In this document: positions 1 to 36,627 of the stretch, piece by piece
Numbering within the stretch: the first letter of the stretch is position 1
Layout of the letters: every line of letters starts with the position of its first letter
Origin: a virus
Strand: one strand, 5' to 3'
Length of the DNA stretch: 36,627 nucleotides
Virus record (IMG/VR): IMGVR_UViG_3300047317_000696
Location: 1 to 36,627 of that record
The notes under the pieces: model-generated
Told to the model about the DNA's origin: nothing
The model's input: only the letters and a program-made list of their open reading frames with translations
Databases searched by the model: none
Program-made: the position numbers and the translations under genes

Positions 1-1277
1 CGTACCTCGACGAGGTCGAAGTCGACATAGCGCGCGCCAAAGCCCTGTGTGTTGATCACGGGCTCATCCGCGGCACGATAAAGCCTAACGGCAAACTGCA
101 ACCTGCCTCGAAGGTTGGTACGCGCGACACGAAGGCTGCCAAAGCACGCATGGTCGAGGCATGCGCGGAACTCGGCATAGAACCGAAACGTACTGACGGC
201 AAAGACATATCGCTCGACGCGGAAGCGTGTCGAGACAGCGGCGACCAGGTCATGCAGGCCTATGCGCTGTACACGTCTGCGGCGAGTGTGCGCGAGCGTG
301 TCAGGCAGCTACGCGAAGGCGCCAACGGGCTGCCCTTACAGACCGAATACAACATCATTTGCGCGAACGGGCGCACCTCGAGCCGCGAGCCGAAGCTGCC
401 GCTCATCGGCTCCAACTTTCAGAATGTCCCGCGCGCCGGCAAGATGCGCCAGTGCTTCGTGCCGAGGCCGGGCTACTGGTACGCGTCGGTCGACTATTCG
501 ATGGCCGAGCTCCACACGGTGAGTCAGTGCGAGCTCTGGCTGACTGGCAAGAGCAAGCTGGCTGCGGCGCTCAATGCGGGCCGCGATGTGCACTGCGAGG
601 TCGCCGCGATCCTGCTCAAGTGCAGCTACGAGGAGGCCTTTTCAAAAAGAAAAGAAGGCCGCTGGGCGCTCGCTCGGCAGCAATCGAAAGAGGTGAATTT
701 CGGCGGCTGGGGAGTCATGTCGGCGACTCGACTCTGGCAGCAGATGAACAAGAAGCGTCAGGAGTGGGAGCCGAAGGTCTCGCTCGAAGAGGCCGCTCGG
801 ATCATGCGTGCATGGCGCGAGCGCTGGGAGCCAGACGACTACTTCGCCGCGATCCGCCGCATGTTTCAAGATGGCGGGCGCGACTACGAAGAGACCTGCA
901 CCTACCGGCAGTTCATCAGTGGCCGAGTGCGCGGCCAGGCGTTCTTTCCCGATGCAGCCAACGGCATCTTCTCCGGCCTAGCTACCGATGCGATCAAAGC
1001 AGCGCTGTTCGATTTAGCTCTGCGCTGCGATACAGACCGGCCCGGCGATGACCTATTTGACTGTTACCCTGTGCTATATGTCCATGATGAGATCATCGCT
1101 GAGCTACCGATAAGGCGCGCTCACGAAGCGGCCTACGCGATGACTGACGTGATGCTGACTGCTTTCAATCGTTACACGCCCGACGTGCCTGTGCGCGCCG
1201 AGCCCGCACTGATGACAGCGTGGTTCAAGAAAGCTGAGCCCAAGTTCGAGGAGGGAAGACTAGTACCGTGGATGTGA
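1..1277 (+). CDS. Family A DNA polymerase, C-terminal part
   Basis: Replicative phage DNA polymerase of the Pol I (family A) type. The reading frame is open from the left edge, so the start and the N-terminal part (including any 3'-5' exonuclease domain) lie outside the window. The three catalytic motifs are visible, numbered from the Met codon at 150: motif A DYSMAELH (D115), motif B with R176, K180 and N183-F184-G185 in RQQSKEVNFGGWG, and motif C VHDE (H312-D313-E314). Both metal-binding aspartates are present. Motif A has MAEL where the common form is QIEL. The last 10 bases overlap the next gene, and a ribosome binding site (GAGGAGG) for that gene lies in the end of this one. First gene seen of a tightly packed replication block. 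Confidence 0.93.
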   Translation, partial: YLDEVEVDIARAKALCVDHGLIRGTIKPNGKLQPASKVGTRDTKAAKARMVEACAELGIEPKRTDGKDISLDAEACRDSGDQVMQAYALYTSAASVRERVRQLREGANGLPLQTEYNIICANGRTSSREPKLPLIGSNFQNVPRAGKMRQCFVPRPGYWYASVDYSMAELHTVSQCELWLTGKSKLAAALNAGRDVHCEVAAILLKCSYEEAFSKRKEGRWALARQQSKEVNFGGWGVMSATRLWQQMNKKRQEWEPKVSLEEAARIMRAWRERWEPDDYFAAIRRMFQDGGRDYEETCTYRQFISGRVRGQAFFPDAANGIFSGLATDAIKAALFDLALRCDTDRPGDDLFDCYPVLYVHDEIIAELPIRRAHEAAYAMTDVMLTAFNRYTPDVPVRAEPALMTAWFKKAEPKFEEGRLVPWM

Positions 1278-1603
1278 GCGAGTACCACGAGTCCGTGATC
1301 TTGGCCAGCTGGCTACGCGCACGGGGCCTTGTTTTCTCGCACATTCCTAACAGCACGTACACGCCGAGTCACGCTGCCAAGGCGAAGAACAAAGCCATGG
1401 GCGTGTCGAAGGGTGTCCCCGATTATCTGATTCTCTTGCCGGGACGCGTTGTGTTCGTCGAGCTGAAGCGCCGCCATGGTGGTCGCGTTTCACCCGAACA
1501 GCTCGAGTGGGGTGAGGCTTTGGTCAAGTCCGGCGCGTCCTTTTCTGTTTGTTATGGCGCTATGGAGGCAATCGCCTTCATTCAAGAATTATCTTCGTTA
1601 TGA
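1268..1603 (+). CDS. VRR-NUC domain nuclease
   Basis: Small stand-alone VRR-NUC protein of the PD-(D/E)XK superfamily, 111 residues, the usual length for phage single-domain members. Visible signature: an N-terminal helix with acidic residues (E5, E8), then GVPD (49-52) supplying the catalytic aspartate D52, then VELK (64-67) supplying E65 and K67, then Q78 and a tryptophan in the following helix. Such proteins are structure-specific nucleases that act on branched DNA; the role here in replication or recombination is inferred from its place next to the polymerase. The start is GTG at 1268, preceded by a strong GAGGAGG about 9 bases upstream and overlapping the polymerase stop. Confidence 0.88.
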   Translation: MDVSEYHESVILASWLRARGLVFSHIPNSTYTPSHAAKAKNKAMGVSKGVPDYLILLPGRVVFVELKRRHGGRVSPEQLEWGEALVKSGASFSVCYGAMEAIAFIQELSSL

Positions 1604-1779
1604 CAGAACTATTAGCCTTCTGCGGCGCGCTTTATTACGGCTGCGCCATGGTCATCATGGCCTATCAGCTGAAGCGCATGTTGTCTGAGCAGTACCCGTT
1701 CTTCGTCGCCGTGCCGGCCGCGTTCGTCGCAGGCATCTTCTGGCCCGGCGCTATCGCCCTAATGTTTACCGAGAAATAG
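1600..1779 (+). CDS. Small membrane protein, 59 residues
   Basis: Start chosen at the ATG that overlaps the upstream stop as ATGA; the frame runs further up but there it is only a shadow of the nuclease gene. The product has two hydrophobic stretches, about residues 3-20 (ELLAFCGALYYGCAMVIMA) and 31-54 (FFVAVPAAFVAGIFWPGAIALMF), separated by a short basic loop (LKRM), so a two-span inner-membrane hairpin is expected. No family recognised. Small membrane proteins in phage replication blocks can act in membrane attachment, lysis or superinfection exclusion; nothing here decides between these. Confidence 0.7.
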   Translation: MTELLAFCGALYYGCAMVIMAYQLKRMLSEQYPFFVAVPAAFVAGIFWPGAIALMFTEK

Positions 1780-1781
1780 CC

Positions 1782-1970
1782 ATGCTACGCGAACGTGCCC
1801 GTACCTACCTGAATAACACATCCCTCGAAGAAGTCGCCGCGGTCGATGACCTGCCCGAATATGAAGAGGCAGTCAAAACGGTCTTAGATTGGCTCGAAGA
1901 TCTCGAGCTGCAGCTACAAGAGGCGCAAGACGAGATCCTCGAGCTCGAGACCAGCCGCTATGACGGATGA
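1782..1970 (+). CDS. Small acidic helical protein, unknown
   Basis: 62 residues, starting two bases after the previous stop and overlapping the next gene by 11 bases. The product is strongly acidic, with a heptad-like C-terminal half (LDWLEDLELQLQEAQDEILE) typical of a short coiled coil. No enzyme motif and no recognised family. Position in the tight replication block and the close spacing support expression; function unknown. Confidence 0.6.
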   Translation: MLRERARTYLNNTSLEEVAAVDDLPEYEEAVKTVLDWLEDLELQLQEAQDEILELETSRYDG

Positions 1971-2559
1971 TCAGCTTCGCTACAACGCTGACAAGCCGAA
2001 GCTGAGCGACGTCTTCGCCTCGGCACGTGCTCTCGAAGAGCTCGATGCTCTCGACGGCACCGACCTCGAGCACATCGGCGAGCAGCACTTCCTGACCTGC
2101 GCGACGCTCGAGATTGCGCGCTACCTCGACCGCGGCCCGACCGCATCGCTAGCCTATGCTTTCGTGGCAGTCATCGCCGAGCTCGAGCGCGAGCTGTCGC
2201 CGGTCTTCGATTACGACGCCAACGTACCGTCGAATCTCGTCGAGCTGTTAGGTCGCTTTCCGCAAGCCTTCCGCGAGCTATGTAAGGTCTATGAGTACGG
2301 CTCGAAGAAGTATGCGCGCGGGAATTATCGCAAGGGTGCGCCCCTAACAACTTATCTCGACAGCGCGCTCAGACACATTCTCGCTTACGGATCAGGGGAG
2401 ACGAAAGATGTTGAAAGCGGTTGTCACCACCTCGGGCATGCGCTGTGGAATCTGTGGATTGCCATGGATCAGCCCCCAGTGCGTGATGACCGCCTGCCTG
2501 CCATTCGCGACTGGTACGACCCATCGACATCTGTGCGGGGGTTCGCCGATGACGAGTGA
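1960..2559 (+). CDS. dATP/dGTP diphosphohydrolase-like protein (DUF5664 type)
   Basis: 199 residues. It matches the phage family annotated as dATP/dGTP diphosphohydrolase, N-terminal (DUF5664), which is related in helical layout to MazG-type nucleotide hydrolases. Recognised landmarks are YNADKPKLS (8-16), YEYGSKKYARGNYRKG (111-126), the LDSALRHI helix (133-140) and ESGCHHLGHALWN (152-164), in the family order. The segment 20-105 between first and second landmarks is longer than I expect for the shortest members. Likely role: adjusting the dNTP pool during phage replication. It overlaps the upstream gene by 11 bases and the methyltransferase gene downstream by 11 bases. The biochemical activity is inferred from the family only. 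Confidence 0.75.
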   Translation: MTDDQLRYNADKPKLSDVFASARALEELDALDGTDLEHIGEQHFLTCATLEIARYLDRGPTASLAYAFVAVIAELERELSPVFDYDANVPSNLVELLGRFPQAFRELCKVYEYGSKKYARGNYRKGAPLTTYLDSALRHILAYGSGETKDVESGCHHLGHALWNLWIAMDQPPVRDDRLPAIRDWYDPSTSVRGFADDE

Positions 2560-3070
2560 CGCCCTGACCGGCTTTGCTACAGGTCTGCGCCAAGACAGAC
2601 CGCAAGACATTGGCACGCCGCTTTCCATTCTGAGCGCGGTGTCCGAAGCGATGGGTTGCATCGCGCTCGACCCATGCGGCTCGCGCATCTATCCGACTGG
2701 CGCCGATAAGACCTACTACCCCGAAGACGATGGCCTGAAGCAGGACTGGGTCAACGGCACATTCGTCAACCCGCCGTTCGAGGACCTGAAGCTGTGGCTA
2801 GCCAAGTCCGCGGCTGAGTACCAAGCCGGCGTGCGCGAGCAGTGTTTGCTCGTGCCGGTTCGCCCGCGCAGTCGCTGGTGGGCGGACTACATGCACGACA
2901 TCCCGAGCTGCATTGCTTGGCTGAAACGCGTGAAGTTTGTCGGTTTCGCGACCAGCTATCCCGAGTCGCTGGTGCTCGTTTACACGGGCGTGTGCGTGCC
3001 GGCGTTCAAAGGCCATGTCACGCGCGCGGGTCTCGCCAACCTGATGACGGGGCGGCTCAATGAGCATTAG
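2549..3070 (+). CDS. Phage DNA N-6-adenine methyltransferase (Dam type)
   Basis: 173 residues when started at the ATG at 2549, which follows GCGGGGG and overlaps the upstream stop; the same frame extends to 2408 but that part is antisense-quality sequence inside the previous gene. It fits the phage DNA N-6-adenine methyltransferase family (DNA_N-6-adenine_Mtase): LDPCG (40-44) in the S-adenosylmethionine-binding position, the conserved run leading to W67, the catalytic NPPF (74-77), and the following W-x-x-K helix and LVPV strand. Probable function: methylation of adenine in phage DNA, either against host restriction or for replication control. Target sequence unknown. Confidence 0.85.
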   Translation: MTSDALTGFATGLRQDRPQDIGTPLSILSAVSEAMGCIALDPCGSRIYPTGADKTYYPEDDGLKQDWVNGTFVNPPFEDLKLWLAKSAAEYQAGVREQCLLVPVRPRSRWWADYMHDIPSCIAWLKRVKFVGFATSYPESLVLVYTGVCVPAFKGHVTRAGLANLMTGRLNEH

Positions 3071-4109
3071 CGCGTCGCACCTGGGGCTCTGGAAGCTCTG
3101 CAAACGGCGCGAGGCATTCACTTACCGCCAAGGGCGGCGCGGGGCCGCTGGCGACTCGGCAGAGGCCGGCAAGCGGGTTCATGCGGCAATCGAGGGGTAC
3201 TACCGCGGCGAGGGGCTAGCTGCTGAAGCCACTTGGCAGAATTACCCGATCGGCCAACTAGCCAAGTCAATGCTGTTGCTGCTACCAGCGGCGAACGACA
3301 ACGGCATTCTCGGCGTCGAGAAAGACTTCGTCGCAGCCATCGACGGCGTCGAGTTCCACGGCGTCAAAGACCTCGTCACGACGACCACGGTTTACGATCA
3401 CAAGACGACGTCGAAGCCGGCCTACGCAAAGACAGCGAAGCAGCTAACAACAGATGTACAGCGACTCATATATACAGAGTCCGAACCGTCAGCCGAATTC
3501 TTCCAATGGACAACCGGAATATGGGCGAATTCCAGCGCCCGCGCTGTCCATGCGCGCATCGACCGCGCCGCCGACCGTGAGCGCTTCAAGCTGCACGTGC
3601 TTTCCTCTGCTGAAGAAATGCTCTCTGTTCCAGCAGACATCGAGCCGCTGTCGCTAGAGCCGACGCTTAGCGCCTGCAAGATGTTTCCGCCAAAAGGCTG
3701 CCCTTTCCAAGCCGAATGTTTCCCCGAGGAGGCCGGTATGCTCACAGCTATATCCGAGTCACTACGAACTGTAAGACCGCTACCCGCACCTACACCTACA
3801 CAACCCACCCACCTAATAGATATGTTGTTTATCGACTGCATGCCGCTGAAGGATCTCGACGCGCCAATGACGAGCTCGTGGGACCTGCTCGCGCAGGCCA
3901 ACCGGACGGTCGCCGATGATCGCGGCGTGCATCATTCGCTGCTGGTTGATTACGGCAAAGGCCCTGCGATGGTCGCCTGCGAGGTGAAAGCTCTGCTCGA
4001 GGAACACCCGGTGAAATACCTCGCTTGGGAGTCGCGCAGCACCGAAGGCCGCGCCTGCCTGACGACGTTGGTGCCGCTAGCACGCGTCGTGATAAAAGGT
4101 ATTTACTAA
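3060..4109 (+). CDS. PD-(D/E)XK exonuclease, Cas4/RecB-like, with putative Fe-S cysteines
   Basis: 349 residues. The N-terminal two thirds carry the RecB/Cas4-type nuclease core: H41 in AGKRVH, D104 in GVKDLV, D113 and K115 in VYDHKTT, and Q134/Y138 in DVQRLIY. Four cysteines sit where Cas4/AddB proteins bind an iron-sulfur cluster: C14 near the start, then C206, C214 and C220 around residues 206-220. Residues from about 235 on (after a proline/threonine linker PLPAPTPTQPT) form an extra domain of about 110 residues that I do not recognise. Expected activity is a 5'-3' or 3'-5' DNA exonuclease used in phage recombination or replication. It overlaps the methyltransferase gene by 11 bases. Confidence 0.8.
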   Translation: MSISASHLGLWKLCKRREAFTYRQGRRGAAGDSAEAGKRVHAAIEGYYRGEGLAAEATWQNYPIGQLAKSMLLLLPAANDNGILGVEKDFVAAIDGVEFHGVKDLVTTTTVYDHKTTSKPAYAKTAKQLTTDVQRLIYTESEPSAEFFQWTTGIWANSSARAVHARIDRAADRERFKLHVLSSAEEMLSVPADIEPLSLEPTLSACKMFPPKGCPFQAECFPEEAGMLTAISESLRTVRPLPAPTPTQPTHLIDMLFIDCMPLKDLDAPMTSSWDLLAQANRTVADDRGVHHSLLVDYGKGPAMVACEVKALLEEHPVKYLAWESRSTEGRACLTTLVPLARVVIKGIY

Positions 4110-4140
4110 CGGCACGACCTGACACATATTCAGTGACCCA

Positions 4141-4467
4141 ATGACAAAGGCCGAACTGCTCGAAAGCATCGACGCCGGGCTGCTCATCGAAGCACGCAGC
4201 GGGCTCTTGCGCTTGCGCTTCACCGAGCTCGAGGCGTTCGTCTCGGCCGCGCATTCGAACGTGCGCATCAAGCTCGCCGACATGCACGCGATCAAGCACA
4301 ACCCATACAGCCATGGCACGTTCGACTGGGCCGGCTTCGAATACACAGCCGGCAAGACGGTCGAGTTGCCCGATGGCCGGTATTGGCTGCCAATACCCAC
4401 GATTCCGTGGGCCGAGTGCAAGTTCTCGGGCGGCGACTTCACCTCGAATGACTGGTCAACTCGATGA
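4141..4467 (+). CDS. Hypothetical protein, 108 residues
   Basis: Begins 31 bases after the nuclease gene, the largest gap in this part of the block, and ends in an ATGA overlap with the next gene, which supports it being translated. No clear Shine-Dalgarno sequence precedes the ATG. The product is soluble-looking, with an N-terminal helix and a C-terminal half rich in aromatic residues and prolines (LPDGRYWLPIPTIPWAECKF). I recognise no family. Confidence 0.6.
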   Translation: MTKAELLESIDAGLLIEARSGLLRLRFTELEAFVSAAHSNVRIKLADMHAIKHNPYSHGTFDWAGFEYTAGKTVELPDGRYWLPIPTIPWAECKFSGGDFTSNDWSTR

Positions 4468-5111
4468 TCGTGACGGCCCTGATCGACGTCGACGGCGTGC
4501 TCGTGGACCTAGCCACACCGGTGTGGCTAGCCGCACAAGAGATCCTCGACAAGCAGCTGCCACCCCCGCGTGAGTGGGCGGCCTACGACTTCGCCAAAGC
4601 TATGGGGTTGACGCAGTCGCAGGCCACACGTCTCTATAACATGTTGCGCAAGCGCGACAACCTGGCAGCGCAGATACGCTGGTACCCTGGCGCCATCGAG
4701 TTCGTGCACAGCCTGTTAGACTGTGGGATCGATGTATGTTTTGTCACAAAGCCATGGGATGGCATCTCGACGTGGGTTCGTGATCGACGACACCAGCTAA
4801 AGGAGCACTTTCCCGAGCAAGACGTCGAGTTCACATCGAACAAGCATCGGATCGCAGGACACTTCCTGCTCGATGATTGTGTCGACAACCTCAGACGTAA
4901 CGTCATGCGAGGTTTACTGTTCGACCAGCCGTGGAACCGAGGCCCTGAATCCAAGGGCTACCGCCGCGTGCGCGGCTTCGAGCACGCATTCAAACGCATA
5001 GTTTTCGGAGAAATCGATGAAGAAACAGAAGTCACAGAGCTGGGATGCAGCGCGCTCAGCGTCACGCCGCCCGTTGCCACGCCCGCGCCAAGAGTTGCAG
5101 CCAGTCGGTGA
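4464..5111 (+). CDS. HAD-family 5'(3')-deoxyribonucleotidase-like phosphatase
   Basis: 215 residues. HAD superfamily motifs are complete: motif I LIDVDGVLVDL (nucleophile D8, acid/base D10), motif II FVTKPW (T95), motif III TSNKHRI (K127) and motif IV LLDDCVDN (D137-D138). The length of the core and the LFDQPWN sequence near 152-158 match the 5'(3')-deoxyribonucleotidase branch often carried by phages. It would dephosphorylate deoxynucleoside monophosphates and so fits beside the dATP/dGTP hydrolase-like gene. ATGA overlap upstream. The last 30 or so residues, overlapping the next gene by 95 bases, look like a disordered tail (TPPVATPAPRVAAS). Confidence 0.82.
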   Translation: MIVTALIDVDGVLVDLATPVWLAAQEILDKQLPPPREWAAYDFAKAMGLTQSQATRLYNMLRKRDNLAAQIRWYPGAIEFVHSLLDCGIDVCFVTKPWDGISTWVRDRRHQLKEHFPEQDVEFTSNKHRIAGHFLLDDCVDNLRRNVMRGLLFDQPWNRGPESKGYRRVRGFEHAFKRIVFGEIDEETEVTELGCSALSVTPPVATPAPRVAASR

Positions 5112-5625
5112 ACGACTGGAGATCGGCGTGCGTATCGCGATCACGCGGCGGCATGGCTGGTATGACAGCACGTGCGAAGCATGCGGCTTTCACGTCTGTA
5201 ACTGCGCCGCGGCTGCTAAGCTAAAGGCATCCCAAGAGCCCGCATTCATAGGCCCAAAGCCCCCGGTCAACAGCGACTACATCTCCCTGCGCGACCTCGA
5301 AGCGGCGGAGCGGCGGATGATGGAGATCAAGGAAGCCGAGCAAACGATGAAGCTCTGGAAGAGCAAGCTCGAAGTCGCGCTCGAGGCCGAGAAGATGCGC
5401 ACGGTCAACGCGGACCAGTTCTTCCGCCAGCTCGATCAAATGCAAGGGGTGGCAGGGCAGCAAGGACAGCAGATGCTGTCACCCTCGCCCGCCATGTCAA
5501 ACAGTTGGCAGATAATGTCACTGCCGCCGGAGCGCAATGCACTCGGTGCAAGCGGCGACCTGAGCTCGGCCGTAGGGTTTGCGATGTATGCCGCGAATCG
5601 GCCGCCCTTGCGTGCAGACGGCTGA
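5017..5625 (+). CDS. Hypothetical protein with cysteine cluster and coiled coil
   Basis: 202 residues. The ATG at 5017 has a well-placed CGGAG six bases upstream even though it lies 95 bases inside the previous gene, so I keep it. Residues 1-36 are basic and disordered. Around residues 53-61 there is a C-x2-C...C-x-C cluster (CEACGFHVCNC) that could bind zinc. Residues about 90-145 are charged and helical (AAERRMMEIKEAEQTMKLW), a likely coiled coil. The final 40 residues overlap the next gene in another frame by 121 bases. No family recognised. Confidence 0.6.
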   Translation: MKKQKSQSWDAARSASRRPLPRPRQELQPVGERLEIGVRIAITRRHGWYDSTCEACGFHVCNCAAAAKLKASQEPAFIGPKPPVNSDYISLRDLEAAERRMMEIKEAEQTMKLWKSKLEVALEAEKMRTVNADQFFRQLDQMQGVAGQQGQQMLSPSPAMSNSWQIMSLPPERNALGASGDLSSAVGFAMYAANRPPLRADG

Positions 5626-6809
5626 AGCTCCAGGCCATCACGGCCTACGGCGAAGTCTGCCAATGCTGCGGTGAAGAGTTTCTCGACTTCTTGCAGCTCG
5701 ATCATATTCACAACGATGGTGCCGCGGAGCGGGCTGGTCGCGGTCCCCGCGGCACCAACTTTTATCGCGCGCTGCGCAAAGCAGGCTGGCCGCAAGGTCG
5801 TCTCGCTGTGCTCTGCGCAAACTGCAACGTGGCGAAGCACATAAACAAGGGGTTTTGCCCATGCAGACGCGCCAAGACTATGTCCATCCATTCCTATCCC
5901 AAGATCCATCACGAGGGCCACCGCGAGCTCAAGAAACTGTTCAACGGCCCAGTCGTTGTCGAAGAGAAAGTCGACGGGAGCCAGATCTCGTTCGGCGTGA
6001 TCGACGGCGAGCTTTATGCGCGCTCGAAGGGCGCCGCGCTCGATCTCGACTCACCCGACAAGCTCTTCGCCTCGGCAGTCAGCACGATCAAAGAGCTTCG
6101 GCCAAAACTCGTGCCAGGTGCTGTTTACCGCGGCGAGTACCTGTCTCGACCGAAGCACAACACTTTGCCCTATGACCGTATCCCGGCACAGCACATCATG
6201 CTCTATGACATCGAGGTAGAGCATAACAACTATGTAGATAGACTCTATCTTGCTAACACGGCAGCCTACCTCGGTCTCGAAACGGTGCCCTGTTATTTCT
6301 GGGGCAAGCTCGCGAACTTCGGCGAATTAGCCCAATTCATGGGCCAGAAGTCCGCACTCGGCGGAGTCGAAATCGAAGGCATCGTCGTCAAGAACCACGG
6401 CCAGTTTGGCGCCGATGACAAACCTCTGATGGCCAAGTTGGTGCGCGATGGCTTCAAAGAGCTCAATTCTGGCGAGTGGCGTTCAGCGAATCCGACGCCG
6501 ACTGACATCCGCGAGGCGATCGGTCGTCTGGTCAGCACGCCGGCTCGCTGGGAGAAAGCGGTTCAACATCTGCGAGACGCCGGCAAGCTCACCGAAAGCG
6601 TCAAAGACATTGGCCCCGCGATCAAAGAGCTCCAGGGCGACATCGACGAGGAGTGCAAAGAGCTCATCATTGAGCGACTTCTCGCGTGGGCTTTGCCGAC
6701 GATACGCAGGCGCGCAGTCGCAGGGTTCCCCGATTGGTACAAAGCCCGCCTGGGTGCCGCTAACGATAACGATGCCGCTGAACTACCACTGGCGAGCTCT
6801 GGCACATGA
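5505..6809 (+). CDS. Fusion of HNH (endonuclease VII-like) domain and RNA ligase
   Basis: 434 residues in one uninterrupted frame. Residues 12-29 hold a zinc ribbon (C12, C15, C26, C29). Residues 45-120 are an HNH module of the recombination endonuclease VII type: cysteines C52/C55, catalytic LDHIHNDG with D66-H67, C104-x2-C107, and the typical GFCP end. Residues from 126 form an ATP-dependent RNA ligase of the Rnl2-like family: EKVDGS with nucleophile K155, YRGEYL (208-213), VEIEGIVVK (288-296) and motif V MAKLV with K311. The only start codon available is a TTG at 5505 without a visible Shine-Dalgarno sequence. An in-frame ATG at 5880 could start the ligase alone but also lacks a ribosome site. 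Confidence 0.8.
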   Translation: MADNVTAAGAQCTRCKRRPELGRRVCDVCRESAALACRRLKLQAITAYGEVCQCCGEEFLDFLQLDHIHNDGAAERAGRGPRGTNFYRALRKAGWPQGRLAVLCANCNVAKHINKGFCPCRRAKTMSIHSYPKIHHEGHRELKKLFNGPVVVEEKVDGSQISFGVIDGELYARSKGAALDLDSPDKLFASAVSTIKELRPKLVPGAVYRGEYLSRPKHNTLPYDRIPAQHIMLYDIEVEHNNYVDRLYLANTAAYLGLETVPCYFWGKLANFGELAQFMGQKSALGGVEIEGIVVKNHGQFGADDKPLMAKLVRDGFKELNSGEWRSANPTPTDIREAIGRLVSTPARWEKAVQHLRDAGKLTESVKDIGPAIKELQGDIDEECKELIIERLLAWALPTIRRRAVAGFPDWYKARLGAANDNDAAELPLASSGT

Positions 6810-7095
6810 GCTAGGGCAGGTGGAGCTGTTCGAGTCGGGCATGCGCCGGCTAGAGATGCTCGATGTCGAGTGGTACGAAGACACGAAGGCATCAATTCTG
6901 TTCGGCGAGAAATACGGTCTGTCACTGAAGCTCCAAGTGCACGATCCGTTCTACGAACGTATCGCTTTGGTGCATATCGACTATGTCGACTTCGAAGACG
7001 ACATCGACGCTTTCGTTTTGAGCGTTCGCTGTGGCTATATCGGGCTAATTGAATCGCTTAGATCTGCTGCCATGGGCTGCAGCAAAGCGGACTGA
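6772..7095 (+). CDS. Hypothetical acidic protein, about 107 residues
   Basis: Overlaps the end of the ligase gene by 38 bases; the frame continues upstream only as a shadow of that gene. The ATG at 6772 lacks a clear ribosome site; GTG at 6820 and ATG at 6841 are possible later starts. The product is acidic with an alternating hydrophobic pattern (LVHIDYVDFEDDIDAFVLSV), suggesting a small mixed alpha/beta protein. The end overlaps the oppositely oriented amidase-like gene by 61 bases. No family recognised. Confidence 0.5.
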   Translation: MPLNYHWRALAHELGQVELFESGMRRLEMLDVEWYEDTKASILFGEKYGLSLKLQVHDPFYERIALVHIDYVDFEDDIDAFVLSVRCGYIGLIESLRSAAMGCSKAD

Positions 7096-7631
7096 ATCCG
7101 CGCGAGGGGCAGGGCGGGGCCGCAATCGAGCACCCCGCGGAAGCCCGCCACCATTGACAGGTCGACGACCTCGACAAGTGTGGGTATCTGTACTCTGAGC
7201 TGCCGAATCAGGCGCTCCAGAGCGTACAGCTGCTCGTCTGGGTAGCGTTGCCAAAAGCCGATGGAACAGTTCGGCAATCGGTGCTTCGCGGCTACGATGT
7301 CGCGTTCCGGCAGCCTTTCGCCGGTAGAGACAGCGGTACCATCAGCCATGACGGGGCCGACATTGACTAGGGCGATGGCTACGGAGAAGGAGTTCACGCC
7401 GGTTCGTCCGCCGAACTCACTCCGGCCAGACGTCCATGCCACTTTCTCGGTCGGAAGAACTGTCAGGATCTGACCATCGCGACCTACGAGGTAATGCACC
7501 GACTGGCTCGATTTGCGGTCGAGATACCAGGCCTTCGCGGTCGCAAATGACTGCGAGCGCGTGTTACATAAGACCACGAGCGACGGTGCCACGAGGGCTC
7601 CGCCGCGATTCGGCGAATACGAATCTGACAT
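7035..7631 (-). CDS. N-acetylmuramoyl-L-alanine amidase fold protein, catalytic residues lost
   Basis: 198 residues from the ATG at 7631 (ATG at 7649 would add six). The fold signature of Amidase_2/AmpD/PGRP proteins is clear: VHYLVGRDGQI (45-55), the VAW-x-x-G-x-S segment (64-71), GGRTGVNSFSVAIALVN (74-90) and the LDCGPALP ending (168-175). The residues that bind zinc and catalyse are not there: the first His position reads VVLCNT (19-24), the WH after the core reads WT (66-67), the glutamate of the IELVN motif is alanine (A87), and the GHSD position reads DLSM (157-160). Aspartate 169 remains. It should not cleave peptidoglycan by the normal mechanism; binding or a virion role is possible. 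It is the only minus-strand gene in the plus block. Confidence 0.75.
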   Translation of the reverse strand: MSDSYSPNRGGALVAPSLVVLCNTRSQSFATAKAWYLDRKSSQSVHYLVGRDGQILTVLPTEKVAWTSGRSEFGGRTGVNSFSVAIALVNVGPVMADGTAVSTGERLPERDIVAAKHRLPNCSIGFWQRYPDEQLYALERLIRQLRVQIPTLVEVVDLSMVAGFRGVLDCGPALPLARIQSALLQPMAADLSDSISPI

Positions 7632-7647
7632 CGGAGGATTATACAAC

Positions 7648-7947
7648 ATGGCTAGTTCATCAGCAGCAGCAACTGTCATTCGGCGCCCCATGCCAATCAT
7701 CGAGCGCATGCGCATCCCCGCCGCGGTCTCGAAGCGCGAGCGCTTCATGGCCACGCCAGTCGGCGACAAGGAGCTCGAGATGCTCTGCGAGCTGATCCGC
7801 TATGACGGGTTGCAAGACATAGCTAAAGCAATCGGCATCTCAGAGCTGACGCTCTTGCGCGTGTGCTCGGGGTTCATCGACCGCTGCCGGCCCAAGTCGC
7901 AGCATGCCGTTCGGAAGTTCTTTGCGCTGAGCGCTAACGAAAAGTGA
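7648..7947 (+). CDS. Small helix-turn-helix-like protein, 99 residues
   Basis: The ATG at 7648 is preceded by a strong GGAGG with a ten-base spacer, which fixes the start; the upstream part of the frame is antisense to the amidase-like gene. Residues about 54-80 (GLQDIAKAIGISELTLLRVCSG) have helix-turn-helix spacing, with a following basic segment (CRPKSQHAVRKFF). A DNA-binding regulatory role is inferred. The stop overlaps the next gene as GTGA. Its start codon overlaps the alternative start of the divergent amidase-like gene in the palindrome CATG. Confidence 0.68.
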   Translation: MASSSAAATVIRRPMPIIERMRIPAAVSKRERFMATPVGDKELEMLCELIRYDGLQDIAKAIGISELTLLRVCSGFIDRCRPKSQHAVRKFFALSANEK

Positions 7948-8546
7948 ACCCAGAGGGAGCAAACCCGGTCGGCGTGTTCAAGTATTCGGAAGAAGTGCGC
8001 GCCAAGGCCGTCGAGATGTTTCAAGCCGGCAAGAAGCCGGACGAGATAGGCGTAGAGCTTGGTTGCAGCGGTGCTTCGGTCTATGTCTGGGCAACCGCAG
8101 CAGGTGTCCGCTCGCAGCGAACAGGCCCGAGCAAACCGGGGCCTAAGCCTGGCCAAAAGGTCAACCAGACTATGTCTGCGGAGGAGCGCGACACACTCAT
8201 TCTAACGATGTTCAAGCAGGGCTTGGTCCCCGCCGTCATTCGCAAGCAGCTGGGGATCAAAGGCGCTGGGACGGTAGGAAACGTGATTAGGAAGCACGGC
8301 CTGAACCCCTACGAAAACACGCCGTCCAGACACATCCCATCAACTGGCGCAGACGCAATGAAGCCCGAACAAACGAACCTTGCTCTGCCGTTGTCTCCCG
8401 CAGAACAGATGCTCGCAGTCCGGGCCGCAAGGGCTCAGCCAGCGCCGGCCAATGAAGACGTACATGCGTTGCGTCGCACTATCGCAGCGCTGCGAACCGA
8501 GCGCGATGCGTTGCGCGCAGCGCTCGACGCCATCATTGGTCAGTGA
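7944..8546 (+). CDS. Double helix-turn-helix DNA-binding protein
   Basis: 200 residues, GTG start within the preceding stop (GTGA). Residues 14-50 (YSEEVRAKAVEMFQAGKKPDEIG...) resemble the helix-turn-helix of IS3/IS911-type transposase N-termini and related resolvase-like domains. A second similar helical unit lies at 79-117 (TLILTMFKQGLVPAVIRKQLGI), after a basic proline/glycine linker (TGPSKPGPKPGQK). Residues 170-200 form a coiled coil (LRRTIAALRTERDALRAALD), suggesting a dimer. No transposase catalytic domain is present, so this is more likely a phage regulator than a mobile element. It is the last gene before a strong terminator. Confidence 0.7.
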   Translation: MNPEGANPVGVFKYSEEVRAKAVEMFQAGKKPDEIGVELGCSGASVYVWATAAGVRSQRTGPSKPGPKPGQKVNQTMSAEERDTLILTMFKQGLVPAVIRKQLGIKGAGTVGNVIRKHGLNPYENTPSRHIPSTGADAMKPEQTNLALPLSPAEQMLAVRAARAQPAPANEDVHALRRTIAALRTERDALRAALDAIIGQ

Positions 8547-8748
8547 GAGGAGCGGCGGCCTCAGCCTCGGCTAAGACCGCCGCTCTTTTGAATTCGTAAC
8601 TCGCCCGTGCGACGCCAAGTTTTACCGTCAGCATACGTCTGTACTTCATACGTATCTCGTCGCTGAGATCCTCGCGCGGCTGTGCGATGAGCCGCTCGAG
8701 ATGCTCAGCGGTTGCTAGGTCGAAGCTGCCATCGTCGAGAAGGCTCAT
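8533..8748 (-). CDS. Small terminal gene of the virion operon, 71 residues
   Basis: Start at the ATG at 8748, which overlaps the upstream stop as ATGA; the longer frame is a shadow. The product is helical and charged (LERLIAQPREDLSDEIRMKYRRML) with an alanine/glutamate-rich end encoded by the terminator hairpin of the opposing block. No family recognised. Last gene of the minus-strand structural operon. Confidence 0.6.
   Translation of the reverse strand: MSLLDDGSFDLATAEHLERLIAQPREDLSDEIRMKYRRMLTVKLGVARASYEFKRAAVLAEAEAAAPLTDQ
8550..8589 (+). terminator. Rho-independent terminator of the plus-strand block
   Basis: Nine perfect pairs GAGCGGCGG (8550-8558) with CCGCCGCTC (8577-8585), a further mostly paired inner stem (CTCAGCC with GGCTAAG), then TTTT. 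It starts four bases after the stop of the upstream plus gene. The T run is present only for plus-strand transcripts; read the other way the hairpin is followed by CTCTCAC. It lies inside the coding end of the convergent minus gene. Confidence 0.85.
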
Positions 8749-9371
8749 ACCGATAGGATCAGATTGGGCGCCACGGCAGTCGTCAGGGTGACTGATACCG
8801 AAGCTGGCGTCGGGATAACCTGCCCGAGCACGAGCGGCGTACCCACCGAGGCGAACGTAAACACCGAGAATTGCCCGATGTCGCATGCCAGGCCGTTAGC
8901 GATTCCAGGCTGGGTCGTCGCGGGCTGGAAGCGCGCAAACACCCAGATATGGCTACCCACCGGAGGCGTATGCGCGAGGTTGCCACCGTTCGAATAGCGA
9001 CCCACGGAGCCCGTGTAGTCGGTCGCAGTCGTGTCGATGGCGCGGATGGTCAGCGGCTGAATCGTGCCGTCTGGAGCGTTCGGCGTGGTCGCAATGCCGA
9101 ACTCCTGCGTGAGCGCACCAGCGCCCACAGCAGACGTTACGAAATAGACCTTGTTCAGCTTGATCGTGCGTGCGACCTGGCCGATGTACAGAAAATAGGC
9201 CGTACCGGCAATGGTCGGAAACGATGTTGCGAGCTGAAGCATGCTCGAGCATCGCAGTTGGGTGTTCTCGCCAAGCGGCGTGATCGCCGACTGGTCATAT
9301 GCACGCAGCGCTGCGCCGGAAGCTAACCCGCCGCGATGCGCTGCATATCTCTCGTCATTTGATAGGGACAT
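8745..9371 (-). CDS. Putative virion protein, beta-rich, 208 residues
   Basis: Overlaps the end of the large proline-rich gene by 17 bases and the next gene by an ATGA. Composition is rich in Thr, Val, Gly and Ala with few charges and no cysteine clusters, with alternating patterns (VYFVTSAVGAGALTQEFGIATTP; HIWVFARFQPATT) typical of beta-sandwich virion proteins such as decoration or fibre-head domains. I do not recognise the family. Virion role is inferred from operon position. Confidence 0.5.
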   Translation of the reverse strand: MSLSNDERYAAHRGGLASGAALRAYDQSAITPLGENTQLRCSSMLQLATSFPTIAGTAYFLYIGQVARTIKLNKVYFVTSAVGAGALTQEFGIATTPNAPDGTIQPLTIRAIDTTATDYTGSVGRYSNGGNLAHTPPVGSHIWVFARFQPATTQPGIANGLACDIGQFSVFTFASVGTPLVLGQVIPTPASVSVTLTTAVAPNLILSV

Positions 9372-12300
9372 TCAATTCCTCGTCGATTTCTTTCTTTAGT
9401 TTCTCGTTGGCATCGCGGTAATCCGCGCTCTTATATCCTGACATACCGGCACTTAGACCTCGGCTCATATTAGGACTCTTGATCACATCGCCGACCGACT
9501 GGGCAATGCTGCCGTAGGTATGCAGTGAGCGCTGTTCGCCGAGCAGCTTATGAATTAGGTCCTGCGAACCACTACCCTTTTGCTCTTGCGCGGCGCCCTG
9601 AGCGACCTTGTCTTCGACACCCTTGATGAGCTCATGCTTGGCATTTGCCTTATCCAGCTGTGTTAGTAGGCTAGGGCCACCGATCGAATCGGCAGGCAAG
9701 TTGCTCGGGAGTTGGCCCGCAGCTTCGGCCTCTTTGAGCTTCTTTTTCTTCGCTGCCTTGAGCCCGTAAGCAATCGGCCGCATGGCCTCATCTTCGCCGG
9801 GTCGCATCGGTTTGTTGTTCTGCCGCTCGTGCTTACGCAGCTCTGACATCAGGTCACGCTGCACGGCGTCGGCCTGACGCAGCGTGAAGTGACTTGGCCC
9901 ATAGTCTGGCGACATTGGCTCTGCCAGCTTGAGGCCTGGCGATGCACGCATCGGCTTGTTCTCGGGCAAGAGGTTCAATGGCTCGACGAGCTGGTTGCGC
10001 TTTGGCTGATACATCTGCGAAACGCCGCCATGCAGCCACTGCGATGCATCAGGAGGAGCCGGGCTTGTCGGCTGCGGGTTGAGCCCCGCTGGCGGCTGCG
10101 GGTGCAACGATGCACCGAGCGTGGGCTCCTCGAGCTGCGGAAAATGACCGAGGCTCGGCTGCGGGTGTGGGCCGGTGCCAGCGATAGGCACGTTCGGTCC
10201 ACTCATAGCAGGGAAGGGGAACGGCTTCGGCTGGTAGCGCCCTGGCTCGTCAACGCGCTGCTCCGTGGGCAAGAGATTGATCTTCGGCGCCGTGTTAGGC
10301 GGCCTGACATAAGAGCCTGGCGGCGGTCTATGCGGCGGCAGAATAGGGTCGGGCGCGCGGAGGCGACTAGACACCTGGAACGGCGTGCGTGTCGACTGCG
10401 GCTGCGGCTGAAGCAACGCTTGTGCATGCGTTGGCTGCGCGATGCCGGTCATCGGTCGCGGCCGAACGTTCACGCGGCTTGGATCAGCGCCCTGTTGCTC
10501 GGGCAACGCCAAGTTGATGCTCGGTGCGTGCGGTGCGCCGGCTTGAAACGAAGGCCCACCGAGGTCGAGTTGAGGTCGATGCAGCTGCATCTGATTGGGC
10601 TCGACTTGCTGAGGGAAAGGCGGCGGGTTCGCGGGACCTAGCAGCTTGGGCTGTTCGAGGTCGTAGTCGTTGTGCGGACGAGAAGGGAAAGCGCCCGCGG
10701 GTGTCGCAGGCAGACGGCCGAGGTTGAGGCGCGCAAGCGGACCTTCCTGCTCGAACTGCTTGAAATCAGGCTCGAGGTTCGGCGAGCCAAGACCCAGCGG
10801 CGCGCGGTGGAACGACTCACCCACGCGAGGTTGCATGAGGTTCAGGCGAGTCGGCGCCTCTGCTGGCTTCGGGCCATTGACGACGACGGGCTTGGGCTTC
10901 TTGTTCTGTGTGCCATAGCTGCGCAGCGGATGCTTGGGCTGCTTGGGTTTGAACGCTTCGGGGATCTCGGGGCGATGCGGCTTGGCAGCTGATGGCTGCG
11001 GCTCCATGCTCGGGCGCGGCTTCGCAAAGTTAGGCAGCGAGGCCTTAGCTGGCTGCGGATAGTAGCCAGCAGGCGTCTCTGGTCGCGCGCCAAGCTTCGG
11101 CGCCGGTTTGGGCTGCGCCTTGGCAGGAGTCGGCTGCGGGTAGTGTCCAGCGCTCGGAGCCGGCCCCATGGGCGCGTCTGGGCGTGCGCCGAGGTTGGCC
11201 GGTGGTTCTACCGGCGGGTTCGCTGGCCTCGCTCCTGAGGGCGCTGGTAGCCTCGCAGGCGGTCCATGCTGCGGTCGTACGGGCGGTCTAGCGGTCGGCC
11301 GCTCATGAGGCTCGAGTGGCGGCTCTTGCCCTTGAAACTTGCCGACACCCTTGAGCTCGGGCTGCGGGAAATGACCTGCAGTCGGCTGCGGATTGCGGCC
11401 AAGGTTTAGGCGGCCTAGAGCCTGCTCTTCGAGCCATCGGTCGGGTGAGTCACCCATCGAAAGATTCGGCACCTCGAGCGACGGTCTAAAGCCGTGCGGC
11501 TGGCTTGGTCGAAGCTTGATCGAATCGGGATGCGTGCCGAGGTTCAGGCGATAGGGCGGACGCGAAGGCAGCTCGGGCGGCGGAGACGGAAAAGCACCCG
11601 CGGGCGTTTGCGGGTGCGAGCCCAAGTGATGCTGCAAAAGGTTCTGTTCCTCGTCCCAGTCAGTCAGGTGGTCGGGCGCATGCGGCGACGGCTGCGGATA
11701 GTGCCCGAGGGGCGCTGCAGGCTGCGTGGCAGGAGGCCCGGGGTCTCTGGGTGCAGGGGGTAGGCTCGGCGTTGGCGCGGCTGTAGGGGGCGCTGGCTGC
11801 GGGTAATGACCCGCTGAAACAGGCTGCGGAAAGTAGCCGGCGGGCGGCACTTCGGGCGGCGTCTCATAGGGTGGCCGAGGTCTCGGCTGGACCGGGTTGC
11901 GCACTTGGGGTGCACCCACCGCGCCCGAGCTCGGGAGCGTGACGTTGAGCGTCGTCGGGTCTGCCGGTGGTACGACCTTAGGCTCTGGAACGCTGCCGGA
12001 ACGCTTCGCCTCAGCCCTCGGGTTTGATCGCGAGTCAGCATCGGTGAGCTTAGGGCCTTGTGGCAGCGGCGCGCGTTTGACGGGCGGCTCGGGCTCGTAA
12101 GGTTGCGGCTGGAGCTTGCTCAGATGCGACCGAACGACTTCTGCCTTTTCGGGCGCGTTCGCAAACTCGTGTGTCTTAGCCGCGGCCTCAAGGTCCGCGG
12201 CAATGTGTTCAGTCGGCACAGCGAGATCACCGACCGTTTCATTCACGACCGCGCCGTCTGGCAGCGTGCGTGTGCCGCCCGTGCTGGCGTTCATGACAGC

Positions 12301-13542
12301 ATCGTGCGTGCGGCCAACTTCCTTGCCGGCAGCTGCCTTCCGGTCAGCGACGTTCGCAGCGAGACGGTCTAGTGAAATATCTTTGAGTGGGTTGTCGCCG
12401 GCTACATTGCTCGTATCCGGCAGTCCCATCTCTCGAGCTAGCGCACCGTCACGTGCAAACGCTGCGTGGTTGCCGTGTTTCGTGTTCTTCAACGCGCGAG
12501 CAGGTGAGGCGACAGCGCGACCCAGCTTCTCATTCGCTTTGGTCTTCAAACGCTGACCCAAAGCACTGAGCTCGGAGCCTACAGCCTCGCCGCCGATCAC
12601 GGGCGCTGCAGCGATGAGCGCCGTGCTCATCGGATGCTCTGCGAATTCATGTCCGATCTGCTCGACGCGGTTGTCTTTGATCTGAGCGCCACGTGCAGCT
12701 GCTGCCGCGCCGAGGCCCTGCGCGCCGCGACCTACAAGCTTCGCTGCATGCGTAGCGTTGGGCAAAGCCTCTTCAGCGTCGCGCCCAAAACGCGCGACGT
12801 CAGCGCCCACCTTCTTCGCGGCATTGACGACTGCGCCCCCCGCGCCACGCAGCCTCGCAGCATATGCACCAGCTCTAGGGACGGCCTTGATGTAGTCGCT
12901 CGCGAGGCCGGCAAGAGGCTTCACGATGCCGCGCACTACCGGCGCAGCCTCGGTCGCGATCTTGCCCACTGTCGCGAGGCCGCGCCCGGCACCCGCACCG
13001 AGAGCCATGAACGCTGCGCCTTCACCCTCAGCTGTGCCCTCTGGGTGTCGTTCACGGGCTTGTTCGACAGGCTTCTCACGTACTGTTTGCGAGGGAGTCG
13101 CGCCGGCATAGCGCGCAGGTTTGCCGTCGACCGTGTGATCAGCGCTCGGTGCTCCGATAGCTCGAGCGCCACGGTTGAGCTTGTCGACTGCGCTGTCAAA
13201 GAGCTTGTTGACATAGGTACCGCCTGTGAGCGAGTGGTATGCACCCTCGGCCCAGTCACGGTATGCCCCTTCGCTCGGCTTATCCGGGTCTGTGCCCGAG
13301 AATGCAATCGGCTTATCCTTCGCAGCGATGTGTAGGCTCGTATCCTCGGCGTCGGGAGTCGACAAAGGCTCGCGCTCAGGCTTGGTGCCAGCGTCGGCCG
13401 CATGCTTCTCATACTCGGCCATGCCCGCGTCGACTTCGTCGTCGGGCACGCCTGCATCGCGAAAATGCTTGGCGACTGCCTCGGCGAAGGGATTATCGCT
13501 GGCCTGCGCTGCGGCTACTGGTGTTTTATTCTTGTCGCCCAT
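9355..13542 (-). CDS. Giant virion protein with proline-rich motif array, 1395 residues
   Basis: Residues 1-160 are soluble with acidic patches. Residues about 165-360 are rich in Ala and Gly with amphipathic helices, as in phage ejection proteins that insert into membranes. Residues about 475-1155 are proline-rich low complexity with two recurring short motifs: a G-[HYAF]-[YF/N]-P-Q-P type (AGHYPQP, AGYFPQP, LGHYPQP, AGHFPQP, AGYYPQP, LGHFPQL, AGLNPQP) and an LNL type (RLNLGRNP, RLNLGTHP, RLNLGRLP, RLNLMQP, INLLP, LNLLP). Residues from about 1200 are charged and helical with a lysine cluster (KAAKKKKLKEA). No enzymatic domain seen. By position beside two other large helical proteins downstream of the tail genes I infer an internal/ejection protein; the motif array could be a binding scaffold. 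Confidence 0.6.
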   Translation of the reverse strand: MGDKNKTPVAAAQASDNPFAEAVAKHFRDAGVPDDEVDAGMAEYEKHAADAGTKPEREPLSTPDAEDTSLHIAAKDKPIAFSGTDPDKPSEGAYRDWAEGAYHSLTGGTYVNKLFDSAVDKLNRGARAIGAPSADHTVDGKPARYAGATPSQTVREKPVEQARERHPEGTAEGEGAAFMALGAGAGRGLATVGKIATEAAPVVRGIVKPLAGLASDYIKAVPRAGAYAARLRGAGGAVVNAAKKVGADVARFGRDAEEALPNATHAAKLVGRGAQGLGAAAAARGAQIKDNRVEQIGHEFAEHPMSTALIAAAPVIGGEAVGSELSALGQRLKTKANEKLGRAVASPARALKNTKHGNHAAFARDGALAREMGLPDTSNVAGDNPLKDISLDRLAANVADRKAAAGKEVGRTHDAVMNASTGGTRTLPDGAVVNETVGDLAVPTEHIAADLEAAAKTHEFANAPEKAEVVRSHLSKLQPQPYEPEPPVKRAPLPQGPKLTDADSRSNPRAEAKRSGSVPEPKVVPPADPTTLNVTLPSSGAVGAPQVRNPVQPRPRPPYETPPEVPPAGYFPQPVSAGHYPQPAPPTAAPTPSLPPAPRDPGPPATQPAAPLGHYPQPSPHAPDHLTDWDEEQNLLQHHLGSHPQTPAGAFPSPPPELPSRPPYRLNLGTHPDSIKLRPSQPHGFRPSLEVPNLSMGDSPDRWLEEQALGRLNLGRNPQPTAGHFPQPELKGVGKFQGQEPPLEPHERPTARPPVRPQHGPPARLPAPSGARPANPPVEPPANLGARPDAPMGPAPSAGHYPQPTPAKAQPKPAPKLGARPETPAGYYPQPAKASLPNFAKPRPSMEPQPSAAKPHRPEIPEAFKPKQPKHPLRSYGTQNKKPKPVVVNGPKPAEAPTRLNLMQPRVGESFHRAPLGLGSPNLEPDFKQFEQEGPLARLNLGRLPATPAGAFPSRPHNDYDLEQPKLLGPANPPPFPQQVEPNQMQLHRPQLDLGGPSFQAGAPHAPSINLALPEQQGADPSRVNVRPRPMTGIAQPTHAQALLQPQPQSTRTPFQVSSRLRAPDPILPPHRPPPGSYVRPPNTAPKINLLPTEQRVDEPGRYQPKPFPFPAMSGPNVPIAGTGPHPQPSLGHFPQLEEPTLGASLHPQPPAGLNPQPTSPAPPDASQWLHGGVSQMYQPKRNQLVEPLNLLPENKPMRASPGLKLAEPMSPDYGPSHFTLRQADAVQRDLMSELRKHERQNNKPMRPGEDEAMRPIAYGLKAAKKKKLKEAEAAGQLPSNLPADSIGGPSLLTQLDKANAKHELIKGVEDKVAQGAAQEQKGSGSQDLIHKLLGEQRSLHTYGSIAQSVGDVIKSPNMSRGLSAGMSGYKSADYRDANEKLKKEIDEELNVPIK

Positions 13543-15944
13543 TAGTATGCCTCAAGCTTGTAGTCTCCGCGCTCGTTCTCGTTGACACCTTTGAGGCCAT
13601 CATTGAACACCGCGTTTGCCTTCTCTTTACTTGCGCCGGCTGGTATCTCTTGAATGGTTCGACCGTTTCTAGTTACACGCCATCTAGTTGGTTGCTTGTT
13701 GTCTCCCGCAGCCCTGCGTCCAGGCCCGGATACTTCGACGGGCTTGTCGCCGAACGGGCGCGAATGAGCTGGCTCGGCAGGCGTCGTCACCGAGACGTTC
13801 CCGCCCTTATCTTGTTCGAACGAGAAAGGCTCATCGCTCTCGAACATGCGCTGCTGCACATCGAACGGAAGCTTCGTGAAGGCCTGCAGCATGCGGTCGC
13901 CAGTCATTTGTGCCGTGTGTGCCCAAGACTTCGCCGCCGCTTCGCTCCACTTCTTGCCCTGCGAGCGTAGGTTATTCACGAAGGCCGCGAACTCCTTGAA
14001 GCCGGGGGTCATCGCAGCCGTGTCGCCTTCGACTTTGGCCGCGGGTTTGTCACCCGGGATCGCAGGCACGTTACCGTTGCTCGTGAGCGGATCGTTCGGC
14101 TCTTTGGCTGTTTGTTCCTTGAGCTCGACATCGCTCTTTTGCACGTCGGCCGGTGCGAGCACTTGATGCCCATACTCGTCGATCTGATGCAGGTTTTCGA
14201 TGCCCGTCTGATGGATGCGCTCCCAAGTCGGATCGATCTTGCCGTCTTTCGTATGCACGACGGGCTCGGTCAAGATCGGAGGGGCTTGGCCGGTCCATGT
14301 GATATCGCGACCGTTCTTGTCCTTTGGCCGCGCGTCTTCGCCCTCGAAGCGCACGCCCTGATCACGCAGCCATTGCTTGCCGTTTTGTTTCAGCACTTCG
14401 TAGAGCGCGTCGTAGCCCTTGGTGCCTTGCAGCCAAGCCATGAAGTCGCCTGGCTCAAGAATGCGCGAACGCATCAACTCCTGCTCCCACTCTTGAGGCA
14501 CGCCGAAGTGATTCTTTTCGCGCACGATGTCGCGGAGCTCGTCGGCCCACTGCTTGCCGCGCAGCATGAGCGCCTGCGCCTCTTCGTAGCCGAGATACTT
14601 ACCGAGAGTCTTGATGACTATCCCGCCGCCACCGACGAGCGGATTCATCTCTTGCAGCTTCTGTTGGATCTTCTTCAGCTCACCAATACCGCGCAGCAAC
14701 GTGTTAGTCTGACTAATATGTGTCTTGACAGCTTCATAGTTCTCGGACTTAGACGGCGGCACGCCGTTTTCCCAAAACATGTTTGACGGCAGGTAGTAGT
14801 CGCGACGGCGATCAGCCATCTTCTTCTGATCGTCTACCCACTTTTCATATTCCTTTGTGCTAGTCGCATGGGTATCGTGAAATGCCTTCCACTCGTTGTC
14901 GTAGCGCGCCTGATCTCGCTGTGCTTTGATCCTGACCATCTCGCCGAGCTGCGGTCGCATCATCTTTAGGTCGGCATACGATGCATGCGGCACTTCGTTT
15001 TCCGTGAGCCAGCCTGCCGACTCGGTGATGATGTCGCGCCGCAGCTTCTCGGCCTTCGGGCTCTCGGGGTCGGCGTCGATTCGCGCCTGTTCGTTAGCAA
15101 CAGCATCTTTGTGCTCGAGGCGGTCACTTGTAATCTTGCCTTGGTCGACCTCGAGTGCACCTCTGAGCGCTGCCATGCGCGAGGCTTCACTACCGCTGCC
15201 CTTGCCGCCCTTAGTCGCCGTGGCGCGGTTCTTTTCGATCTCCGACTCAGTCTTAGCTGTCTTGAGCAGGTCTTCATAGCGGTCGCGCTTGCGGCCGAAA
15301 AGTGTGTCAGCGAGCATGCCCGCGCCTTCACCGAGCGCTACGCGGTTCGCATCTTTCATGCGCAATGCCAGCGGCCGAGACTTCTCGTTCATGGCGACTC
15401 GCGAGCCGGCAGTCGACATGTTCGCGATCATGCCGGCAATGCCCTTGCCAAGCTTGTTCTCGCTCGGCGGTTCCCACGTCTTTTCGTCGAGCAAATAGTG
15501 CGAGTTCTTCGAGCCAGGCACCTTGGCGCCGCGGAGTTTGGCAGCTTGGTACCAAGCCGGCAGCCCAGTGCGCGAGGTACCCGTGAGCGGGTCAACCGCG
15601 TCGGTTTTGACGTCGTTGCCCATGCCGAAGTCATAGAGTTCGTTCGCGCCCTTTTTCCGCTGGTCTTCGCTCAGCAAGTCGTGCGTGAAATCGTGCGTGA
15701 AATCTTTCGCTGCCTCGGCGCCGGTAAGAGGCGCCTGGGCCATGCCCGTGTTCGGGTTCACAGCCTCGTCGTTGATGACCGTCTCGCCTGTTGCCTCTTC
15801 CTTCTTGGTCGCGGGAGTCGAACCGGCGGGCAACGCACCAGCAACAGCTTCAGGGATCACCGCGCGGATGTCCTGGCCGTTAGGCACGACTGCGCCGCCG
15901 CCTTGTGCGGCCTCTGGGTCTTCTAGGTCGTAGTAAAGACTCAT
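13542..15944 (-). CDS. Large helical internal virion protein, 800 residues
   Basis: The stop overlaps the next start (TAATG) and the start overlaps the previous stop (ATGA), so these three large genes are translationally coupled. N-terminal 110 residues are acidic and disordered and include an immediate duplication FTHDFTHD. The middle (about 190-520) is charged and helical with coiled-coil character (IKAQRDQARYDNEWKAFHDTH). The C-terminal part has alternating ordered and linker segments (PAEPAHSRPFGDKP). No catalytic motif seen. Size, composition and position suggest an internal core or ejection protein of a short-tailed phage; this is inference. Confidence 0.55.
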   Translation of the reverse strand: MSLYYDLEDPEAAQGGGAVVPNGQDIRAVIPEAVAGALPAGSTPATKKEEATGETVINDEAVNPNTGMAQAPLTGAEAAKDFTHDFTHDLLSEDQRKKGANELYDFGMGNDVKTDAVDPLTGTSRTGLPAWYQAAKLRGAKVPGSKNSHYLLDEKTWEPPSENKLGKGIAGMIANMSTAGSRVAMNEKSRPLALRMKDANRVALGEGAGMLADTLFGRKRDRYEDLLKTAKTESEIEKNRATATKGGKGSGSEASRMAALRGALEVDQGKITSDRLEHKDAVANEQARIDADPESPKAEKLRRDIITESAGWLTENEVPHASYADLKMMRPQLGEMVRIKAQRDQARYDNEWKAFHDTHATSTKEYEKWVDDQKKMADRRRDYYLPSNMFWENGVPPSKSENYEAVKTHISQTNTLLRGIGELKKIQQKLQEMNPLVGGGGIVIKTLGKYLGYEEAQALMLRGKQWADELRDIVREKNHFGVPQEWEQELMRSRILEPGDFMAWLQGTKGYDALYEVLKQNGKQWLRDQGVRFEGEDARPKDKNGRDITWTGQAPPILTEPVVHTKDGKIDPTWERIHQTGIENLHQIDEYGHQVLAPADVQKSDVELKEQTAKEPNDPLTSNGNVPAIPGDKPAAKVEGDTAAMTPGFKEFAAFVNNLRSQGKKWSEAAAKSWAHTAQMTGDRMLQAFTKLPFDVQQRMFESDEPFSFEQDKGGNVSVTTPAEPAHSRPFGDKPVEVSGPGRRAAGDNKQPTRWRVTRNGRTIQEIPAGASKEKANAVFNDGLKGVNENERGDYKLEAY

Positions 15945-17035
15945 CCGAGGAACCCTGTGTCCTTTGCCTTCGACTCGAGGGTCGAGGCCTCTGTTCCGAG
16001 CTCTTTGCTCAGGTCGGTCGCCGCGCCGCTCTGCAGCGTCTGGCCGGCGGTGTTCGTGCCCATCGTACCAGTAGCCAAGCCGGACTTGATGTCGTTGGCC
16101 GAGGTGAAGTCGCCGCGCTCGCGGCCCGTCTCGCCCAGCTGCGCGTTAGCCACACCAGTCGCCCTGGTGCGCTGCTCGGTGTTGCCAGCGTTCACGGCGC
16201 CGATCTGCTGCTGGCCCTTGAAGTTATTATATTGCTGATGCAACTGGTTGTTGAACTGGTCCATCGCGTTGGCCAGCGAGCCCTCTTGCAGGTCTTGTGC
16301 GCCCATCGCTTGCCCAGCCGCTGTGTACTGACCCAATGCCTGCATCGCCCGCGCTTGCGCGCCTGCGTTCGCCTGCATGTTCTCGAGCGAGCGCTGCTGG
16401 CCCGTGCCCTGCTGACTCATTGCGTTGCCGAGGAGCTCTGCGCCTGAGCCGTACGCGCCTCGAGCCTTGAGGCCCTGGTTCAGCGCTTCGCGGTTGCCGC
16501 GCTCGTTCTGTTCCTGCTGCCTACGCGCCATCTCGCGCATGAGACGCTCTTGCGCCGTCTCCTTCGTGTCGGTGAGCGCGCCGAGCTGCCCGAGCGCCGA
16601 GCTCTGCGCGTTCTTTGCCTCGCCCGAGCGAAACGCGTGGTTCTGCGCATCGCCGACGTAAGACATGAAATTCGGGTCTTTGAACAGGTCGGCAGGGTTC
16701 TGCCAATTGCCCATCGCGTCGACGTACTGGTTAGTCGTCGCTTGGTCTCGGCCTTCGACGCCCGAGTAAAACGGGTCGATCTTGCCCTTGACGCCGTTGA
16801 CGTAGTCGGCCCAAACATCCTTGTTCTCGCCGGCTACATCGTTCGCGTTCTGGTAGTTTTCCCACGCGAGATCCGACTGCGTGCCTTGCAGCTGCCGAAC
16901 GGCGTTGTCGATCTGCTTGTTGTAGGCCTTCGCGCCGGGGTTGAAAATGAGGTTGCCGCCCCAGTCGATACTCTTATAGATATCTGAGGCTTGGTCCTCC
17001 TTCGGCTGAACGATTTGCTGTCGCTGAACTGTCAT
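15941..17035 (-). CDS. Gln/Ala-rich helical virion protein, 364 residues
   Basis: ATGA overlaps at both ends. Residues from about 140 to 330 are strongly rich in Gln, Ala, Gly and Asn (MQANAGAQARAMQALGQYTA; NQLHQQYNNFKGQQQIG), forming long amphipathic helices. This composition is typical of DNA-transfer/ejection proteins placed between tail genes and larger internal proteins in podoviruses. I see no enzymatic motif. The assignment is by composition and place, not by a recognised family. Confidence 0.55.
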   Translation of the reverse strand: MTVQRQQIVQPKEDQASDIYKSIDWGGNLIFNPGAKAYNKQIDNAVRQLQGTQSDLAWENYQNANDVAGENKDVWADYVNGVKGKIDPFYSGVEGRDQATTNQYVDAMGNWQNPADLFKDPNFMSYVGDAQNHAFRSGEAKNAQSSALGQLGALTDTKETAQERLMREMARRQQEQNERGNREALNQGLKARGAYGSGAELLGNAMSQQGTGQQRSLENMQANAGAQARAMQALGQYTAAGQAMGAQDLQEGSLANAMDQFNNQLHQQYNNFKGQQQIGAVNAGNTEQRTRATGVANAQLGETGRERGDFTSANDIKSGLATGTMGTNTAGQTLQSGAATDLSKELGTEASTLESKAKDTGFLG

Positions 17036-17385
17036 CCTATGACCTTATAAACCAGTGAGTATCTTACGCCTTCGACGAGGCCTGCTTGGTCAATTACAAT
17101 GACCTGATTGTTCGACTGCCACTTCCACGTCGTCGCGCCGAAGTGTACCGGCGTTTCCGGTTCATTGATGACTACCGCCCGCCCTAGCTCGATGATCTTG
17201 GGCTGCTCGATGCGCAGCTTCGCATTGCGCAGCGGCACGAAGAACTTGTATGGCGGCTTCCATACAACCGTGTCCTCATAGATGATCAAGTCTACCACAC
17301 TTAGGAGACACGACTGCACGCCCGTGAGAAATCTGTTGAGAGCCGGGTCCGCAATGCCAACGGGGATGTTGGGAGTGTTCCTCAT
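17032..17385 (-). CDS. Hypothetical virion-associated protein, 117 residues
   Basis: Start at the ATG at 17385, overlapping the stop of the nozzle-like gene as ATGA; the longer open frame upstream is a shadow of that gene. The product shows alternating strands with Pro, Trp and Val (TVVWKPPYKFFVPLRNAKLR; TTWKWQSNNQVIVIDQ), suggesting a small beta domain. Its position between the nozzle-like gene and the internal proteins suggests a minor tail component. Family not recognised. Confidence 0.6.
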   Translation of the reverse strand: MRNTPNIPVGIADPALNRFLTGVQSCLLSVVDLIIYEDTVVWKPPYKFFVPLRNAKLRIEQPKIIELGRAVVINEPETPVHFGATTWKWQSNNQVIVIDQAGLVEGVRYSLVYKVIG

Positions 17386-20138
17386 GCGCGTTTCAACGTG
17401 TCCGAAGCGATGCGATATCGGGCCGTGAAGCCGTAGAGCTGGAACTGCGTGTATGTGCTCGTTGTGAAGCCCATATTCTCGAGAGACGGCTTGAGCGAGT
17501 ATTGCCGCGGCACCCAGAAGTGCGTCGCCGGGAAGAGCAGCATGTAGTTTGTCTCTGGATAATAGACAAACCGAAACTCGCCGTTCCAGAGCGTGAAGAT
17601 GCCGCCATTCAGCGTCATGAAGAACGATATGTCCATCCATTGTTTCAAGTCGCCCATGTCCTCGGAGACGAGCGGGTTGAACTTGATGGTGCTTTGCATC
17701 GTGACTGGGTTGTTGTTGTAGTTCGCGTCAGCTTCTGTGTAGAAGTCATTCTTGACGTTGATCGTCCAGGTCGTCGTACCCTTCACATAGGCGAGGCGAT
17801 GATTACGTTCGTAATACGCGATGCCTTTGTACAGATTCGTCTGCCGAGTGAAAGACTTCGTGTCTTCGTTGAAGAGGTACGAGTCGATCAGGCTCACTGT
17901 GCCGAAGCCCGCATTCGTGAGCGACCACCACACCTCGTTGAAGTGCTGGTCGGCGGTCATCGTCGGCCCGAAGACGTAAGGCAGCTGGTTGCGCACGCCA
18001 GAACCGGTCTGAATGGCGCGCATCTGCGAGATCTGGTCGCGCAGCACCGTGCTCAGGGCGTCTTCGCTGATGAGCTGCGCGCCCGTGTCGGTGATGATGG
18101 CGAGGCCGTCTTGAAGCATCGCGTAGATCTTGTTGTTGAGCGAGCACACAAGGTCTGGGTGGATGAGCTGCGCAGTCGGCTCAATCTGGTCGATGGTCCA
18201 TGTCGTGCCGTCACCCGTGAGCCGCCAGAGCCCATCGGTGCAAAAGAAGAAAATGGCCGAGACGGTCGACCACATCTTCAGGATCACGCCTGCGCCGATG
18301 ACTTGGAAGTTGCCGAGCGGCACGTGTTCGGGCTCAGACGTCTTCGAGAGATAGACGAGGTTGCGCCGGAGCTCGTAGGTGCCTTCGACCCAGTCACTAC
18401 CGCCGATCGGCAAACCCTGCGGCGCGTAGTTCTGGTGGTTCGTCATCTGCAGCTGCAGCCGCGTCACACGCTTGTGCGCAGGAGTCGTGTAAACGATCTC
18501 GAATGCGTAGCCCTCTTGAGCTGGGTACGAATTGATTACATGCCCAAAGAGCGTGCGGAAGCGAAGACCGGCGGGCCACTTCGAGAGCGGAAATCCACCG
18601 CCAACGGGGTTCCATGCCGTTGCCGACCCAACGGGGTCGGTCGGGTCTAGGTGCGTGAGCAGAGACGTTGTGCCGTCGGCATAATACAGCTGTATGTCGA
18701 TGCAGTCGGCGACAATCATGTCGTGAGCAGACGAAGCACCGGTCGGATTCACGCTGACCGTGAAAGTCTGCGCGCCCGTGTTGATGCTCGTGATGCGTAC
18801 GAGTGAGCCGACTGGCCAGATAGGGTCTGCACACGTGATGACCTGGCCGACTGCCAGCCCGACCATGTCGCTCGGGTCGAACGTGATCGAAATCGTGTTC
18901 GTGCCGGCGTTCACGAGAGCGTTGGTCAGCACGCGATGGCCGATGCCATAACGCACCTCGCGGTCGGTCAGCAGGTCACCGAACGCTCCGAGCATGGCAA
19001 AGCTCTTGCCCGGCAGATGCGCGCGATTTGCATAAAAGACCGTGTCTTTGAACACGCAAATGTCGGCCGAAGTCGGCGGACAGAAGTTTGCGTTTTGCTC
19101 GCCCTGCTGGCCCGAATTTGTGTAGCAGGGATCGCCGCCGTTGCGACCGTCTTCGGTGATGGCGTCGGTCCAAGGGAACGAAAACGGAAACGATGAGGCG
19201 GTCGGCTTCGGGATAGCCAGCTTGGCTACCAGCCGATAGTCGTCGGTCAGATAGGTTGGGTCGCGCACCTCGTCTTGCGGGCAGCGGTAGACCTCGAAGA
19301 AATACTTGTACGCGCCCCCAGAAGCTAGCGGTAGCGCATCGAGATTACTCAGCGCTGGCGAGACGATTACGCAGGCGTTGTCGCCATAGGTCTCCTGCTT
19401 GATCGAGAAGACCTGCGACGGTGGCCCTATGACATTGTAAGCCTTGGGCGAGGGCGAGAAGAGCCCTGACGGGTCGTCTCCCAGCGTGGGAGCCTCCATC
19501 ACAAGCACGGCGCGGTAGCTGACCGTGTTGCCTGGAACAAACCAGTTGTTCTGCTCGAGCGTACCCGCTGTGCTCGCAGGCACCTGCGTCAGCGAGAGCT
19601 GCAGCATCGGCGGGTAGAGCCCCGCATAGCGCTCGAAGTTTGCGATGACTCCCCACTTCTCGGTCACTAGCGTGCGAAAAGTGTTATAGGCGTCGTGCGT
19701 CATGCCAGGGATGAACCCGGGATCTCGGTAGATTGCGCCAAGCGACCCGCCCGTTACATAGTCCCAAGCGACCTCGAGCTGCGTCGTGGCAGTCGATGCT
19801 GTCGGCGTCGAGTTCTTGTTGTCGAACACGAACGTGTTGATCATGCCCAGCTGCGTCTCTGGGTCAGTCGACACCCAGATAGGCGCTTGTGCCGCTTGCG
19901 CTTGAACTACAGCAAACCGGCCTCCAAAGAGCTGATCATTGAACGCCTTGATTGGCTTATATGTGCTGAGCGTGTCGAAAGATAGAAGCTGTCTATCTTC
20001 CGTCATGCTCTCGAGCATGCCAGGCCGTCTCGCCAGCACATTCTTCGCCTCGGCACACGAGCCAGCCGGCAGCGCATATGGGTCGGGGTTAGTTGCGAGC
20101 CCCGAGACCTTGACCTGCGTGGTCTTGAGCTTGGCCAC
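17382..20138 (-). CDS. Probable tail nozzle / stabilisation-like protein, 918 residues
   Basis: A long beta-rich protein directly following the adaptor gene, the place occupied by the nozzle or tail tubular B protein in podoviruses. The N-terminus (LATNPDPYALPAGSCAEAKNV, then LARRPGM) follows the pattern of these proteins, which start with a segment on source values and assigned 'rich in N, P' loops before a first beta blade. The rest has many short strands and aromatic/Asp turns with repeated W and Y residues as in propeller-like platforms. The protein would extend the tail below the adaptor and bind fibres. Confidence is limited because sequence conservation in this group is low. Confidence 0.55.
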   Translation of the reverse strand: MAKLKTTQVKVSGLATNPDPYALPAGSCAEAKNVLARRPGMLESMTEDRQLLSFDTLSTYKPIKAFNDQLFGGRFAVVQAQAAQAPIWVSTDPETQLGMINTFVFDNKNSTPTASTATTQLEVAWDYVTGGSLGAIYRDPGFIPGMTHDAYNTFRTLVTEKWGVIANFERYAGLYPPMLQLSLTQVPASTAGTLEQNNWFVPGNTVSYRAVLVMEAPTLGDDPSGLFSPSPKAYNVIGPPSQVFSIKQETYGDNACVIVSPALSNLDALPLASGGAYKYFFEVYRCPQDEVRDPTYLTDDYRLVAKLAIPKPTASSFPFSFPWTDAITEDGRNGGDPCYTNSGQQGEQNANFCPPTSADICVFKDTVFYANRAHLPGKSFAMLGAFGDLLTDREVRYGIGHRVLTNALVNAGTNTISITFDPSDMVGLAVGQVITCADPIWPVGSLVRITSINTGAQTFTVSVNPTGASSAHDMIVADCIDIQLYYADGTTSLLTHLDPTDPVGSATAWNPVGGGFPLSKWPAGLRFRTLFGHVINSYPAQEGYAFEIVYTTPAHKRVTRLQLQMTNHQNYAPQGLPIGGSDWVEGTYELRRNLVYLSKTSEPEHVPLGNFQVIGAGVILKMWSTVSAIFFFCTDGLWRLTGDGTTWTIDQIEPTAQLIHPDLVCSLNNKIYAMLQDGLAIITDTGAQLISEDALSTVLRDQISQMRAIQTGSGVRNQLPYVFGPTMTADQHFNEVWWSLTNAGFGTVSLIDSYLFNEDTKSFTRQTNLYKGIAYYERNHRLAYVKGTTTWTINVKNDFYTEADANYNNNPVTMQSTIKFNPLVSEDMGDLKQWMDISFFMTLNGGIFTLWNGEFRFVYYPETNYMLLFPATHFWVPRQYSLKPSLENMGFTTSTYTQFQLYGFTARYRIASDTLKRA

Positions 20139-20141
20139 GGC

Positions 20142-21167
20142 TTACCACCGCCCCCAGCCCCACGCCTGTCGCCTGCGCAAGTAGCTGTTGCGAGTTTTGA
20201 ATGTGTACGGCTGCGCCTTGATGCGCGGCGTCATGACGTCGATGGCGCGGCTGATCGCGGCTTCAGCCTTCTTCGCGCAGCCAGCAGCCTTCTCTAGGTC
20301 GCCGCGCTCGGTGAGGATCACGGCGGAGACCCATGCGACAAGCGCCGAGTGCAGCTCCTGCGGCAGCGGGATCGTAACGGCCGTGTCGGCCAAGATGACG
20401 TAGGCAGCGCGCACGCTGTCCTCATCTTGCGTCGTCATGACCGTGCCCGCGGCGTCGTATTGGCCGGGGAAGTCGACGCGGAAGAACAAAGTGTCAGGAG
20501 CGAAGAAAGTGTAACAGAAAATGTTAGGTATCGAGACTTCGGCGCAGCCCGTCGACTGCACAATGTCGAAGGCATGGCCAACGGCATTGGTGAAGTCGAA
20601 GTCGAGGTTGTTCATCACGACTTGGAACAGCTGGCCGCCCATGCCGTCATCAGTCAGCTCACAATGCTTGATGATGCCTACGTTCGTAGTAGTTCCCGAC
20701 TCATCGCTGGTCTCTTGCGGCAGCACCAGGTCGCTGGGCCGCAAGTAGCCGCGTATGCGCAGCCAGCGGTCAGCCTGGGGAGTCGGGAACAGAACGATGG
20801 TATCGCCGCGGATCTCGAAGTGATTCGGCTCGTAGAGGCTCGGAGTCGAATACATCGTCGTCTGCGAAGTGGTAGCAATCTGGAGCTGCCGCCAAAGGCC
20901 GGAGCCGTCTGCCTTCTCGATCTCCACGAGCTCGAGCCCTTGCACGCTCGAGCGGTAAGGAATGCGATATTGCGCGCGCCCCGCCGTCGTATAGATCTTG
21001 TACTCTTTGAGCCAGTAGCCTTGGCGAATGTTCGCGATGACCTGAGTGAAACGCTCACGAAGCGCAAGCGTTCCCTCAGCGAGGATCTCATCATCGCTCC
21101 AGTCCTGATCGTTGTCGGGCAGCTGACACATCTGCCTAACGCGATGGATGAAATCCTCTGTGAACAT
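20142..21167 (-). CDS. Head-tail adaptor protein (SU10-like / gp11-like)
   Basis: 341 residues. The N-terminus FIHRVRQMCQLPDNDQDWSDDEILAEGTLALRERF has the pattern of podovirus adaptor proteins: a helix, the W-S/T-D-[DE]-E-[IL] turn, then a second helix. It is followed by a beta region with the usual YRIPYR and LR(I)RGYLRPSDLV type segments (around residues 70-150). The protein forms the ring between portal and nozzle. It lies three bases upstream of the nozzle-like gene and shares its operon. Confidence 0.7.
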   Translation of the reverse strand: MFTEDFIHRVRQMCQLPDNDQDWSDDEILAEGTLALRERFTQVIANIRQGYWLKEYKIYTTAGRAQYRIPYRSSVQGLELVEIEKADGSGLWRQLQIATTSQTTMYSTPSLYEPNHFEIRGDTIVLFPTPQADRWLRIRGYLRPSDLVLPQETSDESGTTTNVGIIKHCELTDDGMGGQLFQVVMNNLDFDFTNAVGHAFDIVQSTGCAEVSIPNIFCYTFFAPDTLFFRVDFPGQYDAAGTVMTTQDEDSVRAAYVILADTAVTIPLPQELHSALVAWVSAVILTERGDLEKAAGCAKKAEAAISRAIDVMTPRIKAQPYTFKTRNSYLRRRQAWGWGRW

Positions 21168-21173
21168 AGACTA

Positions 21174-21572
21174 TTACTGACCGTAATTGAGCAAATCGTC
21201 GTCCATAGCGTTAGCGCCACCAGGCCCCATCTGAGGCATTGGTGATGCGCCTGCACCCATCGGGCTCGGTCCGCCTGGCATGGGCTCGGGGTAAGCATCG
21301 TTGGCGCCATACATCGGCATATTCGGGCCGGGTACTGGCGGCCCGCCAGGCGCAGGTTTCGCTGCAGGTTTCGCTGCAGGCTGGTTCTTCATGGCGTCTT
21401 GAATGCCACCAAGGCCTTTGCTCAACGCGCCCATGGGGCCTTCGCCGGGTTCGGCGTTAGGCGCCTCGCCCAAAGCAGCTCGCGCCGCGTTCGTGCGCTG
21501 AGCCTCTTGCTGTTTCTTCTTCGCACCAAGCACGCCTGCGGCTGCTTGGACTGCTGCCATGATCGGGAACAT
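21174..21572 (-). CDS. Small Ala/Pro/Gly-rich protein, 132 residues
   Basis: Lies between the capsid gene and the adaptor gene. Residues 1-45 form an amphipathic helix (AAVQAAAGVLGAKKKQQEAQ), followed by a low-complexity tail with a short duplicated AAKPAAKPAPGG and several PMP/GPM motifs, ending in an acidic DDDLLNYGQ. The composition suggests an internal or minor head protein, but no family is recognised. It follows the capsid hairpin at 21600-21640 and is therefore likely expressed less than the capsid gene. Confidence 0.6.
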   Translation of the reverse strand: MFPIMAAVQAAAGVLGAKKKQQEAQRTNAARAALGEAPNAEPGEGPMGALSKGLGGIQDAMKNQPAAKPAAKPAPGGPPVPGPNMPMYGANDAYPEPMPGGPSPMGAGASPMPQMGPGGANAMDDDLLNYGQ

Positions 21573-21599
21573 AGTTAGATCTTTCTCCTCATAAACAAC

Positions 21600-21640
21600 A
21601 GCCTCAGGCCCCTCGTTTCAAGCGAGATAGACCTGAGGCT
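21600..21640 (-). terminator. Stem-loop behind the capsid gene
   Basis: Nine perfect pairs AGCCTCAGG (21600-21608) with CCTGAGGCT (21632-21640), plus an inner CTCG (21612-21615) / CGAG (21623-21626). In the minus-strand transcript it starts about 20 bases after the capsid stop and is followed by GTTGTTT, a poor T run. It may be a partial terminator or a 3' stabilising structure that separates capsid from adaptor expression. Confidence 0.6.
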
Positions 21641-21661
21641 AAGGGGGTTCTTATTGACCCG

Positions 21662-22969
21662 TTAGGTCAGCGACGGGATGCTGTCGTTCGGGTTGTCGAT
21701 GGCCGAGAAGATCACGCTGTGGAACGGCATTTCGCTCACAATCGCCTGATCCATGTACATGCGCAGCTGAGCACCAGCGGCGTTGTCGAGCTGCTGATAG
21801 AAGAACTCGTCTGGGTTGCCGGGCAGGGTCGCGGTTACGTCACTCGAACCCACGCGCTTCCACTCGTCAGTCGGGATGGCGAACGCCAACGACTGCTTCA
21901 TGTAGCGATACGGCTTGATCTTGATTACGCCGCAATTCGTGATGAATTCGATCTCGCGGAAACCGGGCTTTGCCTTCCCGCCCATGTCCGAGCCGAGGTA
22001 GCGACGCATCGCCACTTCGTCGGTCAGGAGAGTCGACCAAGAGCGGTTATTCACGTAGCAAGTGCACCCGCCGTCGAGCCCGCTGTCTGCCGCGAGGGTG
22101 ATGCCCTCGATCAGCTTGTCGAAGCTCAGCGGTCCGTTGACAGGGTAGGTCTGGGCCTTCCACTGGGGATACTGCGAGCCGTTGATGCCGAACATGATGC
22201 CGGTGTTCTCACAGATCGGCTCAGCGCCAATCATGCTGTTACCCACAGACGAATACACGTGAACGGTGGCACCAGTGGCCATCGCAGCGTTGTTTACTTC
22301 GGCCTGGAGGCCTTGCACCGTGATCCTGCACTTCGAGATATCGACTGCAATCACTTTGCAGGGAGTCGTCACGGTGAACGGGACGAACCCGCCGACTGCT
22401 ACGAACTCGAGCAAGATGTTCTGCGCATCCTGCCAGAAACCGGGGATAAAGCTGGCGCGAGTGATCGTGAAGACGCGGATACCGTCTGCCGCAGCAGCAG
22501 AACCGACAGCCTGCACGACGCCGATATTAGAGAGCGGGGCCGCGGCGCTATTCGCACCGGGACCATACCAAAGAGCCATCTCGCGATGGAGCTCCATACC
22601 TTGCGTCAGATTCAGAATCTTGATCGCAACGCCTTGGTCGTACGCTTTCGCGCTCTCGCCCTTGGCCGCGCTGAGACGGCTCATTTCGCCGTAAGAGAGC
22701 GATGCCTTCATCGCGATCTCTGCGCCCTGCAGCTGGGCGTCTTCGTAGATGCCGTCTACCGGTGTAGACAGAGTGAACGCATCATGAGAGACTGAATACT
22801 TAGCGCCCTGCTCGAGACCGAGGCGGACGGGGAAGTAGTAATCTCGACCAGTTCGTTCCTTAGGTGGAACAAACTCAATATCTTTTGCAAAGGAGCCCTC
22901 AGGAGCAACGGGATTCGACATCCCGCCGTAAACTTCCTTTAGAAGGGCACCCGTCGAAGCGGATGGCAT
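21662..22969 (-). CDS. Major capsid protein
   Basis: 435 residues, placed directly after the scaffold gene and carrying its own promoter and leader. The N-terminus (ALLKEVYGGMSN), the strand-rich middle with GGFVPFTV and MIGAEPICENTGIMFGINGSQYPQW, and the C-terminal WKRVGSSDVTATLP and SEMPFHSVIFSAI segments fit large-phage HK97-fold capsid proteins of the podovirus type. The start ATG at 22969 has GAGG eleven bases upstream, but that GAGG is in the 3' arm of a long hairpin. Forms the icosahedral shell around the scaffold. Confidence 0.82.
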   Translation of the reverse strand: MPSASTGALLKEVYGGMSNPVAPEGSFAKDIEFVPPKERTGRDYYFPVRLGLEQGAKYSVSHDAFTLSTPVDGIYEDAQLQGAEIAMKASLSYGEMSRLSAAKGESAKAYDQGVAIKILNLTQGMELHREMALWYGPGANSAAAPLSNIGVVQAVGSAAAADGIRVFTITRASFIPGFWQDAQNILLEFVAVGGFVPFTVTTPCKVIAVDISKCRITVQGLQAEVNNAAMATGATVHVYSSVGNSMIGAEPICENTGIMFGINGSQYPQWKAQTYPVNGPLSFDKLIEGITLAADSGLDGGCTCYVNNRSWSTLLTDEVAMRRYLGSDMGGKAKPGFREIEFITNCGVIKIKPYRYMKQSLAFAIPTDEWKRVGSSDVTATLPGNPDEFFYQQLDNAAGAQLRMYMDQAIVSEMPFHSVIFSAIDNPNDSIPSLT

Positions 22970-22980
22970 ATGTTAGAAAA

Positions 22981-23036
22981 CCTCAAACTATGAGTGACTG
23001 TGGAAACAATGGTTTCGCACTTCACCGAGTCTGAGG
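22981..23036 (-). promoter_or_regulatory. Capsid mRNA leader hairpin covering the Shine-Dalgarno site
   Basis: In the minus-strand transcript CCTCAGACT (23036-23028) pairs with AGTTTGAGG (22989-22981) with one G-U pair. Inside it GTGA, GTG and GAAAC pair in order with UCAC, CAC and GUUUC around a four-base loop. The 3' arm ends in GAGG, the only Shine-Dalgarno-like sequence before the capsid ATG 11 bases on, and is followed by TTTTCT. It can act on translation, on stability, or as a terminator of upstream transcripts. Confidence 0.65.
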
Positions 23037-23123
23037 TTGTCCACTTATGTGTTAGAGCCTTGTCCTCTCGGGGGCTCAGGTAGCAGCGGGCCTCTTGCGA
23101 ACTGGTTAGTTAGTGCTTACTGA

Positions 23124-23142
23124 ATTATAACATGCGTCAAAC
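23124..23142 (-). promoter_or_regulatory. Extended -10 promoter for the capsid gene
   Basis: On the minus strand the sequence reads GTTTGACG-CA-TGTTATAAT, a perfect extended -10 (TGnTATAAT, 23132-23124). No -35 at the usual distance. It follows the scaffold stop and begins an untranslated leader of about 150 bases before the capsid ATG. The same TGTTATAAT with a similar GTTnGACG block occurs at 31365-31384. Confidence 0.65.
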
Positions 23143-24258
23143 TTTACCAGACCGAATCTGGCGCTCGAACTCACGGCTCGAGAGCTGCCGCGAGCCTGGC
23201 CGACTCGGAGCGGACGGATTCGTCGCGCGAGGAGCCCCGCCGTCGAGCCGCGGGCCGCCGAGCGTGGGTCGCTCGACCTGCACGTTGTACTTCTTGATAT
23301 AGTCTTCGATCTGACCCTTAGTGTCGACAACTGCGCGGCGAACGTCAGCACGCGACAGTTTCCCGGTCTCTTCGTAGATTGCGGCGCAGTGCTCGCGGAA
23401 CAGGTTCCAGGCAGTCGGCTTGTGATCGAGCCCCGCGAGCTCGAATTCTTTCACCGCGATAGACCGCAAGTTGTTAGAGATAGCTTCTTGCTTCTGCGCC
23501 TGAATGGCTTGCTGCCGCTGCGCTTCCGCCTGCTGATGCTGACGCAGCAAGTCGGCGTGCTCGGCCTTCATGACTTGCGCTTGAATCCACTCGTCTCCCG
23601 AGCCGGGCACGGCCTCGTTCAGCTTGTCGGCGGTCATGGCTTCTTGCAGAAGCATCTGCGCGACCTCTTGAATGGGCATGCCGAGTCGACGCATGCCATA
23701 GAGCAGCTGCTGTGGGTCCTGCTTCCAGTTAGACAGGTAATTGACTAGTTCGCTTTGATCAGCCTCGAAGGCGCGGCGCTGCTCGGCGAGCTCCTGGCTC
23801 TTCTGCGTGAACGTGCGGCGCATCATGGCGCCGCTCCGCAGCTCGTCGAGGGAGCCTTCGAACCCGTCGTCTCCAATGGCGAGGCGGAGCTTCGACATCA
23901 GGGCGTCGGGGATCTGTCCCTTTTCTATGGCCTCTAGGAGGTCCTTAGCGGGCACGCCGTGCACACCCTGTGCATACCGTTCGTGCCATGGTGCGTCGTC
24001 ACTGAGAGGCGCTGGGGTGGCTTCCCCGAGCTCTTTCGTCTGCCCGAGCTGAGGCTCGGCGTCGTTAGCTGGTTTCTGGCTAGTTAGAAACTCACCAGTT
24101 GGTTTGCTTCGAAGTTGACGGGCGAATTCTCGCGAGGAAAGCGAACCCGAGCTGGGTACCGATCCATGCGATGGGGTTGGTGATGGGGTTGAGCCCGTCG
24201 AGGGTGCCGAGGTAGGGGCGGCACCAGTCGATGCGGGCGCGGCAGATGGTTCTGACAC
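23137..24258 (-). CDS. Capsid scaffolding protein
   Basis: 373 residues, GTG start at 24258 preceded by AGGA. It sits between portal and capsid genes, the standard scaffold place. Residues 1-38 are Ser/Pro/Thr-rich and disordered. Residues about 140-275 form a long Gln/Glu/Arg-rich coiled coil (LAEQRRAFEADQSELVNYL; EAQRQQAIQAQKQEAI), typical of scaffold proteins. A 12-residue sequence occurs at both ends: LSSREFARQLRS (40-51) and LSSREFERQIRS (359-370), the second almost at the C-terminus, where scaffold proteins usually contact capsid protein. Confidence 0.82.
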   Translation of the reverse strand: MSEPSAAPASTGAAPTSAPSTGSTPSPTPSHGSVPSSGSLSSREFARQLRSKPTGEFLTSQKPANDAEPQLGQTKELGEATPAPLSDDAPWHERYAQGVHGVPAKDLLEAIEKGQIPDALMSKLRLAIGDDGFEGSLDELRSGAMMRRTFTQKSQELAEQRRAFEADQSELVNYLSNWKQDPQQLLYGMRRLGMPIQEVAQMLLQEAMTADKLNEAVPGSGDEWIQAQVMKAEHADLLRQHQQAEAQRQQAIQAQKQEAISNNLRSIAVKEFELAGLDHKPTAWNLFREHCAAIYEETGKLSRADVRRAVVDTKGQIEDYIKKYNVQVERPTLGGPRLDGGAPRATNPSAPSRPGSRQLSSREFERQIRSGKV

Positions 24259-24282
24259 GTTGTCCTGTTTCGATTGTTGGTG

Positions 24283-26511
24283 TTATGCGGCTGCTGCCGC
24301 GTTAGGAGGTGGCTGTGCCGGCTTCGCCGGCTGCGGAAGAGAGCCACCCATTGAATCGTCTGTGTTGTCTGCGCCGGGTCCCATGACCTTCTGCGCCTGG
24401 CCCTGCGTCTTGTCTGAGGGCTGTGAGCCGTTCGAGCCGTTCTTGCCGCCTGGGGGCGGCGGTGCTCCAGCTCCCCCCGGTTGCTGCGGCGGCGGGTTGC
24501 CGAGGATGCCTGCGAGATATGGGTCGCCGTTGCGCGCGATGTCGACGTGCTCGAGCATGTGCGCGAGCGTGGCCTCCATGATCCTGGGGTCCTTCTCGGC
24601 GGCGGGAGACGTCAGCACTTCGAGGTGCCCGAACATGTGACTCGTGACGTTGTCGCTCATGAGCACCTTGACGCTCGGCACCGTCTGCTTGGGCGGCGCT
24701 GGCGTGCCGTCTGGGCCGGGTTTGCCCGGCGCCATCACGATAGGCGGCGCCTTGAGCAGCTTCTCGTTCTCGCGGCGGATGCGCAGCTCAGCGCTGCGAG
24801 TCGGCTGGTAGCTAGGCTTGAACTGGCCGCTGACCACGAGCTCGATGATCTGCTGCGGGTCTTTGATCGGCATGCCTGGCCACTGGCGCAGGAGCTCTGC
24901 GAGCTGCATCTTGCCGGCAGAGGTTTTGAGTGCGGCGTTCGCAGTCTTGATGCGTACGCGCTGGATGCCGGTCCAATCCTGCTCGGTGAATTCCTCGAGG
25001 TATGCGCGCTCGTCGATACCGACGATGGCCACGAGCTGCGGGTGCTTCGCGTGGTATTTCAGAAAGCTGATGGCGCCGTTGGCCACAGCTTCGCGGTGCA
25101 GGTCGAGATTCAGCGCCTCGTCCGACTGGGCCTCGACAGCGATCTGACTGTAGAGAGCCGCGTGCGCGCCCGAGGTGATATTCGTCGAGGTGTCGCCGCG
25201 CGCGATAGCGTTCAGGCCGCTGATCGACTGCATCGACGACTTGAGCAGATCGAGCACTTTGAAGGTATATTCGGGCAAATGCGGGAACTGAATAGGCTTC
25301 GGCGGCTCGGTGTTGGGCGGAATGAAGATGACCTTCTGTCCGTTGGCCAAAGAGTCGAGATCCATGTCGGAGCCTTCGACGAGAGCTAGGGGCGGGCGAC
25401 CGAAAGCCTCGATGTTCGTGGCCATGTCGGAAAGCACCTGGTTGCTCATCTGCTGTGCAGGTAGCAGGTTCCACAGAGCCGAGATCCCGAAGCTCGTGCC
25501 ATGCAGCTCGCTCGTGCAAAGCGGGTAGACAGGGATTGTGTCGATGGGCAGCGGGCCATCATCGACCATGACGTCATTCACGAAGATTGCGCGTCTGCCC
25601 TCGGGCATCGCCGCTGTGATCGCGTGATAAAAGATGCGGTAGCCGCACGTACCCTCGGGTTCCTTCGCCAAGGGGTCGGCGCCGGGGAACTGGTACTCGT
25701 AAACGTTGGCGACGTAGTCAGATTCGTCGATTTGCGTCGCGAAAAGCGGGTAGCGCGCGATCATCTCGACCTTGGTGCGCTTCGCGCCGATGACCATGCG
25801 CCACATCGGGTCGTCGAGCTCGGATCGGTACGGCTCGCAGACGACCTCCCACGGGAAACACCGCGCAAGCTTCAAAACGCCGCGTTTGCCGCGCCTTTTG
25901 ACCGGAATTGGGCCGCGATCCGAGGGAATTTCCTCTTCGAACTGGATCGTCTGGCCGCCGTCAGCGTCCCACTCGAGATGCGTGTACGCTTTGCCGTAGA
26001 GACCTTCTATCTTGACGACTTCTTTCTCTTTGCGCTCGCCGTATACCTCTTCGAGGTAGTATTTCACCATTGTGTCGCATGACTGCACCTGAGCCAGCGA
26101 CTTGTAGTCAGTATTGAGAGCCTGCGCCTCGAATGCAGGCCGGTTCTTGGTCTGCATGTTGAAGATCTGGTCGGCAAACGACCGATAGTCATTCAACGAG
26201 AAGTCTATGAGCTCGCTGTCCTCGCCGCAGAACGAAATCGACTGCGTTGCCCAGCGGCTCGAGGCGCCCGAGGCCCCGTGCAGGCCGAAATAGTGGCTGA
26301 ACGAGAAGCGGTACATGTTGAACATGTTCCGCCGCTCGAGCGCCGAGTAGAACTCGACCTCTTTATCGCTAAGCGTTGACCAGAGCTCGTCAGGGTCGCG
26401 TTCGTTTGCCCAATACTCATCGATGAGCTTGAGCGCATCCTCTTTTGTCGAGGTTTCGCGCTCTTCGACGTCGTTCTGGTTCGCTGGGTGCTTCTGCTCT
26501 ACGTCAAACAT
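24283..26511 (-). CDS. Portal protein
   Basis: 742 residues, the usual size for large podovirus portals. Located directly between terminase and scaffold genes. Typical features are visible: an N-terminal helical wing (YWANERDPDELWSTL), the stem/clip beta region with DGPLPIDTIPVYPL, the SFGISALWNLLPAQQMSNQVLSDM helix, and the long helix region around SMQSISGLNAIARGD. Residues after about 620 become Pro/Gly-rich (PPPQQPGGAGAPPPPGG) and end in AAAAA, a disordered tail probably inside the head. The start has GGAG upstream and overlaps the terminase stop by eight bases. Confidence 0.88.
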   Translation of the reverse strand: MFDVEQKHPANQNDVEERETSTKEDALKLIDEYWANERDPDELWSTLSDKEVEFYSALERRNMFNMYRFSFSHYFGLHGASGASSRWATQSISFCGEDSELIDFSLNDYRSFADQIFNMQTKNRPAFEAQALNTDYKSLAQVQSCDTMVKYYLEEVYGERKEKEVVKIEGLYGKAYTHLEWDADGGQTIQFEEEIPSDRGPIPVKRRGKRGVLKLARCFPWEVVCEPYRSELDDPMWRMVIGAKRTKVEMIARYPLFATQIDESDYVANVYEYQFPGADPLAKEPEGTCGYRIFYHAITAAMPEGRRAIFVNDVMVDDGPLPIDTIPVYPLCTSELHGTSFGISALWNLLPAQQMSNQVLSDMATNIEAFGRPPLALVEGSDMDLDSLANGQKVIFIPPNTEPPKPIQFPHLPEYTFKVLDLLKSSMQSISGLNAIARGDTSTNITSGAHAALYSQIAVEAQSDEALNLDLHREAVANGAISFLKYHAKHPQLVAIVGIDERAYLEEFTEQDWTGIQRVRIKTANAALKTSAGKMQLAELLRQWPGMPIKDPQQIIELVVSGQFKPSYQPTRSAELRIRRENEKLLKAPPIVMAPGKPGPDGTPAPPKQTVPSVKVLMSDNVTSHMFGHLEVLTSPAAEKDPRIMEATLAHMLEHVDIARNGDPYLAGILGNPPPQQPGGAGAPPPPGGKNGSNGSQPSDKTQGQAQKVMGPGADNTDDSMGGSLPQPAKPAQPPPNAAAAA

Positions 26512-28033
26512 AAGATCTCCGCCCGCGCGTCTGCACGCCCTTGGGCATAATGTCGTTGGCGGCCTTGGTTATGCGGTTCGGCGCACGCAGATCGCCCTTG
26601 TGAAGAAAGATATCCTCGAGCGGGACCTCGCGAGACAGCGTGATTCCGTGCGGCGGCATCGGTGACTGCTGCCGATTGATGTGCCGCCACGCGTATTTCA
26701 AGCAGTCGACCAAGTCACCGTGCCCGAGAGCCTCACTACGCTCGTAAGACGTTCGTGATTTGTTCCAGATGAGCTGCTCACACTGCTGGATCGTCTGCCG
26801 GCAGCGTGGGTTTATCTCGATGCGCTGGTTTTGGAACGCGTTGCGCAGCTGGTTCAGAGCTGCTTCTGCGCCGTCTTTGTCCGCTGCGCCGATACGGATG
26901 TCATGCTGAACCTTTAGGTCCAAGATCATGCGCGCGTCGTTGTCGGAGAAGCGGTAGATCGGGTTCTTCTTGAACATCTTGTCTGACCAGAAGGTCAGAT
27001 CTTTGAAGGCTTCGGCCTCGGTTTGGCGGATCGCCCGCGCCACGAGGTTCGTGGGGGCGCCGCGCTGAGCCCAGTCGTGCGTAACGACCATCTTGGCGCG
27101 CGCAAAGTCGTAATACGCACAGATTACAGCGCACAAGTCGCGCGTACCTGGGTCGACGATCGTGTAGCCGAGCGCATAGGGCGGCGGAGTCTGCTCGATG
27201 ACGTGCAGGCCGATGTTGAACTCGGGCAAAACAGTCAGTGACTCGCTGCGTACATCTTCGCAGAGACACTCGCGCCGGCACTCCTCAGACTCGATGCCGC
27301 CGAGAGCTCGGATCTGCTCGTCTCGCTCGGCTTTGGTGATGCGCGGGTTGTCGAAGATCGTGTACTTCGAATAGGCGTCTCGCTTGATGGCGTCGGGAAC
27401 GAACTCTGTCTTATAGGGGTGCCCCGGGTCTTTGGCCGGGGTCGAGTTCATCATCAACGTCGCGCTCAAATGCCCCTGAAACTGAGGCATGATGATGCTC
27501 TGCACGACGTACTTGAGCTTATCGACGTAGCAGGCCTCACTGATCGTGACGCCGTTGCTCCAGCGACCACGCAGACCGTCCGGGTTCGAGTCGAGACCGA
27601 TGAGGCGCAGCACAGAGCCGTTGGCGAAGTAGAAGCCCGACTCGACGCCTTGGAACGACTGGCGGTAATACGGCTGTATCGACGGGGGGCAGTCTTCGCA
27701 GATCTGCTCCATGAGCGGCATGACAATCGACGCAATGTCCTTTTGCAGCGCCGTCGCATATGTTAGGATCTGCTTCGGAGTGCGCAGAGCGTCTTCGATG
27801 CGGATCAGCAGGCCAAGAAAGTCCTTACCAAAGCGTCTCGCGCAATTGGCGACGTATACACGCGGCCATAGACAGTCGCTATGCACGACGTCGCCGCGCA
27901 CGCGAGCCTCATACGTCGCTTGCTCCCATGCACGGTATTTCTCGTATAGTTCGAGCTGACCGGGGTGGAGCTTGTAACGAAGTCTGCCTGCGCGCCAGAG
28001 TAGAGAAGAGTCACTCAGGCCGGTCTGTGTCAT
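26504..28033 (-). CDS. terL: Terminase large subunit
   Basis: 509 residues. ATPase: Walker A CARRFGKDF with K70 (64-72), Walker B VTISEACY with E166 (162-169), and a coupling-like NSTPA (196-200). Nuclease (RNase H fold): D294 in TIVDPGTRDL, D364/D366 in FSDNDARM, and D440/D443 in HGDLVDCL. All required acidic residues are present. It drives DNA packaging through the portal. The ATG at 28033 is in the end of the previous gene with GAGG directly before it, so translation is probably coupled. The small subunit is not adjacent; a candidate is at 32198-32647. Confidence 0.92.
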   Translation of the reverse strand: MTQTGLSDSSLLWRAGRLRYKLHPGQLELYEKYRAWEQATYEARVRGDVVHSDCLWPRVYVANCARRFGKDFLGLLIRIEDALRTPKQILTYATALQKDIASIVMPLMEQICEDCPPSIQPYYRQSFQGVESGFYFANGSVLRLIGLDSNPDGLRGRWSNGVTISEACYVDKLKYVVQSIIMPQFQGHLSATLMMNSTPAKDPGHPYKTEFVPDAIKRDAYSKYTIFDNPRITKAERDEQIRALGGIESEECRRECLCEDVRSESLTVLPEFNIGLHVIEQTPPPYALGYTIVDPGTRDLCAVICAYYDFARAKMVVTHDWAQRGAPTNLVARAIRQTEAEAFKDLTFWSDKMFKKNPIYRFSDNDARMILDLKVQHDIRIGAADKDGAEAALNQLRNAFQNQRIEINPRCRQTIQQCEQLIWNKSRTSYERSEALGHGDLVDCLKYAWRHINRQQSPMPPHGITLSREVPLEDIFLHKGDLRAPNRITKAANDIMPKGVQTRGRRSYV

Positions 28034-28484
28034 CCTCGTCGACGGGCGTCTTGCCTAGCAGCGCCCTCACATCCTCGCGTTGTCTTTCGTGCTTAGCGTT
28101 CATCAGGTTTTCTTGATCCAGATGGATCTTCTCGCCTGCGCGGTCAGACGTCTCATCATCGGGGTAGATCCCCATGTGCTGATTGGTCTTCTTGTAGTTC
28201 TCAACAGCCTCGTCATCCGACCATAGAGCTCCCTCAGGGCTGATAGTCGGGATGAGCGCGTGCTTGCCGTCAGCGTCGATGCCCATAGAACGGACGGTGG
28301 CTATCTCGCCATCAGGCATGCGATGCTCTGGTCGGTGTTCTAGATCGATGGTTGGAGCCTCGGTCGCACCATACTTTAGCACCTCGGGCTTACCGACCTT
28401 GACGTCTCCCTCGGGTTTGACGAAATAGCCTTTGAGCTTCTTGATGATATCTAGATAGTTGATGTCTGAATAGGGCGAGGCCAT
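28011..28484 (-). CDS. Conserved phage protein with 'SDDEAVENYKKT' domain, 157 residues
   Basis: Residues 68-126 contain a pattern I know from many phage proteins: G-x-D...IPTISPEG, SDDEAVENYKKTNQHMGIY, and a final HLDQE, usually a stand-alone or C-terminal domain of virion-associated proteins. Its function is not established. The remainder is charged. Gene lies between the 280-residue head-region gene and the large terminase and overlaps the latter by 23 bases. Confidence 0.65.
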   Translation of the reverse strand: MASPYSDINYLDIIKKLKGYFVKPEGDVKVGKPEVLKYGATEAPTIDLEHRPEHRMPDGEIATVRSMGIDADGKHALIPTISPEGALWSDDEAVENYKKTNQHMGIYPDDETSDRAGEKIHLDQENLMNAKHERQREDVRALLGKTPVDEDDTDRPE

Positions 28485-28489
28485 GGTTG

Positions 28490-29332
28490 CTATTTCATCA
28501 AGTCATCTTCGTCGTTGTCGCCAACGGCGCGTTTGGGCGCTGCGCGCGGATCGGAGTTGTTGTTCGCTGCTATGGTCCGGTTGCCGTTGGCCGCGGGCTC
28601 GCTCGAGAGCGGCTCGCCGACAGGGATGAGATCGGGGCGCCGCTTCTTCATGATCTTTGCGACGAGCGCCGCCTTCGCCTCGGGCGTCTCTTGCACGCCG
28701 TGCGTGCGTTCATAGTCGGCGATGTCTTGCATGATGGCGTCCATCTCGCCGACATCGAGGTCGCCGCCGCCTGGCCCCCGAGGCGTAGCTTCACCGCTAG
28801 GCGCCCTGCCCAAGAGCTTGCCGATGCCGGCCTTCGCGCCCTTGAGCACAGTGGGTAGAGCTTCGGGCAAGAGCGTATTGACTGCCTGCTGCATCGGATG
28901 CTCGCCCATCCATTTGGCCGTACCCTTCAGCTTGTCTCCGAGCCCGCCCTGCTCGTCGCTGATCGCGTGCTCGGCGGCTGGTACGGCGAAGTTGCGCATC
29001 AGCCTTGCGGGCAACGACATGCCGCTCGAAGCGACAAACGCTGGCACCTGGGCCGCGCCGCTGCCCAGCATATCGCCGATGCCAGTCGCTACGGGCGAGC
29101 GTTTCTTCGCCTCTTCGTAGGGATCGCGCGATGCTGACTGACCCACCGAACGGCCGGCGTAGGTGTTGCCTTCTTTATCCGAGTCGATGTAATGCGCAGG
29201 GATGCCCTCGGGCGCGTCTTTACGACCGAAGGTGTTCTTGTCTTCACTGAGAAAGTCAGCTGTGCTCTCGCCCAAGTCGCCGAGACTTGCTTTGCGCTTC
29301 ACGCCTTCTAACAGGTCATCAAGCGTGCTCAT
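28490..29332 (-). CDS. Hypothetical virion-region protein, 280 residues
   Basis: Start set at the ATG at 29332 because GAGGAAG lies directly upstream; the longer frame runs into the previous gene. Residues about 80-180 have a Gly/Ala-rich segment with amphipathic character (GIGDMLGSGAAQVPAFVASS; TLLPEALPTVLKGAKAGIG), then a disordered C-terminus rich in Asn, Asp and Pro ending DDLMK. This resembles the Ala/Gly-rich segment of the 1395-residue protein, and a membrane-active ejection role is conceivable. No family recognised. Confidence 0.6.
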   Translation of the reverse strand: MSTLDDLLEGVKRKASLGDLGESTADFLSEDKNTFGRKDAPEGIPAHYIDSDKEGNTYAGRSVGQSASRDPYEEAKKRSPVATGIGDMLGSGAAQVPAFVASSGMSLPARLMRNFAVPAAEHAISDEQGGLGDKLKGTAKWMGEHPMQQAVNTLLPEALPTVLKGAKAGIGKLLGRAPSGEATPRGPGGGDLDVGEMDAIMQDIADYERTHGVQETPEAKAALVAKIMKKRRPDLIPVGEPLSSEPAANGNRTIAANNNSDPRAAPKRAVGDNDEDDLMK

Positions 29333-29546
29333 ACTTCCTCGTAAACACGCTGTCTTTGCACGGGTAGAACTCGCCCTCAGTGCCACGGATCAGCCAGTCG
29401 CCACGACGGATAGTGAGCGGCCCTTCGAGCGTTTCTACGAAGTGCTCTTCTTTGCTGTCGTCGTACTTGATCGCGGGGTGCGTATGCGCATCACCGAGAA
29501 ACTGCAGCGCATGGATGGTTACTACTTTTGAGTTGTATGGTTGCAT
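29319..29546 (-). CDS. Small conserved phage protein of the 'GDW-I-RG-x-GEFYPCK' type
   Basis: 75 residues. The C-terminal half has LEGPLTIRRGDWLIRGTEGE (40-59) followed by FYPCKDSVF, a signature seen repeatedly in small phage and prophage proteins of unknown function. It has no membrane segment or catalytic motif. It overlaps the next gene by 14 bases, and the ribosome site of that gene is in its last codons. Confidence 0.75.
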   Translation of the reverse strand: MQPYNSKVVTIHALQFLGDAHTHPAIKYDDSKEEHFVETLEGPLTIRRGDWLIRGTEGEFYPCKDSVFTRKYEHA

Positions 29547-29550
29547 AGTC

Positions 29551-31359
29551 TTAGGCCCAAGCGTCCTGCTGCTCCGGCGTCTTTTGGATATCCGCCTGCT
29601 TTTGGAACGGCGCTAAGATCGACGGCGGCGTCGTCTGCGGCTTCTGGTTCGTCGTCGTCTTGTCCTGACCCGCAGTGCCGTCTGTCTGCCCAGTGTTCTG
29701 GGTATCGGTCTTATCGATCGACGCACCTGACGTCAGACTCGAGAGTGCGGAGGGAGTCGTCTGCGGCGCGGCCGGAGCTTGGCCCTGCTGGGCCTGCGCG
29801 AGCGTTTGGTTCGTCGAACCTTGTGGGTCGACTCCCGCGCCGATGTCCTTCTGGGTCTTTGGCGCAGCGCCGGTACCAGCTGATGTCGAGCCTGTTGGAT
29901 CGGGTGTGTCGGCACCAGCGCCTGTGTCGGCGGGGGTCGAGCTCGAGTCGCTTGGCGTGGACGAGCTCGAGTCGCTTGGCGGGGTGGTCGGTGGCTTTGT
30001 GTCAGAGCCCGAGGCTGACGAGCTCGGCGGAGTGGCGGGGGGCGTGGTCGGAGGCAGCTGCTCAGCCGCTAGCGGGGCTGCCGGGGCTGGGGCAGCTGGG
30101 GTCTTGGGGTAGACGTAGGCCTGTGCCTCGGCGAGCGTGGGAATGTGGTCAGAACGCCACGGTAGACCCGCGGGCGCGGGAGTCGGTGCCGGCGCGACTG
30201 CCGAAGTCGGAGCTGTCCATGGTTCCGACGTCGACGGCGCGACGGGCAGCGGCGTCCGTGCGCTTATGTCCCTCGAGTCTGTCGGGGCGAGCGGAGCCTG
30301 CGCGCCGCCCGCGTGTGACGCTGGTATGCCCAACATCTGTGCGACCTTCGGGTCGATGTTGTAGCTCGGGAGGTCCTTCTGCTCGGGCGGGGTCGGCGGA
30401 GCCTTGGGCGCGGCCTCTGCCGGCGGCGTTGGCTCCGGCGGGAGCTGCGGCACGCCGATGTTCGGGTTGTAGTTGCCCGACTCGAGCTGAGCCATCAGCT
30501 GCTCTTGCTGAGCCGGAGTCAGCTTGCCCGAGAGAATCGCCTTCCAGGCATTCTGAACTTTGAACTTGCCCGCCGCGGTATCGGCGTCTAGCTGAGCCTT
30601 CTGCGCTTGCCACTGCGCCTCTTCGTCGTTGTACTTCTGCCATTCGTCGATAATACGATTGTAGTTCGCGACGTCGGCGTTATATTGCTGCTCTGCGACC
30701 GAGTTACCGCTCTGGGCGCCGCGGTACTTACTATCCCAGTCTGTATATGTACCGAGGGCTTTAGTCGCATCGTCGATGGACTTGTACATGCCGTTGTCGG
30801 CAGTGGCCATGTCCTGGTCGATTGAGCCAGCCCACGTCGTTGCATTGCCCGTAGCAGTAGCAAGATCGGTCTTTGCCTGGGCGACCCTAGCATCAGGCAC
30901 GCGAGCCCACGAATCGAACGGGAACTCGCGCATGATCGAGGCTTCGTCTGCTCCGAGCATGAGCCCTGGATCGCCGTGCGACGCAGCGAGCCTGGCTTGC
31001 ATCGTCGACTTGATGAACGCGTTATAGTTTGTATGATCCTCCGCGTTCATCGCCGTCAGAGAATCAAGATAAGGCGTGAGCTCTTGAACAGACGCCTGTG
31101 CATCCGCAAGCCTCGCGCTCAGCTGGGCGCGCTTGGCCTTGACCGTGGCGTCTACCTCAGCGCGCCACGCGGCGATGCGCTCTTCGGGCGTGCCCGTATA
31201 GCGATTCGGATCGAAGAATGTCGTCGCGTCGGCGTTGTGCGCAGGATCAATCTGCGGCACAGTCGGCAGAGGGGCATGCGCGGGCGGCGCTTCGGGCGCT
31301 GCGGCACCCGGTGCTTGTGCTCCGCCCATAGCATGGTTTACGAGCCTGCGATTAGCCAC
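29551..31359 (-). CDS. Coiled-coil and Pro/Ser/Thr-rich protein, 602 residues
   Basis: GTG start at 31359 (an in-frame ATG ten codons on is the alternative). Residues 1-35 are Ala/Pro-rich. Residues about 55-290 are helical and rich in Ala, Gln and Asp (AQASVQELTPYLDSLTAMN; KAQLDADTAAGKF). Residues about 315-590 are low complexity: Pro/Ala, then Ser/Thr/Pro/Asp (PPSDSSSSTPSDSSSTPAD), then Gln/Thr-rich. It is the first large gene downstream of a TGTTATAAT promoter and therefore heads the late operon. No domain recognised; a head-internal or scaffold-like role is only a guess. Confidence 0.6.
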   Translation of the reverse strand: MANRRLVNHAMGGAQAPGAAAPEAPPAHAPLPTVPQIDPAHNADATTFFDPNRYTGTPEERIAAWRAEVDATVKAKRAQLSARLADAQASVQELTPYLDSLTAMNAEDHTNYNAFIKSTMQARLAASHGDPGLMLGADEASIMREFPFDSWARVPDARVAQAKTDLATATGNATTWAGSIDQDMATADNGMYKSIDDATKALGTYTDWDSKYRGAQSGNSVAEQQYNADVANYNRIIDEWQKYNDEEAQWQAQKAQLDADTAAGKFKVQNAWKAILSGKLTPAQQEQLMAQLESGNYNPNIGVPQLPPEPTPPAEAAPKAPPTPPEQKDLPSYNIDPKVAQMLGIPASHAGGAQAPLAPTDSRDISARTPLPVAPSTSEPWTAPTSAVAPAPTPAPAGLPWRSDHIPTLAEAQAYVYPKTPAAPAPAAPLAAEQLPPTTPPATPPSSSASGSDTKPPTTPPSDSSSSTPSDSSSTPADTGAGADTPDPTGSTSAGTGAAPKTQKDIGAGVDPQGSTNQTLAQAQQGQAPAAPQTTPSALSSLTSGASIDKTDTQNTGQTDGTAGQDKTTTNQKPQTTPPSILAPFQKQADIQKTPEQQDAWA

Positions 31360-31364
31360 GTTGT

Positions 31365-31384
31365 ATTATAACACGACGTCTAAC
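31365..31384 (-). promoter_or_regulatory. Extended -10 promoter heading the virion operon
   Basis: On the minus strand: GTTAGACG-TCG-TGTTATAAT. The TATAAT ends five bases before the GTG start of the 602-residue gene, so a transcript starting at the usual distance would begin at or just inside that codon. It overlaps the last codons of the preceding small gene. Shares its core 9-mer and the upstream GTTnGACG block with the capsid promoter. Confidence 0.55.
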
Positions 31385-31635
31385 AGGTCTGACTGCTCTA
31401 GCTCCATTAGTTCCTTAGCGGTTGCTAAAGCTCGTCTCGCCTCGGCCACGGAAATGACTTTGGGTAGGCGGTCGAGCTCTTCGGTCAGGAGCGCAATCAG
31501 AACGCGGCGCAGACGTCGATAGTGGTTCAGAGATCCGTGAGCCGGATCATCGCCTCGTTTGGCGCTTTCTTGTCGATCGAGCTCAGTTGCGCTCGGAAGT
31601 ACCTGCCGCCGCGGTCGCTTGGGTCGTTCTTGCAT
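31366..31635 (-). CDS. Small basic hypothetical protein, 89 residues
   Basis: Occupies the gap between the 163-residue gene and the 602-residue gene. The only usable ATG is at 31635, which overlaps the upstream gene by 109 bases. The N-terminal 45 residues are basic and disordered; the C-terminal half is helical (AEARRALATAKELMELEQSD). Its stop lies within the TGTTATAAT promoter. It may be real or a chance frame. Confidence 0.42.
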   Translation of the reverse strand: MQERPKRPRRQVLPSATELDRQESAKRGDDPAHGSLNHYRRLRRVLIALLTEELDRLPKVISVAEARRALATAKELMELEQSDLLDVVL

Positions 31636-32018
31636 CGCTTGCTCAGCTCACCCGTGATCGTGTTGAGGTCGAGCTGCACGCGGCTCTTGCCTTGCACGAG
31701 AGTTTCCATGTCGAAGGGGGCGGAGATGTGCGGCTCGAACAAGAATTCATAGCGCCCCTGCTTGTTGGGTTTACGTGTGCGAGTCGGATGCACGACGTAA
31801 ACGATCGAGTCCTGCCGCATTGTGAGCGGCTTGATCTCGGTCACCAGTTCTGGCGGCGACTCCATGAAAGCAAAGTGCGCGTCGGCTAGCGCGTCTTTGC
31901 ATGCATCGGCGTCCTTTTGATTGAACGGCACGAGCACGAACACGGGCTTGCCTGGATGGTTGAAGAGCTTAGGAGCTTCTGTTGCTGTTTCTTTTGGCAT
32001 TTGATAGTTTGCGGGCAT
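31527..32018 (-). CDS. Hypothetical protein, 163 residues
   Basis: Two near starts, ATG at 32018 and ATG at 32000; neither has a clear ribosome site. The ATG at 32018 overlaps the start of the divergent gene in the palindrome CATG. The product has a mixed alpha/beta pattern: VFVLVPFNQKDADACKDALA (28-48), SIVYVVHP, then YEFLFEPHI, and a basic C-terminus (LSKRCKNDPSDRGGRYFR). No family recognised. The first gene of the minus-strand virion block as seen here. Confidence 0.6.
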   Translation of the reverse strand: MPANYQMPKETATEAPKLFNHPGKPVFVLVPFNQKDADACKDALADAHFAFMESPPELVTEIKPLTMRQDSIVYVVHPTRTRKPNKQGRYEFLFEPHISAPFDMETLVQGKSRVQLDLNTITGELSKRCKNDPSDRGGRYFRAQLSSIDKKAPNEAMIRLTDL

Positions 32019-32253
32019 GGCTGACTCTAAAGCACTGCCCGACTGCGTCTGGGTATGTGGAGCTTGCGGCAAGACTTCGCAGACTCGATACGGCGGCCCC
32101 GGCCTGTCAGATCGCGGCTGGGATGTCAGCTGTATGATGAATGCGATTCATTGCTCAAAGACGAAAAGCGAAGGCAAGTGGGTGCCGGTCGACGAGCCTA
32201 GTTCCGCGGCAACATTTGACGACGCTCCGCCTCAAGAACCTGCTCAGGGCTGA
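32017..32253 (+). CDS. Small zinc-cysteine phage protein, 78 residues
   Basis: Residues 10-50 show C14-x2-C17, the sequence KTSQTRYGGPG, then WDVSCMMNAIHC with C39 and C46. I know this pattern (CxxCGKxSxTRYG ... W-D-x-SCMxNA) from small phage proteins; four cysteines suggest one zinc site. The C-terminus is disordered. It starts opposite the 163-residue gene and ends convergent with the candidate small terminase, overlapping it by 56 bases. Confidence 0.72.
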   Translation: MADSKALPDCVWVCGACGKTSQTRYGGPGLSDRGWDVSCMMNAIHCSKTKSEGKWVPVDEPSSAATFDDAPPQEPAQG

Positions 32254-32647
32254 GAGCGAAGCCACCCGAGCCGTCTGACAGCGCCCGCGTGCGCGCATCT
32301 TCCATGCCCTCGAGTTTATCGAGGAACCGGGACTCGTGGCGCTTCACGCGGTTGTTGTAGATGAACTTGAGTGCATCCATGTCTTTGTCTTCGAAGGCCT
32401 TCTTGAAGACATGCGTCATGACGCCCTTTGCGAGCAGAGCCGTCTCCTCAAGGTACATATCTAAGACCGGCGTGAAATCCGGGTCGCCGTCGATCGCGCG
32501 CCGGAACCACTCGATCAGGGTCGCGGGCTGGATGTGGCTCAGAACGGCCGCCATTTCGATGAACAGGGCGGACTTTAGATGCAGACGCAGCGAATCTATC
32601 TGCCTCGGGGTAGGCGGCAAGACACTTGGACGTCTGGCTAGTTTCAT
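32198..32647 (-). CDS. Candidate terminase small subunit (HTH protein), 149 residues
   Basis: Start at the ATG at 32647. Residues about 15-55 (RQIDSLRLHLKSALFIEMAAVLSHIQPATLIEWFRRAI) have the small-terminase layout of a helix, then an Ala-containing helix-turn-helix followed by W and a basic pair. It continues with a helical middle (DMYLEETALLAKGVMTHVFKKAF) and LKFIYNNRVKRHE, resembling the oligomerisation helices and basic region of small terminases. No recognised Shine-Dalgarno; the upstream CTATCTATCTATC is a short tetranucleotide run. It lies about 4 kb from the large subunit gene. Alternative: another small HTH regulator. Confidence 0.5.
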   Translation of the reverse strand: MKLARRPSVLPPTPRQIDSLRLHLKSALFIEMAAVLSHIQPATLIEWFRRAIDGDPDFTPVLDMYLEETALLAKGVMTHVFKKAFEDKDMDALKFIYNNRVKRHESRFLDKLEGMEDARTRALSDGSGGFALSPEQVLEAERRQMLPRN

Positions 32648-32663
32648 GATAGATAGATAGAAG

Positions 32664-32900
32664 TTAGCACATGAGCTGCCGCTGGTCGGTGTTTTGCCTA
32701 GCCGTTGCAAAGGCGAGGTCCACGATCTCGTAAAGATCGTATCGCGTGACGTTGGGCAGGGTGGAGACGAGCAGTGCGCAGACCGCGGTCACGAACTGGG
32801 CATAGCCGTTCCCGTCGTCTTCCTCGAGCTCGGTAATTGCTGCGTTTATCTGCTCACTTATGTTGCGAAGGATGTCAACAGGCACAAAGAATTGTAGCAT
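32664..32900 (-). CDS. Hypothetical helical protein, 78 residues
   Basis: Start at the ATG at 32900; the longer frame is antisense to the next plus gene. The product is all-helical by pattern (VDILRNISEQINAAITELEE; YAQFVTAVCALLVSTLPNV), with a central hydrophobic segment too short and too polar at its ends to be a sure membrane span. Divergent from the next gene with six bases between start codons. It ends 16 bases before the HTH gene and is probably co-transcribed with it. Confidence 0.58.
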   Translation of the reverse strand: MLQFFVPVDILRNISEQINAAITELEEDDGNGYAQFVTAVCALLVSTLPNVTRYDLYEIVDLAFATARQNTDQRQLMC

Positions 32901-32906
32901 TGGCCC

Positions 32907-33305
32907 ATGACCGACGACCTGAAGCGATACACCTCCGACTTCGGCCTGTATTACGACCGCAAGGGTACGCCGCTCACCGAAGACGAATACATGGCCATCC
33001 TTCGGTCGCCGGGCTACCAGGACATGCGCCGGGTCTGCATCGACGAGCTCGACGGGATCTTGTGCTCGACCGTCTGGCTCTGCCTCAACCACAACTACGG
33101 CTCGGGGCCGCCGCTCATCTTCGAGACGATGGTTTTCGATAGGAAGAGCGAGCACCCATGGTGCGAGGGCTACATGGCGCGCTACTCGACCCTTGAGGAG
33201 GCCATCGCAGGTCATAGGCGGGTCTGGGCGGTGATCAAGCGCGCGCTGGCTAACCCGGCGCTGCCTCGCGATATGGAACTTCTGCTAGGCTCGGGCGATG
33301 AGTGA
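32907..33305 (+). CDS. Conserved phage hypothetical protein, 132 residues
   Basis: Contains the recurring phage pattern STVWLCLNHNYGSGPPLIFE followed by TMVFDRKSEHPWC (residues about 54-87), then YSTLEEAIAGHRRVW (98-112). Related proteins occur in many actinobacteriophages and proteobacterial phages; their function is unknown. It overlaps the next gene by eight bases. No enzymatic residues can be assigned. Confidence 0.75.
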   Translation: MTDDLKRYTSDFGLYYDRKGTPLTEDEYMAILRSPGYQDMRRVCIDELDGILCSTVWLCLNHNYGSGPPLIFETMVFDRKSEHPWCEGYMARYSTLEEAIAGHRRVWAVIKRALANPALPRDMELLLGSGDE

Positions 33306-33585
33306 TTCGGAAAACTACGCCCTCGTGCTTAGGAAATGCGCGACGCTGCTCCTACCCGAGGGCATGACCGTGACGGTGCTCGTGCACTCGGCCGACTTAG
33401 GCGAGACCGGGATCTCGTCGACTCTGCCGTCTGAACAGCTTGTGCGCGGCGTACTCGCTGACTCGCTGGGGCGGATGCTGGCTCGGGTCGCTCAGGGGCC
33501 GGAGGAGGCCAGTAACCAGGCTGACTTTGACGTGGCGGTACTGAGGAGCTACAACATCGCATCGTCTTCCTCCTCGAGCTCGTGA
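33298..33585 (+). CDS. Hypothetical protein with poly-serine end, 95 residues
   Basis: Begins inside the stop region of the previous gene (GATGAGTGA). The first 80 residues have a mixed pattern with a strand (GMTVTVLVHSADL) and a helix (LADSLGRMLARVA). The end is a run of seven serines, encoded by TCG/TCC/AGC codons that are antisense to the acidic DE-rich end of the convergent gene. No family recognised. Confidence 0.58.
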   Translation: MSDSENYALVLRKCATLLLPEGMTVTVLVHSADLGETGISSTLPSEQLVRGVLADSLGRMLARVAQGPEEASNQADFDVAVLRSYNIASSSSSSS

Positions 33586-33764
33586 CCGGCTAGCTCATCG
33601 TTGCCGAACGCGACCATCGCTTCGAAGACTAAGGCAGCCTCGGGCGGGAAGGGGTTCAGCTCTTTGAGGTCTCGGCCATACGTCGGAACCGGGACCTTGA
33701 ACGCCTGAGCTGTGTAGATGCGCGCCCGCTCGTAAATCGCGCATAGGTCGCAGCACGTTTTCAT
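33549..33764 (-). CDS. Small hypothetical protein with N-terminal cysteines, 71 residues
   Basis: Last gene of a five-gene minus cluster in which every stop overlaps the next start (ATGA). The N-terminus MKTCCDLCAIYERA has three cysteines; the C-terminus is acidic (GHELEEEDDAML). The size, spacing and coupling support it being expressed. No family recognised. Confidence 0.58.
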   Translation of the reverse strand: MKTCCDLCAIYERARIYTAQAFKVPVPTYGRDLKELNPFPPEAALVFEAMVAFGNDELAGHELEEEDDAML

Positions 33765-33970
33765 CCCCAGATCTCTCCGGCTGGGTGCTGCTCGACGAGC
33801 TTTCGGGCCTCGGGCTTGAATCTGGTGAGCGCTGCGCGGGCCTCCTCGAGCGAGCTGTATGTGTCTTCGAGCTCATCGAACGTGAGGCTGTGGGGCAGGA
33901 CATCGATGAACTTCAGATGCCACTTACCGTCGTACTCATGAAGGAAACACACTTGTAAGACAATTGTCAT
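33761..33970 (-). CDS. Small hypothetical protein, 69 residues
   Basis: ATGA overlaps on both sides. A likely small alpha/beta protein: strands at VLQVCFLHEY and WHLKFIDVLP, then a helix in YSSLEEARAALTRFKPEARKLV. The pattern Y-S/T-[ST]-LEEARA is common in small phage proteins, but I cannot name the family. Confidence 0.6.
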   Translation of the reverse strand: MTIVLQVCFLHEYDGKWHLKFIDVLPHSLTFDELEDTYSSLEEARAALTRFKPEARKLVEQHPAGEIWG

Positions 33971-34164
33971 AGCGGCCCGTGCGCCTCGTCGGCGAACTCT
34001 TTGGCGAGACGACTCACCTGGTTGAGAAGATCACCCCGCGCGAAAAGGCCCTGCGCTGCGGCGTTATAGGTCTGATGCCAGCGGTTGATCCGCTCGTTTT
34101 CGCGCAGATATTCAGTCATGTTGGCTCCGCTCTCGGGACCTGGCACGTCGTTCTGGTACTTCAT
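33967..34164 (-). CDS. 'TYNAA' small phage protein, paralogue 3, 65 residues
   Basis: One of three adjacent related genes. Shared core: WHQTYNAAAQGL (29-40), a second helix VSRLAKEFADEAHGPL (50-65) that ends the protein. It also begins MKY like the other two. Similar TYNAA/FNAA-containing small proteins occur widely in phages and prophages with no known function. ATGA overlaps on both sides. Confidence 0.72.
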   Translation of the reverse strand: MKYQNDVPGPESGANMTEYLRENERINRWHQTYNAAAQGLFARGDLLNQVSRLAKEFADEAHGPL

Positions 34165-34367
34165 AACGGCCCGTGCGCGAGGTCAGCAGCGTCTTTCGCG
34201 ATGGCGTGCATGTCCTTCGGCGAGTTGACGTTGCGGATGTACAGAGCGTTTAGCGCCGCGTTGTAGGTGTCATGCCAGCAGTTGACGCGCGCCCATTCCT
34301 GCTCCCACCTGCGCTCTTCTTCGCTGCCCTCGTCGATAGGTCGAGCCTTCTCATGGCCGTATTTCAT
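34161..34367 (-). CDS. 'TYNAA' small phage protein, paralogue 2, 68 residues
   Basis: Middle copy of the tandem triplet. Core WHDTYNAALNAL (31-42) and end helix MHAIAKDAADLAHGPL (53-68). The N-terminus is longer and acidic/basic (EEERRWEQEWARVNC) compared with paralogue 3. The stop junction CCGTTATGA repeats the junction of paralogue 3, showing that the duplication included the overlap. Confidence 0.72.
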   Translation of the reverse strand: MKYGHEKARPIDEGSEEERRWEQEWARVNCWHDTYNAALNALYIRNVNSPKDMHAIAKDAADLAHGPL

Positions 34368-34579
34368 GGCACCCCGTGCGTCTCGTCAGCGACATGCCGC
34401 GCAATCTCGATAGCCTCGTTGCTTAGAGAGCCGTGAGCCAAGCTGCCTTGTACGGCGGCGTTATAAGTCGCGTGCCAGAACCTGACACGCTCTCGCTCAC
34501 GTGCGACGGCCACTTGACGCTCGCGATTTGGCTCTTGGTACTCGGGCTCGGGGAACTCGATCTCGGCGGGGTATTTCAT
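34364..34579 (-). CDS. 'TYNAA' small phage protein, paralogue 1, 71 residues
   Basis: First copy of the triplet and first gene of the five-gene minus cluster. Start at the ATG at 34579, the MKY start shared by the copies; the longer frame is antisense to the next plus gene. Core WHATYNAAVQGS (35-46) and end EIARHVADETHGVP (58-71). The N-terminal 30 residues are proline/glutamate-rich and unlike the other copies. No strong ribosome site seen. Confidence 0.7.
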   Translation of the reverse strand: MKYPAEIEFPEPEYQEPNRERQVAVARERERVRFWHATYNAAVQGSLAHGSLSNEAIEIARHVADETHGVP

Positions 34580-34655
34580 GGGGTCAGAGTAATATGGGCC
34601 GAGGCGAGGCGAAATAGCCTCGAAATCCAAGGTACGGGGGTCTATACCGCCAGAT

Positions 34656-35009
34656 ATGCTGATCTTCGGACCGGAACGGTGGGCGCCTGCCGAGTACAAG
34701 CTCGTAGAAACGCCTGTCGGCCAGGCATGCTTGTCATGCGGTGAGCTCATTGCCGAGGGTGACTCAGGCACGATCACGGCTGTTGTTCGAGAGAAGGGGA
34801 AGGCAACGACGTCTCCCCAGCATCGCGAGTGCTTTCTGCGCCGCATCGTAGGGTCTGTCGGCCATCAGCAAGGCACTTGCTCTTGCTACGGCGGCCAGCT
34901 CGAAGACCCACTCGAGATGACCAAGCGCGAGGCGGCCATTGCTGCGGTCAAACTGTTTGAAAGGCGGACATGCCACGCACCTCGCGTAGCCAGCGATTGG
35001 ATCGAATAG
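34656..35009 (+). CDS. Conserved zinc-cysteine phage protein, 117 residues
   Basis: Pattern well known from phages: CLSCGELIAEGDSGTI (C25, C28), PQHRECFLRRIVGSVGHQ (H56, C59, H70), then CSCYGG (C75, C77) and LEDPLEMTKREAAIAAV (82-98). Six Cys/His ligands fit one or two zinc sites. Function unknown. It is divergent from the triplet cluster with 76 bases between start codons, where the promoters of both must lie or overlap, and it is the last gene before the long noncoding stretch. Confidence 0.78.
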   Translation: MLIFGPERWAPAEYKLVETPVGQACLSCGELIAEGDSGTITAVVREKGKATTSPQHRECFLRRIVGSVGHQQGTCSCYGGQLEDPLEMTKREAAIAAVKLFERRTCHAPRVASDWIE

Positions 35010-35253
35010 CTTTCAACCGGGCACGTCGCCGCTGCCGCTGGCCAGTACCACTCGAGCTTCGCTTTCGCATATACACAGAGCTGGGGTTTTGGCCCCTTGT
35101 GAAACCAAAACACGCGCGAAGAACGAGGGGCTAGGCGCTTGCGTGCGCATACCTGTAGGCCCACGCGAAAACAGGATCGGCCTCGAGCAAGTGTACCCCG
35201 GTCGCTCCCACCGCCTCGCGCGCACGCGCACGAGCTACGCGGGCTGATCGCTC

Positions 35254-35291
35254 CGCGAGCTGAGGGGATGCTACGCGAGCTGAGGGGATGC
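35254..35291. repeat. Two-copy 18-base direct repeat
   Basis: CGCGAGCTGAGGGGATGC occurs at 35254-35271 and 35274-35291, period 20, separated by TA. The second copy runs straight into the ATGCCAT-GGGG-ATGGCAT hairpin. Confidence 0.9.
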
Positions 35292-35362
35292 CATGGGGAT
35301 GGCATGACTCGCGAGACGTGCGAGGCAAGACTCGTCGCTGTAGCAGCCTATAGGCGGTCGCC

Positions 35363-35407
35363 GAGCTAGCGCCGAGGTCGAGCTAGCGCCGAGGTCGAGC
35401 TAGCGCC
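35363..35407. repeat. Tandem 17-base repeat, 2.6 copies
   Basis: GAGCTAGCGCCGAGGTC occurs at 35363-35379 and 35380-35396 without a gap, with a partial third copy (GAGCTAGCGCC) at 35397-35407. The unit includes the palindrome GCTAGC. Iteron-like in arrangement, but too few copies for a firm origin call. Confidence 0.9.
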
Positions 35408-35413
35408 GCTGCG

Positions 35414-35472
35414 CGCCACGTCGTGCGAGCAATCGAGCCTCGGCGCCGAGGTCGCACCCTCATGACGTGGCG
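35414..35472 (+). ncRNA. Nested stem structure (possible RNA)
   Basis: CGCCACGTC (35414-35422) pairs with GACGTGGCG (35464-35472), nine perfect pairs. Directly inside, GTGCGA (35423-35428) pairs with TCGCAC (35452-35457). Innermost, CCTCGGCGCCGAGG (35438-35451) is a perfect palindrome. The three stems are colinear and stack on one side. A variant of the 21 bases at 35433-35453 recurs at 35564-35584 with two differences. Confidence 0.6.
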
Positions 35473-35584
35473 GCGTTACAGCCTAGCTGCATTTGGCCAT
35501 TAGCAGGTGTTGAGAAACGATCGTTATGCGACAGCGGCGGAATATTCCGTTAGCGTAGCGTCGTCGAGCCTCGGCACCGATGTC

Positions 35585-35624
35585 CCCAAGTGGGTACACT
35601 CGATGCTTTTCTGTCGAGCTTGGG
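35585..35624 (+). ncRNA. Two-part stem-loop
   Basis: CCCAAG (35585-35590) pairs with CTTGGG (35619-35624) and CTCGA (35599-35603) pairs with TCGAG (35614-35618), with an eight-base bulge on the 5' side and a T-rich loop. Followed at once by four tandem TCGC units (35625-35640). Confidence 0.5.
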
Positions 35625-35658
35625 TCGCTCGCTCGCTCGCAAAACGTATATGATCGTA

Positions 35659-35688
35659 TTGTCATATAGTGTCACTCGGCTATGACAA
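35659..35688. repeat. Eight-base inverted repeat TTGTCATA/TATGACAA
   Basis: TTGTCATA (35659-35666) and TATGACAA (35681-35688), 14 bases apart. It also reads as a weak promoter pair (TTGTCA, 16-base spacer, TATGAC) on the plus strand. May be an operator or an RNA stem. Confidence 0.55.
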
Positions 35689-35820
35689 AATTGTCCGGCC
35701 TTTCCAGCGTTTTCGGTTTTGCGCGCGACTCGCCTCGATTGCCTCGAAGATTCATTGCACGGCCTAAACCCTCGAAAGCACCACGGTTCGCGGCCATCTA
35801 GATACCTTCTATCTCGCATC

Positions 35821-35849
35821 TTGACGTTTTCTTGCTCGAAGCATGTAGA
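35821..35849 (+). promoter_or_regulatory. Candidate promoter TTGACG-17-TGTAGA
   Basis: TTGACG at 35821-35826, a 17-base spacer, then TGTAGA at 35844-35849. It lies about 130 bases upstream of the boxA-like site and the structured leader, and would drive the right-hand plus-strand genes. The -10 is imperfect. Confidence 0.4.
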
Positions 35850-35980
35850 CAGTCGCCGCTGAATCGAATAGAGCTAGCCAAGTCAACGTCACTTGCTGCT
35901 CAGGAGGCAGCCGCAACGAGATCCGCCGCCACGCGCGGCAAACCAGCCACCCCTAACCGGCCGCTCCCGCGTGTGGCCAG

Positions 35981-35994
35981 CGCTCTTTGAAAAC
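35981..35994 (+). promoter_or_regulatory. boxA-like antitermination sequence
   Basis: CGCTCTTTGAAAAC. The first seven bases equal the start of lambda nut boxA (CGCTCTT), and CTCTTTGAAAA is also the form found in rRNA leader/spacer boxA sites. It is followed by two stem-loop elements and then by genes with strong ribosome sites, an arrangement like a nut or put leader. Identification is by sequence likeness only. Confidence 0.45.
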
Positions 35995-36004
35995 TGAATA
36001 GCAA

Positions 36005-36137
36005 CGCACCATCAGCCCTAGGGGCTGTCGTGCGATGGCACGGATTGTGACCTTGAGAGGGTCGCAGTCTGGCAACGGGTTGGCGTAGCGCAGGTGAGAG
36101 CGCGCGGCGCCAACCTACATGCCAGATTAGGGTCACA
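36005..36137 (+). ncRNA. Structured leader: hairpin plus four nested colinear stems
   Basis: First hairpin: CGCAC (36005-36009)/GTGCG (36030-36034) with inner CAGCCC (36013-36018)/GGGCTG (36022-36027). Second element, four nested stems: TGTGACC (36046-36052)/GGTCACA (36131-36137), TCTGGCA (36068-36074)/TGCCAGA (36120-36126), GGTTGGCG (36078-36085)/CGCCAACC (36108-36115), GCGC (36088-36091)/GCGC (36100-36103) with loop AGGTGAGA. All pairs are perfect Watson-Crick. It ends 27 bases before the start codon of the next gene, leaving the ribosome site GGAGG free. Confidence 0.72.
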
Positions 36138-36163
36138 GTGGCCCCGATCTGTGGAGGCTAACC

Positions 36164-36451
36164 ATGGCAACTAGGTATAGTGGCAGTCTGACTATATATG
36201 TCAGACTGTTACCTGATAGTATCAATTACACCGCAAGCATAAGGCGTGAGGGTTGCTCTATATCGATGCAACGCAACTTGCGCTTGTCTGCCGATGCGGC
36301 TGGCAAGATTGCAGCCGATAGTGCCGAGGCATACGACGCAATCGCTCACTCTGCTTTGTCGTTTGGCACAAGCGAGCATGGCGACGACGTTGGCTCGTTT
36401 GCTGAACTGGATCCTAACACGGATAGTTGGCTCATTCGCCGCCGTAAGTAG
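36164..36451 (+). CDS. Small conserved phage protein, 95 residues
   Basis: The ATG is preceded by GTGGAGG with a six-base spacer, the strongest ribosome site type in the window. N-terminus MATRYSGSLTIYVRLL and the segment ADSAEAYDAIAHSALSFG (51-68) match a pattern I know from small phage proteins of unknown function. Codons are less GC-biased than in the structural genes. A nine-pair hairpin, CAGTCTGAC (36184-36192)/GTCAGACTG (36200-36208) with loop TATATAT, lies within codons 7-15. It is the first gene after the structured leader. Confidence 0.7.
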   Translation: MATRYSGSLTIYVRLLPDSINYTASIRREGCSISMQRNLRLSADAAGKIAADSAEAYDAIAHSALSFGTSEHGDDVGSFAELDPNTDSWLIRRRK

Positions 36452-36460
36452 CGTCACGAT

Positions 36461-36486
36461 AGCCTAGCGGCATAGGTCGCTAGGCT
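36461..36486 (+). terminator. Intercistronic hairpin
   Basis: AGCCTAGCG (36461-36469) pairs with CGCTAGGCT (36478-36486), nine perfect pairs with an eight-base loop; CAC and GTG flank it and can extend the stem across a small internal loop. No T run follows, so it is more likely a processing or stabilising element than a terminator. Confidence 0.5.
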
Positions 36487-36515
36487 GTAGTGGCACTATA
36501 TGTGGAGGTAGTAAC

Positions 36516-36627
36516 ATGGCACGACTAGTCACTGGCAAGGGTCAACTGCACAAGGTATTCGCATCGGCAGATGAGCCAATCGCGATTAGCTTACAGTTTG
36601 ACGATGCAGCCGATGCACGCGTAGCAA
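36516..36627 (+). CDS. Small phage protein, N-terminal part
   Basis: Open to the right edge, 37 codons seen. The ATG follows GTGGAGGTAGTAAC, nearly the same leader as the gene before it (TGTGGAGG then ATGGCA in both). The visible part, starting MARLVTGKGQLHKVFASADE and then acidic (FDDAADARVA), does not identify a family. Confidence 0.65.
   Translation, partial: MARLVTGKGQLHKVFASADEPIAISLQFDDAADARVA

Follow-up and report, generated by a model that had tools for sequence, protein, structure and literature searches.

A ribosomal-type boxA and a conserved structured leader in the control region of a phage operon

A gene-free stretch of 1.15 kb (positions 35010–36163) in a viral genome is the upstream control region for an operon of small phage genes that is transcribed rightward. 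Its last ~200 nt contain, in order, a hairpin, a ribosomal-type boxA, a stem-loop, a four-way junction and a Shine-Dalgarno (SD) sequence, and this leader defines a new RNA family, supported by covariation and not represented in Rfam. Taking our analyses together, we consider it probable that the leader works by rRNA-type, NusB/NusE-dependent antitermination, with its structure controlling the first ribosome-binding site. The results suggest that the phage borrows the ribosomal antitermination machinery of the cell for one operon.

The DNA analyzed here (the window) is the 36,627-nucleotide stretch of IMG/VR virus record IMGVR_UViG_3300047317_000696. The phage encodes DNA polymerase A, RNA ligase, terminase, portal and capsid genes. 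Near-complete relatives of this phage are ~60 kb long and uncultured, and we found no direct DNA matches to the window in annotated phages. The gap is flanked by a 117-aa gene on the left and a 95-aa gene on the right, both rightward, and leftward late genes begin at ~34580. The initial annotation had described the gap as gene-free, and this was borne out: no credible gene lies between the end of the 117-aa reading frame (35009) and the start of the 95-aa frame (36164), candidate reading frames were all interrupted in relatives, and 8 out of 9 and 9 out of 11 indels, relative to two relatives, were not multiples of three. The frameshifting indels and interrupted frames exclude hidden coding content. 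The position of the gap is conserved in three phage clades, and the gap is real and non-coding. We found no tRNA near it, and scans for intrinsic terminators and sigma-70 promoters returned nothing exceeding chance.

We collected relatives through terminase, flanking-gene and motif searches, and assigned them to three clades, consisting of the window, L024 and L016 (clade 1), L018 and L022 (clade 2), and L030, L060 and L074 (clade 3). The gap was found in all three clades with two landmarks, block 1 and a block made up of the hairpin and boxA, and the distance from block 1 to boxA was 616–815 bp throughout. The intervening sequence is variable, with identity in the middle of the gap falling to 0.43–0.6 and tandem-array units that differ between phages.

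The boxA occurs once in the window, where none is expected within three mismatches, and once per genome in five relatives of ~60 kb. It is present in six sequence-distinct phages from three clades that otherwise share little DNA similarity. A genome-wide scan with a 23-nt form of boxA returned four stretches: two come from Deltaproteobacteria MAGs (L041 and L042), where the match precedes 16S rRNA by 103 nt, and one has it at the end of a Bdellovibrio contig. In the rRNA leaders of L041 and L042, a hairpin precedes boxA, the same order as in the phage; indeed, hairpin P0 occupies the boxB position of rRNA leaders. The 20-mer was found in 16 of 144 Bdellovibrionota genomes (reversed control, 0), and every locus examined there (9 out of 9) lies upstream of 16S rRNA, as identified with Rfam. 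The window thus carries the exact 20-mer of the rRNA-leader type seen in L041, L042 and the nine Bdellovibrionota loci. The best match of the TerL, portal and capsid proteins was a phage of Silvanigrella, a member of the Bdellovibrionota, which is consistent with a Bdellovibrionota-type host; we found no good boxA in the Silvanigrella phage. Because boxA matches the rRNA leaders of Deltaproteobacteria and Bdellovibrionota and the structural proteins match a Silvanigrella phage, we take the match to be to the boxA that plausible hosts use for antitermination in their rRNA operons. The order in E. coli rRNA operons is boxB, boxA and boxC, and boxA by itself is both required and enough for the complex to assemble (PMC10250234). 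On reading the sequence, we saw no boxC 18–19 nt downstream of boxA, its place in E. coli. A boxC-like UCUGUGUGGA, present only beside the SD in L024 and L016, ~150 nt away, is probably coincidental.

Fold z-scores, calculated in 150-nt windows with dinucleotide-preserving shuffles, reached −5 to −6 at ~36000–36200 in the window, L024 and L018. Over most of 35010–35900 they lay near 0 in these three phages, apart from a few scattered values close to −3; the coding-region control had a mean of −0.35 and an sd of 1.1. The gene-free character, repeats and stems noted in the initial annotation stood, whereas the unusual structure that it had proposed across the whole stretch was confined to the right end. 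The stems that it named at 35414–35472, 35585–35624 and 36005–36137 all exist, the second as read directly from the sequence; by eye in a five-phage alignment, the first two are not kept in relatives, whereas the structure at 36005–36137 is kept, with covariation.

The last base pair of the junction abuts the SD of the small-gene operon (Table 1). Clade 1 alone contributed 18 pairs with double changes, and clade 2 independently adopts the same fold. A covariance model built from clade 1 only scored 72.6 and 70.1 bits on clade 2, against 41.0 and 39.3 bits for sequence only, so that structure adds +31 bits over sequence on the held-out clade. In the five-phage alignment, 97.4% of cells were paired and 23 of 55 pairs were compensatory; none of 500 shuffles equalled this, and slid controls were 28–43% paired. 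The gain in bits on the held-out clade is the more stringent test, since this alignment has only five rows and had itself been adjusted to the structure. Clade 3 retains boxA without the junction. There was no gathering-level Rfam match in the window, GOLLD, ROOL, HEARO and OLE included, and a relaxed E-value gave chance-level matches only.

Table 1. Features of the control region and its flanks, in window coordinates
Feature	Position	Strand	Basis or remarks
Conserved element AATCCAAGGTACGGGGGT	34624–34641		blastn among relatives; common to clades 1 and 2
117-aa accessory gene, left flank, outside the RNA	34656–35009	+	Only in identical copies and L004/L016
Block 1, 60–80 bp, core CAAGTGTACCCC (35188–35199)	35137–35220		Conserved in all three clades
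20-bp tandem repeat GCTACGCGAGCTGAGGGGAT	35250–35291		L024 has the same array
17-bp tandem repeat, 2.8–3 copies	35362–35412		17-bp arrays with their own unit sequence in L024 and L016
Dyad TTGTCATA-N14-TATGACAA	35659–35688		Read from sequence
Hairpin P0 (GGCCGC/GTGGCC)	35959–35978	+	Directly 5' of boxA; covarying pairs
boxA GCTCTTTGAAAACTGAATAG, 20 bases	35982–36001	+	Wider conserved string 35980–36002
Leader stem P1	36005–36034	+	7/10 pairs double-changed across 5 phages
Four-way junction	36039–36153	+	P2 closing, P3 36047–36065, P4/P5 36066–36128, P6 36130–36144; covariation and covariance-model tests
Shine-Dalgarno GGAGG	36153–36157	+	Adjoins P2 3' strand; read from sequence
95-aa first operon gene (gene 1)	36164–36451	+	No known family
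Intercistronic hairpin before gene 2	36449–36498	+	One of a series, one before each operon gene

The ~900 bp upstream of the leader are most simply explained as promoter and operator DNA elements, not folded RNA, possibly together with an origin. Block 1 showed no fold-energy excess; a possible pseudoknot within it (CCTGY/RCAGG) covaries once. We recovered the two tandem arrays of the initial annotation (20 bp × 2.1 at 35250–35291 and 17 bp × 2.8 at 35362–35408) and its repeated 21-mer, at 35433 and 35564. At the position of the dyad, relatives bear 10-bp phased TGACCATATG repeats, and the array in L024 is inverted relative to that in L018 and L022, which suggests a DNA-level rather than an RNA-level element. 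From their sequences, the dyad and the phased repeats may constitute an operator-like element acting at the DNA level.

The conserved element left of the 117-aa gene possibly belongs to the leftward control region. In L018 and L022, its counterpart lies to the left of block 1, just 17 bp away, compared with ~500 bp between the two elements in the window; the 117-aa gene that they flank therefore looks as if it had been inserted into the control region. The product of this gene is cysteine-rich. The L016 copy is near-identical even though the adjoining control regions share just ~72% identity, which points to a recent exchange.

L018 has lost gene 1 yet keeps the leader, now directly before the next gene. 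The leader thus acts for the operon as a whole, not for a single gene, and the gene 1 product is unlikely to control its own expression.

Within the small-gene operon, every gene has its own hairpin ending just 5' of the SD; further examples lie at 5643–5700 and 6010–6050 in L005 and at 1500–1560 and 1790–1860 in L024 (minus strand). Pairing in these intercistronic hairpins is kept while stem sequences vary between phages, resembling RNase III or mRNA-stability sites. Genes 2 and 3 (L005 5353–5643 and 5710–6006) are paralogues, ~30–34% identical, and form an uncharacterized family of ~96 aa without a Pfam match. Clade 3 repeats the same structured leader element before consecutive genes, for example GTAGCGACTAAGAACGCTTAGACGCTACAGTGGGCACTG (L030 minus strand, ~9780–9830 and 10022–10090, and ~8820–8850 and 9070–9120; L060, 1425–1480).

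In the mechanism that we infer, host NusB and NusE, with NusA, NusG and any SuhB equivalent, would bind boxA in the nascent RNA as they do on rRNA operons. RNA polymerase would become a Rho-resistant, fast elongation complex, and the modified polymerase could then traverse the long operon that follows with no need for an N protein from the phage. The junction beside the ribosome-binding site may set gene 1 translation or protect the 5' end.

The same boxA might instead recruit Nus factors to repress, making the leader a translation or Rho switch that senses free NusB/E, that is, the growth state of the host. A boxA in the 5' UTR of E. coli suhB can indeed repress translation and promote Rho termination, boxA sites occur upstream of many genes (PMC5725501), and in several other phage contigs boxA precedes a start codon by ~10 nt. 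Here, however, boxA lies ~160 nt from the first start codon with the large junction between, whereas the search for suhB-type sites had covered the 50 bp next to start codons, and the order of hairpin and boxA matches rRNA leaders; we therefore regard repression as unlikely. Alternatively, the junction could be the main device and boxA secondary, in a riboswitch-like or protein-responsive leader that exposes or hides the first SD by exchanging the junction for two long hairpins and back. Both pairings (P2 and P4, or extended P3 and extended P6) are possible in five out of five phages, P2 terminates on the SD, and the single-sequence minimum-energy fold is the two-hairpin form for P3/P6 in the window and the junction in L024. 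By contrast, compensatory changes (columns 97–161 and 103–155) back P4 of the junction, whereas the alternative helices show no covariation and one is mismatched in clade 2; the persistence of the leader after gene 1 loss also speaks against control by the gene 1 product. We kept this bistable switch as a rival only, because its alternative helices lack covariation, and give it a small chance of being correct.

Two other explanations reach beyond the leader. The repeat-rich part at 35137–35700 could be a replication origin with iterons: the region combines tandem arrays of 17–20 bp with repeats phased at 10 bp and a conserved GGAATATTC box. This is compatible with the leader rather than exclusive of it, but no initiator gene or skew switch is tied to the repeats and the arrays differ among clades, and we consider an origin very unlikely. 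That a single large, ornate non-coding RNA spans the whole 1.15 kb and represents a new class akin to GOLLD and ROOL, as the initial annotation had envisaged, appears barely credible. The length and position of the gap are conserved, the spacing of block 1 and boxA is held at 600–800 bp in all clades, and block 1 might contain a pseudoknot; however, the lack of an Rfam match, the flat z-scores and the non-conservation of the left-hand stems rule out a kilobase-scale RNA, and the low mid-gap identity and the inverted repeat orientation among relatives also argue against it. That interpretation was right about a control locus containing a conserved structured RNA outside Rfam, but this RNA is an mRNA leader of ~200 nt at the right end (35959–36157); the key signature that it had missed is the ribosomal-type boxA with a hairpin 5' of it.

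Antitermination through boxA, our preferred reading, places the element closest to rRNA operon leaders (boxB-boxA, NusB/NusE), with which it shares the 20-nt boxA, a hairpin immediately 5' and an untranslated leader before an operon. It differs in preceding protein genes rather than 16S rRNA, in leading into a four-way junction and then a ribosome-binding site, and, relative to the E. coli family, in lacking boxC at 18–19 nt. Lambda-type nut sites (boxA and boxB, with N protein), which are also found in mEpimmI coliphages (PMC11893012), likewise place boxA in a phage transcript for host Nus factors; here, by contrast, the hairpin comes before rather than after boxA and there is one site per genome, although stem P1 does follow boxA. 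The suhB 5' UTR is likewise an mRNA leader with boxA outside rRNA (PMC5725501), but the phage boxA stands at its greater distance from the start codon within a long structured leader. According to PMC7862264, which cites the finding, boxA also occurs in CRISPR array leaders, where it is similarly recruited outside rRNA to sustain long transcripts; here it precedes a phage protein-gene operon, with a structured leader added. GOLLD, ROOL, HEARO and OLE likewise occupy long gene-free phage stretches, whereas in our phage only ~200 nt are structured, in an mRNA leader without an Rfam match. The HK022 put element consists of two stem-loops that act without boxA or Nus factors, whereas boxA is present and conserved in these phages.

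A 20-mer pattern with two free positions matched 70 IMG/VR stretches (reversed control, 0; the boxA loci are L045–L108). After removal of this phage group and near-duplicates, 45 viral contexts remained, a set that still includes one clade 3 member, L060. An SD and a start codon followed within 400 nt downstream in 37 of the 45 contexts and within 50 nt in 15. Matches of 16–20 nt were also found in SPO1 relatives and in streptococcal, mycobacterial and rhizobial phages, with weak E-values and mostly outside annotated genes. A literature search reaching few subscription journals found no paper describing the exact motif in phages.

Among these contexts, hairpin, boxA, SD and ATG occur together, with boxA ~10 nt from the start, in L046, L052, L062, L063, L090, L098 and L103. 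In L047 (11030–11170), boxA lies inside a duplicated inverted-repeat hairpin beside tRNA-like sequence, and in L091 it directly follows the 3' end of a tRNA-like sequence.

Most of what is known about antitermination in phages comes from lambda-like systems that carry a dedicated N, Q or put element. As a tentative possibility, about which we remain doubtful, many unrelated phages may have captured the ribosomal boxA as an N-independent signal, with this group coupling it to a new four-way-junction leader that switches together with the first ribosome-binding site and so tying operon expression to the ribosome-making state. The boxA motif is short and exact enough to search for, and its role is testable in cultured phages with near-identical sites; SPO1 and several streptococcal and mycobacterial phages carry 17-nt or partial matches. 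If phages broadly reuse the ribosomal boxA, they would gain Rho resistance without encoding a factor, and phage transcription would compete with rRNA synthesis.
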